64,000 nt of DNA, taken from NCBI RefSeq assembly GCF_000010305.1, contig NC_012489.1, forward strand, positions 2,177,646-2,241,645. Reading direction: 5' to 3'. The first letter of the stretch is position 1, and each line of letters opens with the position of its first letter. Origin of the DNA: Gemmatimonas aurantiaca T-27. Lineage in GTDB: Bacteria; Gemmatimonadota; Gemmatimonadetes; Gemmatimonadales; Gemmatimonadaceae. This document shows, one piece after another, positions 1 through 64,000 of the stretch. A model generated the notes under the pieces. That model was not told the DNA's origin, did not search any database, and was given only the letters and a program-made list of their open reading frames with translations. A program made the position numbers and the translations under genes.

Positions 1-288
1 GCTGAGTTTACGAAGAAGTGGTGCAATGCACCCATTCTTGGCTGACGTCTTGCCTTTGAGTCGGCAGTGATCTGCACTGCCGGACAACCGCCATCGCTCG
101 CCATAGTCCTGCGCAGAGCATGGGTTGTCTTCACATGAAAGGCGAATTCCCCCCTACCAAGGTCACGAAGACACAGGGCCCGTATGCTCAATAGCCACAG
201 GGAGTTGGCCCTTTGGCCTACATGCATTTTGAACGAATAATCCTTTGGGCCTACAATCGCTGCACAGGGACGAAAGGTCAGAAACGTC
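1..288. other. Intergenic stretch without a recognisable gene
   Basis: I see no convincing coding frame here. Small inverted repeats occur, for example CGGCAGTG at 62-69 facing CACTGCCG at 75-82, but none carries a U-tract. A near-duplicate TTTGGCCTAC / TTTGGGCCTAC is present around 212-252. The function is unknown; it may be the far downstream flank of the tRNA-Gly transcript. Confidence 0.4.
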
Positions 289-310
289 AAAGGGGCCCGC
301 AGGCCCCTTT
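289..310 (-). terminator. Intrinsic terminator of tRNA-Gly
   Basis: AAAGGGGCC (289-297) and GGCCCCTTT (302-310) form a perfect 9-bp stem with loop CGCA. On the minus strand it lies about 38 nt beyond the 3' end of the tRNA-Gly and ends in UUU. The A/U flanks make it symmetrical, so it could act in both directions. Confidence 0.8.
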
Positions 311-347
311 GATGCATCTGATTTTACGTATCATCCCGAAGCTACAG

Positions 348-420
348 AGCGGGAAACGGGACTCGAACCCGCGACCCCAACCTTGGCAAGGTTGTGCTCT
401 ACCAACTGAGCTATTCCCGC
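348..420 (-). tRNA. tRNA-Gly (anticodon GCC)
   Basis: The minus strand folds as a complete cloverleaf. The acceptor stem is GCGGGAA/TTCCCGC, and the D arm contains AGCTCAGTTGGTAGAGC. The anticodon stem CAACC/GGTTG closes the loop TTGCCAA, giving anticodon GCC, which reads GGC and GGU. The T arm is GCGGG-TTCGAGT-CCCGT. The discriminator base is T and CCA is not encoded, so the CCA enzyme (the cca gene near 52400) must add it. The gene stands alone with its own promoter (447-475) and terminator (289-310). Confidence 0.97.
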
Positions 421-446
421 AAAGGCGCCAGCGGCGCCGTTCTCAG

Positions 447-475
447 ATTGTAGCGACGCGCTGGCCTGCCGACAA
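447..475 (-). promoter_or_regulatory. Sigma70-type promoter for tRNA-Gly
   Basis: On the minus strand TTGTCG (475-470) and TACAAT (452-447) are separated by exactly 17 nt. Transcription would start near 440, about 20 nt ahead of the mature tRNA 5' end. The short leader contains a GGCGCC-AGC-GGCGCC hairpin at 424-438. Confidence 0.7.
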
Positions 476-499
476 GCCGCCCGAACGTTGGCCGGCAGT

Positions 500-550
500 G
501 TACCCGCGGTGGACCCGGTGTGGACCCGGTGCGGACCCGCAGTAGACCGG
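500..550. repeat. Degenerate 11-bp tandem repeat
   Basis: About 4.5 copies of an 11-bp unit run head to tail: GGACCCGGTGT (511-521), GGACCCGGTGC (522-532), GGACCCGCAGT (533-543), with weaker copies at 500-510 and 544-550. It lies between the tRNA-Gly promoter and the end of the next gene. It may be slippage-derived; no function is evident. Confidence 0.6.
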
Positions 551-553
551 AAC

Positions 554-2347
554 CTATCCCCGAATTCCCAGGGCATGAGCGGCGTACCAGACCGTATAGG
601 CCAGCAGTCCGGCCAGCGCCGCGTCGCCGCCGTTCCGGGTCGCCCGTCCTTCCCCGTCCACGAACTGCGCCGCGAGGCCGTTGTCGAGCGCCGCGCGCCG
701 CAACCAGCCAATGACGTCCTGCGCCTCGGGACCGAGCAGCCGGGCAAGCTGCGGAACGAGGGGCGCCTCCGTCCCCTCCGACTTGCCGACTGACCGTACG
801 GTGCGGCGATACAGCGAGTCTTCGCGGTCGATGGCTTCATACAGCGGGAGCCAGAGCAACGAGCCGACGGGGTCGTCTTCGAGGGAGGCGCCACCGGCCA
901 GATCGACCGCGGTGGCCAGTCGGGCCTTTTCCGCGCGATCGACGGCAAAATGTCGCCGAATGGCGCCCCGTACCGCTTCCGGATCTTCCACGGCGGCGGC
1001 GGCCTCTTCGTCCAGCGTGCGGCGGAAGACATCGAGTGCCATGGCCACGGCCGCGTTGCCGTGCAGCGTGAAAGGGTACGCGGCGGGTGCTCCCGATGGG
1101 GTCACCTCGGTGCTGAACAGCGGCACCCGCTCGTCACGTCGGGCAATGATGTCGTCCGAAGCCAGGTACAGGGTATCGGCGACCACGGGATCTTCGACGA
1201 TCTGATCGTCTTCCGTGTCGCGAATATACCGATCGGTCGCAATCGCAAACGCGGCGGGGCCTTCGAGCGTGAACCCGGGCTGGAAGAGCGTGCCGTCGAA
1301 ATAGTGCACCCCCTGTCCCGGCGCATACCCGTGCAATTCACAGGCGCGCACCAGCAGTTCACGGGCAAGCCCCGTGTCGGCCAGTTGCACGGCGGGAAGC
1401 GTCCACATGAGAGCCTCCCAGTCCCGGACCGTGCATCCCATCGCGTGCCAGGGGGTGCGTGAGCGCACGAGATAATAGTGCGCGTCGTCGAGACCACGTC
1501 CCACCGAATAGAAATAGGCGAACAACAGGTTGCGATTGATCAGACGATCAAGCCCGTCGTTCCCCGTGGTCTGTTCCAGCGACGTGAGTGCGGTGCGTGT
1601 GGCCGAAAGCAGCGTACGCCATCCACGACGGCGCAGCACGGCCACGGTGGCCTGCGCGCCGTCACGTTCCGGTCCGACGGCCAAGTAGAACGCGACCTGC
1701 GCCGCGCCCGCCGGTGCCACCGTGAACTCCCGGCGCATGCTGAAATGTCGTGGCGCCGCGGACGCCCCTTCGTCGGCTTCGATGTGCACCGGGCCATCCG
1801 CGCCCAGCGCGATCGCGACGAGTCCCGGAATGGCAGAGCCCTCGAGCAGGATCGTGTCGTCGCCGCCGCGGCTGACGACATGGGCATCATCGAACGGGCG
1901 TGGTGTGCGTACGCGTTGTTGACGATGGCCCAGGCTCCCTTCGAGAGACAGCTCGACGGTGACCGCCTGTGTGCCGCGGTTCTCGACGGTGAAGGTGTAC
2001 ACCGCACCCGCGATATCGGCATCACGACCGTAGGGTGCAAAGATCGTCCCCCGGACGATCAGCGAGCCCACGGTGCAGGTGAAGGTGGGCAACCATCCCA
2101 CCGCACGTTCCCAGGCGATCCCTTCGGCGGCCAAGGTGCGCACTTCGCCGTTCACCCGTAACACTGGGCGGAGGAGTGGGGTATCGCGTCCGGAGACGAA
2201 GTCCGCACTTCCCGCGACCTCAATGGCCGCACGGGCTCCGCGGTGCAGCACCCCGAGCGCATGGATGGCGCCATCGGCGGGGTGAATGCACGGAATCGTC
2301 AGCCAGTGATTGCCGGTCAGTTGCCACGGCACGGAGGGGATTTGCAC
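554..2347 (-). CDS. Hypothetical protein, probable six-hairpin glycosidase fold
   Basis: This 597-residue protein starts with GTG and has no signal peptide, so it is probably cytoplasmic. The first ~240 residues look like a beta-sandwich, rich in alternating hydrophobic strands and a VENRGTQAVTVELSLEG stretch typical of sugar-enzyme N-terminal domains. Residues ~260-597 are helical with Trp- and Asp-rich segments (TPWHAMGCTVRDWEALMW near 298-315), resembling the (alpha/alpha)6 toroid of six-hairpin glycosidases. I cannot assign a GH family or substrate. It is divergent from the secreted protein at 2482 and nothing next to it names a pathway. The fold is an inference from pattern, not from an alignment. 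Confidence 0.7.
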   Translation of the reverse strand: MQIPSVPWQLTGNHWLTIPCIHPADGAIHALGVLHRGARAAIEVAGSADFVSGRDTPLLRPVLRVNGEVRTLAAEGIAWERAVGWLPTFTCTVGSLIVRGTIFAPYGRDADIAGAVYTFTVENRGTQAVTVELSLEGSLGHRQQRVRTPRPFDDAHVVSRGGDDTILLEGSAIPGLVAIALGADGPVHIEADEGASAAPRHFSMRREFTVAPAGAAQVAFYLAVGPERDGAQATVAVLRRRGWRTLLSATRTALTSLEQTTGNDGLDRLINRNLLFAYFYSVGRGLDDAHYYLVRSRTPWHAMGCTVRDWEALMWTLPAVQLADTGLARELLVRACELHGYAPGQGVHYFDGTLFQPGFTLEGPAAFAIATDRYIRDTEDDQIVEDPVVADTLYLASDDIIARRDERVPLFSTEVTPSGAPAAYPFTLHGNAAVAMALDVFRRTLDEEAAAAVEDPEAVRGAIRRHFAVDRAEKARLATAVDLAGGASLEDDPVGSLLWLPLYEAIDREDSLYRRTVRSVGKSEGTEAPLVPQLARLLGPEAQDVIGWLRRAALDNGLAAQFVDGEGRATRNGGDAALAGLLAYTVWYAAHALGIRG

Positions 2348-2406
2348 GGCGCACCCGCGAGGAAGTAACAGTGAGACGGCAAGGTGATACCCTCGATGTG
2401 GCGTCG

Positions 2407-2435
2407 TTGACGCCCTCTCCGCCCACAGCTAATCT
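2407..2435 (+). promoter_or_regulatory. Candidate promoter for the secreted barrel-like gene
   Basis: TTGACG (2407-2412) is followed after 17 nt by TAATCT (2430-2435). Transcription would begin near 2442, about 40 nt before the ATG at 2482. Its position downstream of the earlier in-frame starts supports choosing 2482 as the start codon. Confidence 0.5.
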
Positions 2436-2481
2436 AGCACCGGTGCCTTGGCTTTCTCTCTCTCAGCACCCTGCCCCGCTT

Positions 2482-4167
2482 ATGCGTGCGCCTGTGTGTA
2501 CACGTAGGCGTGCACGCACAGCGATGGCGGCAATGCTTACCTGGGCCGCGCTGTGCGCGCCCTCTCGCTCATTGACGGCCCAGGCTGTCTCTGGTGTTGG
2601 CGACGACGCGCTCCAGTTGCCACGCGGTGGGATGCGCTATGTCCTGGCCGGCCTGTGGAACGACTATGACCAGGTGTTCTCGCCCAATGCCTCGGGCGGT
2701 GGTTCGAAGCGCGGCCCGCTGTTTGGTGCGCTCTCCCTGGAAAACGCTGGGGTGAACCTGCTGCCGCGACTCGCGGAGACGCAGGTGCAGCTACGTACAC
2801 TGACTGGGCAGAGCAGCTATCTGATGTCGCTCGGGCGGCTGGAGGCGGCTGGAGAAGTCCGGCAGAGCATTGCCCCCCTGGGTATCGAGTATGGCGTAAC
2901 GCGGCGGGTGTCACTCCGCGTGTTGGTGCCGTACGCCGAGTCGCGCGATGTGACGCAGTTGCTGCTCAATCGCGTGGGCAGCGGGGCCAACGTGGGACTG
3001 AATCCGACCTATCAGAGTGGATCAGCGGGAGCCGACAACGCCAGGGTGGTGAACAATCTCAATCAGGCTCGTTCGGAACTGAGTGCGGAGATCACGCGCT
3101 GCGGCAATGCCATGGCCACCGGATGTGATGCCATCCGCGCGAACCCGGCGGAGGCACAGGCACTGGTGACGCGCACGCAGACCGTGGGCTCGGCCGTGAC
3201 GGCGGTGTACGGTACGGCGGCGAATTCGGGTTCCCGGTTCATCCCGATCAGTGGATCGGGCGCTCAGACCAGCGTCGCACAAACCATCGGCACGCTCCGC
3301 ACCGACTTCGCGCGTTACGGCATCACGTCGATTCCCGAGCAGTCCGCGCCCGCCGCGGCAACGACAGTGCTGGGGCCGGGCGGTATTCCGCTGCTCGCCA
3401 GCGACAGCAGCTACGGGGTTGGCTACCAACGGCTGGGCAACACCCGCCGCGCGGGTGTCGGAGATATCGACCTCACGGCGTCTGTGCTGCTGTACGACAC
3501 GTTTGGCGCTGATCAGGTCAAACGCCTGACGACGGCCACTCGTGGCGTGCGGTCACAGCTCACCGGCGGCTGGCGCTTTGGCACCGCTGGTGCGGATCGC
3601 ACCGAAGACGCGTTCGATGTCCCCATCGGTGAAGGTGCCAATGCTGTGTTGCTGCGCAGCACCACCGATCTGGTGTGGTCCCGCACGATGTGGCTCAGTG
3701 CGACCATTCGCGCCGCCAAGCCACTGGGTGACCGTATCGCCGTCGTCCTGCCCTATCGCACGACGGCGGATTTCCTGTCCGCACCGGTCACAGTGGACGA
3801 CGCCGCGCGATCGTTGGGTATGCGCACCGACATCGAACTCGCACCGCGATTTTCGTTTGGCGATTTCTTCGGCGTGTCCGGTGCGTACATCATGCGTCGC
3901 TGGGGCGAAGACAAGTATGATGCGGAGAATCTCAATTCGAGCGTTCCGCTCATGTCCGAGATGACCGTGCCGTCGCGCACGATGCAGGCTGCCGCTGTTG
4001 GTGTCACGTTCTCCACGCTGGCCAGCTACGCGCGCCGTCGCTCGCGGTTTGCCGCCGAAGTGATGTACACACACACCGTGCCGATCTCGGCGTCCGGTGG
4101 TGTGGTGCCCGCCGTGGTGAGCGACCGATTGGAGCTGCGCGTTTACACCGGTTTTCCGCGGCGCTGA
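2482..4167 (+). CDS. Secreted hypothetical protein, probable outer-membrane beta-barrel
   Basis: The 561-residue product begins with a clear signal peptide: an Arg-rich start, the hydrophobic run MAAMLTWAALCAP and a likely cut after SLTAQA. I chose ATG 2482 because it fits the signal peptide and a promoter at 2407-2435; the open frame itself extends further upstream. The mature protein alternates short amphipathic strands such as SLRVLVPYAES and TDIELAPRFSFGD, as in outer-membrane barrels. It also carries a polar, partly helical insert at about residues 170-260 with one Cys pair (RCGNAMATGCD). No family is recognised. Its 3' end overlaps recN tail-to-tail by 25 bp. A porin, channel or adhesin-like barrel are all possible. 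Confidence 0.75.
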   Translation: MRAPVCTRRRARTAMAAMLTWAALCAPSRSLTAQAVSGVGDDALQLPRGGMRYVLAGLWNDYDQVFSPNASGGGSKRGPLFGALSLENAGVNLLPRLAETQVQLRTLTGQSSYLMSLGRLEAAGEVRQSIAPLGIEYGVTRRVSLRVLVPYAESRDVTQLLLNRVGSGANVGLNPTYQSGSAGADNARVVNNLNQARSELSAEITRCGNAMATGCDAIRANPAEAQALVTRTQTVGSAVTAVYGTAANSGSRFIPISGSGAQTSVAQTIGTLRTDFARYGITSIPEQSAPAAATTVLGPGGIPLLASDSSYGVGYQRLGNTRRAGVGDIDLTASVLLYDTFGADQVKRLTTATRGVRSQLTGGWRFGTAGADRTEDAFDVPIGEGANAVLLRSTTDLVWSRTMWLSATIRAAKPLGDRIAVVLPYRTTADFLSAPVTVDDAARSLGMRTDIELAPRFSFGDFFGVSGAYIMRRWGEDKYDAENLNSSVPLMSEMTVPSRTMQAAAVGVTFSTLASYARRRSRFAAEVMYTHTVPISASGGVVPAVVSDRLELRVYTGFPRR

Positions 4168-5912
4168 GCTCCATTGGGTGACGCAGCGGTTTTTGGTGCT
4201 TTGGAGCCGGCCTTTCTGGTCGGCTCTTCTGTTTTCTGGAGTTCCTGATCACCACGCGCCAGCAGTTCTCGTGCATGCGCGCGGCTGACCTCACGATCGG
4301 CATCACCGCCCAGCATGCGCGCGATCTCCATCACACGCGCGTCGCCGGTGGCGACATGGGTGTCCGCAGTGGTCACCGTGCCCACCGCTCCCTTTTGCAC
4401 TACCACATGGTGCTGCGCGCGGGCAGCGATCTGCGCCAGATGAGAGATGGCGAGCACCTGATGATGTGCCGCCACGCGGCTCATCAGGGCTCCGACCTGC
4501 CAGGCGACCGCACCACCCACACCGGCATCGACTTCATCGAATACCAGCGTGGGTACCTGCTGGAGGCGTGCCAGCACGGTGCTCAACGCGAGCATCACCC
4601 GCGACAACTCGCCGCCTGACGCAATACGTCCGAGCGGGCGCACTTCCATGCCGGCATTGAGCGTGGCGGCAAACTGTACACTCTCGCCACCCTGCGGTCC
4701 GATGGCATCGAGCGGCGTGCATTGCACGTCCATTTTGCCATCGATCATGCCGAGTTCAGGGAACAGCGCCGATACGGCCGTGGCCAGTGTTCCGGCACCG
4801 GCGCGTCGCATGGCCGTCAGGTGATGTGCGGCCTCGTTCAACGCGAGTTCGGCGTTGCCAAGTTCTGTGTGCAACGCGGACAGCTCCGCCTCGTGCCCAT
4901 CGATCAGCGCCAGTTCTTGCGCCGCTTCGTCGGCGGTGCGATGCACATCGGCGAGTGTGGGGCCATGTTTACGCAACACACCGAGCAAGGCATCACGTCG
5001 GCGCTCCAGCGTGCGCAGGCGAGAAGGGTCCGCTTCCAGCCCTTCTGCGTAGGTTTCCAGTTCGCGCGCAAGTTCTTCGAGTGCGTCGACGGCACCTTCG
5101 AAGCCCGCCGAGAGGCGCTCGAGTTCCGGGTCGATGCGGGTGAGGCTGCCCAGGGTACGCCGCACCGCAGTGAGCCGAGTCAGCGCTGCACGCTCGTCAC
5201 CGGAAATCGCGGCTGCGGCCTGTGCGGTGAGCGCCTGCAGTTCTTCGGCATGAGACAGGCGTCGAATCTCCGCATCCAGTGATTCATCTTCACCGGGCTG
5301 CGGATCCACGTCGGAGATCTCCTGCAGAAGAAAGCGCAGGTAGTCGGCGCGGCGGATGGCCTGCTGGTGTCGGGTGGTGAGTTCGTGTTGCCGCACGCGC
5401 AATCGCATGAGTGCTTCATGGGCCGTCGCCACGTCCCGTCGTACGGCACCGGCCTGTACGTACGCATCGAGCAGATCGCGCTGGTGATCGGCGTCGACCA
5501 AGGCGCGTGATTCATGTTGCCCATGCACGCTCACCAACTGAGAGCCGATCTCCGACAGCGCGCCCGCTGTCACCGGTGAGCCATTGATCCACGCACGTGA
5601 GCGCCCGTTGGCACCCACTTCACGCTTGAGCACGAGCGTGTGTTCGTCCCCGACGTCGATGCCGCGCTCGTCGAGCAGCATGAACAGTGGGTGCGATGGT
5701 GGCAGCTCGAACACGCCTTCCACTGTGGCCCGGTCTGCGCCGGTACGAATGCGATCGCTCGTGGCCCGCTCGCCGAGCAGCATACCCAGCGCGCCGATGA
5801 TCAGCGACTTGCCGGCGCCGGTTTCACCGGTGAGCACGTTGAGGCCTGCGGCAAGCGGCAATACCACCGTGTCGATGACCGCCACGTTCCGAATGCGCAG
5901 TTCAACGAGCAT
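4143..5912 (-). CDS. recN: DNA repair ATPase RecN
   Basis: RecN is an SMC-like ATPase that gathers broken DNA ends during double-strand break repair. This 589-residue copy has the standard layout. An N-terminal ABC half opens with MLVELRIRNVAVID and the Walker A box GETGAGKS (29-36). A long coiled coil occupies roughly 150-370. The C-terminal half carries the signature SGGELSRVMLAL and Walker B LVFDEVDAGVGG. A charged, Lys/Pro-rich tail of ~30 residues follows. The gene lies downstream of nadK with an 84-nt gap and converges on the barrel-like gene. recA and recX lie far away at the other end of the window. Length and motifs are normal. Confidence 0.97.
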   Translation of the reverse strand: MLVELRIRNVAVIDTVVLPLAAGLNVLTGETGAGKSLIIGALGMLLGERATSDRIRTGADRATVEGVFELPPSHPLFMLLDERGIDVGDEHTLVLKREVGANGRSRAWINGSPVTAGALSEIGSQLVSVHGQHESRALVDADHQRDLLDAYVQAGAVRRDVATAHEALMRLRVRQHELTTRHQQAIRRADYLRFLLQEISDVDPQPGEDESLDAEIRRLSHAEELQALTAQAAAAISGDERAALTRLTAVRRTLGSLTRIDPELERLSAGFEGAVDALEELARELETYAEGLEADPSRLRTLERRRDALLGVLRKHGPTLADVHRTADEAAQELALIDGHEAELSALHTELGNAELALNEAAHHLTAMRRAGAGTLATAVSALFPELGMIDGKMDVQCTPLDAIGPQGGESVQFAATLNAGMEVRPLGRIASGGELSRVMLALSTVLARLQQVPTLVFDEVDAGVGGAVAWQVGALMSRVAAHHQVLAISHLAQIAARAQHHVVVQKGAVGTVTTADTHVATGDARVMEIARMLGGDADREVSRAHARELLARGDQELQKTEEPTRKAGSKAPKTAASPNGAQRRGKPV

Positions 5913-5996
5913 GAATAGGGAACGAAGTGAACGTGCCGGACCATCGTGAGCGACGAGGCGCGGAAGGCGGCGCCAGGCGATGGCACCGATGTGCCG

Positions 5997-6866
5997 TCAC
6001 GTCGCTTCGCCGTCCCGACCGGAGAGACCACCCCATCCGAGCTTGTGCCGGAGCCTGGTGAAAAACGTGGCCCCCGGAAGCCGCACGATATGCACCGGTT
6101 CCGGTGCACGACGCACGATCAGGGTCTCACCACCCGTGAAGGTAGTACCAACCTGCCCGTCCACCGTTACCAGAAGTTCTTCCGGCCCATCATCTGCACG
6201 CACCGTGACTTCCACATCGGCCGGCAGCACCAGGGGGCGCATGGCCAGCGTGTGCGGTGACACGGGGGTGAGCACGATACTCTCGAACGTCGGCATCACG
6301 ATGGGTCCGCCGGCCGACAGCGAATAGCCCGTGGAGCCCGTGGGAGTGCTGATGATGAGGCCATCGGCCGAGTACGAGCCGATGTGTTCTCCGTCCACCA
6401 ACACCGAGAACTTCACCAGACGCGCGAACCCGCCTTTGTGCATGACGACGTCATTGAGCGCACGCCAGCGGCAGCGTTCGGAACGATCACCGTCGATGGC
6501 GCACGACTCCAGCACCATGCGCGGCTCGGACACAAAATCGCCGCGTGCGAGGCGCTGCACGCCGTCTTCCATTTCGTCGGCGCTACAGCTCGTGAGAAAC
6601 CCCAACCGGCCGAAGTTCACACCGAGAATGGGAATCTTGCGGCCGTTCACGAGCCGGGCGCCACGCAACAAGGTCCCGTCGCCGCCCAGTGTGATCATGG
6701 CGTCGATGGGGGTGTCCTGCGTGAGCCGTTCGCCTTCCTCGGCCATATCCCACAGCTCTTCCTCGAAGGCGAGCGTGAAATTCAGCGCCGGCGCACTGTC
6801 GAGCAACGTGTTCAGCACCGCCGGCAATCCGACGTAGCCTCGATGACCGACGACGCCGACGCGCAT
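5997..6866 (-). CDS. nadK: NAD kinase
   Basis: NadK phosphorylates NAD at the 2' hydroxyl of the adenosine ribose to make NADP. The 289-residue protein has the catalytic GGDGT motif at 61-65, the NDVV(M)H segment near 145 and the conserved glycine-rich SADGLIISTPTGSTGYSLSA stretch that binds the nucleotide. The ATG shares its A with the TGA of dxs (TGATG), so translation is probably coupled to the isoprenoid enzyme, whose pathway needs NADPH. The C-terminal ~15 residues are a variable tail. Confidence 0.97.
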   Translation of the reverse strand: MRVGVVGHRGYVGLPAVLNTLLDSAPALNFTLAFEEELWDMAEEGERLTQDTPIDAMITLGGDGTLLRGARLVNGRKIPILGVNFGRLGFLTSCSADEMEDGVQRLARGDFVSEPRMVLESCAIDGDRSERCRWRALNDVVMHKGGFARLVKFSVLVDGEHIGSYSADGLIISTPTGSTGYSLSAGGPIVMPTFESIVLTPVSPHTLAMRPLVLPADVEVTVRADDGPEELLVTVDGQVGTTFTGGETLIVRRAPEPVHIVRLPGATFFTRLRHKLGWGGLSGRDGEAT

Positions 6867-8758
6867 CAGTCGGCCATCGCCTCGGAGGCGTGCAGCGCAC
6901 GCACACGGGCCGCGATACCCGGTGCATCGAGCCCGAGCGAGGCGAGCTGCTTCTTGCGCGGCGCTGCGTACACGATCTGATCGGGCACACCATGCACCGC
7001 AGTGCGCACCGCCGGCGCGAGACGATGGATGATCGCGCTCATGTACGCCCCAAAGCCGTTCACCACCGTGCCTTCTTCCACCATGAGGACGTGCCCATGG
7101 TTGCTGAGAATGGCATTGAGCGTCACCGCATCGTATGGCTTGAGATAGCGGCAGTTCACCACCGTCACGTCGAGCCCTTCGGCGGCGAGATCATCTGCCG
7201 CCTTGAGCGCGGTATCGACCATCGTGCCCACGGCCAGTATGGCCACCTCGCGGCCGCGACGCAGCACTTCCCACGTGCCGTACGGCGTGGCCGGAATCTC
7301 GGACATGGCCGGTGGCACATCGGGCGACGCATCGCGTGGATAGCGCAGGCAGAACGGCCCGTCGAGGTGCTCCACACCCGCTCGCAGCAGTCCGAGCATC
7401 TCGGTGCCGTTGCGCGGTGCGGTCACGGTCATGTTGGGCACGGAGAGCATGTAGGCGATGTCGTACAAACCCATGTGCGTCTCACCATCTTCGCCCACCA
7501 ATCCTGCACGGTCCATCGCAAACACGACCGGCAACTTCTGAAGCGCGGCATCGTGAATGATGTTGTCGTACCCGCGCTGCAGGAACGTGGAGTAGATCGT
7601 CACCACGGGGCGCACACCGCGCGTGGCCAAGCCGGAGGCGAACGTCACGCCATGGCCTTCGGCGATGCCCACGTCGAAGAACCGATTGGGATACGCCTTG
7701 CCAAACGCCGTGGTGCCCGTGCCGCCCGGCATCGCGGCCGTGATCACCGCCAAGTCCTGACGCTCCGCACCCAGCTCCGTGAGGCCCTTTCCATACACCG
7801 CGGTGTAGGCCGGATTGCCCGCCGAGACATTGAGCTGCTTGCCGGTGGCCGGGTCATGGCCCGGTGGAAGGGCGTGCCACTTCTCACCGTGTTCGCCGGC
7901 CGGAAAGCCACGTCCCTTCTGCGTGATGACATGCACGAGACGCGGGGTGTTCATGTCGCGCACGGCGTTGAAGGTCTCCACCAGCGCGTCGATATCGTGC
8001 CCGTCGATGGGACCGAAATAACGGAAGCCCAACTCCTCGAACAACACACCGGGCGTGAGGAACGACTTCACGCTTTCTTCCCACTTCCGCACCAGCGTGC
8101 TCACACCGGTGAACGGTGCCGGGGCGTTGTCCACCAATTCGCCGATGCGCGAACGCAGGCGGTTGTACAGCGGATTGCGCTGGATGCTCGTGAGATACTT
8201 GTGCATCGCGCCCACGTTCGGCGCGATCGACATCTCGTTGTCGTTCAACACGACGATGATGTCCCGATCCGAATGACCGGCGTTGTTCAGTCCTTCGTAC
8301 GCGAGGCCCGATCCCAGTGATCCGTCACCGATGATCGCGACGGCTTTGAACGCCTCACCCAGCACATCACGTCCGGCGGCCATGCCGAGGGCCGCCGAGA
8401 TGGCCGTGGCAGCGTGACCGGCGCCAAAGGTGTCGTACTCACTTTCGGTGCGCTTGAGGAAACCGGAGAGCCCGTCTTCCTGCCGCAGCGTTTCCATCCG
8501 GCTGTTGCGGCCGGTGAGCAGCTTGTGCGGGTACGCCTGATGGCCGACATCCCACACCAATTGATCGGTGGGGGTATCGAACACGGCGTGCAACGCGATC
8601 GTCAGCTCGACCACGCCAAGTCCGGCGCCGATGTGCCCACCGGTACGGGAGCAGACGTCGATCAGCCGGTCGCGGACGTCCTGCGCGAGCGTGCGGAGCT
8701 CGTCGCGCGAAAGGGCGCGGACGTCGGCGGGTGAGTTGATGGATTCGAGAATCGACAT
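6866..8758 (-). CDS. dxs: 1-deoxy-D-xylulose-5-phosphate synthase
   Basis: Dxs condenses pyruvate with glyceraldehyde 3-phosphate, the first and flux-controlling step of the MEP isoprenoid pathway, using thiamine diphosphate. The 630-residue protein has the expected order: the N-terminal ThDP site with GDGSLGSGLAYEGLNNAG and the LNDNEMSI loop, a central transketolase pyrimidine domain with FDVGIAEGHGVTFASGLA containing the catalytic Glu, and the C-terminal transketolase domain. It lies 75 nt downstream of ispA, so early and chain-extension steps of isoprenoid synthesis share a transcription unit, and it overlaps nadK. Confidence 0.98.
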   Translation of the reverse strand: MSILESINSPADVRALSRDELRTLAQDVRDRLIDVCSRTGGHIGAGLGVVELTIALHAVFDTPTDQLVWDVGHQAYPHKLLTGRNSRMETLRQEDGLSGFLKRTESEYDTFGAGHAATAISAALGMAAGRDVLGEAFKAVAIIGDGSLGSGLAYEGLNNAGHSDRDIIVVLNDNEMSIAPNVGAMHKYLTSIQRNPLYNRLRSRIGELVDNAPAPFTGVSTLVRKWEESVKSFLTPGVLFEELGFRYFGPIDGHDIDALVETFNAVRDMNTPRLVHVITQKGRGFPAGEHGEKWHALPPGHDPATGKQLNVSAGNPAYTAVYGKGLTELGAERQDLAVITAAMPGGTGTTAFGKAYPNRFFDVGIAEGHGVTFASGLATRGVRPVVTIYSTFLQRGYDNIIHDAALQKLPVVFAMDRAGLVGEDGETHMGLYDIAYMLSVPNMTVTAPRNGTEMLGLLRAGVEHLDGPFCLRYPRDASPDVPPAMSEIPATPYGTWEVLRRGREVAILAVGTMVDTALKAADDLAAEGLDVTVVNCRYLKPYDAVTLNAILSNHGHVLMVEEGTVVNGFGAYMSAIIHRLAPAVRTAVHGVPDQIVYAAPRKKQLASLGLDAPGIAARVRALHASEAMAD

Positions 8759-8833
8759 GGATGCGGACGGTGCGTGGTGAAGTGCACAGGTACACGATCA
8801 CCAGGTATGACTACGTGGAGTCGTCGATCGCCG

Positions 8834-9757
8834 TTACGACCGGCGCTCCACGATGAAACGGGCAAGCTGTTCCAGCGGCGGTGTGAGCAAGCCTTCCGCC
8901 TGAAGCGCGGCACAGCCGTCCTCGACCAACGCCACGGCTCGCTGGATAGCGCCCTCTACCCCAAGAAGCGCCGGATAGGTGCTCTTCTGGAGATCGAGGT
9001 CGCGGCCGGCGGTCTTCCCGAGCTCGTCGGTGGTGGCCGTGACGTCAAGAACGTCATCTGCAATTTGAAACGCGAGCCCGATTGATGCACCATAGCGATC
9101 GAGCGCGTGACGGCGCGCCTCGGGTGCCAGGGCCGCACGGGCCCCCAGGGTGACACTGGCGCGGATCAGCGCACCGGTCTTGAGGCGATGGACCCGCTCC
9201 AGGGACTCCAGGCTGAGCGGGGCACCTTCGGCTTCGAGGTCGAGGAGCTGGCCCCCGATCATCCCGCCACCGCCCGACGCCTCCATGAGCTCCCGCACGA
9301 TGTCACCGGCGACCACGTCCGACAGTCCCAGGGCTTTGGAGGCGTGCCACGCCGACCGGGCCGCCAGCGGGACCATGGCCAGTCCGGCCGCCGTTGCCAC
9401 ACCAACGCCATGCACCTTGTGCACCGTCGGGCGACCGCGCCGCATGTCATCGTCGTCCATGCACGGCAGGTCGTCGTGCACCAGGGAGTAGGCATGCACC
9501 ACTTCGATGGACGCCGCGAGGTCGGCCGCATCGCCCGTGCCACCGCAGGCCCGGTACGCTTCGATGAGCAGGATGGCTCGCAAGCGCTTGCCTTCACCCA
9601 GCAGCGCGTAGCGCACGGCTTCCGCCGTGGCGGGCGCGAGGGCACTCAGCCAGCGACGACACACGCCGTCGAGCGCGTGCTGAATGGCCGCGCGTTCCGC
9701 GCTGAAGGAAACCGTGGAAGCAGGACCTCCGCTGCCCGCAGCAGCGAGTTCATTCAC
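8834..9757 (-). CDS. ispA: Short-chain polyprenyl (farnesyl/geranylgeranyl) diphosphate synthase
   Basis: This 307-residue all-helical trans-prenyltransferase joins isopentenyl diphosphate to allylic diphosphates. Both Asp-rich motifs are intact: DDLPCMDDDD at 95-104, the DDx4D form typical of bacterial FPP synthases, and DDVLDVT near 235. The flanking GKRLR, RGRPTVH and GKTAGRD segments are also conserved. Chain length (C15 versus C20) cannot be fixed by eye. The start overlaps the end of xseB by 8 nt, and dxs follows. The xseAB-ispA-dxs order is common in many bacteria. Confidence 0.94.
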   Translation of the reverse strand: MNELAAAGSGGPASTVSFSAERAAIQHALDGVCRRWLSALAPATAEAVRYALLGEGKRLRAILLIEAYRACGGTGDAADLAASIEVVHAYSLVHDDLPCMDDDDMRRGRPTVHKVHGVGVATAAGLAMVPLAARSAWHASKALGLSDVVAGDIVRELMEASGGGGMIGGQLLDLEAEGAPLSLESLERVHRLKTGALIRASVTLGARAALAPEARRHALDRYGASIGLAFQIADDVLDVTATTDELGKTAGRDLDLQKSTYPALLGVEGAIQRAVALVEDGCAALQAEGLLTPPLEQLARFIVERRS

Positions 9758-9974
9758 CGAAATCTTCTACGGAAAAGGACCCGTCCGCCGCTTCCACGAG
9801 TTGTTGCACTTGAGCGTCCACCGCCTGCAGCGCCGAACCGGCGGAGCGCAGGTGACCGATCCCCTCTTCGAAAAGTCGCAAGGCCTGTTCGAGCGGCATG
9901 TCCTGTCGCTCCAGGTCACGCACGATCTCCTCGAGACGATTCAACGACTGCTCAAAGGTCATCTCCGAGGTCAC
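9750..9974 (-). CDS. xseB: Exodeoxyribonuclease VII small subunit
   Basis: XseB is the small helical partner that coats XseA in the single-strand-specific exonuclease VII. The 74-residue length is typical. The family core MTFEQSLNRLEEIVRDLE and the LEQALRLFEEGI helix are clear. Its ATG overlaps the xseA stop in an ATGA junction, consistent with coupled, high-copy translation of the small subunit. It also overlaps ispA by 8 nt. Confidence 0.96.
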   Translation of the reverse strand: MTSEMTFEQSLNRLEEIVRDLERQDMPLEQALRLFEEGIGHLRSAGSALQAVDAQVQQLVEAADGSFSVEDFGE

Positions 9975-11218
9975 GCCAACTCCCTGTTCGTACGTTCCAT
10001 CCGCTCATCGGGCAGCGCTTTGCTGGCCCCGGCCGTGGCTTCCACGATGCCATCCTGCAGCCACAGCTCGAAACTGGCGCCCGGGGCAAACTGCGCCCGC
10101 CTACTCAAGGTAGCGCCATCGGGCCCACGTGCCACGCCAAAGCCACGGGCCAGGGTGGCCAGGGGAGACAGCGCCTCCAACTGCCCGGCCAGCGTTTCGA
10201 TACGTCCTCGGCGACGATCCACCAGCCGGGTGGCCGTCAGGGCCAGGCGTTTGCGGACCTGTACCAGCGATGCCACGGCGCGGTCCTGACGGCGTACCGC
10301 CGCCGATGCGAGGCGATTGCCCAGCGCATCGACCCGCGCCGCCAACTCGCGCCGCGACGGCACAGCAATTTCGGCGGCGGCAGACGGTGTGGCCGCACGC
10401 ACATCGGCGACCAGATCGCAGAGGGAGATATCGACTTCGTGACCCACCGCTGAGATCGTCGGCACCGGACACGCGGCGAGCGCCCGGGCCAACCGCTCGT
10501 CGTTGAAGGCCCACAGATCTTCGCGTGAGCCACCGCCGCGGCCGATGATCACCAGATCGGCGCCGCCCCACCGGCCCACGCGTTCCAGTGCGTCGATGAG
10601 CGAATCGGCGGCGCCTTCGCCTTGGACCTTGGCCGGCACCACGACCAATTCCACGTCCGCACTGCGGGCACGGCTCACCGTGATGACGTCGCGCAGTGCG
10701 GCGCCATCAGGGCTGGTGATCACGGCAATGCGCCGCGGAAAGGCCGGCAAGCGCCGCTTCCGCTCGGCCGTCAGGAGACCATCGCGCTCGAGTCGCAGAC
10801 GCGACTGCTCCAGCGCCTTGCGCCACAGCCCATCACCTTCCGCTTCCAACTGTCGCACGGAGAACTGCAGATCACCGCGCACGGGCCAGACGGTCATCTG
10901 TCCCAGCGCCAGCACCTGCATGCCCTCATCCGGCTGCGCGGGAATGCGACGGGTAGCCGAACTCCAGATGACACAATTCACCTGAGCGTTCGCATCACGC
11001 AGCGAGAAGTACCAATGCCCGTTCCGATGCGCCTTGAAGTTCGTGACTTCACCACGCACCCACAGCGGCGGGAAGGCACCCTCGATGAGATCCTTGGCCG
11101 CACTCGTCAGGTCGTGCACACTGATCGCGGCATCCGGCTCACTCCCCGGCGCGGCGGCCACGCGGCCACCATCGCCAAAGGACTCCGAGCCGGCGCCGCT
11201 GGTGCGACGGGAGGCCAT
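9971..11218 (-). CDS. xseA: Exodeoxyribonuclease VII large subunit
   Basis: XseA is the catalytic subunit of exonuclease VII, degrading single-stranded DNA from both ends. The 415-residue protein has an N-terminal OB-fold (WVRGEVTNFKAHRNGHWYF) and the central nuclease domain with ITSPDGAALRDV, IGRGGGSREDLWAFN and ISAVGHEVDISLCD. A helical stretch and a short C-terminal fold follow (about 370-415). An extra ~20-residue Ser/Gly-rich N-terminus precedes the OB-fold. It follows folD by 3 nt and overlaps xseB by ATGA. Confidence 0.97.
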   Translation of the reverse strand: MASRRTSGAGSESFGDGGRVAAAPGSEPDAAISVHDLTSAAKDLIEGAFPPLWVRGEVTNFKAHRNGHWYFSLRDANAQVNCVIWSSATRRIPAQPDEGMQVLALGQMTVWPVRGDLQFSVRQLEAEGDGLWRKALEQSRLRLERDGLLTAERKRRLPAFPRRIAVITSPDGAALRDVITVSRARSADVELVVVPAKVQGEGAADSLIDALERVGRWGGADLVIIGRGGGSREDLWAFNDERLARALAACPVPTISAVGHEVDISLCDLVADVRAATPSAAAEIAVPSRRELAARVDALGNRLASAAVRRQDRAVASLVQVRKRLALTATRLVDRRRGRIETLAGQLEALSPLATLARGFGVARGPDGATLSRRAQFAPGASFELWLQDGIVEATAGASKALPDERMERTNRELA

Positions 11219-11221
11219 GCG

Positions 11222-12106
11222 TCAGCCCAGCGTACGTTCGGCAGCGCGAACCGTATTGCGCAGCAGCATCGCAATGGTCATCGGACCCACACCACCCGGT
11301 ACCGGCGTGATCTTGGACGCCACCTCGACCGCGCTCGCGAAGTGCACATCGCCACACAACCGACTGCCCTTGGCCTTCGTGGCATCGGGCACGCTGTTCA
11401 TGCCCACATCGATGACCACGGCGCCAGGCTTGATCATGTCACCGGTGATCATTTCGGCGCGACCGATTGCGGCAATGAGGATGTCGGCGCGACGGGTATG
11501 CGCCGCGAGGTCTTTCGTGCGGCTATGGCACACGGTCACGGTGGCATCACCACCGGCGCGCCCCTGCACGAGCAGCGCGGCCATCGGTTTGCCGACGATG
11601 TTGCTGCGACCGATGATCACCGCTTCCGCGCCACGGGTATCGACACCGCTGCGCACCAGCAACTCGATCACACCCGCGGGTGTGCACGATACGAAGCCAT
11701 CGGTATGACCAATCAGCAGCTTCCCGACGTTCTCCGGGTGAAAGCCGTCGACATCCTTGTCGGGACGGATATGCCGGATGACCGTATCGGGGTCGATGTG
11801 CTTGGGCAGCGGCATCTGCACCAGGATGCCATGCACGGCCGGATCGCCATTGAGGCGCTCCACCAACGCCAGCAACTCCTGCTGTGACGTGCTGGCCGGC
11901 AGGCGGATGGTGCCACCCTTCATGCCGGCTTCCACCGACGCTTTTTCCTTGGCGCCGACATACGTGGCGCTGGCCGCGTCGTCGCCCACCAGCACCACGG
12001 CGAGTCCGGGTACCACACCGCGCGCGGTCAGTGCAGCCACATCGCGGGCGATCTCGCCACGAATCGTCGCGGCGATGGCCTTTCCATCGATCAGTTCAGC
12101 GCGCAA
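11222..12106 (-). CDS. folD: Bifunctional methylene-THF dehydrogenase / cyclohydrolase FolD
   Basis: FolD interconverts 5,10-methylene-, methenyl- and 10-formyl-tetrahydrofolate, making NADPH and one-carbon units for purines and formyl-Met. The open frame extends upstream, but homology begins at [17 protein letters not shown], so I place the start at the TTG at 12106-12104, preceded by GGTGGA. This gives 294 residues, close to the usual ~290. Signatures seen are DVDGFHP with [28 protein letters not shown], and [15 protein letters not shown] at the C-terminus. With this start it overlaps the rny stop by 11 nt. An unusual start codon plus overlap suggests translational coupling. Confidence 0.95.
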
Positions 12107-13682
12107 AGTCCACCGCTCGGCTTTCTCGGATGACCACGACCTTGATCTGGCCGGGATACTGCAACTCGGATTCGATACGGCGCGCAATCTCTTCCGAGAG
12201 CGCCGCCATGCGCAGGTCGTCGACCTGCTCGGGGGTGACCACAACGCGCACTTCGCGGCCCGCCTGAATGGCAAACACGCGTTCCACGCCGCGATAGCTC
12301 GACGCAATGCGTTCGAGGCCTTCGAGACGCTTCACGTAGGTTTCGAATGCTTCGCGGCGCGCACCGGGACGTGAACCCGAAATGCCGTCGGCGGCCTGTA
12401 CGAGCACCGAGACTTCGCTCTCGTGTGGTACATCGTCATGATGGGCGGCGATGCAGTTCACCACCAGCGGGTTTTCGCCGTACTTGGTGGCCATCTCCAC
12501 GCCAAGCTGCACGTGGGTGCCCTCGTGTTCGTGCGTGAGCACCTTGCCGATGTCGTGCAACAGCGCACCACGCTTGGCGAGCGCCACGTCGAGCCCCAGC
12601 TCGGCGGCCATCATGCCGGCCAGCCAGGCCACTTCCTTGCTGTGCGCGAGGATATTCTGCCCGTAGCTGGTGCGCCACTTCATGCGGCCGATGAGCTTGA
12701 TCAGCTCGGGATGCAGACCGGTGATGCCGACTTCGTACGCGGCCTGTTCACCGGTCTCCACGATGGCCACCTCCACCTCACGGCGGGCCTTGGCCACCAC
12801 TTCTTCGATGCGTCCCGGATGGATGCGACCATCGCTCACCAGCTTTTCGAGTGCCAGGCGCGCCGTCTCACGACGCACCGGATCGAAGCAGGACACCACC
12901 ACCGTATCCGGCGTATCGTCGATGATGACATCGACACCGGTGGCCAGTTCGAAGGCGCGAATGTTGCGCCCCTCTCGGCCGATGATACGGCCCTTCATCT
13001 CATCGTTCGGCAGCGCCACGGCCGACACTGTCGTTTCGGCGGTGGTTTCGGCGGCGACACGCTGCACGGCGAGCGCCACGATTTTCCGGGCTTCACGGTC
13101 TGCATTGCGCTTGGCCGATTCCCGAATCTCTCGCAACCGGCTGGCGGCATCGGCCAGCGCTTCGTCTTCGAGGCGCCGAACCAGTTCGGCCTTGGCCTGA
13201 TCGGCACTCAGCCCGGCGATCTGTTCGAGACGGCGACGTTCGTCGGCAAAGAGGGTGTCGAGTTCCAGTGAACGCGCCGTGGCGGCGTCCTCCCGCTGGG
13301 TCAGCTCCTTGCCGCGCCGCTGCACCTCGAGCTCCCGTCCCTCGAGGCCTTCACGCACCCGATCCACCTGCGATTCGCGCTCCAGAATGCGCTTTTCTTC
13401 GCGCTCCACGTCGACCCGACGCTGACGGAACTCCTGCTCGTGCGTCTCCCGGAGCTGCAGCACCTCTTCCTTGCCGGAGACGATGGCACCCTTGCGAAGG
13501 GTGTCGGCTTCACGACGCGCCTCGTCGAGGATGCGTCCGGCCGTGTCTTCAGCGGTCGCCTTGGCACGCTGCTGTTCGCCGATCTCGGCCTGGCGGCCCG
13601 AGCGACGCCCAAACACAAAGGCGATCACGGCCGCGACCATACCCAGCGCGCCAGTCAGCGCGGCCAGGGAAAGTTCTCCCAT
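12096..13682 (-). CDS. rny: Ribonuclease Y
   Basis: Rny is a membrane-anchored endoribonuclease that initiates mRNA decay. The 528-residue protein shows all four parts. There is an N-terminal membrane segment ([20 protein letters not shown]), a long charged coiled coil (about 35-200) and a KH domain ([15 protein letters not shown] near 230). The HD hydrolase domain carries LLHDIGK and [10 protein letters not shown], followed by the conserved C-terminus ending near [12 protein letters not shown]. It lies downstream of a candidate structured RNA and zapA, and upstream of folD. Confidence 0.98.
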
Positions 13683-13763
13683 GGGGATCTATGCTCCAAC
13701 CACGCACGGGGCGCGGATCCAAAATCGTGGACAGACAGATCTATCGAAACGCCAGGAGACCAG

Positions 13764-13907
13764 CGGGACACGACAATGAGCCCCGACGGCACTTGGGCTG
13801 TGCTTGGGGGCTGCTGGCGCGTCCGCGGTCATCAACGGCTGATTTCAGAACGTACGAATCCACGGGGTGCACCGCAACGGTTCCCCGATGGGATTCGTCA
13901 TGTCCCG
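13764..13907 (-). ncRNA. Candidate structured RNA between zapA and rny (possible 6S RNA)
   Basis: On the minus strand, CGGGACATGAC (13907-13897) pairs with GTCGTGTCCCG (13774-13764), including one G-U, closing a ~144-nt region. Inside are two strong hairpins. The first is ACGAATCC/GGATTCGT (13891-13898 with 13854-13861) with nested CGGGG/CCCCG and ACCG/CGGT stems. The second is AGCCCC/GGGGCT (13807-13812 with 13779-13784) with a nested GCAC/GTGC stem. A competing UCCCG-AACA-CGGGA hairpin overlaps the 5' edge. Many bacteria keep 6S RNA beside zapA, which makes 6S the first guess. However, the multi-branch shape is not the classic rod with a central bubble, so identity is open. No good frame spans it. 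Confidence 0.45.
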
Positions 13908-13920
13908 TGTTCGGGAATCC

Positions 13921-14232
13921 CTACGCGGCGCCGACCTCATCGCCGCGCTTGGCGGGCGGCAGGAGCGGCCGAATGTCGGCAGCCAGTTGGCGGAGATCAC
14001 CGGTGAGGGATTCGCAGGCGTTCCGCTCCTTGAACAGCTCGTCCGTGATCTGGAGTGCCGCCAAAATGGCGGCCTTCTGGGTCTCCATCGTGGAAGACCC
14101 AGAGAGAATCGCCCGGATCGTGCGATCGACGTGTTCGGCCACGGCCTTGGTGTGTTCGGCCGAGGCTTCGGTCCGGAGCGAATAGTCATCACCCAGGATG
14201 CGCACCTTCACCAGCGCACGTTGGTCCATCAT
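13921..14232 (-). CDS. zapA: Cell division protein ZapA
   Basis: ZapA is a small cytoplasmic protein that bundles FtsZ filaments at mid-cell. The 103-residue product has the family pattern: an N-terminal strand VKVRILGDDYSLRTEAS, the helix AEHTKAVAEHVDRTIRAIL and a long C-terminal coiled coil from about 50 onward (TQKAAILAALQITDELF). It overlaps the coiled-coil gene upstream by 4 nt. A possible 6S-like RNA lies immediately downstream. Confidence 0.93.
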   Translation of the reverse strand: MMDQRALVKVRILGDDYSLRTEASAEHTKAVAEHVDRTIRAILSGSSTMETQKAAILAALQITDELFKERNACESLTGDLRQLAADIRPLLPPAKRGDEVGAA

Positions 14233-14669
14233 CGCTCAACCCCCTGCCCGATCTGCTGCCGAAGAAACCGGACCCGTTCACCAAGTTGGGTCGTGCGGTC
14301 CCGGGCATCGGTAAGCCGAGAGCGCAGTTGTTCGTTTTCACGCGCCAGCTCCTGATCGAAACCCTCGGGTGTGGACCGGGCGGCGATCTCCTCGTACGCC
14401 AGCTTGACCCGGCCCAGCTCGCCACGGGCCGTCATGAGCTCGCGACCCAGCCGATCGGATTCCGCACGGGCTTCATCACGAGCCGTGCGCAGGCTTTCCG
14501 ACTGCCCGCGCAACTCCTGTAGTGCACCGGCGCCCGCTGCCAGTTGCTGCTCGAGCTCCCGCATGCGCTGTTCGGACGACAGCGCACGACGGCGATACGA
14601 GGCCAGTTGTTCACTGAGATTGCGGACGAGCGTATCGAGCTCGCGAAAGGCGGCGACGTCAGGACGCAC
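14229..14669 (-). CDS. Coiled-coil protein of unknown function between pheT and zapA
   Basis: I place the start at GTG 14669, overlapping the pheT stop by 11 nt; the open frame runs further upstream only as a shadow inside pheT. The 146-residue product (MRPDVAAFRELDTLVRNL...) is almost entirely heptad-like, rich in Glu, Arg, Leu and Ala, with no membrane or signal segment. Its position directly before zapA, with a 4-nt overlap, suggests a structural partner in division, comparable in style to ZapB. That is inference from context; there is no recognised family motif. Confidence 0.8.
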   Translation of the reverse strand: MRPDVAAFRELDTLVRNLSEQLASYRRRALSSEQRMRELEQQLAAGAGALQELRGQSESLRTARDEARAESDRLGRELMTARGELGRVKLAYEEIAARSTPEGFDQELARENEQLRSRLTDARDRTTQLGERVRFLRQQIGQGVER

Positions 14670-17097
14670 GTGGACGGATACCGAGTTCCTTGTCGAGGAC
14701 TTCCAGCAGGCGGGCCCGGCGGCCCTCCAGTTCCTTGTCACGGAGCGTGCGTTCGGGATGACGCCACGTCAACCGCCACCCGAGGCTGCGTGTGCCGTCG
14801 GGCACACCCGGCCCGCGGAACTCGTCGAACAACGTCACCTGCTCGAGCAGTTCGCCTGCCGTCCGACGCAACACCTCTTGCACCGTGGCCGCTGTCACGG
14901 CATCGGGCACCAACAACGCCATATCAAACTCGGCCGCCGGTGTCGTGGGCAGCGGGGCGAAGCGCACGGCACGCGTGGCGCCGGACTCCCGTTCTGCCGG
15001 CGTATGGGCGTGCTGGTTGGCGCCGGCGACGTCGTCGGAGGAGACCACACCGAGTGTCACCTCCACGCCCCACGCCTCCGTGGCCCATAGCGGCCGGTCG
15101 AGCGGTACAGCGCTCACCTGCCCCACGGTGCCCACGTCGTCCACCACGATCGCCCACTCCAGTGCACCATCGGCCGGCTGCAGCGAGACCGCGCGCCCCG
15201 GAAAGGCTGCAGTCGCCACCCGTGCGCCCAGCTCCTTGGCATCCCAGGCATCGAACGCCGGCGGCTCGGGTTCACTGAAATGCGCCGGGCGACGTGCGCC
15301 CATCAACAACGCGCCGACGCGCGTTTCTTCGATCGGCAGTCGTCCATCACGTGGCGTGAAGACATTGCCGATCTCGAACAGCCGCAGATTGCCCTGCATG
15401 CGCGAGAGGTTGTATTCCGCGCGGCGGGCCAACGTGTCCAGCACCGAAGCACGCAGGAACGGCTCATCGTCGGCCAACGGATTGCGCACCCGTGGCGTGT
15501 GCTCGTCACCAGTGGACGTGAAGGGCATCGGGCGGGCCTCGGCCATGCCAATTCCCACCAACACATCACGCACACGTCGCGAGGCCAGATGCAACGGATG
15601 ATCCGGTGCATTGCCCGGACGGAACGGGCGCAATTCATCGGGCAGTGCGTCAAAGCCCACCAGACGCGCCACCTCTTCGATGAGGTCCACTTCCAGCCCG
15701 AGGTCATGACGCCATCCCGGTGCCTGCACCAGCAGCGCGTCGCCCAAGGGCTGCACTACACACCCCAGCGACTCGAGACGACGCACGATCTCGGCGGTGG
15801 ACACGTCAACACCCAACAGGCGCGCCAGGCGTGACGGACGCAGCGTCACCGCGCCACGCGCCGCAGGTGCCTCACCCACCACCAGCACTTCCGCGACCGT
15901 GCCACCAGCCACCTGCGTGATCAATGCGGCGGCACGGCGCGCCACGATTTCCGCGTCCTGCGCATCGACACCACGTTCGAAGCGATAGCTCGCATCGGTG
16001 GACAGGGCCACTGCACGACGCACCCGACGCACGAAGCGGGCATCGAACACAGCAAGCTCCAGCAGCACATCGGTCGTGCGCTCGGTGACTTCGGTGTCGA
16101 GACCACCCATCACACCGGCAAAACCGATCGGCCGTTCGCCGTCGCAGATCACCGTGGTACCGGCCGCCACGACGCGACTCACCCCATCGAGGGTGGTGAG
16201 CGACGTTTCATCGGCCCGCGTGGGACGCACGGTGATGGTGCGATCCTTGAGTGTGCCCAGATCGTAGGCATGCACCGGATGCCCAAGGCCATGCAGCACA
16301 TAGTTGGTGGCATCCACGACATTGCTGATGCTGCGCAGCCCGATGCTCTCGAGTCGCTGCCGCAGCCATGCCGGGCTGGCCCCCACCTGCACGCCCTGAA
16401 TCACCACGCCCACAAAACGCGGGCAGCTTTCGGCATCATCCACGATCACGCTGGCGAGCTGGCCACGCGCCGCGGTCTTGCCTTCCACCGCCGCGAGAGT
16501 GCTGACGGCCGTCGTGAGCTCCGCCGGAACAGTCGATAGCGGCGTGCCACTGATGGCCGACACTTCGCGCGCCACACCCACGTGCGACAGCAGGTCGGGG
16601 CGATTCGGCAACACATCGAGATCGAGGCGCGCATCACCGAGCTTGATGATCTCGAGCAGCGCGGTGCCAGGGGCGGCGTCGGTGTCGAGGGTCAGGATGC
16701 CATCGTGTTCCTCACCCAGCCCGAGTTCGCGCGCCGAGCACAACATGCCGTTGGAGGTCTCTCCACGAATCTTGCGCTTCTCGATCTTGAGACCACCGGG
16801 CATCACCGTGCCGGTGCGGGCAAACGGATACTTGTGTCCCGCCACGACGTTGGGCGCTCCGCAGACGACTTCCAGCAGTTCACCACTGCCGTCGTCCACC
16901 TTGGTGACCCACAGGCGCTCGGAGTTGGGATGACGTCCTGCTTCCACGACCTGCGCCACCACGAAGGCCGACAATTCCGCGCCGAGCGTGGTGATGCCAT
17001 CGAGCGTGACGCAGTGCCGACTCAACGCTTCGCCAACCTGCTCTGCGCTCAGCGTGTGCGGAACGAACTGCTTGATCCACTCATGCGAAACAATCAT
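14659..17097 (-). CDS. pheT: Phenylalanyl-tRNA synthetase beta subunit
   Basis: PheT pairs with PheS in the alpha2-beta2 enzyme that charges tRNA-Phe and edits mis-activated Tyr. Starting at MIVSHEWIKQF (ATG 17097, overlapping the pheS stop by ATGA), it is 812 residues, the normal size. Domains in order are the tRNA-binding EMAP-like fold with VVCGAPNV and GMLCSARELGL, the B3/B4 editing domain (about 210-400), B5 near 400-470, the catalytic-like core, and a C-terminal FDX-ACB anticodon-binding fold from about 715 (LTWRHPERTLRDKE). The longer frame upstream is an artefact inside pheS. Confidence 0.97.
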   Translation of the reverse strand: MIVSHEWIKQFVPHTLSAEQVGEALSRHCVTLDGITTLGAELSAFVVAQVVEAGRHPNSERLWVTKVDDGSGELLEVVCGAPNVVAGHKYPFARTGTVMPGGLKIEKRKIRGETSNGMLCSARELGLGEEHDGILTLDTDAAPGTALLEIIKLGDARLDLDVLPNRPDLLSHVGVAREVSAISGTPLSTVPAELTTAVSTLAAVEGKTAARGQLASVIVDDAESCPRFVGVVIQGVQVGASPAWLRQRLESIGLRSISNVVDATNYVLHGLGHPVHAYDLGTLKDRTITVRPTRADETSLTTLDGVSRVVAAGTTVICDGERPIGFAGVMGGLDTEVTERTTDVLLELAVFDARFVRRVRRAVALSTDASYRFERGVDAQDAEIVARRAAALITQVAGGTVAEVLVVGEAPAARGAVTLRPSRLARLLGVDVSTAEIVRRLESLGCVVQPLGDALLVQAPGWRHDLGLEVDLIEEVARLVGFDALPDELRPFRPGNAPDHPLHLASRRVRDVLVGIGMAEARPMPFTSTGDEHTPRVRNPLADDEPFLRASVLDTLARRAEYNLSRMQGNLRLFEIGNVFTPRDGRLPIEETRVGALLMGARRPAHFSEPEPPAFDAWDAKELGARVATAAFPGRAVSLQPADGALEWAIVVDDVGTVGQVSAVPLDRPLWATEAWGVEVTLGVVSSDDVAGANQHAHTPAERESGATRAVRFAPLPTTPAAEFDMALLVPDAVTAATVQEVLRRTAGELLEQVTLFDEFRGPGVPDGTRSLGWRLTWRHPERTLRDKELEGRRARLLEVLDKELGIRPRAS

Positions 17098-18140
17098 CGC
17101 GCGAACTGCTCCAGGAAGCGGACGTCGGAATCGTAGAGAACACGAATGTCGTTGATACCGTAGCGCGACATGGCGATGCGCGCCGGGCCCATGCCGAAGG
17201 CCCACCCGGTGTACTTCTCGCTATCGAGTCCGGCGGCTTCGATCACGTTGGGATGCACCATGCCGCAGCCGAGGATCTCGACCCAGCGGAGGCCCTTGCC
17301 GTCGCCCAGGTCCACCTCGACATCCATCTGCGCGCCGGGTTCAACGAAGGGAAAGTACGATGGCCCGAAGCGCACGCGGCGTGTGGCGCCGTAGAAGCGA
17401 CGCGCAAATTCGGCGAGCGTTGCCTTGAGGTCGACAAAGCTCACGCCTTCATCCACCGCCAAACCTTCGAGCTGCATGAAGGCTGGTGCGTGCGTCGCAT
17501 CGAAAAAGTCGCGGCGATACACCTGTCCGGGTGCCAGCACACGGACGGGCGGCGCATAGCGCTGCAGGGTGCGCACCTGCACCGGGGAGGTGTGTGTGCG
17601 CAGCAAAGTGTCTTCGCCCAGGTAGAGCGTGTCGTGCAGCTCCATCGCCGGATGATCGGGCGGGAAGTTCAGTGCGCCGAAGTTGTACCACTCCGTTTCG
17701 GCTTCCGGTCCGAGCGCGATCGTGAAACCGAGCTCGCGGAAGATCTCGCTGATCTCGTCGATGACCAGCGTGACCGGGTGCAGCGAGCCGCGCCAAATGC
17801 CACGTGCGGGCATGGTGGCATCCACCTGCACCACACCGGACGCGGCGGACTGGCGCTGCCCGAACGCGTCGAGCGCAGCCTGGATGGATTGCTTCAGGGT
17901 GTTGAAGGCCCCACCCGCTGCGCGACGATCTTCGGCCGGCAGCATGCGCAGGGCGCTCTGCAGCGCGTTCAGGCGATCGTCCTTGAGCGCGTTGAGCTGT
18001 CCCTTGGCTACGTCGAGACGGGTAGCCACGTCGAGCCCGGCGAGGAGCGCATGGCATTCCGCTGCCAGTGCGTCAGCCTGTGCGAGATACTCGGAGAGGT
18101 TCACAGGAAATTCGGAGACGGGAGCACGAAGGGTCGGCAT
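17094..18140 (-). CDS. pheS: Phenylalanyl-tRNA synthetase alpha subunit
   Basis: PheS carries the class II active site. Seen are the N-terminal coiled-coil arm, HPAMELHDTLYL, the HTSPVQVRT loop (motif 2 region), VYRRDFFDATHAPAFMQLEG and the motif 3 segment GWAFGMGPARIAMSRYGI. The start is uncertain. ATG 18140 (348 residues) lies inside a strong hairpin at 18131-18156, while homology to other PheS arms begins only around NLSEYLAQADALA, which favours GTG 18104 (336 residues). Neither has a strong ribosome binding site. It follows rplT and overlaps pheT by 4 nt. Confidence 0.95.
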   Translation of the reverse strand: MPTLRAPVSEFPVNLSEYLAQADALAAECHALLAGLDVATRLDVAKGQLNALKDDRLNALQSALRMLPAEDRRAAGGAFNTLKQSIQAALDAFGQRQSAASGVVQVDATMPARGIWRGSLHPVTLVIDEISEIFRELGFTIALGPEAETEWYNFGALNFPPDHPAMELHDTLYLGEDTLLRTHTSPVQVRTLQRYAPPVRVLAPGQVYRRDFFDATHAPAFMQLEGLAVDEGVSFVDLKATLAEFARRFYGATRRVRFGPSYFPFVEPGAQMDVEVDLGDGKGLRWVEILGCGMVHPNVIEAAGLDSEKYTGWAFGMGPARIAMSRYGINDIRVLYDSDVRFLEQFAR

Positions 18141-18156
18141 CCGCAGACGCCGACCC
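18131..18156 (-). promoter_or_regulatory. Strong hairpin at the rplT-pheS boundary
   Basis: GGGTCGGC (18131-18138) and GCCGACCC (18149-18156) form an 8-bp GC-rich stem with a 10-nt loop, about 85 nt after rplT ends. The ATG at 18140-18138 sits at the edge of the stem. There is no U-tract on the minus strand, so it may be a weak terminator, a processing site or a translational block rather than a classical terminator. Confidence 0.5.
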
Positions 18157-18241
18157 TCGCAACTTAACCACTCACCCACGGCGCCGCGTCTCGCAGCGCG
18201 TTACGCCAACACCGTGGTTATGCGTGTGTGTGACTCGTGAC

Positions 18242-18616
18242 TCAGGCTGCAGCGACCTTGGCGTCGAGTGCCTTCTTCGCCTGTTCGGCGATGGCCGCGA
18301 ACGCTTCGGGCTCACGCACCGCCAGATCGGCGAGGACCTTGCGGTCGACTTCGATGCCGGAGGCATGCAGGCCGTTGATGAACGCGTTGTACGACATGTC
18401 GTGCAGGCGGGCCGCGGCGTTGATACGCACGATCCAGAGGCGACGGAAGTCGCGCTTCTTGTTCTTGCGATCGCGGTAGGCATAACGCCAGCCACGCTCG
18501 ACGGTTTCCTTGGCAGCCTTCCAGAGCTTCGAGCGGCCACCAAAGGCGCCCTTGGCATGCTTGAGAATCTGCTTCTTACGCTTCAGACGAACGACGTTGG
18601 ATTTGACGCGAGGCAT
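18242..18616 (-). CDS. rplT: 50S ribosomal protein L20
   Basis: L20 binds 23S rRNA early in large-subunit assembly. In several bacteria it also represses its own operon by binding the infC-rpmI-rplT mRNA. The 124-residue product has the family features: the basic N-terminus [19 protein letters not shown], the [16 protein letters not shown] helix and the globular C-terminus with [20 protein letters not shown] short Lys/Ala-rich tail extends it slightly beyond the usual ~118. It lies 12 nt downstream of rpmI. Confidence 0.98.
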
Positions 18617-18628
18617 AGTGGATTATCC

Positions 18629-18826
18629 TCAGGCCACGAGAAGACGCTTGATACGCTTCGCTTCGCCGTTGGTCTCCACGATCGTGGGACGGCGCAGGTC
18701 GCGCTTCTTCTTGCCCGACATCTTGGTCAGGATGTGGCTCTTGTACGCCTTCAGGCGCCGCACCTTCCCCGAACCCGTCACGGAGAAGCGCTTCTTGGCG
18801 CCGCTGTGGGTCTTCATCTTCGGCAT
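18629..18826 (-). CDS. rpmI: 50S ribosomal protein L35
   Basis: This 65-residue basic protein begins [20 protein letters not shown] and has the conserved [19 protein letters not shown] segment of L35. The length is typical. It lies between infC (87-nt gap containing a palindrome at 18894-18911) and rplT (12-nt gap), the classic infC-rpmI-rplT order. Confidence 0.98.
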
Positions 18827-18893
18827 GATTCGCTCATGGCTCTGGTCAACCGCCCCGACGTGAGGCAGCCCTGCATCGGATCACGCGCCACCT

Positions 18894-18911
18894 CCTGAGT
18901 ACCTACTCAGG
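18894..18911 (-). promoter_or_regulatory. Perfect palindrome two nt after the infC stop
   Basis: CCTGAGTA (18894-18901) and TACTCAGG (18904-18911) are perfect inverted repeats separated by CC, which would form a tight hairpin or an 18-bp protein site. It lies at the head of the 87-nt infC-rpmI gap, where L20 binding controls rpmI-rplT translation in some bacteria. A role in that control is inference. There is no U-tract, so it is not a plain terminator. Confidence 0.45.
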
Positions 18912-18913
18912 AA

Positions 18914-19432
18914 TCACTTCGGCGCGAGGATCATCGTCATCGATTTTCCTTCCATCGTGGGTGCGCTCTCGATCTTTGCCAGATCGGCCAGCTCCTGGGA
19001 CACCCGCTCCACCACGATCTTTCCAAGCTCGGGGTGGGCGATCTGTCGGCCACGGAACATGAGCGTCACCTTCACCTTGTTGCCTTCTTCGAGGAACCGA
19101 CGGGCATGCCGCGTCTTGGTCTCGAAGTCGTGATCGTCGATCCCCGGGCGGTACTTGACCTCCTTGAGATGGATCACGTGCTGCTTCTTCTTCGCGAGTC
19201 GCGCCTGCTTGGCCTGTTCGAACTTGAACTTGCCGTAGTCCATGATGCGAACCACGGGAGGCCGAGCCGCCGCCGCCACTTCCACGAGATCGAGGCCCAA
19301 CTCCACCGCCATGGACAGTGCTGCGTCCACCTCGAGGATGCCTAGCTGACTGCCATCGGCGCCGATCACGCGAACGGGGCTGATCCGGATCTGCCGGTTT
19401 ACCCGTGGCGGTCGCTTCGTCGAATCCTGAAT
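18914..19432 (-). CDS. infC: Translation initiation factor IF-3 (ATT start)
   Basis: IF-3 keeps 30S subunits free and checks the start codon-initiator tRNA match. No ATG/GTG gives the right N-terminus; a frame from ATG 19561 would add ~43 unrelated residues. The ATT at 19432-19430, 8 nt after GGAG, gives 172 residues beginning (M)QDSTKRPPRVNRQIRISPVR, the normal length. IF-3 in other bacteria uses AUU or similar codons so that it represses its own translation. The N-domain carries LGILEVDAALSMA and VRIMDYGKFKFEQ. The C-domain carries HVIHLKEVKYRPGID and VTLMFRGRQIAHPELG. It is the first gene of the operon, behind a leader with a terminator-like hairpin. Confidence 0.95.
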   Translation of the reverse strand: MQDSTKRPPRVNRQIRISPVRVIGADGSQLGILEVDAALSMAVELGLDLVEVAAAARPPVVRIMDYGKFKFEQAKQARLAKKKQHVIHLKEVKYRPGIDDHDFETKTRHARRFLEEGNKVKVTLMFRGRQIAHPELGKIVVERVSQELADLAKIESAPTMEGKSMTMILAPK

Positions 19433-19450
19433 AGTGCGTACTCCGGTAGA

Positions 19451-19489
19451 AGAAACAGAAAACGCGGACCCCATGAGTGGAATCCGCGT
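19451..19489 (-). terminator. Attenuator-like hairpin in the infC leader
   Basis: On the minus strand ACGCGGATTCC (19489-19479) pairs over 11 bp (two G-U) with GGGGTCCGCGT (19472-19462) around loop ACTCAT, followed by TTTTCTGTTTC. This is a complete intrinsic terminator placed between the promoter and the infC start, so full-length transcripts must read through it. Upstream at 19561-19581, alternating arms CACCTC-GAGGTG-CACCTC could form mutually exclusive hairpins. Confidence 0.7.
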
Positions 19490-19696
19490 CGTGACGCACA
19501 CTGCCACCCACCTGCATGGACGCATGGCGAGGGAGCGCGTTTCGATGGACTCCAGCAGCACACCTCGGAGGTGAACACCTCGTGAGGGCCGAAGGGTGGG
19601 AGAGGCGTCGCAGCCACTCCACTTCTCGATTGTCCCGGGCTCTGTGACCCGGATGCCGGACGGACCTGTAAAGAGCCGTATTCCAGCAACAGCAGT

Positions 19697-19724
19697 AACC
19701 TAGGCGATGTCCGCCCGAGGTCAA
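19697..19724 (-). promoter_or_regulatory. Promoter of the infC-rpmI-rplT-pheST operon
   Basis: TTGACC (19724-19719) and TAGGTT (19702-19697) are 16 nt apart. The -35 box contains the TGA stop of the upstream hydrolase gene. Transcription would start near 19690, giving a leader of about 255 nt ahead of the ATT start. The same architecture recurs before rpsU (35947-35975). Confidence 0.65.
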
Positions 19725-20602
19725 CCCCGCTCGGCCAAGTGATACGACTTGCCGTCGTGCGCCAGTCGGCCAAAGCCCACATGGGCATCGTGCTCGAAGA
19801 CCAGCAGCCAATCCTCCCGCAGCGCCTCGCCGAGCAGCGCCCGCTTGGATTCGAGCGTGACCAGCGGTTCCACGTCATACCCCATGATCCAGGGGAGGGC
19901 CAGATGGTGGCTGGTCGGCACCACGTCCCCCAGGAAACAGGCCGTCTCGCCGCCCGACCGCAGAATCACGCTCTGGTGATGCGGCGTGTGACCCGGCGTC
20001 GGCCGCACGGTGATGCCGGAGACGATTTCCCGCTCCCCTTCCACCACCTGGAAGCGGCCATTGGCCACGATGGGTGCCCAGTTGGGAGGGAAGTAGCTGG
20101 CCGCCGTGCGCTCGTTGGTGTGCTCCCCGTACGCCTTCTCGCCCGCCTGCACCAGGTAGGTGGCGTTGGCAAACGTCGGCAGCACTTCGCCGGTGGGCGC
20201 ACGCCAGGTGTTGCCACCGGCATGGTCGAAGTGCAGGTGCGTATTGATCACCAGCTTCACATCGTCGGTCGTGAAGCCCGCCGCCCGGATCCCGTCCTCG
20301 AGGGCCGTCCGACCGTCTGCCCCGCTGTTCTCGATGCCGTAGATATCGTGGAACTTCTGGGTCTCTTTGTTGCCCGACCCGGTATCGAGCAGCACCAGGC
20401 CGTCATCGTGCTCGATGAGCAGGCAACGCATGCCCATCGGGATGCGATTCTTGTCATCGGCTTCGAGGCGACGCGACCACAGCGTCTTGGGCACGACGCC
20501 GAACATGGCGCCCCCGTCGAGTTGCTGGCCACCGGCCTGGATGGCATGAATGCGCCACCGTCCCAGGGTGCGGGTATCGAGCAACGGATGCGGAAAGCTC
20601 AC
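19721..20602 (-). CDS. Metallo-beta-lactamase-fold hydrolase
   Basis: This 293-residue protein starts at GTG 20602, overlapping the exonuclease stop by GTGA; a longer frame runs into that gene and is rejected. The zinc motif THLHFDHAGG is intact, with further ligands in PTPGHTPHHQS and FLGDVVPTSHH. The overall pattern (LIEHDDGLVLLDTGSGNKE, FANATYLVQAGE) resembles quorum-lactonase/N-acyl-homoserine lactonase-like and related MBL hydrolases. The substrate cannot be assigned; no signal peptide is present, so it should act in the cytoplasm. Confidence 0.88.
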   Translation of the reverse strand: MSFPHPLLDTRTLGRWRIHAIQAGGQQLDGGAMFGVVPKTLWSRRLEADDKNRIPMGMRCLLIEHDDGLVLLDTGSGNKETQKFHDIYGIENSGADGRTALEDGIRAAGFTTDDVKLVINTHLHFDHAGGNTWRAPTGEVLPTFANATYLVQAGEKAYGEHTNERTAASYFPPNWAPIVANGRFQVVEGEREIVSGITVRPTPGHTPHHQSVILRSGGETACFLGDVVPTSHHLALPWIMGYDVEPLVTLESKRALLGEALREDWLLVFEHDAHVGFGRLAHDGKSYHLAERG

Positions 20603-21552
20603 GCGATATCGTCCTTGGTCACTGGAAGGGGGAATGCCCGTCGGCGGCGATCGGAGGCCGTACGCGGCCGTGTGCCCACCGGGCCATCCACGAACGCCTG
20701 CAACGCCGTCCACGATTCAACGCCGTGTTCCGACGCGATGTTGAGCATGCGGCAGAGCGCGTGTGCGGTGGCCAGTGCGTCCCCAGCCGCCCGATGTCGC
20801 GCAGCAATCTCGATACCGAAGTAGCGCGTGACGTGATCGAGCGAACGCCGCGAAAGCTGTGGCAACGCCGCCCGCGCAAACCGCACGGTGCACAGACGGG
20901 GCCCCGACAACTCCTGCCCGCTGCCCCGTCGCACTTCTTCGCTCACGAATCGCCAGTCGAATGGCGCGTTGTGTGCCACAAAAATCGAACCGCGCAGTCG
21001 ATCGAGCACGTTGCTCGTGATCTCGCGGAAGGTCGGCTGGTCGCGCACCATGTCCCACGTGATGTGGGTCAGTGACGTGATGTACGGCGGGATCGGCCGC
21101 TCGGGATTCACGAGCTGCGAGTACACCTCACCCACCTGCCCGCCCTGCACCTGCACGATGGCGATTTCGGTGATGCGGTCCCCTCCGGCCGCGCGCGTGC
21201 CGGTGGTCTCGACGTCAACCACCGCAAACGGCAGATCGAGCAATCGGGGCGACTGGCCGGCCGATTCGGCGACCCTGGCCGAACCCGCGACGCGCGCAGT
21301 CGACGGCGCAGTCTGGTGTCCTGCCGGGTAGGCAACGGCCTGCAGTGTCCAATGACCGGTCGGCAACCGCAGAAACTCCGGATGACTACCCAGTAGTGCG
21401 GCCGCCATACGTTCGGCCGCATCCGCCTGCAGGCGCTCCACCTGGCAGACATCGCGCATGAGCGTAACGGCGTCGAGCGGCCCTTCGGCGAGGCGACGTG
21501 CGGCCCGGGCGGAGAGTGTCGTGGGCCGAGGCGAGACTGATGTACCGATCAC
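20599..21552 (-). CDS. DnaQ-family 3'-5' exonuclease
   Basis: The 317-residue product starts at GTG. Residues ~1-105 are of unknown type. The DEDDh exonuclease domain follows, with Exo I VVDVETTG, Exo II HNAPFDWRF and Exo III around RHRAAGDALATAH (catalytic H and D). It resembles the stand-alone epsilon-like proteins rather than the polymerase III subunit, whose usual partners are not nearby. It faces rex divergently, so the 83-nt gap holds both promoters and the Rex operator, raising the chance of joint redox control. Its stop overlaps the hydrolase gene by 4 nt. Confidence 0.9.
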   Translation of the reverse strand: MIGTSVSPRPTTLSARAARRLAEGPLDAVTLMRDVCQVERLQADAAERMAAALLGSHPEFLRLPTGHWTLQAVAYPAGHQTAPSTARVAGSARVAESAGQSPRLLDLPFAVVDVETTGTRAAGGDRITEIAIVQVQGGQVGEVYSQLVNPERPIPPYITSLTHITWDMVRDQPTFREITSNVLDRLRGSIFVAHNAPFDWRFVSEEVRRGSGQELSGPRLCTVRFARAALPQLSRRSLDHVTRYFGIEIAARHRAAGDALATAHALCRMLNIASEHGVESWTALQAFVDGPVGTRPRTASDRRRRAFPLPVTKDDIA

Positions 21553-21601
21553 GTCCGGAAGTTAGTGAGCCGCTGGTGAATTGCTGTGCGCGTGCCTAGC
21601 T

Positions 21602-21619
21602 TTGTGAAGATTTTCACAA
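21602..21619 (+). promoter_or_regulatory. Rex operator (perfect 18-bp palindrome)
   Basis: TTGTGAA (21602-21608), spacer GATT, TTCACAA (21613-21619) is an exact match to the established Rex site TTGTGAAN4TTCACAA. It lies 16 nt before the rex GTG and abuts a possible -10 box TAGCTT (21597-21602). Bound Rex would block its own transcription, with release at high NADH. The divergent exonuclease gene could be affected too. Confidence 0.92.
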
Positions 21620-21635
21620 GCACCAGAGCGCCGCC

Positions 21636-22280
21636 GTGAAACGTATCGCCGACTCCACTGTCCGACGCCTGTCGATGTACCTCCGCTATCTGGAGGACCT
21701 CGACACCCGCGGCCAGCAAACTGCCTCCAGTGATGAACTGGCCCATCTGTGCGGCACCACGCCGGCACAGGTCCGAAAGGATCTTTCCTTCTTCGGATCC
21801 TTTGGCAAACGCGGACTCGGCTACCCCGTCCATGAGCTGACGGCCCACTTGCGCGAGATTCTCGGACTGCAGCGCGAGTGGAAGGTCATTATTGTCGGGG
21901 CCGGCAAGATCGGTGCGGCGCTGGCAAACTATCGCGGGTTCCGCCAGCGTGGGTTCACCGTCGTGGGCGTGTACGACCACGATCCTGCCAAAGTTGGCAA
22001 GGCATGGGGCGACGCCACCATCCGGTCGATGGATACGCTGGCCCAGGATATCCAGCGTGAGGAAGCGCCCATCGCGGTGCTCGCCATCCCGGCCGAAAAC
22101 GCCCAGGCCGTCGTGGATCAGATCGTCGCCGCCGGCATCCGCGCGATCCTGAACTTCGCGCCGACCCAGATCTCCGTGCCTCCGCACGTCTCGCTCAAGT
22201 CGGTGAACATGGCCATGGAACTGGAAGGCCTGTCATTCGCCCTGACCAACGCCGGCCTGCTCGATCAGGGCGCGGCCTGA
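21636..22280 (+). CDS. rex: Redox-sensing transcriptional repressor Rex
   Basis: Rex reads the NADH/NAD+ ratio and represses genes for respiration and fermentation when NADH is low. The 214-residue protein (GTG start) has an N-terminal winged helix (LSMYLRYLEDLD, SSDELAHLCGTTPAQVRKDLSFFGSFGKRGLGY) and a C-terminal Rossmann fold with VGAGKIGAALANY and the later VPPHVSLKSVNMAMELEGLSF. All family hallmarks are intact. It is one of only three plus-strand protein genes. Its 3' end overlaps rsmA tail-to-tail by 16 bp. Confidence 0.98.
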   Translation: MKRIADSTVRRLSMYLRYLEDLDTRGQQTASSDELAHLCGTTPAQVRKDLSFFGSFGKRGLGYPVHELTAHLREILGLQREWKVIIVGAGKIGAALANYRGFRQRGFTVVGVYDHDPAKVGKAWGDATIRSMDTLAQDIQREEAPIAVLAIPAENAQAVVDQIVAAGIRAILNFAPTQISVPPHVSLKSVNMAMELEGLSFALTNAGLLDQGAA

Positions 22281-23227
22281 TCGGGATCCACGACGTCGGT
22301 CGCCGTCGGTTCTGACAGCCCCTCCGCCCGCAACGCCCGCACGAGTTTCGCGAACTCGGCGGGCGTCAGTGTTTCCGGACGTGCCTCCGGCGACAACCCA
22401 CACGCCGCGATCACTGCCCCGGCGCGCTCGGCGTCAAACGAAGCGATGGTCCGCACCACCCGGATCAACTGTTTGCGCCGAAGACCAAAGGCGGCCAGCA
22501 CGAAGCTGCGGAAACGGGCTTCGAGCTCCGGCTCCACGACGGCATCGGGCCGCGGCACGACCCGCACCACGGCGGAATCGACGGCGGGCGCCGGGTTGAA
22601 CGCGCTGGGCGGCACTTTGCGAATCAGTTCCACGCCCACCACGGCCTGGAGATTCACACTCAGCGCGCCATAGATCTTGTCGCCCGGCGGCGCGGCCATG
22701 CGATCGGCCACTTCTTTCTGCACGAGATACACCGCCACATCGGGACGTGGCTGGACGAGCGCGTGAAAGATGATCGGCGTGGTGATGTAATACGGCACAT
22801 TGCCCGCCAGCACATACGGCTCCCCAGCGAGTGCGGCGAGATTGGTTTGCAGCACGTCGGCTTCCACGATCTCGACATGGGGCCGGTCGGCATACCGTGC
22901 GCGCAAATGTGCGGCGAGATCGCGGTCGATCTCGATCGCGATCACGCGCCTGGCGCGCTCCACCAACAGATCGGTGAGTGCGCCGCGGCCCGGGCCGATC
23001 TCGATGACGGTGCGATCGCGTACATCACCCAGGGCGTCCGCGATGCTGCTGAGAACCCGGGTGTCCTTGAGGAAATGTTGACCGAAACGCTTGCGTGGTG
23101 CTGGCAAACGATCGCCGCGTGGTGGGCCGCCACGTCGAAAGCGGGATGCGCCTCCATTCCCATCTGGACGCGACACGCCTTCCCCTCCACGTGATGAGCC
23201 TCCACCCTGCCCGCGACCTGGTTTCAT
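22265..23227 (-). CDS. rsmA: 16S rRNA A1518/A1519 dimethyltransferase RsmA (KsgA)
   Basis: RsmA dimethylates two adenines in helix 45 late in 30S assembly. The Rossmann methyltransferase core is intact: KRFGQHFLKD, IEIGPGRGALTDLL, the ANVPYYITTPI-type motif IV written here as AGNVPYYITTPI, and the C-terminal small domain. Unusually, about 45 residues precede the core and are rich in Gly, Arg, Pro and Ser (GRGQGGG, RFRRGGPPRGDR). The ATG overlaps the rsbU stop by ATGA, which supports this start and makes the extension probably real. Length is 320 versus the usual ~270. Confidence 0.96.
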   Translation of the reverse strand: MKPGRGQGGGSSRGGEGVSRPDGNGGASRFRRGGPPRGDRLPAPRKRFGQHFLKDTRVLSSIADALGDVRDRTVIEIGPGRGALTDLLVERARRVIAIEIDRDLAAHLRARYADRPHVEIVEADVLQTNLAALAGEPYVLAGNVPYYITTPIIFHALVQPRPDVAVYLVQKEVADRMAAPPGDKIYGALSVNLQAVVGVELIRKVPPSAFNPAPAVDSAVVRVVPRPDAVVEPELEARFRSFVLAAFGLRRKQLIRVVRTIASFDAERAGAVIAACGLSPEARPETLTPAEFAKLVRALRAEGLSEPTATDVVDPDQAAP

Positions 23228-24927
23228 ATCGATGACTCTCCGGGATTCACCGCGGACGGGACCATACGGTCGACGACGACCACCGTGCAGTCATCGCGAA
23301 GTGGTGCACGTCCGGTGTGGGCGTTGAGTCGCCCGTAGATGGCATCCAGAATGGTGTCCGGCGTATCCGTGGGGGAGGTGTGCGTGAGCCATTGCAGGAC
23401 TTCCGCTTCCCCGATGCGGCGGCCGGCGGGATCACGGGCGTCAATCACGCCGTCGGTCAGGAAGACGAGACGGTCATCGGCGCGCCAGCTCATGACACAC
23501 TCTTCGATCGGCGCGTCACTGAAGCCAATGGGCGGCGCCACGGCCCCAAGCCGTGTGGCGTGTCCATCGCTCGACAGCTTGAAGGCATGCGGATGTCCGG
23601 CGTTGGCAAACCGTAGCTCGTTGGCGCGGCTGTCGATCACGGCGTAACACATGCTGATCGACATTTCGGTGGACATGAGTTCTTCGCGCAGCGAGCGCTG
23701 CACCGCTTCGATGGCGATGGACGGATCGAACGCGGCCTGCACATGAATGGCGGCCGCGCTGAGGGCCAAGGCCATGACCAGCGCCGATTGATACCCGTGC
23801 CCGGACACATCGCCGATCAGCACACCGGTGCGATCCTGGTCCAGTCGGGCCAACAGATAGAAATCCCCACCTACACTTTCGGCCGGAACGACGCGCGCGG
23901 CTGCGCGTGCTTCCGGCTGCACCACCTGTGGGCTCGGCAACAACTTGAGCTGAAGTTCGTGAGCCAGTCGCATTTCGCGGGCCAACTGCTGACGCTCCAC
24001 GGCAGCCCGCACCAACGAGGCGTTGTGCATGGCCACGCCGACCTGCGTCCCAATCGCCACGGCCAACTTGCGATCACCGCCGGAGAACGGCGCACCGCCC
24101 GGTCGTCCGGCCAGCACCAACACACCCAGCGGAACGGCAATGCCTTCTGCGCCGCGCCGCGTCGGGACCGGGAAGGTGCCCGTGATGCCCACGCCGGAAC
24201 TGGGGCGCGTGATGGCAACGGCCATCAGCGGTGCGGCGCGGGCGGCCAGGATCGGGTCGGCCAGCGATGCCGCGTTCCCGTCCTCGGTGCAGGCGCTGCC
24301 CGCATGATAGGCACGCACGGCAATATGGGTCGCCTGCTCGAGCGACACGGGCTCGTAGGCATCGTCGGCGAGCCCCAGCGAAGCAATGGGCGCCAATGTC
24401 CCCTGTGCCCGGTTGGTCTGCAGAAACACGGCCCGCGTGGCGCCCAGTGTCGCCGCCAGCTCGGCCAGCAGCGTATCGGCCACGCTTTCCACCGAGGTCG
24501 TGCCTCCCAGCAGCTCCCCGATGGCATACAGGAGATTGATCTCCTCGTAACGCTCGGCGAGTTCGCGGGTGGCTCCATCGCGCTCACGCGTGATGCGACG
24601 GACCAGTGGCAGCAGGCGCCCCAGCAGTCGATCGACGTCGGCCGCAGGGCCTCCCACGGCGACAGGTTCCTGCACGGCCTCGCCGGCTTCGACGAACAGC
24701 CAGCCCACACTGTCGCCGGTGTTCACGAGCTGCGCGTGCAAGTGATGCGAACGGGCCCAGGATGCCACATCCCAAGCCTGCGCGCAGGAGGTAGTGCGTT
24801 CGGCAAAGACACTCGATGACGCGCCCAGCAACGTGGGCACGACCGAGCCTTCACGCCGTTCCCAGATGGCCGCCTGGCGCCCAGTGGCCTCGAGAAACGC
24901 GGCCAGAAGGGCGGCGACCTCGTTCAT
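23224..24927 (-). CDS. rsbU: GAF + PP2C/SpoIIE serine phosphatase (RsbU-like)
   Basis: RsbU-type phosphatases dephosphorylate an anti-anti-sigma protein to release a stress sigma factor. The start at ATG 24927 overlaps the rsbW-like stop by ATGA and gives 567 residues. Residues ~1-120 are an unknown sensor-like part. A GAF-like domain spans about 150-310 (YEEINLLYAIGELLGGTTSVE). A linker helix ends in ELQLKLLPS. The PP2C domain has all metal-binding motifs: VGGDFY, IGDVSGHG, ANAGHPHAF, LTDGVIDA and the terminal DDCTVVV. It completes an rsbV-rsbW-rsbU trio. The gene symbol reflects role, not proven orthology. Confidence 0.92.
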   Translation of the reverse strand: MNEVAALLAAFLEATGRQAAIWERREGSVVPTLLGASSSVFAERTTSCAQAWDVASWARSHHLHAQLVNTGDSVGWLFVEAGEAVQEPVAVGGPAADVDRLLGRLLPLVRRITRERDGATRELAERYEEINLLYAIGELLGGTTSVESVADTLLAELAATLGATRAVFLQTNRAQGTLAPIASLGLADDAYEPVSLEQATHIAVRAYHAGSACTEDGNAASLADPILAARAAPLMAVAITRPSSGVGITGTFPVPTRRGAEGIAVPLGVLVLAGRPGGAPFSGGDRKLAVAIGTQVGVAMHNASLVRAAVERQQLAREMRLAHELQLKLLPSPQVVQPEARAAARVVPAESVGGDFYLLARLDQDRTGVLIGDVSGHGYQSALVMALALSAAAIHVQAAFDPSIAIEAVQRSLREELMSTEMSISMCYAVIDSRANELRFANAGHPHAFKLSSDGHATRLGAVAPPIGFSDAPIEECVMSWRADDRLVFLTDGVIDARDPAGRRIGEAEVLQWLTHTSPTDTPDTILDAIYGRLNAHTGRAPLRDDCTVVVVDRMVPSAVNPGESSI

Positions 24928-25340
24928 GCGCGATACAGCACGAGACGGAGACGATGACCACACTGGCCATCGCGGCGGGCGTTTTCGATGTGATCCATCA
25001 GACTCCGCATCAGAAACACACCGCGACCATGTTCACGCTCGAGCCAGTCGGCATCATCCGGCGACTGTTGCAACTGCTGCAAATCGAATCCGTTGCCTTC
25101 GTCGCACACATCGATCACGAGGCGCTGATCGTCGACCTCGACAGTGATCTCCACCTGGCGCGACGCGTCGCTCGCATTGCCCCGCAGGATGGCGTTGGCC
25201 ACCGCTTCGGTGACGGCCACCGGGACATTCAACCCGCATTGTTTGGACGAAAACCCCGCGTCGCGGCAGAGGGTGACAATGTCCTCGACCACCGGCGGAA
25301 TCACCGTCAGTTCGGACGACAGCACCCAACACCGCGACAT
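24924..25340 (-). CDS. rsbW: Anti-sigma factor / serine kinase (RsbW-like HATPase)
   Basis: RsbW-type proteins bind and inhibit a sigma factor and phosphorylate their RsbV antagonist. The GHKL ATPase boxes are present: the N box AVTEAVANAILRGN (E and N), the G1 box VCDEGNGFD, and GRGVFLMRSLMD. I chose ATG 25340 (138 residues, MSRCWVLSSEL), which has GGTGA 6 nt upstream and fits the family length. A GTG at 25445 would add 35 residues starting 3 nt after rsbV. No sigma factor gene is in the window, so the target is unknown. Confidence 0.88.
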   Translation of the reverse strand: MSRCWVLSSELTVIPPVVEDIVTLCRDAGFSSKQCGLNVPVAVTEAVANAILRGNASDASRQVEITVEVDDQRLVIDVCDEGNGFDLQQLQQSPDDADWLEREHGRGVFLMRSLMDHIENARRDGQCGHRLRLVLYRA

Positions 25341-25448
25341 GTGTTTCACCGGGTCGCAATCGGGATGAGCCGACACGAACGGCGTGAGCACTGGCGCACC
25401 GTCATCGGTGCGAAGGTGGACGGCCGGTGCAAGACGACTGGCCACCTA

Positions 25449-25781
25449 TCAGCGCGATGCGAGGGCATCAGCACGCGACGCAAAAAGCGGGAACAGGGCG
25501 TCGAGGCGCGTGAGTTCGAACAGCGTGCGCAGGTCATCGTTGAGCCCGACCAGGCGCAAATCGCCATTCACATCCCGCAGACGGCGACTCAGCGAGACGA
25601 GCGCACCCAGCCCCGAGCTGTCGATGTAGCCGGTGTGCGTGAAATCGACGATGACGATTCGCACGCCCTGATCCGCGGCGTCCAGGATCGCCTGCTTGAA
25701 CTCCTGGCGATTGGTCACGATCAGCTGGCCGTCGACCGCCACCGTCAGCACATCTTCTGCGCGGTCCAGTGTGAAGCTCAT
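25449..25781 (-). CDS. rsbV: Anti-anti-sigma factor (RsbV-like STAS domain)
   Basis: This 110-residue STAS protein begins MSFTLDRAEDVLTVAVDGQL. The phosphorylation site lies in HTGYIDSSGLGALVSLSRR, where the Ser after Asp is the usual target of the RsbW kinase and of the RsbU phosphatase. I start at ATG 25781, since the longer frame runs into pta. The gene follows pta by 25 nt and precedes the rsbW-like gene, making a compact partner-switch module. Confidence 0.93.
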   Translation of the reverse strand: MSFTLDRAEDVLTVAVDGQLIVTNRQEFKQAILDAADQGVRIVIVDFTHTGYIDSSGLGALVSLSRRLRDVNGDLRLVGLNDDLRTLFELTRLDALFPLFASRADALASR

Positions 25782-25806
25782 AATCGTGCTCGCGAACTGA
25801 GAGGGA

Positions 25807-26829
25807 TCAGAGAGCAGCGCCAGCGGCCTGCAGGGCCGTGATCGCTGCAACATGGACAATGTCGTCTGCCGTGGCCCCCCGGGACAAGTCACTGCAGGGC
25901 TTCGCCAGCCCCTGCAGGATGGGTCCGATGGCGGTGCCACCGGCCAGCCGCTGGGTGAGCTTGTAGGCGATATTCCCGGCGTCGAGGCACGGGAACACCA
26001 GCACGTTGGCCACACCGCCCGCGGCCTCACCAGGCGCCTTGCGCCGGGCAATCTCCCCGATGAGCGCGGCGTCCACCTGCAGCTCGCCCGACACCACCAG
26101 CGACGGCGCCGCCTGCCGCACCAGCGCCACGGCTTCACGCACTTTGCTGACCGACGGCCCGTCCGCGCTGCCCATGGTGCTGTAGGACAGAAACGCCACC
26201 CGGGGTTCGTCGCCCACGATGCGTCGCCGATCGGCCGCCGCCGAGAGCGCGATATCGGCCAGTTGCCGGGCGCTCGGGTCGGGGATGACCGCGCAGTCGG
26301 TATAGGTCAGCACCTCCCCTTCCCCACTGCGAAACGGCGGCACGATGAGATAGAACGAGGACGACACATTCCGCACGCCACTGGCGGCGCCGATGGTCCA
26401 GAGCGCGGCACGGAGCACGTCGGCGGTGGTGTGCACCGCACCGGCCACACACCCGTCGGCCTCGCCCAACGCGACCAACGAATCGGCGAAATAGAGTGGG
26501 TCCCTCGCCAGACGCTCGGCGTCTTCCCGGGCCAACCCCTTGTCGCCGCGGCGTGCCAGCAGGTGGGCCACCACGCGTTCGTGACGCGGATCGGTGAGCG
26601 GATCGAGGACCACCCCTGCCGTGGGCGTGACACCGGTCGAGGCATCGCTGCGCCGCACGAGCACTGGCACCACCGACTTTCGCTTCTGCAGGGCGATGAC
26701 CGCCTGCACCGTTCGAATGTCGGTGGCTTCGGGAAACAGGATGGTGCGGGGCTTGGCCGCGGCACGCTCGTGCAAGGACTGCAGAAACGCCGCGGCGGCA
26801 TCCGACGCGCCCTGGCCGGCGGCGTTCAT
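25807..26829 (-). CDS. pta: Phosphate acetyltransferase
   Basis: Pta interconverts acetyl-CoA and acetyl phosphate. At 340 residues it is the short form with only the PTA/PTB catalytic domain and no regulatory N-terminal domain. Recognisable segments are [87 protein letters not shown] and [19 protein letters not shown]. No acetate kinase gene lies beside it; the partner-switch genes follow. The ATG overlaps the coaD stop by 4 nt. Confidence 0.93.
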
Positions 26830-27392
26830 GCGTCACCCCGCTGCAGCGCGGCAAAACGTTCCCGCATCGCGTCGGCCACCAGCGGATGCACCAACCCGGT
26901 CACATCACCACCGAAGCGCGCGACCTCGCGCACCATGCTGGAGCTGATGTACGTGGTGTCGAGCGACGGCGTCATGAAGATCGTTTCCAGATCGGGGTAC
27001 AGGTGGCGATTCATGAGCGCGATCTGGAATTCGTACTCGAAATCACTGACGGCCCGGAGTCCGCGCACATTGACCCGCGCACCGACTTCGCGGGCAAAAT
27101 CCACGAGCAGCCCGCTGAACGAGCGGATTTCGATGCGTGGATCATCCGCCATCACTTCACGAATGAAGTGCATCCGCTCATCCACGGAAAAGAGCGGCTG
27201 CTTGTTGACGTTGTTGGCCACCGCGACGATCAGGCGATCGGCAAATGTCAGCGTGCGCTTGATGAGATCATCGTGCCCATGCGTGATCGGATCGAACGAA
27301 CCGGCATACAGCGCCAGCAACGGTTCACGGCCTTCGGATGCCGAAGGGGGCATGGGGGCAGCAGATGGCAGTCGGGAAGCAGGCGACATCAC
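26826..27392 (-). CDS. coaD: Phosphopantetheine adenylyltransferase
   Basis: CoaD adenylates 4'-phosphopantetheine, the penultimate step of coenzyme A synthesis. The family core is clear: [16 protein letters not shown] with the (T/H)xGH nucleotidyltransferase motif, [20 protein letters not shown], and [12 protein letters not shown]. About 24 Ser/Pro-rich residues precede the core, longer than usual. The start is GTG 27392 (overlapping rsmD by GTGA) or the next codon, ATG 27389. CoaD beside Pta puts CoA supply and acetyl-CoA use in one transcript. Confidence 0.97.
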
Positions 27393-27916
27393 GAAAGGGC
27401 ACGAAAGAAGGTCAACGCCGTGGTTCCATACCGGCGTGTCTCACCGATGGCTGGCATCACCACAGTGGAAGAATGTTCCACTGCAAAGACCGAGGCAAAC
27501 GGGACGGCGATCCACAACTCGGCGAGCTGCAGCGCTACATCGGATGCGTAGGGCGGATCGGCGAACGCCACGTCATAGCGCCCCGCCTCGAGACCGGCAA
27601 CGAACCGCACCGCTTCGTCCCGATGCACCTGGGCGCCGGGATGACCGCCGACCAACGCGAGGTTCTCCTGCAACACGCGCAACACTTTGGGCGACTGCTC
27701 CACGAAGTCACACTCCGCCGCACCACGCGACAGGCTTTCCAGACCCAGTGCACCGCTGCCGGCACACAGGTCGAGCACGCGCGCGTCAGGCAGCAAGGGG
27801 TGCACGATACTCATCCACGCCTCGCGCACGCGATCGCCGGTAGGACGTACGGCGTCCCCCGGCGGAGCGCTGATGCGGCGTCCCTTCCAGCGACCGGCAA
27901 TGATGCGCATCGTCAT
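27389..27916 (-). CDS. rsmD: 16S rRNA G966 N2-methyltransferase RsmD
   Basis: RsmD methylates guanine 966 in assembled 30S subunits. The 175-residue protein carries MRIIAGRWKGRRI at the N-terminus, the SAM motif VLDLCAGSGALGLESLSRGA and the catalytic DPPY (VAFADPPY). Its ATG overlaps the recJ stop by 4 nt and its stop overlaps coaD, the common rsmD-coaD pairing. Confidence 0.96.
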   Translation of the reverse strand: MTMRIIAGRWKGRRISAPPGDAVRPTGDRVREAWMSIVHPLLPDARVLDLCAGSGALGLESLSRGAAECDFVEQSPKVLRVLQENLALVGGHPGAQVHRDEAVRFVAGLEAGRYDVAFADPPYASDVALQLAELWIAVPFASVFAVEHSSTVVMPAIGETRRYGTTALTFFRALS

Positions 27917-29712
27917 GCTCCCGTGGTATGAAACGTCGGCGCCTGGGCGTTCGCCGCGGTGTCACCGCCGACACGCACGTCGGTCAGCTTGAGCTGCAAA
28001 CGGGATACGCCGCGGTACTCGTCACGTTCCAGGCGAAACGCCATGTCATAGGCCTGCGACACATCCAGGCGCGGCATGCGCGCTGCCAAACCCCAACCGA
28101 TGCCTTCCAAGGTCCCGCCCGTAGTGTCCACACTGATGCGCAGGCCATCGGTCCCCACACGACGGGTCGGGGCAGCCAGGCGCACGCCATCGGCGCGAAA
28201 GGTCGGTGACGGATTGCCAATGCCAAAGGGCTCGAAGTGCCGCACCAGCTTTTCGAGCTCCTCGCCGACGGCATGAATCGAGACGTCGAGATCCACACGC
28301 AACTCCGGTACGAGGTCGTCGGCCGAGAGCTGTGCACGGGCCACGGCATCGAAGCGCTCCGCGAACGCCGGAAGTTGCGCAGCGTCCATGGTGAGACCGG
28401 CGGCGGCACGATGGCCACCATAGCGCTGGAAGAGATCCGCACAGGCCCCGAGACCGGCGTGCAGATCGAATGCACTGATGGAACGCCCGGACCCTTTGCC
28501 GACACCGTCCTCGACAGCCACGAGCACCGCCGGCCGTGCCGTATGCTCCACGATGCGCGAGGCCACGATGCCGATCACGCCGGCGTGCCACCCTTCCCGC
28601 GACAGCACAAATCCCACCTGGTCGCGCATCGCGGGCGACTCCACCTGACGCATCGCATCGTCGAGGACCGTGCGATCGAGCTCCTGGCGGGCCCGGTTGA
28701 GCTCCTCGAGCTCCCGCGCGATCACATTGGCTTCGTCCTCACGCTCGGCCAGCAACAACTGCAACCCCAGACGAGCATCGGCGATACGCCCCGCCGCATT
28801 CAGGCGCGGAGCCAGCACGAAGCCGACACGACCGGCCGTCAGCGGCTTGGCATCGAGTCCAGAGGAACGCATCAGTGCTCGCAGTCCAGGGTGCGTCGTC
28901 TCGGCCAAGAGCTTGAGCCCATACCGCACGAACACCCGGTTCTCACCGCGCAGCGGCGCCACATCGGCAATCGTGGCCAGGGCCACGAGATCGAGCTGCC
29001 GATGCGCGATGTTTGGTGACACCGCAAAGACTTCGCACAGCGCGAGGGCCAGTTTGTACGCCACTCCAACCGCCGCAAGATCCTTGTCGGCCGACTGGCA
29101 GGCCGGATGGCGCGGATTGCACACCGCAAACGCCGGAGGCATGCCGTGCCCCGGCAAATGGTGATCGGTGACGATCACGTCGATGCCGGCGGTCATGAGC
29201 TCTGCGACCGCGGCGTGCGCACTTGTGCCACAGTCGCAGGTGATCACCAGGCGTGCACCGGCGGCTTGTGCGGCACGGACGCCGGCCGGTCCGAGATCGT
29301 AGCCATCGGTGAGACGATTCGGGACGAACGGGACCACATGATGGGCACCCAGATCCCGCAGGACACGCGTCAACAGTGCGGTGGAGGACATCCCGTCCAC
29401 GTCATAGTCACCGTGCACGAAGATGGTTTCTTGGGATCGCACCGCTTCGGCGATACGGGTCACGGCCCGTTCAGCATCGTGCAAGCGCCATGGGCTTTCG
29501 ATGTGCTCGAGACGAGGCCGCAGGAATCGCTTGGCGGCATCCACATCGGCATATCCGCGATTGACCAGCAGTCGGCACACGGACTCGGGCAACAACAATG
29601 CGCTGCAGAGTTGCGCGACGGCCTCGTGTGCGGGCTGGGGTGCGGTCACCCACCGCGCATCGGGGCGGAGCGTCTGGCGTGGAGTGGGGCGGCTGCTGGT
29701 CGTCACAGCCAC
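27913..29712 (-). CDS. recJ: Single-strand DNA 5'-3' exonuclease RecJ
   Basis: RecJ degrades 5'-ended single strands in recombination and mismatch repair. The 599-residue protein (GTG start) has the DHH-family metal motifs FVHGDYDVDGMSSTALL, ITCDCGTSAH and VTDHHLPG, then the DHHA1 domain with SREGWHAGVIGIVASRI and YGGHRAAAGLT, and the C-terminal OB-fold with HFEPFGIGNPSP. It heads the recJ-rsmD-coaD-pta-rsbVWU-rsmA run, following a hairpin terminator at 29778-29808. Confidence 0.97.
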   Translation of the reverse strand: MAVTTSSRPTPRQTLRPDARWVTAPQPAHEAVAQLCSALLLPESVCRLLVNRGYADVDAAKRFLRPRLEHIESPWRLHDAERAVTRIAEAVRSQETIFVHGDYDVDGMSSTALLTRVLRDLGAHHVVPFVPNRLTDGYDLGPAGVRAAQAAGARLVITCDCGTSAHAAVAELMTAGIDVIVTDHHLPGHGMPPAFAVCNPRHPACQSADKDLAAVGVAYKLALALCEVFAVSPNIAHRQLDLVALATIADVAPLRGENRVFVRYGLKLLAETTHPGLRALMRSSGLDAKPLTAGRVGFVLAPRLNAAGRIADARLGLQLLLAEREDEANVIARELEELNRARQELDRTVLDDAMRQVESPAMRDQVGFVLSREGWHAGVIGIVASRIVEHTARPAVLVAVEDGVGKGSGRSISAFDLHAGLGACADLFQRYGGHRAAAGLTMDAAQLPAFAERFDAVARAQLSADDLVPELRVDLDVSIHAVGEELEKLVRHFEPFGIGNPSPTFRADGVRLAAPTRRVGTDGLRISVDTTGGTLEGIGWGLAARMPRLDVSQAYDMAFRLERDEYRGVSRLQLKLTDVRVGGDTAANAQAPTFHTTGA

Positions 29713-29777
29713 AATCTACGAACCACCGCTGGTCGACGGCACCCGAAACGCCGCAGTCATCACCTCCACAACGCAAG

Positions 29778-29808
29778 AATGGGCCCGCCGATGATCTGCG
29801 GACCCATT
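29778..29808 (-). terminator. Hairpin after the zinc-ribbon gene
   Basis: AATGGGTCCGC (29808-29798) pairs over 11 bp with GCGGGCCCATT (29788-29778), loop AGATCATCG. It lies 24 nt past the end of the zinc-ribbon gene and 66 nt before recJ. Only a poor T-tract follows (CTTGCGTT), so termination may be partial. Confidence 0.6.
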
Positions 29809-29831
29809 CGCTGGACGTACACGCGCGCCGA

Positions 29832-30551
29832 TCAGGCTTCCGGCGCGGGGCGGTAGTACAGCAGCACGCCACACCCTTCGCACGGCTCGATGCATGTGCC
29901 GGTGGCCATGGCCAGTCGACGCTGCGTGGGAATGGCCGTGTCGCAAGCGCCGCACGAATAGTCACCACGCAGTGCATGCAGCACGGTCGTACGCCGTCGT
30001 GAACTGAGGCGGTCATACTGCGACAACAGATTCCGGCTCACCCCTTCTGCAGACACCATACGCCGAGCGCGCACGGTGTTCAGTTCGCCCTCGATGGCGG
30101 CTTTCTCCGCGCTGATGGACGCACGGACCACCTCGAGTTCTGCCGTGAGCCGTTCCACTTCGTCCCGATGGGCCAACACGGCCGTGCGCACATCGGAGAC
30201 GCGCCTGGACGCGGTGAGCAGTTCACTCTCCTCCTCTGCCACGGCCTTCTTGGCGGCTTCCACCTGTGCCGCAGCCGCTGTGGCTTCCTTGAGCTTCTGC
30301 GCGCCATCGAGTACGGCGCTGTTCTTCTCCAACCGCGCCCGATGATCTGCGAGTTTTCCCTCGCAGTTCCGAAGGCGGAGGGTCTCGCGTTCGAGCCCGG
30401 TCTCATTTCGCGTGACCTCGGCCGCCGCTTGCCGACGCGACGCCTCGAGGGCGTTGTAGCGCGGCAGGAGTGCCTCCAGCCGTGCTTCAATCGCTCGAAT
30501 CACCTCGTCGTCCTGCTGCACCGTGAGCAACGCCTGCAATTCCGGATTCAC
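29832..30551 (-). CDS. C4 zinc-ribbon coiled-coil protein (COG1579 type)
   Basis: The 239-residue product is a long antiparallel coiled coil (about 1-180, Glu/Ala/Arg rich) ending in a zinc ribbon with two Cys pairs, YSCGACDTAIP near 200 and PCEGCGVLLYY near 225. This matches the widely conserved COG1579 family, often called predicted nucleic-acid-binding zinc-ribbon proteins. The biochemical role is unknown. It follows dnaG by 70 nt and is the last gene before a terminator-like hairpin. Confidence 0.9.
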   Translation of the reverse strand: MNPELQALLTVQQDDEVIRAIEARLEALLPRYNALEASRRQAAAEVTRNETGLERETLRLRNCEGKLADHRARLEKNSAVLDGAQKLKEATAAAAQVEAAKKAVAEEESELLTASRRVSDVRTAVLAHRDEVERLTAELEVVRASISAEKAAIEGELNTVRARRMVSAEGVSRNLLSQYDRLSSRRRTTVLHALRGDYSCGACDTAIPTQRRLAMATGTCIEPCEGCGVLLYYRPAPEA

Positions 30552-30621
30552 CGCGCCTCCAGCAGAGAGCTTCTTGGGGATGCGACGTCACGAGTGCAAG
30601 AGCTGCACCGCGTGCGCCACC

Positions 30622-32583
30622 CTACCTTCTCGGTTTAGTGCGTGGACTGCGGATCGGCAAGAGCCGCCGCAGTTCCGTTTCCAGCTCCAGCCGCTCTCGC
30701 ATGAGCGTGTCCTTCTCGGTCCGATCATCCGTGCGACGCATCGCTTCGAGAATCGCATCGACACGATCTTCGAGAATGCGCGCGTCGAGCCTGCTCAGAC
30801 TGAGTGTGATATCCGCCGCCTCCGCGTCGAAGGGGCTGCCTTCCGTGAGCTCACGCAGCACACGCAGTGCATCGGGTGAGAGATGTGATGCAATCTGCTC
30901 TATGTCACAGTCAAATGGTGCATCGAGCAGCACTCCGAAGAGTTCACTGCACGCATCGCTGCGAAAACTTTCCGGAGGATGACGCTCTGCGACGCGCTCC
31001 GCGACGCCGCGATCAAACAACATCGCGCGCACCAGAGCACGTTCCACCGGCTCGTCACTGCGCGGACGCGGAGGAATGGCGGTCACCTTCCACTCCGGCC
31101 CCTGTTTGCCACGACGACCCTTCCACGGTGTCCGGGCCGCCTTGTCAGAGGCCGGCTCAGGCAGCGCGACACCACCCTGCTCTTCACCTACATCAAACGG
31201 CGGGCCCTGTCCCTCGTGCGGAGGTGCGCCAAAATCCGTCGGCGGTCCGGCCTGCTGTGGAGATTGTCGCACCAACGCGGTGGAGCGCCGCCGTTCTGCT
31301 TCTGCCTGCGCCTCCGCTTCAGCCGCGATCGCCGCTTTGTCGAGGCGCGTGACGTCAGCCAACCGCGCCACGTAGAGATCGCGTGTGAGAGGATCGGCTG
31401 CGGCCCGAATGGTCGGCAGCAACTTGTCCACCGCACGACGGCTGCGACGCAGATCGCTGAACCAACCGCGACGCTCGAGCAACTGCACCTGTCGGTCGAA
31501 GACATCGATCGCCTGCGCGAGCTGCGTTTCCATGGCCGACCGGCCCTGGACACGCACGTACGAATCGGGATCCTCTCCATCAGGCAATGTCACCACACGA
31601 ACAGCGGCTTTCTCCCGCAGCAGTTCCATGCCTGAACGAAAGGTAGCCTTCTGTCCGGCTTCGTCGCTGTCATAGAGCAGAAAAATTTCCGACGCGTAGC
31701 GCACGAGCAGCTTGGCCTGCTCTTCGGTCAGTGCCGTGCCGAGTGGCGCAACCACTTCTTCGATACCGGCCAGGGCCAGACGGATCGCATCGAGATACCC
31801 TTCCACCACGATGGCGCGCTCAGTGCGGCGCATGGCCTGCTTGGCGGTATGCAGCCCGTACAACGTCCGACGCTTCTGAAAGACCGGAGATTCGGGGCTG
31901 TTGAGGTACTTGGGTTGATCGTCACCCATTGCTCGGCCACCAAAGCCTACGGGGCGACCAAGTTCATCGTGGATGGGGAACATCACGCGTCCACGGAACC
32001 GGACCCGCGGCTCCGTGTCTCCGTCGCGCAAGCCGAGCAGCCCCGCCTCCAGCAGCCGGGCGTCGTCGTGTCCGAGCGAATGCAGGTACCGTCGCAAAGC
32101 CTGCGCATCACGCGGCGCGAAGCCGAGTCCGAAGCGTTGCCATGCCCCGCTGTCCAGTCCGCGCTGCGTCAGATACGCACGGGCATCGCGTCCGATCTGC
32201 TCGTCGGACAATTGCTGTTGGAACCACTCGGCGGCGGCGGCCAGCGCTTCATGGTTCGGCGCATTCGGATCCTGAACCTGGGCGCGTCGTGGGGTGTCGA
32301 TCACCTCGATACCGACCTTCTCTCCCACGTACTTCACCGCCGCCGGCCAATCCAGTCCGAGTCGCTTGCGTACGAACGTGAACACATCACCGCTTTCATG
32401 GCACACGAAGCAGTGATAGCTGCCGTGCGAAGGCGAGACCGAAAAATTTGGGTTTTTGCCCTGATGAAAAGGGCACGGCCCGCGCCACGTGCCGCCCGAA
32501 CGTCGCAGCGGCACGAACTCACTGACGATCTCCACGATATCCGCCGCCGATCGGACCTGCTCGACCAATTCGTCGGCAATCAT
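30622..32583 (-). CDS. dnaG: DNA primase
   Basis: DnaG makes RNA primers at the replication fork. From MIADELVEQVRSAADIVEIV (ATG 32583) it is 653 residues. The N-terminal zinc domain has CPFHQGKNPNFSVSP and CFVCHESGD. The catalytic core has the TOPRIM motifs VVEGYLDAIRLALAG and FLLYDSDEAGQKA. After the core, about residues 425-520 form an unusually Pro/Gly/Gln/Lys-rich, probably disordered linker (QSPQQAGPP, EGQGPPFDVGEE), followed by a helical C-terminal helicase-binding domain. An ATG 12 nt upstream is less likely. It lies 60 nt downstream of mutS2. Confidence 0.97.
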   Translation of the reverse strand: MIADELVEQVRSAADIVEIVSEFVPLRRSGGTWRGPCPFHQGKNPNFSVSPSHGSYHCFVCHESGDVFTFVRKRLGLDWPAAVKYVGEKVGIEVIDTPRRAQVQDPNAPNHEALAAAAEWFQQQLSDEQIGRDARAYLTQRGLDSGAWQRFGLGFAPRDAQALRRYLHSLGHDDARLLEAGLLGLRDGDTEPRVRFRGRVMFPIHDELGRPVGFGGRAMGDDQPKYLNSPESPVFQKRRTLYGLHTAKQAMRRTERAIVVEGYLDAIRLALAGIEEVVAPLGTALTEEQAKLLVRYASEIFLLYDSDEAGQKATFRSGMELLREKAAVRVVTLPDGEDPDSYVRVQGRSAMETQLAQAIDVFDRQVQLLERRGWFSDLRRSRRAVDKLLPTIRAAADPLTRDLYVARLADVTRLDKAAIAAEAEAQAEAERRRSTALVRQSPQQAGPPTDFGAPPHEGQGPPFDVGEEQGGVALPEPASDKAARTPWKGRRGKQGPEWKVTAIPPRPRSDEPVERALVRAMLFDRGVAERVAERHPPESFRSDACSELFGVLLDAPFDCDIEQIASHLSPDALRVLRELTEGSPFDAEAADITLSLSRLDARILEDRVDAILEAMRRTDDRTEKDTLMRERLELETELRRLLPIRSPRTKPRR

Positions 32584-32643
32584 GCGTGCGCGCACTCACG
32601 TGGATACCGCACGAAGGAGGACATTGAACGAATCAACGCTCCT

Positions 32644-35103
32644 TCAGGCCAGTTCGGCAACTGTGACGCCGGCGCCGCCCTCGTTCCATGCGCCCAGACG
32701 GAATCCGGTCACCCGCGTGTCCTTCTTCAGCATCTCGCTGACCCGCGAACGCAGCGCTCCAGTCCCCTTGCCGTGGATGATGCGCAGTTCCCGCAGATCA
32801 TTGCGCACCGCCGCATCGAGGGCCTGGAGAACCTGGTCATCGACCTCGTCCACACGCAGCCCCCGCACATCCACCTCACGGACCGGTTCCACCTCGGGCA
32901 CATCGCCCAGGATGGGCGTGCGATACATCGACACAGGCGCCGCGGCCGAGCGGGTGAGTGTGCGCAATGGCACGGTCACGGTGAGCGACCCCACGGCCAC
33001 ACGGGCATCCTGGCCTCGTACGGACACGATGCGTCCCTGTTTGCCGTCGAGCGTGCTCACGATCACGTGATCGCCTTCGCCAAGCGGCGCCACGGCCCCG
33101 CGTTCCGGACGCAGCGTGCGCCCCAGCGACGGATTGGCGGCTGCCGCGGCGGCGCCGCGTTTGGCGTCCACACGCGCACGATCACGCTCTCCGCGCAAGC
33201 CGACGTAGGCAACGGCCTCTCCTTGTTCGGCCGCCGCCTCTTCGATGGAGCGACGGGCTGCCCGTGCGGTCTCCTCGAAGGCCTCGCCTTCCACCTGCGC
33301 CTGTCGCTTCACATCGGCGATGGCTCGCTCGACCTGTCCACGGGCCTCGAGCAGAAAACGCCGAGCCTCCTGGCGTGCGGAACGCTCCGCCTCGCGCTCG
33401 CGTTCACGCACCTTGAGTTCACGATCACCCACTGTTGCCAGCCGTGCGCGCAGCTTCTCCTGATCGATCTCCATGAGCCGCTCACGATCGGCCAGCAGCG
33501 CTTCACGCGCTTCGACGTCGGCCAACAACACCGCCATATCGCGTTCGCCGCTGGGCAGCCGCTCTTCGGCGCGCTGAATGACCGCTTCGTCGATCTGCAG
33601 CCGGCGCGCGATGCTCAAACCGTAGCTGCGACCCGGTACGCCCTTGAGCAGCCGATACGTGGGCGCGAGTTGCACGGCGTCGAATTGCAGTGAGGCATTC
33701 ACCACGCCCTCGACATCGGTGGCCAACAACTTGAGTTGCCCAAGGTGTGTGGTCGCCAGCGTGAGCGTACCACGTCGCGTCAGCGTTTCGAGAATGGCTC
33801 CACCCAGTGCCGCGCCTTCGGCCGGGTCCGTGCCCGATCCGAGTTCGTCGATCAGCACCAGTGATGACGTCGTGGCCGAACGGAGAATCTCTCCGAGATT
33901 CTTGAGGTGCGCACTGAAGGTGGACAGACTCGCTTCGATGCTCTGCTCGTCGCCGACATCGGCATAGAGATCGTCGAAGACGGCGAGCTGGCTGGTTTCC
34001 CCCAGGGGCGCTGGCACACCGCACTGCGCCATCATGCTGATCAACCCAATGGCTTTGAGCAGCACGGTTTTACCGCCGGTGTTCGGACCTGACACCAGCA
34101 TCGTGCGTTCCCCCGCATGCAGGGTCAGGTCGAACGGCACCACCGCTCCACCGCTGGCGAGCAGCAGGGGATGACGGCCATCCACGATGCGGAAGCCCGC
34201 TGACGGTTCGCCGAACGTGACCGGCGCGCACTGCGCTTCGATCGCGTAACGCGCACGGGCATACAGTGAGTCGAGTGCCACCAGCGCGTCGTAGGCCCCG
34301 CCGATGGCATCGTGATACGGACGGATCTCATCGGTGAGCGCGCGCAGTACCCGCTCCACCTCGCGCTGCTCTTCGATCTCGAGTTCGCGCACGCGATTGC
34401 CGAACTCCACGGCCGCCGGTGGCTCCACGTAGATGGTGGCGCCGGTACCGGAGCTGTCGTGGACGATGCCGCCCACATACCCACGTGCTTCGCGGCGCAT
34501 GGGCATCACCCATCGTCCGTTGCGCATGGTGACCGACAGGTCGCTGACCTGATGATGGGCCTCGAGCTTGCCCATCTCGCGCTCGAGCAATCGCACGAGT
34601 TGCCCTTCGGTCTCGCGCAGGTCACGTCGCACTTTGCGCAACGTCGGTGACGCATCGTCGCGCACGGTTCCATCGTCGCCAATGGCGCGTTCGATGGCCT
34701 GTTCGCGCGGCTCGAGGTCGACGAGGGCCTCGGCATATCGGACCAGGTACGCGAGCATGATGGCCGGCCGCCGCGGATCACGCAGCGTGGCACGGGTGCG
34801 GCGGGACGAACGCAGCAGTGTGGCGCCCTGCAGCAATTCGAGCGCGGTCCACGACAGCCCTTCGATGCGCAGGCGCCGCAGCGGTTCCCCAATGTCCGGG
34901 ATCGGTTCGGTGGGCCACCCCAATTCCGAGGCGACCAGGGCACGCACGGCGCGTACGCGGGCGTGCTCGGCTTCGATCCACTCCCGATCGGTGCGTGGGG
35001 TCAGCGCGCGGACAGCGGCCGCGCCAGGGGCCGACGTGGCCCGTCCCGCCACATGTGCGAGGAGGCGGGAAAACTCGAGAATGCCGAGGGCGTGCGCGTT
35101 CAT
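32644..35103 (-). CDS. mutS2: Endonuclease MutS2 with Smr domain
   Basis: MutS2 proteins are MutS-like ATPases that lack the mismatch-recognition domain. They act on recombination intermediates, or on stalled ribosomes in some species. This 819-residue copy has the core-lever region, Walker A GPNTGGKT near 345, Walker B VLIDELGSGTDPAEGAALG, then a long coiled coil (about 500-640), a KOW-like segment near 665 and the C-terminal Smr nuclease domain with VDVRGLRVDEV and IIHGKGTGALR. All parts are intact and the length is normal. Confidence 0.97.
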   Translation of the reverse strand: MNAHALGILEFSRLLAHVAGRATSAPGAAAVRALTPRTDREWIEAEHARVRAVRALVASELGWPTEPIPDIGEPLRRLRIEGLSWTALELLQGATLLRSSRRTRATLRDPRRPAIMLAYLVRYAEALVDLEPREQAIERAIGDDGTVRDDASPTLRKVRRDLRETEGQLVRLLEREMGKLEAHHQVSDLSVTMRNGRWVMPMRREARGYVGGIVHDSSGTGATIYVEPPAAVEFGNRVRELEIEEQREVERVLRALTDEIRPYHDAIGGAYDALVALDSLYARARYAIEAQCAPVTFGEPSAGFRIVDGRHPLLLASGGAVVPFDLTLHAGERTMLVSGPNTGGKTVLLKAIGLISMMAQCGVPAPLGETSQLAVFDDLYADVGDEQSIEASLSTFSAHLKNLGEILRSATTSSLVLIDELGSGTDPAEGAALGGAILETLTRRGTLTLATTHLGQLKLLATDVEGVVNASLQFDAVQLAPTYRLLKGVPGRSYGLSIARRLQIDEAVIQRAEERLPSGERDMAVLLADVEAREALLADRERLMEIDQEKLRARLATVGDRELKVREREREAERSARQEARRFLLEARGQVERAIADVKRQAQVEGEAFEETARAARRSIEEAAAEQGEAVAYVGLRGERDRARVDAKRGAAAAAANPSLGRTLRPERGAVAPLGEGDHVIVSTLDGKQGRIVSVRGQDARVAVGSLTVTVPLRTLTRSAAAPVSMYRTPILGDVPEVEPVREVDVRGLRVDEVDDQVLQALDAAVRNDLRELRIIHGKGTGALRSRVSEMLKKDTRVTGFRLGAWNEGGAGVTVAELA

Positions 35104-35193
35104 GAAGACCTGCCGAACTGCAGCACCGGGTGCTGCGAAGGGAGAGACACGGATATGGCGGTGGGCACCACGAGCGCCCGTGTCGCCAACCGG

Positions 35194-35658
35194 CTACTTC
35201 CCGGCGAGCTCCTCGCGCGCGATGGCATTGATCACGCCACCATCGACTCGGCCTTTGTAGGCGGGCATGACACGCCCCATCACGGCGCCAACGTTGTTGG
35301 CACCCGCCGCAATGGCGGCGACGACTGCGGCGCGAATCTCCGCCGGATCGACCTGCGGCGGCAGGTAGGCCTCGAGCATGGCCACCTCCTGCTGCTCCTT
35401 TTCGAGCAGGTCCGTTCGCCCGGCCTTGCTGTACATCTCGACGGATTCGCGGCGCTTCTTGATGCCCTTGCGAATGACCTCGACGACGTCGTCATCAGCA
35501 ATAGGCCGCGACAATTCCAGCTCGCGATACTTGACCTCGGCGATCACCATGCCGAGGAGCAGGACGCGATCCTTCAGTTGTTCACGGCGAGCGGCCGCCT
35601 GATCACTTTGCAACCGCGCCAGCAGCGAGGCGCCGCTGGCGTCCACAGGACTGCTCAC
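35194..35658 (-). CDS. yqeY: GatB/YqeY domain protein
   Basis: The 154-residue product starts at GTG 35658, overlapping the rpsU stop by GTGA. YqeY proteins share the C-terminal tRNA-interacting helical domain of GatB; their own function is unsettled. Characteristic segments are [54 protein letters not shown] and the C-terminal [19 protein letters not shown]. The rpsU-yqeY pair is a common arrangement. Confidence 0.92.
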
Positions 35659-35843
35659 CCGTGGCGGGTGCGGCGATTCTTCCGAACGGCGGCGTTCATC
35701 TTGCGCTTGCGACGCTCCGACGGCTTCTCGTAGTGACGGTGCTTGCGCAGATCGGACAGGATACCGGCCTTCTCGCACTTCTTCTTGAAGCGCTTGAGTG
35801 CCCGCTCGAAATTCTCGTCCTCGTGGATGATGACTTCCGACAA
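35655..35843 (-). CDS. rpsU: 30S ribosomal protein S21 (TTG start)
   Basis: S21 is a small basic protein that helps base-pairing with the Shine-Dalgarno sequence. The real start is the TTG at 35843-35841, preceded by GAGG 6 nt upstream; it yields 62 residues beginning (M)[18 protein letters not shown], matching the family N-terminus. The longer frame upstream is not conserved in style. The C-terminus is the basic [19 protein letters not shown]. It has its own promoter at 35947-35975 and a leader of about 95 nt. Confidence 0.96.
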
Positions 35844-35946
35844 ACTGAACCTCGGTATGGCCTTCGGAGTGTGCCCGGAGCTTTGGTTCTCGTCAGATCG
35901 GGATGTGATCAGACGGCTCGTGGACAAAAAAGTGGGACAGCCCTGT

Positions 35947-35975
35947 ATCCTAGGGGATCCAAGGCCTTGGGTCAA
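35947..35975 (-). promoter_or_regulatory. Promoter of rpsU-yqeY
   Basis: TTGACC (35975-35970) and TAGGAT (35952-35947) are separated by 17 nt. The -35 box contains the TGA stop of the upstream HIT gene. It shares the CCTAGGwTAC pattern with the infC promoter. Expected start of transcription is near 35940. Confidence 0.72.
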
Positions 35976-36316
35976 CCCGGCGGCCAATGCATCTGCCGAC
36001 CGCCAAGCACATGGAAATGCAGGTGTTGCACCGTCTGCCCGCCGTCGCCGCCGATATTGGTGACGACCCGGTATCCGGCTTCCGCCAGCCCTTCCGCACG
36101 GGCCACCTCGGCGGCCAGCGACAGGACCGCGCCAAGCTCAGCCGTGTTGTCGGCCGAGGCCAAAGAATCCACGTGCCGCACCGGGATCACCAACAGGTGA
36201 GACGGCGCCTGCGGGTGCAGGTCACGGAATGCCAGGGCATGCTCGTTCCGCGCGACCACCGTGGCGGGGATCTCCCCAGCCACGATGCGGCAGAAGATGC
36301 AGTTCGCGTCACTCAT
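35972..36316 (-). CDS. HIT-family nucleotide hydrolase (HinT-like)
   Basis: The start is ATG 36316 ([15 protein letters not shown]), overlapping the rsmE stop by 8 nt, giving 114 residues. The zinc-binding Cys pair CIFC and the histidine triad [10 protein letters not shown] are intact, as in HinT purine nucleoside phosphoramidases. The longer in-frame extension is just rsmE read in another frame. Its role is probably hydrolysis of AMP-linked phosphoramidates, known from the family. Confidence 0.93.
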
Positions 36317-37079
36317 CGGATGCCTCACTCCCCCGCCCCAGGGCGGTTCGGGCGATCGCCAGTGCGGCAACCGCAGCCGTTTCAAATCGCAGGATGGTCG
36401 GTCCCAGCGATCGCCGCTGGAATCCCGCCTGCTCCAGGTCTGCTATCTCATCGGCCTCGAGGCCACCTTCCGGCCCGACGGCGATCACCACCGGAGCGGT
36501 CAATGGTGCCCCCAACGCGCCGGTGAGTGGCTCGCCGTCGGGATCGAGCACAATCCGACGGCCGGCAGGCGCCGCCAGCACGGCCCGCTCGAGATTGGCC
36601 TCCGGAAAGGGCTGCGGAAGCCATGCCCCCTCCGACTGGGCCAATGCCCCCTCCATACGGGCGCGCACCTTGGCCTGGAAATTCACGCCCTCTCCCCGCG
36701 GAGAGACGCTGCGTGAACGCCGCCACAACACCGGCCGCCAACTCGTGGCGCCCAACTCGGCGGCTTTCTCGGCGAGCCACAGCATGCGGTCCCGGTCGGC
36801 CACCGGTACCAGCAGATGCACGGCGGGAAGCGGCGAGACCGAGACCGCTTCCGTGATCTCGACATGGGCCTGCGTCTTGGAGAGGCGCACCAGTTGGCCT
36901 GCACCGATACTGCCCTGGCCGTTGCGCACACCGATCATGGCGCCGGCTTCGAGACGCAGCACACGAATGTGCCGTACCGCGCCCTCGTCGAGTGCCAATG
37001 TGGCCCCCACGGCAATGGCATCCGCCACCACGAATTGGGGGCGCCCGGCTGCTACGCCCGCGCGATCGACACCGACCAC
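36309..37079 (-). CDS. rsmE: 16S rRNA U1498 N3-methyltransferase RsmE
   Basis: RsmE methylates uridine 1498 of 16S rRNA. The 256-residue protein has an N-terminal PUA-like domain (ALDEGAVRHIRVLRLEAGAMI) and a SPOUT (trefoil-knot) methyltransferase with DRDRMLWLAEKAAELGA, VIAVGPEGGLEADEI and the C-terminal LGPTILRFETAAVAAL. It overlaps the prmA 3' end by 28 nt, an unusually long overlap, so a start a few codons later is possible. prmA-rsmE is a common pair. Confidence 0.95.
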   Translation of the reverse strand: MVGVDRAGVAAGRPQFVVADAIAVGATLALDEGAVRHIRVLRLEAGAMIGVRNGQGSIGAGQLVRLSKTQAHVEITEAVSVSPLPAVHLLVPVADRDRMLWLAEKAAELGATSWRPVLWRRSRSVSPRGEGVNFQAKVRARMEGALAQSEGAWLPQPFPEANLERAVLAAPAGRRIVLDPDGEPLTGALGAPLTAPVVIAVGPEGGLEADEIADLEQAGFQRRSLGPTILRFETAAVAALAIARTALGRGSEASDE

Positions 37080-37900
37080 CAGATGTCCTCCGCGTCTTCT
37101 TCCAGGATGGTCCAGCCGTGCGCGGTCAACACTTCCACCATCATGCTGCGCTCTTCGTACAGAATTCCGCTCAGGATGGCCGAGCCGTCTTCGGACAATG
37201 CCATGCCGATGACCGGCAGCAATTCGGTCAGCACCGACGAAATGATGTTGGCGAGCACCAGATGCACTGGTGCCACGAGGGGCAGCAAGGAGCCGGCGTC
37301 CCCTTCGAACACATGCACCCGATCGGCCACACCGTTCCGCTCCACGTTGGCTTCGGCATCGGGAATGGCCTCACCATCGAGCTCAATGGCGTAGACGCGC
37401 GCAGCACCCAGTTTGGCGGCGGCGATGGCCAGCACGGCACTGCCCGCGCCGAGGTCGGCCACCGTACTGCCCGACCGCAGGCGACGCGGCATGAGCCGCA
37501 CCACGCCCCGTGTCGTGGCGTGTTCGCCGGTGCCGAAGGCCATGCCCGGTTCGATGATGATCGTACGAGCCGGGTCTTGTCCTTCCGCCAGCCAAGGCGG
37601 GGTCACCATCAGATCGCCCAACTGATGCGACCCGATGCGCGACTTCCAGGCTTCGCTCCAGTCGATATCGGGCACCGGTGCAGTCTCGATGACGGCAAGG
37701 TCGTCGGCCTCGGTGATGGCCCGATGCACCGCTTCGAGATCCGTGCCCGGCGGAAAGTGCGTGACGAGCGCCGAGAGGTCTTCATGCACACCCTGCGCGC
37801 CGACGGCGAACAGCGCGGTCATGCAGGCCTCGCGAGCGCCCACCGAGTGCTGGTCCGGCGTGACGCGCACACTGATCCAACGCGCTTCAGACTCAGGCAC
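37052..37900 (-). CDS. prmA: Ribosomal protein L11 methyltransferase
   Basis: PrmA trimethylates lysines and the N-terminus of ribosomal protein L11. The 282-residue protein has a variable N-terminal substrate-binding part, the connecting segment [19 protein letters not shown], the SAM motif [20 protein letters not shown] and the catalytic LANIISSVL. It overlaps dnaJ by 8 nt, the widespread dnaJ-prmA-rsmE order. Confidence 0.96.
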
Positions 37901-39026
37901 GCAGCGCTTCCTTCATCTTCGACCAGAAGCCTTTCTCGCGTTGTGGCGGCGCCTGCCCTTGCAATGACGACAACCGTTCGATCGTGGACTTTTCGTCGCC
38001 GTCCACCGATTGCGGTGTCCAGAGCTGCACCTTCACATGCAGGTCACCCGTCCCGGAAGCATTGACCCGCGGCAAGCCACGACCACGCAGATGAAACACC
38101 GTGCCGCTCTGGGTGCCCGAGGGCACGCGCAGCGACAGATCGCCCGTCACGCCCGGCACACGGATATCCGCACCGAACACCAACTGCGGGTAGGTCACCA
38201 GCGCTTCGCAGAACAGGTCCTCACCGTCGCGATCGAAACGATCGTCGTCTTCCACTTCGAAGACCGCCAGCACATCGCCTCGGGTGCCGCCGCGCGGCCC
38301 CACGTTGCCAACGCCGCGCAACGTCATGTACTGCCCGGTGGCCACGCCTGCAGGGATCTGGATCTTGAGCGTGCGCTCGGCGCGCACCCGCCCCTCGCCA
38401 CGACACTTCTTGCACGGGGCCGCCACCACCACGCCTTCACCGGCACAGGTCGGACACGGAGCCACCGAGACGAACTGGCCAAAGAACGAGCGCTGCGCCC
38501 GACGTACTTCGCCAGCGCCACCACATGTGCCGCAGGCCTGAGGCTTGGTGCCCGGTTCGGCGCCGGAGCCTTCGCACTTGTCGCACGAGTCCAGCACCTT
38601 CATCACGACCGTCTTCTCGACGCCCGTCGCGACTTCGGTGAGCGTCAGTGCGAGCGGCACCTTGATATCGGCGCCCGTGCGCGGGCCCGATCGACGACCG
38701 CCGCCAGCGGCACCGCCGAACAAGTCACCGAACCCGCCGAAATCGCGCATGAAGATGTTGAGCGCTTCCGACAGATCGACATGTTCATACGCCGACTGCG
38801 ACCCACCGCGCAGGCCCGCTTCGCCATACCGATCGAATGCCGCACGTTTCTGCGGATCCCGCAGCACATCGTACGCCTCGGTGATCTCCTTGAACTTCTC
38901 TTCGGCCTCCTTGGCGCCCCCGTTGCGGTCGGGGTGCCACTGCATCGCCAGTCGGCGATAGGCCTTCTTGATATCGTCGTCAGAGGCGTCGCGCGGTACA
39001 CCAAGTACCGCGTAAAAATCTGCCAT
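37893..39026 (-). CDS. dnaJ: Chaperone DnaJ
   Basis: DnaJ delivers unfolded proteins to DnaK and stimulates its ATPase. The 377-residue type I protein has the J domain with the HPD tripeptide ([10 protein letters not shown] near 31), a Gly-rich linker, and four zinc repeats: [24 protein letters not shown] and CKKCRGEG. The C-terminal substrate domains follow. It follows hrcA by 129 nt; grpE and dnaK are not in the window. A GGGAG/CTCCC hairpin lies in the hrcA-dnaJ gap but no CIRCE is seen. Confidence 0.97.
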
Positions 39027-39155
39027 GTGCGGAATCCCTGAGAAACACGAAATGCGCCGTCACAGAGGCCTACGACCATCGAGGCGTCCGCTGCGACATG
39101 CTCCAGCCCTGAAATATCGGCAATTTCTCCCCGTGGGAGGAGTGCCGGGCCGACC

Positions 39156-40199
39156 TTAGCAGAGCAGATCGGAGACCAGTCGGGAGGTGTGCTCCACCAG
39201 GGAGATCACCTTTTCGTAGGGCATGCGGGTGGGGCCGATGACCCCGATCACCCCGCTGAGCGACCCGGCCTGGTAGCCGGCCGTGACCACCGTGAAGGGT
39301 TCGAGCTTGGGATCCCCATGCTCGTTGCCGATGGTGATGGACAGGCCCTGACCGCCCGGTCGCTCCTCGAGCAACGTCGCGATGCGCTGACGGGTTTCGG
39401 TGAGCTCGATGAGCTGGCGCATCCGCTCGCCGGTGGCAAACTCCGGTTGATCCGCCAGCAGCGAGGCCTGCCCGAGCACCACCGGCTCGATCGGCGCCGC
39501 GGCTCGGCCGAACACCTGATCGCCTTCCTGCAGGAAGATGTTGAGCAGCTCCGCGGTCTCGGGCGTGGTTTGCACATCGCGCAACCTGGAGGCCAGCGAC
39601 GTGCGCACCTGCGCCAAGGTGAGACCGGCCAGGCGTTCGTTCAGCACGATGGTGACCCCGATCAGGGCTTCATCGGCGATGACACCGGGTACCTCGACAA
39701 AGATCGTGCGTACGGCACCGCCGGTGAGGCTCAATACCATCAGCAGGCGATCCGACGACACCCGCACCAACTCGAGCTGACGCAGGGCCGCGCGCTCGAG
39801 ACGAGGCCCGAGCGCGACACCCAATTCCTGCGTGAGAATGCCGAGCGATTGGGCGGCGCGACGGAGAATGGTTTCGATGGCCGACCCGCCGGCACTGATC
39901 TCCGCTTCAAGCTGCCGCTGCTCGGGCGCCGTCAGGGGGTCGATACGCATCAGCGAATCGACGTAGGTGCGATACGCCTTGTCGGTGGGAATACGCCCGG
40001 CCGACGTGTGCGGATGAAAGAGAAACCCCTTGTCTTCGAGGTCACTCATCGTGTTGCGAATGGTCGCGGGCGAAATCCCCAGCCCGAACTGCCGCGACAG
40101 CGTGCGCGATCCAGCCGGCTCCGCACTCGCGACGTAGCTCTGAATCACCGCCTCGAGGACCCGTCGCTCGCGTTCCGAAAGTTCCGCACCATGCGCCAT
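39156..40199 (-). CDS. hrcA: Heat-inducible repressor HrcA
   Basis: HrcA represses chaperone operons by binding CIRCE elements. The 347-residue protein has the N-terminal winged helix (LEAVIQSYVASAEPAGSRTL, GISPATIRNTMSDLEDKGFL, HTSAGRIPTDKAYR), a GAF-like middle and the conserved C-terminal GVIGVIGPTRMPYEKVISLV. It lies 10 nt after hemW, so hrcA itself appears to lack a private promoter with CIRCE here. Confidence 0.97.
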   Translation of the reverse strand: MAHGAELSERERRVLEAVIQSYVASAEPAGSRTLSRQFGLGISPATIRNTMSDLEDKGFLFHPHTSAGRIPTDKAYRTYVDSLMRIDPLTAPEQRQLEAEISAGGSAIETILRRAAQSLGILTQELGVALGPRLERAALRQLELVRVSSDRLLMVLSLTGGAVRTIFVEVPGVIADEALIGVTIVLNERLAGLTLAQVRTSLASRLRDVQTTPETAELLNIFLQEGDQVFGRAAAPIEPVVLGQASLLADQPEFATGERMRQLIELTETRQRIATLLEERPGGQGLSITIGNEHGDPKLEPFTVVTAGYQAGSLSGVIGVIGPTRMPYEKVISLVEHTSRLVSDLLC

Positions 40200-40209
40200 G
40201 AGGAGAAGC

Positions 40210-41408
40210 CTACGAAGTGCCGCGAAACGCTGTCAAGTCGGCGGCCAGCGCATCGAGGCGCAGCCAACCCATCGGCGTACACGTGAGTCGTTGCGCGGCC
40301 TGCGCATAGGGTGCGTTCCCATCACCAACGTGTGGTGACGGATGGCTCGTCGCTTCCACGGACTGGATGGTGGCCCATCCCGCATCGATCCAGCGGGCAA
40401 CATGCATGGTTTCGGCCACCGAGAGGGGAAGTCCATCGACAGTACGCAATCCGAGATACACCGATTCGGCGATGCGGTTCTCGTCGGTGAGGACTTCCGC
40501 GCCAGCGACCGGATCCCGTCCCTCGGTGACCTGCCGAAGCCACGCGGCATACGCGGGCTCGTTCCAGCGGCGTTGTGTCCCATCAAAACCATGCGCGGAC
40601 GGACCGAGGCCGAGATAGGGCACGCCGCGCCAGTAGGCGCTGTTGTGCCGTGCACGGCGTCCGGGACGAGCGTAGTTGGACACTTCGTAGTGTTCGTACC
40701 CGGCGGCACCGAGCCGATGGTGCGCCTCGAGGAACTCCCGTTCGTAGCGTTCTTCTTCGGCCTCGGCCACCGCCCCGCGCGCATTCCAGCGCCCGAGCGG
40801 CGTATGCGGCTCCACTGTCAATCCGTACAGCGAGACATGATCGGCACCGAGCGCGATGGCCTGCTCGAGGTCGTCGGTCCAGGAACGGTGCACCCCATCG
40901 GGGGTGGCGAAGATCAGATCGATGGAGTGATCCACGATCCCGCCGTCGCGGGCGGCACCCACCGCACGTTTGGCGGCGTCGGCGTCATGGACTCGATGCA
41001 TCCAGCGCAACACGTCATCATGAAAGCTCTGCACTCCGATGCTGAGTCGATTGATGCCCGCGATACGCCAGGCACGCACGCTGTCCACCGAAATGTCCTC
41101 GGGATTGGCTTCCAGCGTCACTTCGGCGCTTTCGTCCCACAAAAAATGCTCCCGCATCAGTGCGAGCAGGGCGCACACGCCATCGACACCAAGGCGGGAC
41201 GGCGTGCCGCCACCGAAGTACAACGTGCGCAGCACCGGCTTCCCTGCTGGCCGTTGGAGCGCGAGTTCCGCGCGAATGCCGTTCACATACTCCTGCCACG
41301 GCACTTCGCGCCGGACGGCGATGGAAAAATCGCAGTAGCTGCACCGGCGTGCACAAAACGGCACGTGCACATACACGTGTTCGTAGACGACCGATTGCCC
41401 GGGAAGCG

Positions 41409-41412
<4 letters not shown>
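40210..41412 (-). CDS. hemW: Radical SAM heme chaperone HemW
   Basis: HemW is a radical-SAM protein that binds heme for transfer to acceptor proteins; older annotations call it coproporphyrinogen III oxidase. The iron-sulfur motif is CARRCSYCDF near 21-30, followed by YFGGGTPS and SIGVQSFHDDVLRWMHR. RHNSAYWRG matches the HNxxYW motif of HemW. The 400-residue length is typical. Its ATG overlaps the dprA stop by 4 nt and hrcA follows, the widespread hemW-hrcA-dnaJ order. Confidence 0.94.
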
Positions 41413-43536
<2,124 letters not shown>

Positions 43537-44178
43537 CTACTTGCCCTGTACCCGGGCCCACAGGCCGTGGTAGCGGCGGACATCGTCGGGCGCGAGAAAC
43601 GGTCCGACGACATCCAGCGTGGCGGTGACCACATCGGCCGAAGCGCCCGCGTGCAGCGCGCCATGCAGATGCGAATGCAACTGACGATCCTGACGAGCGA
43701 TGGCACACGATGCCACGATACACAGCTCCCGACGGGCCAAATCGAGGGGCGCCCGTGACAGCACTTTGCCATACCCTTCTTCGATCATCCACTGATCGAG
43801 TGCGGGGTGCAGCTCCCGGATGTTGACGCGCAACTGCTCGTAGAAGCGACCATACACCGTAGCACAGGTCACCTCCCCCTTCGCCAATCGTTCCGCCGCC
43901 GTGTCGATGGCATGCGTATCGATCGTGGGCGCTACCCGACCGGAGATGCGACGCCACTCACGCGCACCGTTCAGTGCGCGCGGAAAACCGGCGAACAGAT
44001 ACGTCTGCAGGATGACCTCGTCGACCCACGACGCACGAATCTGCTGATGCGCCCGCGTCAGCGCGACGCGGGTCTCCGACTCCGACCCTCCGGCGAGCAT
44101 GGCAGCGAGGTACACCAGCGCCGCCGTCTCGTCATCGAGTGTCGTCAACGTAACGTCGGAAGGGACCATCGTTGTCAT
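43537..44178 (-). CDS. Carboxymuconolactone decarboxylase / AhpD-like protein
   Basis: I start at ATG 44178 (213 residues); a GTG 33 nt upstream is possible. The all-helical CMD-like pattern is visible twice, once near LVYLAAMLAGGSES and again at LARRELCIVASCAIARQDRQLHSHLHGALHAGASAD (positions ~150-185). The usual AhpD CxxC is absent; a CIVASC spacing (CxxxxC) occurs instead. An oxidoreductase or decarboxylase role is only a family guess. Its neighbours give no pathway. Confidence 0.75.
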   Translation of the reverse strand: MTTMVPSDVTLTTLDDETAALVYLAAMLAGGSESETRVALTRAHQQIRASWVDEVILQTYLFAGFPRALNGAREWRRISGRVAPTIDTHAIDTAAERLAKGEVTCATVYGRFYEQLRVNIRELHPALDQWMIEEGYGKVLSRAPLDLARRELCIVASCAIARQDRQLHSHLHGALHAGASADVVTATLDVVGPFLAPDDVRRYHGLWARVQGK

Positions 44179-44242
44179 CGAATGCATGCACTCATAATGA
44201 AAATCGTGCACGCGGTGACGCCGGAGCGCGTCACCACGCGAT

Positions 44243-45358
44243 TCACGAGAAACGCTGGCCCACCGGGACGCCGCTCACCGTGACCGCGCCCACCTGCTCG
44301 CCACGCGTGTTTCGCACAGGGCGCTGCAGAAAATCGGCCAGAGGGCTCGGCAACGTTCGCGGCAACGCGTCATACGCATCGAGCAGCGCCAGCACGGCCG
44401 GAAACTGCGCCCGCGGCGCCCCGTCTTCGACCTTGAGCGCAAATCCGATCCGACGATCGACGATGGCGAAGGTATGCACCCCTTCCGCGCCGATCTTGCA
44501 GATCACGTTGCCGCGGCACGCCTCCATCAACAGGGTGTCGAAGCGATCGGTGCCACCGACCAGGAACGGCTGCTCTGTCATCGCCGTCACCACACGCCGG
44601 CTTACGTCGTCGCCCACATGAGCCGCCTCGGCCAGACGCGCATACGCCAGCGCCATGTTGGCGAGTGGCAGCGCAAACACCGAGACGCCACACCCGTCGA
44701 CACTGACGCCGAGGGCCTGCTCCGGGACGCCGGTCCATTCTGCCACGGCCTGACGGCAATCCCGCTGCACCGGATGATCTGCCCGTTCGTAGCCCGCGGT
44801 GGCGAGGCCACTTTGCCGCGCGCGTGCCAACATCGCCGCGTGTTTCCCGGAGCAGTTGTTGTGCAGACGGGACGGTCGCTGACCGGCGTCGCGCAGCAGG
44901 CGTCCCCCGCGTGCGGCCAAGGGATCATGGGGGCCGCAGGCGAGATCTCCTTCCTCCAGCCCCAACTGTTCCAGCATGCGAGCAGCGACCGCCACGTGCT
45001 CCGGTTCTCCACCATGGGAGGCACAGGCCAGCGCCAGCTCGTCCACTCCCCATTGCAGGGCGTCCAACCCACCACTGCGCAGGAGGGGCATGACCTGAAA
45101 GGGCTTGGCGCAGGAGCGCCACCAGGTCGAGAGCTGCGGGTCGCGGGCAGAGTCGAGCAACGCACCGTCGGCACTGACCACGGCCGCGTGAACCCGATGG
45201 GTGGACTCCACGAGATCGCCGCGGGTGACGGCCACATCGAGTGCGGCGCCGCCGCGCAGCCTCGCCCCCAAGGGCCGGCCGGCTGCTGTCACTCCGCCTG
45301 GGGCGGGCTCAATTCGCGAATCAGCGTTCGCGCGGGTCAGGACTTCAGGGATCCACAC
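44243..45358 (-). CDS. Asparaginase, Rhizobium etli ReAV (class 3) type
   Basis: This 371-residue protein (GTG start) matches the Asparaginase_II family rather than the E. coli type. Family hallmarks can be read directly: the catalytic SxxK in RSCAKPFQVMP (about 81-91), the zinc-ligand segment NNCSGKHAAML with Cys and Lys (near 170), a second metal Cys in DGCGVSVFA, and GGTDRFDTLLMEA. It should hydrolyse L-asparagine to aspartate and ammonia in the cytoplasm; no signal peptide is present. The first ~35 residues are variable and the true start may be later. Confidence 0.9.
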   Translation of the reverse strand: MWIPEVLTRANADSRIEPAPGGVTAAGRPLGARLRGGAALDVAVTRGDLVESTHRVHAAVVSADGALLDSARDPQLSTWWRSCAKPFQVMPLLRSGGLDALQWGVDELALACASHGGEPEHVAVAARMLEQLGLEEGDLACGPHDPLAARGGRLLRDAGQRPSRLHNNCSGKHAAMLARARQSGLATAGYERADHPVQRDCRQAVAEWTGVPEQALGVSVDGCGVSVFALPLANMALAYARLAEAAHVGDDVSRRVVTAMTEQPFLVGGTDRFDTLLMEACRGNVICKIGAEGVHTFAIVDRRIGFALKVEDGAPRAQFPAVLALLDAYDALPRTLPSPLADFLQRPVRNTRGEQVGAVTVSGVPVGQRFS

Positions 45359-45442
45359 CGCAGAAAGGTAAACCGGTCAGCAGTCCCCTCCTACGCAGAT
45401 CGCGATTCCGGCCCGAAGGCGAACCGTCGCCCTCGATTCCGC

Positions 45443-46405
45443 TCAGCGCCGGGCCGCCAGAATGGCGCCGGTGAGGACGAGAATGCCTCCCACGATGGTG
45501 GCCGGTCCGGGCACTTCGGCAATGCCGGGCAGCAGGGCTGCCAACAGTGTCGCGCCCACGGGCTCGCCCAGCACCGTGAGGTTGACCACGAATGCCGGCA
45601 GGTGCGCCAGCGCCCAGTTCATCCCCGTGTGCCCCAGCAGCATCGGACCCAGCGCCAGCCCGGCGAAGATGGCCAGCTCACGTGGAGGCTGGGGCGTGAG
45701 CGGCGCCTGCGTGACAAGGCACAGGATCAGACAGGCCACAAAGGCCGCGCCGTAGACCAGGCCGACGTAGGGCCACAAGGCCAGATGCTGCCGCAGTCTT
45801 CGTCCGATCAGGTAATAGCCCGCTGCGGTGACTGCGCCCAGCAGCGCCAGGCCATCACCCAGCAGGGCCCGTGATCCTTCGCCGGACCCAAGCAATGCGG
45901 GGCCGATCGCACGCAGGCCTCCGGGCACGTCGGCCAGCCCCACGATCAAGGCACCAATCACCGCCACCACGATCCAGAACCATTGCCGCCTGGTGGCGGG
46001 TTCACGCAACCAGAAGCCCGAGATGGCGGCGATGATGACCGGTTGCAGGTTCACCAGGGCCACGGACGCCGCCACGCTGGTGTAGCGGAGTGAGGTGTTC
46101 CATGTCCAGAAGTGCAGGGCGAGCAGAACCCCTGCTCCACCAGCGAGCAACAGATCCGCGCGGGCCAGTGTGCGCCAGGCGCGCCATCCTCCGCCGATCA
46201 CCAAGGCGATCGCCACGATGATGAGGGAGAATCCCAAGCGCCAGGTCGCGATCACCAGCGGCGCCGCCTCTGACAGGCGAATCAGTGGTGCGGCGAACGA
46301 AATGCCGATGAGTGAGGCCGCGAGCACCAGGTACGGTGTGCGCGTCGTCGTGGACGGCGCGTGCGGCGATCGATTCGACACCGGTGATGCTGGGCCAGAC
46401 GGCAT
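45443..46405 (-). CDS. EamA/DMT-family transporter
   Basis: Starting at ATG 46405 with GGGAG 5 nt upstream, the 320-residue product has about ten hydrophobic segments arranged as two EamA repeats (for example YLVLAASLIGISFAAPLI, LLLAGGAGVLLALHFWTW, AAYYLIG-like segment in the middle, and TIVGGILVLTGAILAARR at the end). These proteins export or import small metabolites; the substrate cannot be guessed. A terminator-like hairpin lies immediately upstream of its ribosome binding site. Confidence 0.88.
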   Translation of the reverse strand: MPSGPASPVSNRSPHAPSTTTRTPYLVLAASLIGISFAAPLIRLSEAAPLVIATWRLGFSLIIVAIALVIGGGWRAWRTLARADLLLAGGAGVLLALHFWTWNTSLRYTSVAASVALVNLQPVIIAAISGFWLREPATRRQWFWIVVAVIGALIVGLADVPGGLRAIGPALLGSGEGSRALLGDGLALLGAVTAAGYYLIGRRLRQHLALWPYVGLVYGAAFVACLILCLVTQAPLTPQPPRELAIFAGLALGPMLLGHTGMNWALAHLPAFVVNLTVLGEPVGATLLAALLPGIAEVPGPATIVGGILVLTGAILAARR

Positions 46406-46418
46406 GGGACTCCCGGAA

Positions 46419-46457
46419 GAAACAAAGCGGACGCGCCGAAGGTAATCCCGCGTCCGC
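46419..46457 (-). terminator. Attenuator-like hairpin before the EamA gene
   Basis: GCGGACGCG (46457-46449) and CGCGTCCGC (46435-46427) form a perfect 9-bp stem with a 13-nt loop, followed on the minus strand by TTTGTTTC and then GGGAG and the ATG at 46405. The layout (stem, U-tract, TTCTTCC, GGGAG, start) closely resembles the infC leader. It could attenuate the EamA gene or stop antisense transcription from the divergent kinase region. Confidence 0.6.
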
Positions 46458-46480
46458 CCGAGTGTGTGTACTTTCCCGTG

Positions 46481-47482
46481 ATGTCTCCCACCATCGCGCG
46501 CGCGCGCCTGGAATCCCTGCTGTCGGCGGCACAACGGCAACATGTCGTCATCATCGGCGACGCCATGCTCGATGTCTATCTGCGTGGCGATGTCGATCGT
46601 ATCTCCCCCGAAGCGCCCGTGCCGGTGGTGCGGGTTCGCGACCGGAAGCTCGCGCTGGGGGGCGCCGCCAACGTGGCGCAGAACGTCGCGGCGCTGGGTG
46701 CCGGATGTGATCTCGTGGCGGTGATCGGCAATGACGGCCCTGGGGCCCTGTTGCGCGAGCGGCTGCAGGCCGGTGCCATGCAGGACCGTTCGCTGGTGAC
46801 GGTCGATCGGCCGACCACCACCAAGACCCGCGTCATGGCCCGGTCACAGCAGTTGGTGCGGTTCGACGAAGAAGACGACGCCGATCTGTCGGCCGACGAC
46901 GTGCGACGTGTCCTCGACGCCATTGAACGTGCGCTCCCGCATGCCACGGCACTGGTGTTCGAGGACTACAACAAGGGCGTGCTGGTGCCGGCGGTCATCG
47001 AGGGGGCCATTGCGATGGCGCGTACGCGCGGTCTGCCGATCGTGGTCGATCCCAAGTTCCGCAACTTCTTCACGTATCGCGGGGCGACGGTGTTCAAGCC
47101 GAATCGCCGTGAACTCGAAGGCGCCTTGGGCGCAGCGGTCGATCTCGAACATCCCGGGGCGCTGCCGGCAACCTTTGCACGGTTGGGCGTCGAGCACCTG
47201 CTCCTCACGCTGGGTGAGCGCGGCATGGCGTTGATCTCCGCCGACGGCGTGGTCCATCGTGTCCCCACCACCGCGCGTGAGGTGTACGATGTGGTGGGAG
47301 CCGGCGATACCGTCACCGCGTATCTGGCCACCATGCTGGCGGCCGGAGCCACGGCGCTCGAAGCGGCGATCGTGGCGAACTATGCGGCGGGTGTCGAAGT
47401 GGGCAAACTTGGCGCAGCGACCGTTTCGCCGGACGAGGTGCTCCAGGCCTTCGACCAACATCAGGCCATGGATGCGGCCTGA
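46481..47482 (+). CDS. rfaE1: D-glycero-beta-D-manno-heptose-7-phosphate kinase (HldE kinase domain)
   Basis: This PfkB-family kinase makes heptose 1,7-bisphosphate for the LPS inner core. The 333-residue product starts at ATG 46481. Motifs: VIIGDAMLDVYLRGDVDRISPEAP at the N-terminus (8-31), LGGAANVAQNVAALGA, TTKTRVMARSQQLVRFD, KFRNFFTYRGATVFKPNRRE and the catalytic VVGAGDTVTAYLA. The adenylyltransferase half found in fused HldE is missing, so that step must be encoded elsewhere, as in species with split rfaE1/rfaE2. It is plus-strand, facing the EamA gene. Confidence 0.93.
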   Translation: MSPTIARARLESLLSAAQRQHVVIIGDAMLDVYLRGDVDRISPEAPVPVVRVRDRKLALGGAANVAQNVAALGAGCDLVAVIGNDGPGALLRERLQAGAMQDRSLVTVDRPTTTKTRVMARSQQLVRFDEEDDADLSADDVRRVLDAIERALPHATALVFEDYNKGVLVPAVIEGAIAMARTRGLPIVVDPKFRNFFTYRGATVFKPNRRELEGALGAAVDLEHPGALPATFARLGVEHLLLTLGERGMALISADGVVHRVPTTAREVYDVVGAGDTVTAYLATMLAAGATALEAAIVANYAAGVEVGKLGAATVSPDEVLQAFDQHQAMDAA

Positions 47483-47577
47483 GGCAACTTGACGGCGATT
47501 GATGTAACTTGGTGGAGCCAGATGCAGGTTGCAGCACACCTGTGGCGCGATCCATTGACCGCCTCATGGGATTCGTC

Positions 47578-47651
47578 GGTCCGGTAGCTTAGTCGGTCAA
47601 AGCGCTCGACTCATAATCGAAGGATCGTGGGTTCAAGTCCCACCCGGACCA
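47578..47651 (+). tRNA. tRNA with CAT anticodon (elongator Met or Ile2)
   Basis: The cloverleaf is complete: acceptor GGTCCGG/CCGGACC, D arm TAGCTTAGTCGGTCAAAGC, anticodon loop CTCATAA giving CAT, and T arm GTGGG-TTCAAGT-CCCAC. CAT can read Met or, after lysidine modification, the Ile AUA codon; sequence alone does not settle which. It is not the initiator, because the acceptor first pair is G-C and the three G-C anticodon-stem pairs are absent. A terminator follows. Confidence 0.93.
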
Positions 47652-47654
47652 TGC

Positions 47655-47690
47655 ACGCCCCGATGTTCGTCGTCGGGGCGTTTGCTTTGT
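47655..47690 (+). terminator. Intrinsic terminator after the CAT tRNA
   Basis: ACGCCCCGA (47655-47663) and TCGGGGCGT (47673-47681) form a 9-bp stem with a 9-nt loop, followed by TTGCTTTGT. It separates the two tandem tRNAs, implying that the tRNA-Val has its own promoter within 47690-47795, which I could not place convincingly. Confidence 0.8.
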
Positions 47691-47795
47691 CACCCATTGC
47701 GCGGATTTTGTTGTGGGGGCTTCCGTCGCCCAGTTCGGCCCGTTACGTTCTTGATCCGTCGTACATCGTTTCGACTTTGCACGATAGAGTGGTAC

Positions 47796-47869
47796 GGGCG
47801 CGTAGCTCAGCTGGTTAGAGCGCTGCTTTCACACAGCAGAGGTCCGGGGTTCGAGTCCCTGCGCGCCCA
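47796..47869 (+). tRNA. tRNA-Val (anticodon CAC)
   Basis: Acceptor GGGCGCG/CGCGCCC, D arm TAGCTCAGCTGGTTAGAGC, anticodon stem CTGCT/AGCAG around TTCACAC (anticodon CAC, reading GUG), and T arm CCGGG-TTCGAGT-CCCTG with a discriminator A at 47869. GUG is a frequent codon in this GC-rich genome. CCA is not encoded. Confidence 0.96.
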
Positions 47870-47888
47870 CTTGCCGTAACTCGGCACA

Positions 47889-47923
47889 AAAAGGCCGGTG
47901 ATCTTCAAGATCACCGGCCTTTT
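47889..47923. terminator. Bidirectional terminator between tRNA-Val and hflX
   Basis: AAAAGGCCGGTGATCTT (47889-47905) and AAGATCACCGGCCTTTT (47907-47923) form a 17-bp perfect inverted repeat with A and T tails on the two sides. It lies between convergent tRNA-Val and hflX and can terminate both. Confidence 0.92.
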
Positions 47924-47956
47924 GCGTTCGTGAACACGACACCCGCTGGTGGCGTG

Positions 47957-49264
47957 TTATGGGGTGTTGGCAAACGGACGCGCCGCCTGCGTGACCGTGA
48001 CACTCACACCAGCCTGACGGAGCCGCCCGATCGCGCGTTCATCCAGACGGGCGCGAATGACAATGAGCTCCTCATCGGTGCGTTGTTCGAGGACTTCACC
48101 ATCGCGATGGACCTCGGCGATCAATCGTCCGTTGGATGCCGGAATGCGCACTTCCAGTACGGGACGCGAACGCTTGAGACTTTCGCGCAACTCCGTTCGC
48201 AGGCCTTCCAGTCCGCCCGGCTCGAGTGCGGACACGAACAACGAATCCGGCATCAGATTGGCCACCCGCGCACGCACACCGGCGTCCAGCTCTTCCGGCA
48301 CAGCGTCCATCTTGTTCATCACATAACGCATCGGCCGCCCGGACAGTCCCAGATCGGTCAGCACGCCGTCGACAACATCGCGGTGTTCTTCCCACGTGGG
48401 ATGGCTCGCATCGATGACATGCAGCAGCAAGTCCGCCTCACGGGCTTCGGCCAGTGTGGCCCGAAACGATGCCACGAGATGGTGAGGCAATTTGCGGATG
48501 AAGCCCACGGTATCCGTGAGCAACACCGTGTACCCATCACCCACTTCCACTTCACGCGTGAGGGGATCGAGCGTGGCAAACAGCCGGTCCTCCACGAACA
48601 CCTCACCATCGTTGGCGAGGGTACGCAGCACGGAAGACTTGCCGGCATTGGTGTAGCCCACGAGTGACACGCGGAATTGCGAGCGACGCCCCTGACGCTG
48701 GATCTCGCGCGCACGCTCCACATCCGCCAATCGTTCCTTCAGCACACGGATCCGATGCTGAATGAGTCGACGGTCGGTTTCGAGCTGCGTTTCACCGGGA
48801 CCACGCATGCCGATACCACCACGCATCTTCTCGAGGTGGGTCCACATGCGCGTCAGGCGCGGCAACATGTACTCGAGCTGCGCGAGTTCGACCTGCATAC
48901 GCGCTTCACTCGAGCGGGCACGCGTGGCGAAGATGTCGAGGATCAGTTCCGCGCGATCCATCACGCGCGTGTTCACGATCAACTCGATGTTCTTGCCCTG
49001 CGCCGGTGTGAGTTCATCGTCGAAAATGACGAGGGTCGCACCCAGTTCCTGGATGCGCAGCTTCAGTTCCTCGACTTTGCCGGTGCCGAGGTACGTGGCC
49101 GGATGCGGACGGTCGAGCTGCTGTGTGAGCGTGCCCACCACTTCCGCACCGGCCGTGTCGGCCAGTCGCGCGAGCTCTTCGAGGTGTTCATCGACGTAGT
49201 GCTTCGCGCCGCTGCGCTTGAATGGCGCACTGACCAGAATCGCCCGCTCGATGGGGGGCGTCAG
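47957..49264 (-). CDS. hflX: Ribosome-associated GTPase HflX
   Basis: HflX splits stalled ribosomes in a GTP-dependent way. The family N-domain (LDRPHPATYLGTGKVEELK, FDDELTPAQGKNIE), the linker GGIGMRGPGETQLETDRRLI and the G domain VGYTNAGKSSVLRTL, with DTVGFIRKLPHHLVASFR and MNKMDAV, are all present. The first usual start codon is GTG 49141, but family-like sequence (RAILVSAPF, YVDEHLEELARLADTAGAE) continues ~40 codons upstream. Only CTG/ATT/ATC codons lie between it and a TAG at 49294-49292. I show the CTG at 49264 as the start; this end is uncertain. It is downstream of a terminator. Confidence 0.92.
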   Translation of the reverse strand: MTPPIERAILVSAPFKRSGAKHYVDEHLEELARLADTAGAEVVGTLTQQLDRPHPATYLGTGKVEELKLRIQELGATLVIFDDELTPAQGKNIELIVNTRVMDRAELILDIFATRARSSEARMQVELAQLEYMLPRLTRMWTHLEKMRGGIGMRGPGETQLETDRRLIQHRIRVLKERLADVERAREIQRQGRRSQFRVSLVGYTNAGKSSVLRTLANDGEVFVEDRLFATLDPLTREVEVGDGYTVLLTDTVGFIRKLPHHLVASFRATLAEAREADLLLHVIDASHPTWEEHRDVVDGVLTDLGLSGRPMRYVMNKMDAVPEELDAGVRARVANLMPDSLFVSALEPGGLEGLRTELRESLKRSRPVLEVRIPASNGRLIAEVHRDGEVLEQRTDEELIVIRARLDERAIGRLRQAGVSVTVTQAARPFANTP

Positions 49265-49299
49265 GGAAATCGGTTCGCGACTGATGTGTGGCTACCTGC

Positions 49300-49329
49300 A
49301 GAAAGAATTGACCGCGCGGGTGGGCGGTC
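49300..49329 (-). terminator. Intrinsic terminator after the LEA/WHy gene
   Basis: GACCGC (49329-49324) pairs with GCGGTC (49315-49310) around an 8-nt loop, followed by AATTCTTTCT. It lies 20 nt beyond the end of the LEA/WHy gene and separates it from hflX. Confidence 0.75.
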
Positions 49330-49349
49330 CGGTCTGAGCCGCAATGCGG

Positions 49350-49853
49350 CTACCGGTTGCCCGCCACCGAAGAATAGCGGCCGCGTTGATCGTACGGACG
49401 CGTGAAATTGCCGATCGGTGTGGCCACGGTGAAATCACCGCGCACACGATAGTTGATCGTGCCCGCGTTGAGCATGGAGCGGCCCGCCGCACCGAGACCG
49501 GCGTACGTGAAGCGAATCGGCAGACGCACGATGGCGGAGTCCTTCTCCGGCACCACAAACCGTCCGTCGAGTTCTCCGTCGCCCAGCTTGATGGAATCCA
49601 CGTCGACCTGATAGGTCATCTTGAGCGCATCAAGCTTGTAGCCGTTGGGATTGTGCACCTGCAGCATCACGTCCACGCTGCCGCCGGTCAGGCCCAGTCC
49701 CGTGATCGTGAACTCCCGGAGCTGCACGCCGGGTTCCTTGAACGTCGCTCGACCGAGCGTGGAACAGGCAGCGGTCACGGCCACGCCGAGCCCGATCGTG
49801 ATCATCATCACCGCGCGTGGCGTCCAGCGGCGGGTGCGTTGCTGCGTCTTCAC
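49350..49853 (-). CDS. LEA type 2 / WHy-domain lipoprotein
   Basis: The 167-residue product has a basic N-terminus, a hydrophobic run (AVMMITIGLGVAVTA) and a lipobox VTAACS, so it should be lipid-anchored in the envelope. The rest is a single WHy/LEA14-like beta-sandwich (GVQLREFTITGLGLTGGSVDV with VHNPNGYKLDALKMTYQ; NPN is a hallmark). LEA14-like proteins are linked to desiccation and stress tolerance, but the molecular role is unclear. It overlaps the rarA stop by ATGA. Confidence 0.87.
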   Translation of the reverse strand: MKTQQRTRRWTPRAVMMITIGLGVAVTAACSTLGRATFKEPGVQLREFTITGLGLTGGSVDVMLQVHNPNGYKLDALKMTYQVDVDSIKLGDGELDGRFVVPEKDSAIVRLPIRFTYAGLGAAGRSMLNAGTINYRVRGDFTVATPIGNFTRPYDQRGRYSSVAGNR

Positions 49854-51229
49854 GTCGACTCTCCTGACGGTTCACTCTGTGACGGTTCCGGGTCCGGCTG
49901 CTCCTCGGCGCGGGCGCGCAGGGAGGCCCACCAGGCCAGGCGCTTGGCGATGTCCTTCTCGAAGCCGAAGGTGCCAGGCTCATAAAAGATGCGCTCGCCG
50001 AGCTGTGTGGGAAGGTACGACTGTGGCAGGTACGCTTCCGGCACGCTGTGCGCATACTGGTACCCGGTCCCATAGCCGAGTTCCTTCATGAGCTTGGTGG
50101 GCGCATTGCGCAGGTGCATGGGCACTGGCGCGGCCGGCGTGTCGTGCGCGGCCTCCAGTGCGGCTTTCCACGCTTCGTACACCCGGGCCGACTTGGGCGC
50201 CGTCGCCAGATACACCGCGGCCTGCGCCAATGCCAGCTCACCTTCCGGGCTTCCGAGCCGCTCATAGGTCTGCGCGGCCGTCATGGCTACACTGAGCGCC
50301 TGCGGATCGGCCAGCCCGATGTCTTCGGTCGCCATGCGCACCATGCGACGCGCGATGTAGCGTGGATCTTCCCCGCCCTGAATCATGCGGGCCAACCAAT
50401 ACAACGCGCCGTGTGGATCACTGCCGCGCAGGGCTTTGTGCAGGGCGGAGATCAGGTTGTAGTGCTCTTCCCCCGACTTGTCATAGCGGGGCGGCCGATA
50501 CTGCATGGCGGCTTCCACAGTCGCCCGCACAATGGCCCCGCCATCGTCGACCAGCGAAGCGGCCGCTTCGAGCACACCCAGCAACCGCCGCGCATCACCG
50601 TCGGACGATTCCGCCAGCAAATGCCGCGCATCGTCATCGATGGACAGGCCGCGCGCGCCGAGACCACGATCGCGGTCTTCGACGGCACGTTGCACCAATC
50701 CTTCCAGTGTCGACACCGGGATGGCTTCGAGCACCATCACGCGCACGCGCGACAGGAGTGCGCCAGTGAGGGCGAAGGACGGATTCTCCGTCGTCGCGCC
50801 GATCAGCACGACGGTGCCCGTTTCGACATGGGGCAGAAACGCATCCTGCTGCGCCCGATTGAAGCGATGGATCTCGTCGACAAACAGGATCGTGCCTCGT
50901 CCGCCGTCGCGTCGTCGTTCTGCTTCGGCGACGATTTCGCGCACACGGGCCACACCGTCACTGACGGCGGAAAAACTCACGAACGCCGCTTCCGTGGACT
51001 GTGCCAGCAGACGCGCCAGTGTGGTCTTGCCAACACCTGGTGGGCCCCAGAACACCATCGAATCCACCTTGCCTCGCGACAAGGCCTCACGCAGTGGCAT
51101 CCCCACGGCCAGCAGGTGCTCCTGACCGAGGTACTCCTCGAGCGTGCGCGGGCGCATCCGTGCGGCCAGAGGCTCCGCGACACGTGAAGCGAACAGCGAC
51201 GGTCCCGCCGGGCGCACGGGCTTGCTCAT
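49850..51229 (-). CDS. rarA: Replication-associated recombination protein A
   Basis: RarA (MgsA) is a AAA+ ATPase related to clamp loaders that acts at stalled forks. The 459-residue protein has LAARMRPRTLEEYLGQEHLL, Walker A GPPGVGKTTLARLLA, Walker B ILFVDEIHRFNRAQQD, sensor 1 IGATTENPSFAL and the C-terminal tetramerisation region (GSDPHGALYWLARMIQGGEDP, ARRMVRMATEDIGLADPQAL). An acidic/Ser tail of ~20 residues ends it. Overlaps at both ends are 4 nt. Confidence 0.97.
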   Translation of the reverse strand: MSKPVRPAGPSLFASRVAEPLAARMRPRTLEEYLGQEHLLAVGMPLREALSRGKVDSMVFWGPPGVGKTTLARLLAQSTEAAFVSFSAVSDGVARVREIVAEAERRRDGGRGTILFVDEIHRFNRAQQDAFLPHVETGTVVLIGATTENPSFALTGALLSRVRVMVLEAIPVSTLEGLVQRAVEDRDRGLGARGLSIDDDARHLLAESSDGDARRLLGVLEAAASLVDDGGAIVRATVEAAMQYRPPRYDKSGEEHYNLISALHKALRGSDPHGALYWLARMIQGGEDPRYIARRMVRMATEDIGLADPQALSVAMTAAQTYERLGSPEGELALAQAAVYLATAPKSARVYEAWKAALEAAHDTPAAPVPMHLRNAPTKLMKELGYGTGYQYAHSVPEAYLPQSYLPTQLGERIFYEPGTFGFEKDIAKRLAWWASLRARAEEQPDPEPSQSEPSGEST

Positions 51230-51756
51230 GACGGACCCTCGTGCAGCCTCAGACGACTGCCAATCGCCTCCAGCGCCTCACGCAGCGCCGGCGCGGGGCG
51301 AAGCGCCCCGTTGGCCAATCGCCAGGTCGGCGGCGGGATCACGTCACGAGCGATGAAGCCGATCTCTTCGAGTAGAAACGTCCAACGATCGGTGCGGGCG
51401 TAGATCACCAGCAACAGTTCGGGCGTGAGGGAGAGCTGATCATCACCGGTGAACAGCGAGAGCTCCACGCCACCATACGAAGCGAGGGGCAGACGCAATC
51501 GCCCTACTGCTTCACGGACCTCGGGGAGCGGCAGCAGATGGCCTTCCCACTGCCGCGCTGTGCGCTGATCCCGCATGACGATGTCCACCGCGGGATCGAG
51601 ATGCAGACAGAGCGCGTGCATCGTATCGAGCACCCGTTCGGCATTGGTACCGATCACCACCCGATGGATCTCCTGCTCCACCACATGCACGAACCAGTCT
51701 TCGCCGGGATGAAACCGGCCGTGGCCAGACGGTCGGAGTTGAGACAGTTCACTCAT
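51226..51756 (-). CDS. Conserved-looking hypothetical protein between cca and rarA
   Basis: I start at ATG 51756 (MSELSQLRPSGHGRFHPGED), overlapping the cca stop by 8 nt; product 176 residues. It has no signal peptide, membrane segment or known motif. A central VIGTNAERVLDTMHALCLHLDPAVDIVMRD segment (about 34-63) suggests a mixed alpha/beta fold and the C-terminus has a helix-rich basic end. Tight overlaps with cca and rarA suggest co-translation, but no function can be named. Confidence 0.75.
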   Translation of the reverse strand: MSELSQLRPSGHGRFHPGEDWFVHVVEQEIHRVVIGTNAERVLDTMHALCLHLDPAVDIVMRDQRTARQWEGHLLPLPEVREAVGRLRLPLASYGGVELSLFTGDDQLSLTPELLLVIYARTDRWTFLLEEIGFIARDVIPPPTWRLANGALRPAPALREALEAIGSRLRLHEGPS

Positions 51757-53089
51757 GGCCCGATGCCCTCTCTGCGCCGCTGGTCGGGGCGGCGTCACCG
51801 CGCGCGATCCACTCGCCAGCCAGCGCGAGCAGGATCTCCCGTTGGTTGCGAGACGGGTCCTCGATCACCAGGTGGCGTAGATGCTGCAACACACGCCCCA
51901 ACGCGGGGCCGGCGCGCAGTCCGTGCTGGCGCAGATCGTCGCCATCGATCGCCAGATCGGCGATCTCGATGGGATCATGGAACGCGATGTGGGTCAGGCG
52001 ACGGAAGAGCTGACGCACGAGACGCGGGGCGATCCGAGTGTCACCGGCCCAGTGCGCGGCCCCGAGCCTGAGGAGCGCATTCACACGCAGACGCCCGACA
52101 TCCGCGGCGATGCGCCGCAGTGCCGGATCACTGGGCAGGCTGCCGGCTACCAGGTGCGCCTCGAGCGCCGTGCCGAAGCGCTGCCAACCGTCGACCAGCG
52201 CTCCGACCACGCTGATTTCCTGATTCGAAGCGCGCAACGCCCGCAGCGCACGCGTCGCCTCCTTGCCTTCCAACGAGGAAAACAGCGTTGCCAACCGCAA
52301 TGTCCGGCGCAGCGGCCGAGTGGGGGTAACGGCACGGGGCAAACGATCAATCGCCGCCAGTGTGCCGTCCGGCACCTGGGCAAGCGCCGGCACAACGGCC
52401 GCGAAGGCCCCCGCGTCACGCCAGCGGGCAAACGCCACCGAGGGCGCGTCAACCTGCTCCAGCGTCTTGTCGATCTCCTGCTTCACGCGCTCCGGAGACA
52501 GTCGCGTGAGGTGTGCCGCACTGGCCTCGATGGCGACCCACGTTTCCCGCTCGATCTCGAAGCCGAATCGGCTGGCGAAGCGGATCGCTCGCAACGCACG
52601 AAGGCGGTCTTCCCGCATTCGCTCTTCAGCCACGCCTACCGCCCGCACCACGCCGGCCAGCAGGTCCTCGCGCCCCCGAAACGGATCGTGCAGACGGCGC
52701 GCAATCGGGTCGAACGCGATCGCATTGATGGTGAAGTCCCGGCGGGCCAGATCCTCATCCAGTGATGCGCCAAACTCCACCACGGCGTGTCGACCATCGG
52801 TCTTCACATCATGGCGGAAGGTCGTGACCTCATGCATGCGGCCGTCGCGGTCGAGTACGCCAACCGTGCCGAACTCGATACCGACGGGAATGGTCCGGCG
52901 GAACAGCCGACGCACCTGCGCCGGGGTGGCCGCCGTGGCGAGATCAAAATCCAGCAACGCCCGGCCCAGCAGCGCATCACGAACGGCGCCCCCGACGCAC
53001 CACGTGGGGAAGCCGGCGTCCTGCAGCGTGCGAGCCAGTTCGATGACCGCGCCCGGTACGCGCAGCCCGCGTTCGTCGAGTGTGCTCAC
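51749..53089 (-). CDS. cca: CCA tRNA nucleotidyltransferase / polyA polymerase family
   Basis: This class II nucleotidyltransferase repairs or adds the tRNA 3' CCA, needed here because the tRNA genes do not encode it. The 446-residue protein has WCVGGAVRDALLGR, the catalytic DFDLATAATP (DxD-type acids) and RRDFTINAIAFDP. The RNA-binding segment is DPFRGREDLLAGVVRAVG with EDRLRALRAIRFASRFGFEIE. The C-terminal half is helical. PolyA polymerase cannot be excluded by eye. It overlaps the SDR stop by 4 nt. Confidence 0.93.
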   Translation of the reverse strand: MSTLDERGLRVPGAVIELARTLQDAGFPTWCVGGAVRDALLGRALLDFDLATAATPAQVRRLFRRTIPVGIEFGTVGVLDRDGRMHEVTTFRHDVKTDGRHAVVEFGASLDEDLARRDFTINAIAFDPIARRLHDPFRGREDLLAGVVRAVGVAEERMREDRLRALRAIRFASRFGFEIERETWVAIEASAAHLTRLSPERVKQEIDKTLEQVDAPSVAFARWRDAGAFAAVVPALAQVPDGTLAAIDRLPRAVTPTRPLRRTLRLATLFSSLEGKEATRALRALRASNQEISVVGALVDGWQRFGTALEAHLVAGSLPSDPALRRIAADVGRLRVNALLRLGAAHWAGDTRIAPRLVRQLFRRLTHIAFHDPIEIADLAIDGDDLRQHGLRAGPALGRVLQHLRHLVIEDPSRNQREILLALAGEWIARGDAAPTSGAERASGHE

Positions 53090-53841
53090 CCGCAGAGCAC
53101 GCTCCCGCCATTCACGTTCAGGATTTCCCCGGTGACGTGGCGCGCCAACGGGCTGGCCAGGAACAGGACCGGACCGGCGATATCCTCGGGAGCGGCCACT
53201 CTTCGCAGGGGGATGTTGGCTTCGATGCGGGCTCGGCCTTCATCCGCGAAGGGGATGGCAACCGCCTCGGTGTCGACCCATCCGGGCGCGACGCTGTTCA
53301 CCGTGATGTCTCGTGGGCCGAGCTCCACGGCCAGAGACTTCACGAACGAGATCATGGCGCCCTTGCTTGCGGCATAGTCGGCATGGCCGGCTTCGCCGCG
53401 CTGTCCGGCGGTACTGGAGATGAAGATCATCCGCCCACCGGCTGGCAGATGCGGAATCACGGCCTGCGCACCGAAGTACATGCCGTCCACATTCGTGGCC
53501 ATCGTCTGTCGCCAGCGCTCGGCCGGGACGGCCTCAATGGGCAGCGGATCCGGCGGCCAGACACCGGCATTCCCCACAAAGATGTCGATGTGCCCGAACC
53601 GGTCCAGCGCCGCCTGAACAAACCGTGCGTTCGCATCGGCCGTGGTCAGCTCGCCTTTGTACAGCAGCACCTCCCCGCCACGCGCGGTGACTTCGGCCGC
53701 CAGGCGCTCTGCCTCGGCATCACGGGTCCGATAGGCAATCGCCACCCGTGCGCCGGCCGACGACAACAACCGCACACAGGCGGCGCCGATGCCACGTGAC
53801 CCGCCGGTAACGAGCGCCACCTTGCCTTGGAGAGAAATCAC
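53086..53841 (-). CDS. Short-chain dehydrogenase/reductase (FabG-like)
   Basis: The 251-residue SDR (GTG start) has the Rossmann motif VTGGSRGIGAACVRLL, the NAGVW strand, the catalytic Ser and YxxxK (STAGQRGEAGHADYAASKGA) and NSVAPGWVDTEAV. It resembles 3-oxoacyl-ACP reductases, but no fatty-acid genes are nearby, so substrate is open. It overlaps cca and lies 88 nt after the PHP phosphatase. Confidence 0.9.
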   Translation of the reverse strand: MISLQGKVALVTGGSRGIGAACVRLLSSAGARVAIAYRTRDAEAERLAAEVTARGGEVLLYKGELTTADANARFVQAALDRFGHIDIFVGNAGVWPPDPLPIEAVPAERWRQTMATNVDGMYFGAQAVIPHLPAGGRMIFISSTAGQRGEAGHADYAASKGAMISFVKSLAVELGPRDITVNSVAPGWVDTEAVAIPFADEGRARIEANIPLRRVAAPEDIAGPVLFLASPLARHVTGEILNVNGGSVLCG

Positions 53842-53929
53842 AGCGCGGTCATCCGTGAGAATATGGTTGAGGCATGCAAGCTCATCACGCTGTCAATAAA
53901 TAACTTGCGCTGAGTATGCGAATGCGTGT

Positions 53930-54673
53930 TCAACGTCCGAACAATCGGCGCACCTTGCTGAAGAAGCCTCCACCCAGCGGTGGCACCGGCAACGTTTCTT
54001 CGTCGTCCAGCAACTGGCGCGCGTTCACACGCGTCAACAAATCGACCTGTTCTTCCCCACCACGCTCCATCAGCCAGCTATGCGCCGTCCCGAGTGAGCG
54101 GTGGTCGCCATGATTGTCGGAGGCGAGAATGTCGATCAGACCGAGGGCCAACATTTCACGCGCCAGCTCGGATGGCACGCCCCGTCCCATGAGCACCGAG
54201 GCGTCGGTTTGAATCACCACCCCGAAACTGCGCCACTCCCGGACCATATCGATGGTGCAGCCGAAGTAGCGCTCCGGATGAGCCAGCACCGGCGTGCGCC
54301 CCATTCGGGCGATTCGGCGCAGCTCGTTGGACGCCCCACGCGGCAACCCGCCTCGCGTGAATTCGACCAGCACGGCCCGCGAGGATCCGAGTGAAAGCTC
54401 AGGCGCGGTGAGGTCGATCTGCGGCGTATCGAGCATGATCTCCCAGCCGAGCTCCAGCGTCATGCCCTGCGGTGCCCGACGCTGGAGTTCCTGAAAGAGC
54501 GCGAGATGTGCTTCGTACGGCGCCTGCGCAGCCTGGCCGGCATTGAGATGCGGGGTGCAGACCACGGTCGTAACGCCTTCTCGCGCAAACCGTTCAAGGA
54601 CGGGAACGGAGACTTCGAATGACGGGGATCCGTCGTCCACGCCCGGCAGCAAGTGCGAATGAATGTCGATCAT
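53930..54673 (-). CDS. PHP-family tyrosine phosphatase (CpsB/YwqE-like)
   Basis: The 247-residue protein has the metal-binding motifs of the PHP domain: MIDIHSHLLPGVDDG, VVCTPHLNA, AHPERYFG and ASDNHGDHRS. CpsB/YwqE phosphatases reset tyrosine kinases controlling capsule or exopolysaccharide export. No kinase or polysaccharide genes adjoin it here, so the partner would be elsewhere. The C-terminal ~20 residues are a variable Gly/Lys/Arg tail. Confidence 0.88.
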   Translation of the reverse strand: MIDIHSHLLPGVDDGSPSFEVSVPVLERFAREGVTTVVCTPHLNAGQAAQAPYEAHLALFQELQRRAPQGMTLELGWEIMLDTPQIDLTAPELSLGSSRAVLVEFTRGGLPRGASNELRRIARMGRTPVLAHPERYFGCTIDMVREWRSFGVVIQTDASVLMGRGVPSELAREMLALGLIDILASDNHGDHRSLGTAHSWLMERGGEEQVDLLTRVNARQLLDDEETLPVPPLGGGFFSKVRRLFGR

Positions 54674-54707
54674 GGCATCAGGTGCTCAGGTCTCCAGCGT
54701 TCGCCCA

Positions 54708-55049
54708 TCACTCCCGGGTGCGCGCCGGCAACTCGGCGATCCGCGCCATCGCTGCCGCCGCACGACCTTCGATCTGGGACGGATTGTCGGCCGCCGCCTG
54801 AAAGGCGTAGGTCACCAGGGAGTCCACCGCCAACAGGTCGAGCGCATGGTCGCGCCCCGTTGCCGATGACGCCAACATGCGGTCGAGCAGTGCTACCCCG
54901 GTATCCATACAAACATCCGCCACCTCGGCGACCGGCCGGCTGGCACTGTGGGCCAGCAGGTCGGTCAGACGGGCGTGCAGCGCCGCCGGCGGGCGTGGAT
55001 CCAGTCGGGCGATCCAGTCCGCCACGGTCACCGCACCGGACGTACTCAC
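54708..55049 (-). CDS. Small helical hypothetical protein downstream of alaS
   Basis: A 113-residue, Ala-rich, probably all-helical protein (ADWIARLDPRPPAALHARL, RDHALDLLAVDSLVTYAFQA). Its start overlaps the alaS stop by ATGA, strongly suggesting it is expressed. No known family or catalytic residue pattern. It may be a lineage-specific partner of alaS or of the next genes; that is speculation. Confidence 0.7.
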   Translation of the reverse strand: MSTSGAVTVADWIARLDPRPPAALHARLTDLLAHSASRPVAEVADVCMDTGVALLDRMLASSATGRDHALDLLAVDSLVTYAFQAAADNPSQIEGRAAAAMARIAELPARTRE

Positions 55050-57832
55050 GCGCCGGTGGAGGCGAGGCGATTCACCACCGCTTCGGCGGCGGCCAGGGCC
55101 GCGTCGATCTGTCCAGGTTCGACACCGGCCTGCGCCATGTGCGGCTTGCCACCACCACGTCCGCCTACCGTCGCCGCCACATCGCGCACCACCGCATCGG
55201 CCCGCAGCCCACGATCACGGGCATCGTCCGTTGCCACGGCCAGGAGCGCCCCCTTCCCATCGGCCAGCGCGGCGCCCAGCACGGCCACGCCGCTGCCCAG
55301 CGCTTCACGCACGGCGTCACCAAGCGCCTGCAGTGCCTTCACGTCCGGCACATCGACCTTGGCCGCGATGAAGCGCGTGCCGCCGGCGTCGATGGCCTTG
55401 GCGATGAGCTGCTGGGCCAATCCACCGCCTGCCCCACCGCCACGCAGGGACTCTTCGAGGCGCTTTTCGAGTTGCTTCCGCTCGTCCATCAGCGCGTCGA
55501 GCTTGCGTTCAATCTGCTCGGCGCCCGATGTCATGCCCGACATCGGCACCTTGAGGCGCGAGGCCACCTGCAGCAGCGCCCGTTCACGATCGGCGAGGAA
55601 CTGGAACGCCCGCGGGCCGCTCACGGCTTCGATGCGGCGCACACCGGCCGCCACACCGCTCTCGTTGATGACACGCACCAAGCCGATTTCCGCGGTATTC
55701 CGCACATGTGTGCCGCCGCAGAGTTCGACCGACAGCGACGGGATCTCCACCACGCGGACCACATCCCCGTACTTCTCACCGAACAACGCCATCGCGCCGT
55801 GCGCCACGGCGTCCACATAGGACTCCTCGCGCGTATTCACCGGCGCACTCTGCCACACACCGGCATTCACATCGGCTTCGATAGCCGCCAGTTGTTCGGC
55901 CGTCACGGGACCGTGATGCGTGAAGTCGAAGCGGAGACGGTCGGGGGTGACCAGAGAACCAGCCTGATGCACATGATCGCCCAGCACCTTACGTAGGGCG
56001 GCGTGCAAGAGGTGCGTTGCGGTGTGGTGACGCTCCGTGTCGCGACGACGATCCCGCGGTACCACAGCATGCGCCCGACCGAAGATGATCTCTCCGGTGG
56101 ACGAGCCAATGGCAGCGATGCGGCCGTCGAGCTTGCGGACCTCGTTCACTTCAACGGTCCATCCTTCACCGGTGATCGTGCCGTGGTCGGAGACCTGCCC
56201 GCCCGACTCGGCATAAAACGGCGTCTCGCGCAGCATGACCGCCACCCGTCCATCGGGCAGTTGCCGCACGGCCGTGACGATGGTTTCGATCTCGGTGGTT
56301 TCGTAGCCGACGAAACGCCCCAATGCCGCCTGGTGCTGCTGATCGTGCGTCCAGTGGGTCGGATCGGCGAAGTCATCCGCGCTGACGGTGATCTGACGCG
56401 ACTTACGATCTTCCTGCGACTGCTTCCGCTGCGCCTGCAACGAGCGTTCGAACCCGGCGATATCCACCAGATAGCCGCGTTCGCGGGCCATCAGGTCGGT
56501 CAGGTCGATCGGGAAGCCAAACGTGTCGTACAAACGGAACGCATCCTCACCCGACAGCGTGCCACGCATGGTGGTGCTGCCCTGTGTGCTGGCCGCTGGA
56601 GCCAGTTCTTCGAAGCGGGACATACCCGCGTCGATGGTGGTGAGGAAACGGTCTTCTTCGGCGCGTGTGGTCTCGAGGATGTGCTTTCGGCGCACATGCA
56701 GCTCGGGATACAGATCGCGCATGGTGTCGATCAGCACTTCCACCACATGCACCAGCGTGGGTTCGCGGCGACCGAGCAGCCAGGCGTGACGCACCGCGCG
56801 GCGCAGGATGCGGCGCAGCACGTACCCACGGCCTTCATTGCTGGGGAACACACCGTCGGCCAACAGGAAGCCCACCGCGCGCGCATGATCAGCCAGCACG
56901 CGGAACGACGCCGGATCGATCTCCTGGCCGTCCTTTGCATACGCCTTGCCCAGCCCAACGCCCGGACGGTACGGGTAGCCGATACCCACCACGTCCTCCA
57001 CCTTCGCGATCAGCGGGCGGAAGAGGTCCGTGTGAAAGTTGTTGGTCACTCCCTGCATCACTGCCGCAATGCGCTCGAGCCCCGCGCCCGTGTCGACCGA
57101 CGGCTTGGGCAACGGCACCAAGGTGCCATCCGCCTGCCGATCGAACTGCATGAACACGAGGTTCCAGATCTCCAGGAAACGCCCCGCTTCGGCGCCTTCC
57201 ACAAAGGCGTCGAGCGAATAGTCCTCGATCTCGGTGTTGGTCCACTCACCCGTCGCATCAGCCGGAAACGCCCAGTCGGCGGCCAGCTTCGCCAGGTCCA
57301 CGTAGATCTCCGTGCACGGGCCACACGGACCGGTGTCGGCCATCTGCCAGAAGTTGTCCTTGGCACCGAGCCCGTAGATACGATTCTCGGGGACGTCGGC
57401 CACGTCCTTCCACAACTGACGGGCTTCGTCGTCTTCATGGAAGACGGTGACGCGCAGATGCTCACGCGGAATCTTCAGATCTTCGGTGATGAACTCCCAC
57501 GCGAACTTGATCGCATCGCGCTTGAAGTAGTCACCGAACGAGAAGTTGCCGAGCATCTCGAAGAACGTGTGGTGACGCGCCGTGTGACCGACCTGTTCGA
57601 GGTCGTTGTGCTTGCCACCTGCCCGCACGCACTTCTGCGAGGTGGTAGCTCGCCGCTTCCCGTCGGGTGCTTCCTCCATGCCGAGGAAGACCTTCTTGAA
57701 CTGCACCATGCCTGCGTTGGTGAACAGCAGGGTGGGATCATCGGCCGGAACAAGCGAGGAGCTTGGGCGGATGGCGTGGCCGTTCTTTTCGAAGAAGGCC
57801 AGGAATCGGGAGCGGATCTCGGACGCGTTCAT
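55046..57832 (-). CDS. alaS: Alanyl-tRNA synthetase
   Basis: AlaS charges tRNA-Ala and edits Ser/Gly errors. The start at ATG 57832 (MNASEIRSRFLAFFEKNGH) gives 928 residues; the longer frame upstream is rejected because the family N-terminus is exact here. The class II core has RPSSSLVPADDPTLLFTNAGM, TSQKCVRAGGKHND, and GYVLRRILRRAVRHAWLLGR. The editing domain has HTATHLLHAALRKVLG and CGGTHVRN, giving the four metal ligands, and a C-Ala domain follows. A TATATT -10-like box ends only 10 nt from the ATG, hinting at a near-leaderless mRNA. Confidence 0.97.
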   Translation of the reverse strand: MNASEIRSRFLAFFEKNGHAIRPSSSLVPADDPTLLFTNAGMVQFKKVFLGMEEAPDGKRRATTSQKCVRAGGKHNDLEQVGHTARHHTFFEMLGNFSFGDYFKRDAIKFAWEFITEDLKIPREHLRVTVFHEDDEARQLWKDVADVPENRIYGLGAKDNFWQMADTGPCGPCTEIYVDLAKLAADWAFPADATGEWTNTEIEDYSLDAFVEGAEAGRFLEIWNLVFMQFDRQADGTLVPLPKPSVDTGAGLERIAAVMQGVTNNFHTDLFRPLIAKVEDVVGIGYPYRPGVGLGKAYAKDGQEIDPASFRVLADHARAVGFLLADGVFPSNEGRGYVLRRILRRAVRHAWLLGRREPTLVHVVEVLIDTMRDLYPELHVRRKHILETTRAEEDRFLTTIDAGMSRFEELAPAASTQGSTTMRGTLSGEDAFRLYDTFGFPIDLTDLMARERGYLVDIAGFERSLQAQRKQSQEDRKSRQITVSADDFADPTHWTHDQQHQAALGRFVGYETTEIETIVTAVRQLPDGRVAVMLRETPFYAESGGQVSDHGTITGEGWTVEVNEVRKLDGRIAAIGSSTGEIIFGRAHAVVPRDRRRDTERHHTATHLLHAALRKVLGDHVHQAGSLVTPDRLRFDFTHHGPVTAEQLAAIEADVNAGVWQSAPVNTREESYVDAVAHGAMALFGEKYGDVVRVVEIPSLSVELCGGTHVRNTAEIGLVRVINESGVAAGVRRIEAVSGPRAFQFLADRERALLQVASRLKVPMSGMTSGAEQIERKLDALMDERKQLEKRLEESLRGGGAGGGLAQQLIAKAIDAGGTRFIAAKVDVPDVKALQALGDAVREALGSGVAVLGAALADGKGALLAVATDDARDRGLRADAVVRDVAATVGGRGGGKPHMAQAGVEPGQIDAALAAAEAVVNRLASTGA

Positions 57833-57841
57833 AGGCCCGGA

Positions 57842-57847
57842 AATATA
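57842..57847 (-). promoter_or_regulatory. Possible -10 box close to the alaS start
   Basis: TATATT reads on the minus strand at 57847-57842, nine nt before the alaS ATG. A transcript starting 6-7 nt downstream would have almost no leader. No convincing -35 hexamer is seen at 16-18 nt, so this is tentative. Confidence 0.3.
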
Positions 57848-57935
57848 GACATGTCGAGGCGCAACAGTGGGCGAGGGTGCCTCGAATACATGAAGATTGT
57901 GCAACCGCTTCCGGCGAACGCTTCCAAGGGTGTCG

Positions 57936-58592
57936 CTATTCCGTGCGTCGCAACACTTCCCGTGCGACGCGGCGTACGAGCGATCCCGCATACCCTCGTC
58001 GCAACAGGAAGGCCACCAGGCGTCGTTCGGCGACGGCAGGCTCCAATGACGCCAGCGAACGTACGCGCTTTTCTGCAATGGCCCGGCATGATGCGAGTTC
58101 ATCGAACCCGGCTTCTCGGGCCTCTTCCAGTGCTTCCGCGACGGCGGCGGTCACTCGTGGGGCGGCCACACCCTTCTTTCGGAGCTGCTGACGCACCCGG
58201 GCCGGTGCGTCTCCGCGGCGGAGACGTGAGGCGGCTTCGGCGCGAGCCACGGCTTCGTCGGACAGCACCCCCGAGGCTTCGAGGCGATCGAGTGCGGTGC
58301 GGATCTGCAGCGGGGTGGCTTCGCGACGACGCAGCCGAACTTCGAGCTCACTGCGTGTACGCCGGCTGCGGGCGAGGGCATCGACCGCCCGGTCCATGAG
58401 CTCCGTGATCACGGACTCTTCGCGAAGCCGTTCTACGGCATCCGCTGTCAGCTCGGCGCCGATGCGGGTCGCTCCCACATCGGCCAACACGGCCACCCCG
58501 ACCACAAAGGCCTGCCCGTCACTCAATTCGAGCAGGTAGCGCCCAGGACGCCGCGGCGATTCCCGCAGGGATTTGATACGCAAGGCTTCCAC
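57936..58592 (-). CDS. recX: Regulatory protein RecX
   Basis: RecX inhibits RecA filament growth. I start at GTG 58592 (218 residues); the longer frame reaches into the recA terminator. Three-helix RecX repeats are visible: RRTRSELEVRLRRREATPLQI with LDRLEASGVLSDEAVARAE, then RLRRGDAPARVRQQLRKKGV, then EKRVRSLASLEPAVAERRLVAFLLRRGYAG. It lies downstream of recA, beyond a terminator, so its level probably depends on read-through. Confidence 0.88.
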   Translation of the reverse strand: MEALRIKSLRESPRRPGRYLLELSDGQAFVVGVAVLADVGATRIGAELTADAVERLREESVITELMDRAVDALARSRRTRSELEVRLRRREATPLQIRTALDRLEASGVLSDEAVARAEAASRLRRGDAPARVRQQLRKKGVAAPRVTAAVAEALEEAREAGFDELASCRAIAEKRVRSLASLEPAVAERRLVAFLLRRGYAGSLVRRVAREVLRRTE

Positions 58593-58620
58593 GATGGGTA
58601 GAGCGCGGGTGGGGGGAATG

Positions 58621-58695
58621 AAAAAAGCCGAGGGGCAACTCACGATGAGCCGTGGTGATCCGGGCACCACTTCCCACCGCAAGCAACCCCTCGGC
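58621..58695 (-). terminator. Nested recA terminator upstream of recX
   Basis: On the minus strand GCCGAGGGG (58695-58687) pairs with CCCCTCGGC (58635-58627), followed by TTTTTT. The 51-nt interior carries another hairpin, GTGGTG/CACCAC. It lies 33 nt after recA and 29 nt before the recX start, and is placed to set a low RecX:RecA ratio by partial read-through. Confidence 0.8.
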
Positions 58696-58728
58696 CCTTC
58701 TCATGCGAACATCGGGTGACGCCCAGTC

Positions 58729-59766
58729 CTACTCTTCGGCCTCTTCTGCGCCGACGTCACCGTTCTTCACACCCAGCACCGTCTTCACCTTGTCCTCGAC
58801 CTCCGCCATGAGGGCCGGGTTGTCCTTGAGGAACATCTTCGCGTTTTCTCGGCCCTGCCCTATGCGCTGCGTGCCATAGCTGTACCAGGCGCCCGCCTTG
58901 TCGATGATGCCCGACTCGACACCGATATCGACCAGCAGCGACGTGTGGCTGATGCCTTCCGCGTACATGATGTCGAACTCGGCCTGCTTGAACGGCGGCG
59001 CGACCTTGTTCTTCACGACCTTCACGCGCACGTGCGAACCGATGACGTCTTCCTTCTCCTTCACCGGGCCGATGCGACGAATGTCGAGACGGAGCGACGC
59101 GTAGAACTTGAGCGCCTTGCCACCCGTGGTGGTCTCCGGATTGCCGAACATCACGCCGATCTTTTCGCGCAACTGATTGATGAAGATGACCGACACCTTG
59201 GAACGGGCGATGGCACCGGTGAGCTTGCGCAGCGCCTGACTCATGAGGCGCGCCTGCAGGCCCACGTGCGAATCACCCATGTCGCCTTCGATTTCGGCCT
59301 TCGGGACCAGCGCGGCCACGGAGTCGATCACGATCACATCGACAGCTCCGGAGCGCACGAGGATCTCGCAGATCTCGAGCGCCTGTTCACCGGTGTCCGG
59401 CTGCGAGATCAGCATGTTCTCGACATCCACGCCCAGCTTCTTGGCGTATTCGGTGTCGAGGGCGTGCTCTGCGTCGATGAACGCCGCCACGCCGCCCTGC
59501 TTCTGCGCGTTGGCCACGACGTGCAAACACAGCGTGGTCTTACCGCTGGACTCCGGACCGTAGATCTCGGTGACGCGGCCGCGCGGGATACCACCCACAC
59601 CGATGGCGGCGTCGAGATTGATGGCACCGGTCGGGATCGACTCCACCCGCACCTTCGCGTCGGTACCAAGCCGCATGATCGAACCCTTGCCGCAGCTCTT
59701 CTCGATCTGAGCGACTGCGAGCGCCAGGGCCTTGCGCTTGTCGTCGGTTATCACTGAGCCCGCCAT
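58729..59766 (-). CDS. recA: Recombinase RecA
   Basis: RecA forms filaments on single-stranded DNA for strand exchange and for SOS induction. From ATG 59766 ([20 protein letters not shown]) it is 345 residues, the normal size; the longer frame upstream is rejected. Motifs: Walker A GPESSGKT (70-77), [38 protein letters not shown] (Walker B), L1/L2 loop region [29 protein letters not shown] (206-234) and an acidic C-terminal tail. A promoter-like element is at 59813-59840; no LexA box could be identified. Confidence 0.98.
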
Positions 59767-59812
59767 AAGACCGCCGTCGTGAGGGGTGAAGCACCATGCC
59801 CTGGCCCGCGAG

Positions 59813-59840
59813 AATCTAGGGTGAACGCAGACTGGGCCAA
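59813..59840 (-). promoter_or_regulatory. Candidate recA promoter
   Basis: TTGGCC (59840-59835) and TAGATT (59818-59813) are 16 nt apart, similar in form to the infC and rpsU promoters. Transcription would start near 59806, about 40 nt ahead of ATG. A second candidate, TTGTCC (59878-59873) with TACTTT (59855-59850) and a 17-nt spacer, lies upstream. I see no CTGT-N8-ACAG or GAAC-N4-GTTC box. Confidence 0.5.
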
Positions 59841-59897
59841 GACCCGAATAAAGTACGAAGAAGTTGCGATGTGGACAACTCCCAAAACTGCCCGATT

Positions 59898-60263
59898 TCA
59901 GGACAATTGGAATGCTCCTTCGATGTGTCTGACACGGACATTTTGACCGTCTATCAGTATTCCGAGCACATCGAACCGGTATTCCAACCCTTCGGTGCCG
60001 TGCCGATCGACCCACACCTTGGCGGAACGGACCAGCTCCCGTCGCTTGCGAGCGTGCACGGCTTCGACCGGTGACCCGAAGGCCTCGCCGCGCCTGGCTT
60101 TCACCTCCACGAACGCCACTTCCTGCTCGCGCTGCATGATGAGGTCGATGTCGCGATGGCCATGGCGAAAGCGGTGTGCGACGAGCTGCCATCCTTCGCG
60201 TATGAGCCAGCGGGCGGCGATACGTTCGCCCAGCAATCCGAGTTCCTGTCTCGCTCGTGTCAT
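59898..60263 (-). CDS. yraN: UPF0102 (YraN) family endonuclease-like protein
   Basis: The 121-residue protein has the YraN pattern: [22 protein letters not shown] (8-29), then the nuclease-like HRDIDLIM and [15 protein letters not shown] (D...ExK), and [15 protein letters not shown] restriction-endonuclease-like fold is inferred; the biological role is unsettled. It lies upstream of recA. A TACACT box ends 7 nt before the ATG (60275-60270), possibly making a leaderless transcript. Confidence 0.9.
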
Positions 60264-60269
60264 GGCGGC

Positions 60270-60275
60270 AGTGTA
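60270..60275 (-). promoter_or_regulatory. Possible -10 box close to the yraN start
   Basis: TACACT reads on the minus strand at 60275-60270 with only GCCGCC between it and the ATG at 60263. If used, transcription would start at or next to the start codon. A -35 at proper spacing is not clear (GTGACA is 20 nt away). Confidence 0.3.
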
Positions 60276-60355
60276 GCACCGCTCGTGTCGCGCAGTGTCA
60301 CCGAAACATCGCGCGCATCATCATGGCGATGCGGCTCTCGGTGTTCTCCCGTCTT

Positions 60356-61138
60356 CTAGCGAGCGGACCGCAGGCCGCGTACGGCGAGGATGGCACCAGG
60401 ATCGTCGCTGATGATGCCGTTCACACCGTGCCGCCACAGCTTGAGCGCGTAGGCGGGATCATTCACGGTCCAGATATGCGTGACCACACCGTGGGGCTTC
60501 ATGCTGCGCGCCAGGGACGCAATCGGCACCGGAATGCCGTGGTAAATGGGCGGAATGCACATCGCCTGAAAAGCCGGCGCGGCCAGTGGTCGTCGCAGGA
60601 GCGATGGGAGCAGGATGCTCACCATGTCGGGTGTACAGGCACCCATGGCAAATCCGGCGCCATGGAGCGGCCGGGTGCACGCCGCGTCGAACCCCGCCAC
60701 GATGATGCGTGGCGCCAGGCCATGGCGCGCGATCGCCTCGCGCAGCAGCGGTGTGGCGTCCGGTGTCTTGATCTCGATGATGAGTGGCAGCGTGCGAGGC
60801 AGTGCGTCCACCACTTCATCGAACGTCGGGATTCCGGCGCCGCGTCCACGCCAGGGGAATGAACTCCCGTCACGGGTGAAGCGGGCACCGGCATCCACCG
60901 CGCGCAGCTCGGCCAGTGTCCGCGCCGCCACCGGCCCACTGGCGTCAGTGGTACGATCGAGCGTGGTGTCGTGCATGAGCACGAGCACACCGTCGCGCGT
61001 GACGTGCAGATCGAACTCCACGGCATCCACGCCGAGCGCCACCGCCTCCAGCAAGGAGGGGATGGTGTTCTCCGGGGCATGCGCCCGATTGCCTCGGTGT
61101 CCAATCACCGGGGTGGCCGACGGATCGAGAAGAATCAT
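60356..61138 (-). CDS. glpQ: Glycerophosphodiester phosphodiesterase
   Basis: The 260-residue protein has the GDPD signature: VIGHRGNRAHAPENTIPSL near the N-terminus, the metal and acid residues in DAVEFDLHVTRDGVLVLMHD, then IIEIKTPD and a C-terminal THIWTVNDPAYALKLWRHGVNGIISDDPG. It hydrolyses glycerophosphodiesters to glycerol 3-phosphate and an alcohol. No signal peptide is seen, so it is of the cytoplasmic (UgpQ-like) type. It lies 108 nt downstream of the TonB receptor gene with a hairpin between. Confidence 0.93.
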   Translation of the reverse strand: MILLDPSATPVIGHRGNRAHAPENTIPSLLEAVALGVDAVEFDLHVTRDGVLVLMHDTTLDRTTDASGPVAARTLAELRAVDAGARFTRDGSSFPWRGRGAGIPTFDEVVDALPRTLPLIIEIKTPDATPLLREAIARHGLAPRIIVAGFDAACTRPLHGAGFAMGACTPDMVSILLPSLLRRPLAAPAFQAMCIPPIYHGIPVPIASLARSMKPHGVVTHIWTVNDPAYALKLWRHGVNGIISDDPGAILAVRGLRSAR

Positions 61139-61156
61139 GACAGTCTCAACATGTCA

Positions 61157-61187
61157 CGCGGGGCGATGCCAGTGGCACCGCCCCGCG
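61157..61187 (-). terminator. Strong hairpin after the TonB-receptor gene
   Basis: CGCGGGGCG (61157-61165) and CGCCCCGCG (61179-61187) form a 9-bp perfect GC stem, with inner TGCC/GGCA, about 60 nt after the receptor gene. It has no U-tract, so it may mark a factor-aided terminator or protect the 3' end. Confidence 0.6.
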
Positions 61188-61246
61188 GATTGGATCACAC
61201 ATGACGCCGAGTCGTGACGCGGTGGTGACCGGTCAGCGAGGGGGCA

Positions 61247-64000
61247 TCAGAAGCTGTACTGCAGGCGCGTCATGACCATGCGGCCGATCTCGGGCATGCC
61301 CGGGAACGTGCGGACCTGGTTGTCGAACATGTTCTGCGCGTTGATGGTCCACAGCAGCTTCTGCTTGCCACCCAGATCGAAGCGCTTCGACACCTGCGCG
61401 TCGAACGTGACCGCTTCCGGCACACCGGCGTAGCAGTAGGCACCGGCGCCAACCGGCGAGCAGCGATTGGCCCCGATGGTCGGATTGGCCGCCGCACCGG
61501 GCCGGCCGGCCGCGATCGGAAACGCATAGTTTGTCGCGTGCACGCTGGAGTTCACCGGATACGCTTCGTTGTAGCGCGTGCGCAACTCGAAGCCCATGCC
61601 GTTGTTTTCGTTGCGATAGCGCATGCCCAACGCGCCACGCGAATTCGGCGAGTTGGACATGAGCGGCAGATTGTTGCCGCCGGCGATGTTGTTGAACACG
61701 TTGCGGCTCTGCCAACTGAAGGCCATGTCGAATGTCAGACGATCCGTCGCCACGACATCGGTGGCCATATCCAGGCCGCTCACCCAGATCTTGCCAGGCA
61801 CCGTCAGGTAGGTGGCATAGATCGCGTTGGGCGCGGTGTTGCCGTTGGCGAAGGTCACCACGCCAAGCGGCAGGCCAGCTACGCTCGGGGTGAGCGAGGT
61901 CGCGAGCGCAGAGGCGATGCCGGGAATCTGCTGCGCTGGAACGCCAGCGCCAGCCAGATACGCGCCGATTTGCTGGCCGAGATAACCACCCAACTGCGTC
62001 GGGTTGCCAAAGAACACATTGGGCGTGGACAGCGCCGCCGTCGTGCCGACATCACCACGTTGCTGACCCCAGTAGGAGATATCCCAGCGGAACCGATCGC
62101 CGAGAATGCCCTTGTAGCCCACTTCAAAGGTGTTGTTGAACGACGCGGACAGCGGCTTGATGTCCTGCAGGTCATTGGCCGCCAGCGGCGTCGTCGCGCT
62201 GGAGATGTAGGAGACACGCGTCGCCAGATCGGCATTGGTGGGCGTGCGCGTACCGAGGTACTGCACGATACCGGAGGCTAACGCCTGTGCCTGCGCGGCG
62301 GGCATGCCACCTGCCTGGAGTCCGGCCGCAATGCCCGGCGTCAGTCGCGAGGACAGCGCCTGGACCGCGCCCGGGAACGCCGCCGCTGCGGACGTTCCCA
62401 CGAACTGTCCCTGCGAGGCATACGCCGACTTCATGCAGTACGAACCAAACGCACTGCCCGTAGCGCAACTCCGGTTGAACTGGAATCCGTTCTTCGGCGG
62501 ATTGCCACGCGCATACAGGTCAAAACCCGAGCCCCCGAGGTTCGGCGACTGGATCAGATCGAGGAAGAACGAGAAGTTGGCCGGCGTGGAGAAGGCGCGG
62601 TTGTAGGTGAAACGAATGTTCTGCGTCTCGGTCGGCTTGAAAATCAGCGCCGCGCGGGGCGAGAAGAACTGTCCCTCGATCACGTTGTTTGCGTCACCGC
62701 GGGCCGCCAACAGCAGCTCGAAGTACTTGTTGGGCTTGGTGGACGACTGGAGATAGCCACCGTATTCCGTGACGTTGTCTACGTCCTCATTGCCGCCATT
62801 GATCGTGTTGCCCGTTTCCGGGTTGGTGGCGATGTAGTCGACGCCGTACGTGAAGCTCTGCTTGGCGCCGAGATCGAAGCCGTGCTGGAGCTGCACCGCC
62901 CACACCTTGGACTTGTCCACGATGGGCTTGCCGGAGCGCAGCAGATAGGTGCCCTCATCCGACTGCGCATTGTCGTTGCCCGCGTTGCTCATGTTGACGA
63001 ACGCCTGGGCGAACAACCGATTCCAGCGGAAGCGCTGCTGCAGGCTGGTGTAGGTCCAGCCCTTGATCTGCGCGGCCCCATTGGCACCCGTGTATTCGAT
63101 CCCACTGCCGATGTTCGTGTGGCCGACCGTGGTGATCGCTTCGGTGTTCTCCGTAGGCCGGATATCCATGCGCGCTTCGCCTGTGAACCGCTCGAGGTCG
63201 AAGTTGCGATCATTCGCCTTGCCCCGCCGCGACGCCGGAACGTCCGTGGTCGACGGGAACACCGCCGGTTCGGACAGCTCCGTGAACTCCCAGTCCTTGC
63301 CGCGCATGTACTCACCGGAGAGCTTCACGGCGAACTTGTCGTTCAGCTTGGCGGCATGACGAACACCTGCCCGCATCACCGACCGCTCACCACCGTCCAC
63401 GCTGATCGTCGTGCCTTGCGAGGCAAACGGCGACTTGGTGATGACATGCAACACACCATTGGAGCTGTTGGGACCATAGAGCGCCGACGCCGGTCCGAGC
63501 AGCACTTCCATGCGATCGATGTCTTCATTGGTCCCGGTGAACATGAAGGGCACGTTCACGCGCAGGGAAGGCACACCGGCGAAGCGGTAGTCCTGCAGCA
63601 TCAGCATGGAACCGCTGAAGGCGTTGTTGAATCCACGCGCCACCACGTTCGACTGGGCGATACCACCGCGACTGATATCCACGCCCGGGGTGCTGCGCAG
63701 GTGATCGGTGACCGTCACCGCCGGCCGCTCTTCGATGCGCTCGCTCGAGACCACCGAGATCTGGGCCGGCGCATCGAGCGCCTTTTCCGGTCGGCTGCGG
63801 CTGGCCGTGACGACGGTCTGGTTCAGTTGCGTGGGACGTTCCGTCAGCGCGGCGTCGATGTTGGCGCCCGGCCGCTGCGCCGTAAACGTCCGCTGCTCGA
63901 ACCCGAGCATGCGCACCGTGACGTTGTAGGTGCCATCGGGAAGATTGACCACGCGAAAGGCACCATCGGCGCCCGAGATGGCACCGTACGATTGTCCACC
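61247..64000 (-). CDS. TonB-dependent receptor (N-terminus outside the window)
   Basis: The gene runs off the right edge; about 917 residues are visible, without the signal peptide. Visible order: the end of a carboxypeptidase-regulatory-like beta domain (ISGADGAFRVVNLPDGTYNV), the plug (TVVTASRSRPEKALDAPAQI, VARGFNNAFSGSMLMLQDYR, IDRMEVLLGPASALYGPNSS, GVLHVITK) and a 22-strand-type barrel ending in aromatic-rich MVMTRLQYSF, the outer-membrane terminal signature. Two Cys pairs (SCATGSAFGSYC, RCSPVGAGAYC) are probably in outer loops. Substrate unknown: siderophore, carbohydrate or other. Confidence 0.95.
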   Translation of the reverse strand, partial: GGQSYGAISGADGAFRVVNLPDGTYNVTVRMLGFEQRTFTAQRPGANIDAALTERPTQLNQTVVTASRSRPEKALDAPAQISVVSSERIEERPAVTVTDHLRSTPGVDISRGGIAQSNVVARGFNNAFSGSMLMLQDYRFAGVPSLRVNVPFMFTGTNEDIDRMEVLLGPASALYGPNSSNGVLHVITKSPFASQGTTISVDGGERSVMRAGVRHAAKLNDKFAVKLSGEYMRGKDWEFTELSEPAVFPSTTDVPASRRGKANDRNFDLERFTGEARMDIRPTENTEAITTVGHTNIGSGIEYTGANGAAQIKGWTYTSLQQRFRWNRLFAQAFVNMSNAGNDNAQSDEGTYLLRSGKPIVDKSKVWAVQLQHGFDLGAKQSFTYGVDYIATNPETGNTINGGNEDVDNVTEYGGYLQSSTKPNKYFELLLAARGDANNVIEGQFFSPRAALIFKPTETQNIRFTYNRAFSTPANFSFFLDLIQSPNLGGSGFDLYARGNPPKNGFQFNRSCATGSAFGSYCMKSAYASQGQFVGTSAAAAFPGAVQALSSRLTPGIAAGLQAGGMPAAQAQALASGIVQYLGTRTPTNADLATRVSYISSATTPLAANDLQDIKPLSASFNNTFEVGYKGILGDRFRWDISYWGQQRGDVGTTAALSTPNVFFGNPTQLGGYLGQQIGAYLAGAGVPAQQIPGIASALATSLTPSVAGLPLGVVTFANGNTAPNAIYATYLTVPGKIWVSGLDMATDVVATDRLTFDMAFSWQSRNVFNNIAGGNNLPLMSNSPNSRGALGMRYRNENNGMGFELRTRYNEAYPVNSSVHATNYAFPIAAGRPGAAANPTIGANRCSPVGAGAYCYAGVPEAVTFDAQVSKRFDLGGKQKLLWTINAQNMFDNQVRTFPGMPEIGRMVMTRLQYSF

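Follow-up and report, generated by a model that had tools for sequence, protein, structure and literature searches.

A predicted promoter and structured 5' leader of the RNase Y gene rny in Gemmatimonas

Leaders of RNase genes and the zapA–rny gap

RNase Y is a key RNA-degrading enzyme. In Bacillus subtilis it represses its own synthesis by cutting the rny transcript within a 164-nt 5' UTR and the early ORF (PMC10303841); the strongest of these cuts fall in the 5'-most 50 nt of the leader, which are 76% A+U (PMC10303841). The enzyme favours a G upstream of the cut and RNA that is A/U-rich (PMC4608709), and cleavage depends on base pairing, or a hairpin, a few nucleotides downstream (PMC11321564); the RNase Y sites mapped in B. 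subtilis share no more than a weak consensus (PMC11780869). In Escherichia coli, rne, the gene for RNase E, is subject to feedback through its leader (PMC10989929). Structured leaders of RNase genes are, then, already known, and it is among them that the leader described below would belong.

The DNA that we analysed (the window) is a stretch of 64,000 nt from Gemmatimonas aurantiaca T-27, the genome of which is one contig of 4,636,964 bases. Within the window, zapA and rny are separated by a gap of 238 nt (13683–13920). The minus strand carries all the genes around this gap: pheS, pheT, an unnamed coiled-coil-like frame, zapA, rny, folD and xseA (the names pheS, folD and xseA were assigned from sequence). 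We compared the gap with its counterparts taken from genomes of the phylum and of the genus Gemmatimonas. Our preferred reading, which we regard as fairly probable, is that the gap holds the minus-strand promoter of rny followed by a structured 5' leader, the most likely role of which is to set the amount of RNase Y (Table 1).

Such a leader would resemble the B. subtilis rny 5' UTR (PMC10303841) in several respects: it belongs to the same gene, its predicted length of ~160 nt compares with 164 nt, and both have structure at the ribosome site; in B. subtilis, RNase Y cuts this RNA and its own synthesis is thereby lowered. On the other hand, the B. subtilis leader is A/U-rich with a single stem-loop, whereas that of Gemmatimonas is G+C-rich with a long rod, and feedback in the latter is proposed by analogy. 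The E. coli rne 5' UTR, which is the Rfam family rne5, is also a structured leader of the gene for a main decay-initiating endonuclease, and is thought to read the level of that enzyme; however, the enzyme is a different one, the sequence is unrelated, and Rfam contains no match for the Gemmatimonas leader.

Table 1. Features in and beside the zapA–rny gap (window positions)
Feature	Positions	Strand	Remarks
rny (RNase Y, 528 aa)	12096..13682	-	Pfam RNase_Y_N (E 2.6e-43), HD, KH_1
SD GGAG, then C and ATAGATC, upstream of rny ATG	13686..13697	-	near invariant in 24 leaders
Short hairpin directly 5' of the Shine-Dalgarno sequence (SD)	13700..13716	-	
Distal ATAGATC motif, flanked by rod and SD-side hairpin	13738..13744	-	in most Gemmatimonas leaders
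Long rod hairpin, start of predicted rny 5' UTR	13751..13839	-	minus-strand fold, z -3.06
Closing-stem 3' arm	13764..13774	-	within the rod in the whole-gap fold
Predicted -10 box TACGTT	13849..13854	-	17 nt from -35 box; 96% mean identity
Predicted -35 box TTGCGG	13872..13877	-	identical in 24/24 loci
Closing-stem 5' arm	13897..13907	-	upstream of predicted promoter
zapA (103 aa)	13921..14232	-	Pfam ZapA (E 4.8e-18)

Promoter, ribosome-site block and folds of the Gemmatimonas leader

The predicted promoter, TTGCGG-N17-TACGTT, stands 88–178 nt before the rny start in 24 loci (23 Gemmatimonas genomes and one from a neighbouring genus). The mean identity of its boxes is 100% and 96%, against 62% for the spacer, a degree of conservation that is slightly favoured by the search pattern, since this itself required TTG, a spacer of 17 bases and TA..[TA]T. 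The equivalent place in sister genera reads TTGC..N..TAnnTT. The predicted start of rny transcription is near 13842, and in Gemmatimonas the sequence that follows reads as a structured 5' UTR of ~160 nt; in the neighbour L009 the leader is only 88 nt. The Gemmatimonas leader precedes rny in the same orientation and stands behind its own promoter (predicted, and backed by conservation), as expected of an autoregulatory leader of an RNase gene.

The part of this leader that is best conserved is its last ~60 nt: in the 23 Gemmatimonas genomes and the one neighbour it is kept as CACGATC..CCCGCG..CGCGG-T-GGAG-YATAGATCCCC-ATG. The folding energy of the last 60 nt is ordinary (mean z −0.36). Across the phylum, a stem of five pairs or more, ending no more than 6 nt from the SD, is present at 57 of 67 rny loci, against 16.0 expected from shuffles; of the 15 further genes of the window whose SD was scored (rny left out), 4 have one. 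Furthermore, GGAG-N-TAGAT-N-ATG has three copies genome-wide, and the two besides that of rny have no convincing gene after them; on these grounds we rejected GGAG-TAGAT-ATG as a general start-site motif.

The rod is usual among Gemmatimonas leaders and its sequence changes quickly. In a subgroup of eight genomes that can be aligned, 90.8% of cells are paired and four pairs are double-changed (shuffle mean 0.9). The folding of the rod is real in the window (z −3.06); across the set it is modest overall, with a mean z of −1.5 against −0.6 in an upstream control. Bearing in mind that the rods of the window species and its congeners are not alignable, and that the mean z is only −1.5, this element may be under weak constraint. 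Conservation of structure differs by element: within the genus it is strong for the SD-side hairpin and modest for the rod, and in sister genera there is strong covariation (see below).

The first-pass annotation had described a branched RNA at 13764–13907, enclosed by an 11-bp stem. The letters quoted for it (UCCCG-AACA-CGGGA, and one G-U pair) match the minus strand, on which zapA and rny also lie. The potential to fold is genuine and belongs to this strand: 13750–13920 folds better than shuffles in both orientations, with a z of −3.19 for the minus strand and −2.43 for the plus strand. When 13764–13907 is folded alone (−66.6 kcal/mol), the closing stem does form: 13907–13897 (CGGGACATGAC) pairs with 13774–13764 (GTCGTGTCCCG) through 11 pairs, one of them G-U (C.A on the plus strand). 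It is absent from the minimum-energy fold of the whole gap (13683–13920; −100.0 kcal/mol), which contains instead the UCCCG-AACA-CGGGA hairpin, a second hairpin that covers the predicted promoter, and the rod at 13839–13751. The first of these had been flagged as a competitor of the closing stem, and it is one of the three elements that displace it here. We attach little weight to the closing stem, since an equally good one arises in 12 of 200 shuffled gaps, its 5' arm is located before the conserved promoter, and the sequence that contains this arm is missing from L003, L005, L006 and L007; the stem is rejected as a conserved element, given its missing arm in these congeners. The boundaries 13764–13907 were also misplaced: they straddle the promoter and leave out the final 60 nt ahead of rny, where conservation is highest.

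A covarying rny leader RNA in sister genera and a proposed feedback

The other Gemmatimonadaceae genera have a different, strongly covarying RNA at the same place upstream of rny. Aligning the leaders of the whole family at once produced a consensus fold without meaning, and the sister core was therefore aligned on its own; it reads CGTAGGT..CAAGC..AGTTAGCCC..CCCG..GCGCCC-TTCGTC-GGCGC, and GCGCCCTTCGTCGGCGC is also in the core (CGTAGGT..AGTTAGCCC..GCGCCCTTCGTCGGCGC). Its 16-pair rod is 84.8% paired, and at most 44.9% paired when slid; there are 49 double-changed cells, against 15.7 ± 3.1 in shuffles, none of 500 being as high. These figures come from a structure that was partly derived from members of the alignment, a circumstance that gives it an advantage in the comparison with slid versions, though not in that with shuffles. 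The cells also include 18 G-U and 3 A-C, an imbalance that assigns the RNA to the strand of rny.

At E 0.01, the model built from this RNA (R1) matches 87 of 148 family genomes and 21 of 35 genera, with a few of the matches weak and partial; in the 20 loci that were searched, no Rfam family was found at the gathering score. In all 27 loci with positions in both the R1 and the rny tables, which were compared by eye, the RNA is 44–100 nt upstream of rny and on the same strand. It remains next to rny even where 760–960 nt part it from zapA. Loci L010–L050 have the covarying leader RNA about 50–190 nt upstream of rny; in L013, L018, L042, L046 and L047, the gaps of 760–960 nt go with a distance from zapA to the leader that is several hundred nt longer, possibly through an inserted gene.

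The Gemmatimonas leader and the R1 RNA have the same place, a promoter upstream and an SD-side hairpin downstream, but the core CGTAGGT..AGTTAGCCC..GCGCCCTTCGTCGGCGC is absent from Gemmatimonas. At E 0.01, R1 matches neither the rny leader of the window nor any of the listed Gemmatimonas genomes. Homology between the two RNAs was rejected on both counts.

We propose that transcription from near 13842 would give a ~160-nt leader in which the rod is followed by a single-stranded stretch with AUAGAUC, by the short hairpin that abuts the SD, and then by GGAGCAUAGAUCCCC-AUG. The rod would shield the 5' end and present nearby single-stranded G/AU sites to RNase Y (the slash marks the putative cut); AUAG/AUC sites beside hairpins would suit this enzyme as a substrate. 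RNase Y in excess would then cut its own leader, and less rny mRNA would result. By analogy with the known leaders, feedback control of RNase Y synthesis is the likeliest function, and the cut sites are putative. The argument from the motif is a soft one, since, of the two AUAGAUC copies in the window's predicted leader, the one closer to the start codon comes out as mostly paired in the computed ensemble, and the RNase Y consensus in the B. subtilis mapping is weak.

More tentatively, the rny leader of the Gemmatimonadaceae could be an undescribed class of cis-acting RNA that senses RNase Y activity: the core seen in sister genera (up to 21) would have been swapped in Gemmatimonas for a fast-changing rod, the promoter and the hairpin-SD-AUAGAUC block being kept, and RNase Y would cut between the ribosome site and the start codon. 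We view this as possible rather than probable. If the leader does repress in the manner of rne and B. subtilis rny, folded-leader feedback would be shared by unrelated decay-initiating RNases and would reach a third phylum; a compact RNA element would also be available for testing RNase feedback. The most useful by-products of this work are the sister-genus RNA family and the relocation of the Gemmatimonadaceae 6S RNA.

Alternative readings and the 6S RNA of the family

The gap could be an ordinary rny promoter and 5' UTR, without feedback, in which the hairpins reflect only G+C-rich sequence and mRNA stability. This would agree with the fast divergence of the rod sequence, with its modest folding scores and with the variation of the rny leader between genera; however, the frequency of the SD-side hairpin (57 of 67 loci, 16.0 expected) and the strong covariation in sister genera speak against it, and we consider it somewhat unlikely.

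Considerably less probable is a stand-alone small RNA that is released before rny and has its own function. The gap does have a predicted promoter of its own and a compact rod, and the core RNA of sister genera has clear limits, but the search for terminator-like sites on the minus strand gave just one, inside rny, and none in the stretch from the rod to rny, and the sister RNA keeps its 44–100 nt from rny even where zapA is 760–960 nt off.

A riboswitch or a leader-peptide attenuator of rny is a still poorer candidate, to which we assign very little probability. The leader is long and structured, and in the window species a 48-codon minus-strand frame ends at the SD; this frame is nonetheless broken in L006, L007, L106, L107, L109, L110, L114, L115 and L121, so that a leader peptide is rejected, in keeping with the original view that no coding frame fits the gap. 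The first-pass annotation had further suggested a riboswitch-like leader for rny. A leader for rny is supported: strand, conserved promoter, conserved hairpin and ribosome-site block, and the covarying sister RNA upstream of rny all point to it. The riboswitch-like character is unsupported, as Rfam has no match and the Gemmatimonas leaders share no conserved sequence core. Rfam riboswitch and leader families were rejected, there being no match at the gathering score; matches to mir-1181 and HTT-AS1 (E 0.93 and 2.7) are put down to chance.

A divergent 6S RNA in the gap, also suggested at the outset together with a search by the Rfam 6S covariance model, can be practically dismissed: we ran that search, and a second one with a family 6S model (R2), and neither has a match in the gap; moreover, the fold is one of separate hairpins, from which the closing stem disappears when the full gap is folded, not the 6S rod of closing stem, central bubble and terminal stem-loop, and the genome's predicted 6S lies elsewhere. 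What the gap shares with 6S RNA (RF00013) is its place next to zapA, a common trait of 6S and not a defining one. To expect 6S beside zapA was reasonable, since the order zapA-6S-rny does occur in the deep-branching family f9 (L092:1501–1680, 42.3 bits; L093:1501–1667, 30.0 bits; R2 also matches the 6S of L092, at 43.6 bits), but the expectation fails in the Gemmatimonadaceae, where the predicted 6S lies away from the zapA–rny gap. In a different family, f7, the gaps L086, L089 and L090 contain G+C-rich hairpins and then T runs, as if a separate sRNA and its terminator preceded rny; neither 6S model matches these three gaps.

The 6S candidate of the window genome came to light as a weak Rfam 6S match at 936,934, in a place that is syntenic in sister genera. 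Aligned, loci of this type give the textbook 6S fold, in which 17 pairs are double-changed, and R2 was built from this alignment. R2 matches 100 of 101 family genomes, almost invariably once per genome; its sole match in the window genome is at 936,937–937,088 (L001:1504–1655; 152.5 bits), ~1.2 Mb from the gap. The Rfam cut-off missed the Gemmatimonadaceae 6S in all 150 phylum genomes searched, and in the literature that we searched we found no paper on 6S in Gemmatimonas or Gemmatimonadetes. A terminator-like hairpin follows the predicted 6S in several loci, and two genomes (G195 and G200) have two 6S matches each, possibly a second copy.

Follow-up and report, generated by a model that had tools for sequence, protein, structure and literature searches.

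The window analysed here, a stretch of 64,000 nucleotides from Gemmatimonas aurantiaca T-27, contains an infC gene with a leader some 258 nt long ahead of it, and the question raised by this leader is whether transcription can be halted within it before infC is reached and, if so, by which signal. A preliminary description of the DNA had taken the leader for a transcription attenuator of the infC-rpmI-rplT operon with ribosomal protein L20 as a likely effector. Both proposals are supported by what follows: the first by terminators before infC in most related genomes and by a conserved leader RNA, and the second by a core that this RNA shares with the L20 leader already known.

Promoter, operon and terminator

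The operon lies on the minus strand, along which coordinates fall in the direction of transcription. It begins with infC, encoding IF3 (18914-19432; Pfam IF3_N and IF3_C), and continues with rpmI for L35 (18629-18826; PF01632), rplT for L20, the proposed effector (18242-18616; PF00453), and pheS, the next gene in the apparent operon (17094-18179; PF01409). The ATT codon at 19432-19430, previously suggested as the infC start, opens the conserved IF3 reading frame and is preceded by the ribosome-binding site CCGGAG (19441-19446). The promoter that had been placed at 19724-19697 is present as the promoter-like sequence TTGACC-16-TAGGTT, with its -35 element at 19724-19719 and its -10 element at 19702-19697. 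The pattern TTGAC-15..19-TAnnnT is kept upstream of the sensor motif described below in 68 of 87 leaders, where mononucleotide shuffles predict 0.2. A gene for a metallo-beta-lactamase-fold hydrolase (19721-20713; identified by Pfam) precedes infC on the same strand, and this neighbourhood is a lasting one, being found in 75 of 90 loci.

The infC leader set was drawn from 100 relatives, of which 92 genomes gave an infC match and 90 were used; G002 and G089 were excluded for broken matches. The rplT gene lies inside the infC operon at all 86 loci with enough sequence.

Between the promoter and infC is a predicted intrinsic terminator, consisting of a stem-loop of 13 pairs, G-U included (19461-19490), and the T-run TTTTCTGTTTC (19452-19462). 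A plain consensus scan of the surrounding 10 kb returned no overall excess of terminator-like sites (5, against 4.8 in shuffles), and the stem-loop at 19490-19461 was by far the strongest of them; its score was equalled by none of 1000 dinucleotide shuffles of its own leader. The hairpin and T-run reported earlier are real features of the sequence. A terminator score of at least 30 was found before infC in 85 of the 90 leaders and in 23 of 900 shuffles. Folding the leader as a unit gave a z of -1.9, which is not decisive.

A conserved RNA upstream of the terminator

Plain alignment of the leaders of the genus revealed long invariant blocks just ahead of the terminator, with the motif consensus AAG-Y-[P2]-CACC(C/U)-[P3]-GG(N)GUYC; in the wider leader set this becomes AAG-Y-[P2]-CACCC-nnnGCC-[P3]-GG(N)GUYC. 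An alignment of 88 leaders (A1) was used to build the model R1. Leaders L029 and L061 are absent from A1, L021 was placed in it by hand, and the motif of L029 was found afterwards by R1. The leaders were selected by pattern anchors (AAG or AAA, CACC or CTCCC, the GG-GU forms, and pairing in P2), and the anchored columns are therefore conserved by construction; a count of GGNGU in 50 of 50 sequences likewise follows from the way the leaders were picked and carries no weight here. The genus alignment, the searches with R1 and with the Bacilli model R2, and the strict-core count given below are free of this conservation by construction, although R1 itself came from A1.

In the window the only strong match to R1 is at 19640-19545 on the minus strand (66.8 bits, E 3e-16), where the whole model is matched by a sequence that was itself among the 88 used to build it. 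Read from its 5′ side, this L20-leader-like RNA comprises an AAG (19622-19624) that is invariant in A1 and is the counterpart of the AA in the Bacillus L20 site; hairpin P2 (19599-19620), equivalent to H1 of the Bacillus leader; a CACCC (19594-19598) whose ACCC (19597-19594) forms the 5′ strand of P1, equivalent to H2; hairpin P3 (19563-19589; GCCCTC ... GAGG); and GGAGTCC (19547-19553), which is the 3′ strand of P1 and, from its pairing with the terminator, a putative alternative antiterminator strand. In family f1, P1 pairs with ACCC only by way of one bulged base, in the form GG(N)GU.

The hairpins of this RNA are conserved and covarying in related leaders. Among 98 model-aligned sequences, all six counted pairs of P2 vary on both sides with 95.7% of cells paired, and in P3 five of six counted pairs do so with 80-88% of cells paired. 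For the whole structure, changes on both sides were seen in 265 cells; shuffles gave 93, and sliding the partners gave no more than 88. Although the alignment had been fitted to the structure under test, both controls are clearly separated from the real count. On a MAFFT alignment, RNAalifold recovered P2 as the only helix.

Of the 90 infC leaders of the order, 88 of which had served to build the model, R1 recognised the motif in 89; in a second order, which contributed nothing to the model, it did so in 29 of 30. In that second order all 31 of 31 genomes have infC; 30 loci were taken, 13 of them from one genus, and 27 matched at E 3e-6 or better, with L253 at 0.0012 and L254 at 0.011. The motif was not found by R1 in the infC leaders L061 of the first order and L276 of the second, and such apparent losses of the sensor could be instructive. 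Across 395 genomes of the phylum, including those used in model building, 220 matched at E ≤0.01, nearly always once. Thirty genomes outside the order, picked because an earlier R1 search had matched them, were searched whole; wherever the best match reached E ≤2.7e-4 it fell upstream of infC (26 of 26 genomes), as it did in one of the four above that value. Two matches were found in eight genomes; some of the second ones fall on further infC contigs or contig ends, and four are weak and away from infC. Weak matches away from infC (24-28 bits) were also noted at L148, L149, L151 and L163-L166 and are probably due to chance.

A putative strand opposed to the terminator

The three alternating CACCTC/GAGGTG arms noted in the preliminary description are indeed present, as GAGGTG-CACCTC-GAGGTG at 19581-19561 on the minus strand, inside the variable part of P3. 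The pattern occurs in one of 24 leaders of the genus, that of the T-27 window, and the conserved helix P3 takes in only its last GAGG. The proposal that these arms form mutually exclusive hairpins is thus unsupported: they are absent from the other 23 leaders and, being confined to one genome, are not the switch.

The comparisons support instead the GG(N)GUYC tail as the putative switching strand, set against the 5′ arm of the terminator. In the window, GGAGUCC (19553-19547) is complementary to GGAUUCC in that arm (19485-19479), with a duplex energy of -13.1 kcal/mol. In 86 leaders (L021, L061 and L080 being left out, here and in the Gemmatimonadota half of the comparison with Bacilli) tails paired with their own terminators at -12.17 kcal/mol compared with -11.05 kcal/mol for permuted partners, a value reached in 0 of 5000 permutations. 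When permutation was restricted to within groups the count was 2 of 5000; in families f2 and f3 alone the co-variation was not significant (569 of 5000). A second, independent set consisted of 30 loci chosen by hand among the hits, one or a few per genus, of which the 24 with a terminator score of at least 30 were permuted. In these 24 leaders of other families the own pairs gave -14.21 and the permuted pairs -13.34 (32 of 5000), or 62 of 5000 when permuted within families, and there was no co-variation between P2 and the terminator (1805 of 5000). Judged on unpermuted duplex energy, the terminator arm pairs best with the tail in just 36 of the 86 leaders, and the claim for a switch rests accordingly on co-variation.

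An antiterminator formed by H1/P2 was not found in Gemmatimonadota, where P2 gave -11.17 with its own terminator and -11.19 with permuted ones. The reverse holds in Bacilli: there P2 pairs with the terminator at -15.79 against -14.32 for permuted partners, and the tail gives -3.89 against -3.81. The terminator arm of the Gemmatimonadota leader, unlike that of the Bacilli leader, therefore co-varies with the 3′ strand of P1 and not with P2. The conserved RNA, its covarying helices, its position upstream of infC, the terminator and this co-variation of tail and arm are all results of computation.

From them we consider it probable, with good confidence, that the leader is an attenuator that senses free L20, excess L20 favouring the terminator and turning off infC-rpmI-rplT-pheS; the binding of L20, the direction of control and termination itself are inferred steps. 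RNA polymerase would start near 19690 and make the sensor RNA (P2, P1 and P3) first. With no L20 to spare, the GG(N)GUYC strand of P1 would pair with the 5′ arm of the terminator instead, a pairing that would block the terminator and allow infC-rpmI-rplT-pheS to be transcribed. L20 exceeding the supply of new rRNA would bind at the P2/P1 junction and keep P1 closed, leaving the terminator arm free to form its hairpin, so that transcription would stop near 19455 and yield an RNA of about 235 nt. The cell can probably in this way stop making the infC-rpmI-rplT products when L20 is in excess.

Relation to known L20 leaders and alternative readings

In Bacillus subtilis, L20 binds the H1/H2 junction of its leader and stabilises the terminator, and mutations in the junction relieve repression (PMC6097659). 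The Rfam family of this leader, RF00558 (L20_leader), reads in Bacilli AAG-N-[AGAAGC..GCUUCU]-CACCU-[GACGC..GCAGU]-AGGU, followed by a terminator. The Gemmatimonadota leaders share with it the placement upstream of infC-rpmI-rplT, the operon, the intrinsic terminator between sensor and infC, and, in the same order, AAG-N, an adjacent hairpin, CACC(U/C), an enclosed second hairpin and (A/G)GGU. The junction to which L20 binds (the AAG before H1, the C between H1 and H2, and the ACC/GGU of H2) is present in sequence, with a bulged base in the GGU strand in family f1, and the parts that match the known L20 site, as judged from sequence, are the AAG, which does not vary, and the CC/GG pairs of P1. 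The AAG is invariant both in A1 and in the Bacilli alignment A3, AAG/AAA having served as a selection anchor in both. Unlike the Bacilli leader, that of Gemmatimonadota is GC-rich, has a P2 of free sequence and a GUYC tail, and in family f1 has the one-base bulge in P1.

The RF00558 model itself gave no match in positions 15000-24000 of the window at E ≤5, its gathering cut-off not being reached, and none in 20 infC loci at E ≤10; the Rfam search of the window region and these 20 loci returned chance matches only, such as SNORD23 and microRNAs. For comparison in both directions, 80 Bacilli loci were fetched with L20 as query, and R2 was built from 59 of them: 11 could not be parsed, and another 10 were discarded because their ends were poor. 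At E ≤5, R1 matched 15 of these 80 (best 0.0071), in every case within the leader upstream of infC, and at 10 of the 15 the same spot also passes the RF00558 cut-off. R2 gave 12 matches on the 90 Gemmatimonadota loci (best E 0.0078), 11 on the motif and one elsewhere; those on the motif, weak at each locus, are 10 of the 90 at E ≤1.1 and one further at 2.7. Cross-recognition is thus weak per locus, with best E values of 0.007-0.008, and in the right place. When eight Bacilli genomes were searched whole with R1, their L20 leaders were not found. Of the 90 Gemmatimonadota leaders, 69 contain a strict L20-leader core, which is missing from all of the 1800 shuffles, 90 reverse complements and 342 downstream windows; this core was written after the leaders had been viewed, and its count therefore measures specificity rather than discovery.

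Other L20-binding RNAs offer a further comparison. The L20 operator of Escherichia coli acts on the translation of rpmI and has a different fold. Located at rpmI-rplT, it shares with the present leader the effector proposed here, the genes, and an AA dimer with G-C pairs, described as a mimic of rRNA (PMC7247131). For Deltaproteobacteria, a candidate L20 leader is likewise described as having an AA dimer and consecutive G-C pairs with a helix between them, on another scaffold (Eckert et al. 2020, PMC7247131).

The leader of Gemmatimonadota is, on this sequence evidence, most likely related to the Bacillus L20 leader, from which it has diverged and differs in its antiterminator. A somewhat unlikely alternative, compatible with the sensing of L20 and differing on origin, is that the RNA arose separately, L20 having selected for a small junction motif more than once. 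Convergence would be in keeping with the differing scaffolds that surround the AA dimer and two G-C pairs common to the L20 leaders of Gammaproteobacteria, Firmicutes and Deltaproteobacteria (PMC7247131) and with the different antiterminators of Gemmatimonadota and Bacilli; against it, the scaffold also agrees, with AAG, a single N, a hairpin, CACC, an enclosed hairpin, GGU and a terminator in order. Published accounts place L20 leaders of this form in Firmicutes only (PMC6097659) or in Firmicutes and Thermotogales (PMC3766115), and infC is unnamed in the main text of a wide survey of attenuators (PMC2965389). Among open papers, L20 or infC leader attenuation in Gemmatimonadota was not found described, which is no proof of absence. 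From searches that covered Gemmatimonadota and Bacilli, it is an evenly balanced possibility that the L20 sensor is more ancient and more widespread than assumed, the same binding core having been plugged into a different antiterminator in Gemmatimonadota. If so, a single protein-sensing RNA has exchanged its switch from one phylum to another while its sensor stayed the same, providing a clean natural pair of RNAs with one sensor and two switches, and L20 feedback on the infC operon in this form would extend further, to a relative that Rfam misses.

An attenuator whose core binds IF3, L35 or another ligand in place of L20 is improbable. The same operon encodes IF3 and L35, and the start codon of infC is rare, a feature through which IF3 is known to act on its own translation. 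Yet what is conserved coincides exactly with the junction of helices where L20 binding maps in B. subtilis, and the start codon works at translation whereas the terminator sits before the ribosome-binding site. Very improbable is the reading of the hairpin as the ordinary terminator of the upstream hydrolase gene, with no regulatory part in infC. The persistence of that gene on the same strand at 75 of 90 loci would suit it, but the promoter lies between the gene and the hairpin (68 of 87 leaders), the RNA between promoter and hairpin is conserved and covarying, and within the genus the terminator ends about 28 bases ahead of the infC start codon, leaving no room for another promoter. Control by a translated leader peptide or by tRNA-Phe through a T-box, suggested by pheS downstream of rplT in 83 of 90 loci, is hardly credible, as the searched window region and 20 loci gave no match to the T-box (RF00230), the leaders differ in length by numbers not divisible by three, and the conserved blocks consist of paired RNA.

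With attenuation by L20 as the preferred reading, the position of pheS directly after rplT implies that phenylalanyl-tRNA synthetase may share the attenuator, and pheS may be added to the genes possibly controlled by L20. In the family, 51 of 52 loci start infC with ATT, ATC or ATA, and this type of start fits translational self-control by IF3, so that the operon may hold a second feedback loop. Read by eye, CTG or ATT seemingly serves as the infC start in other families of the order.
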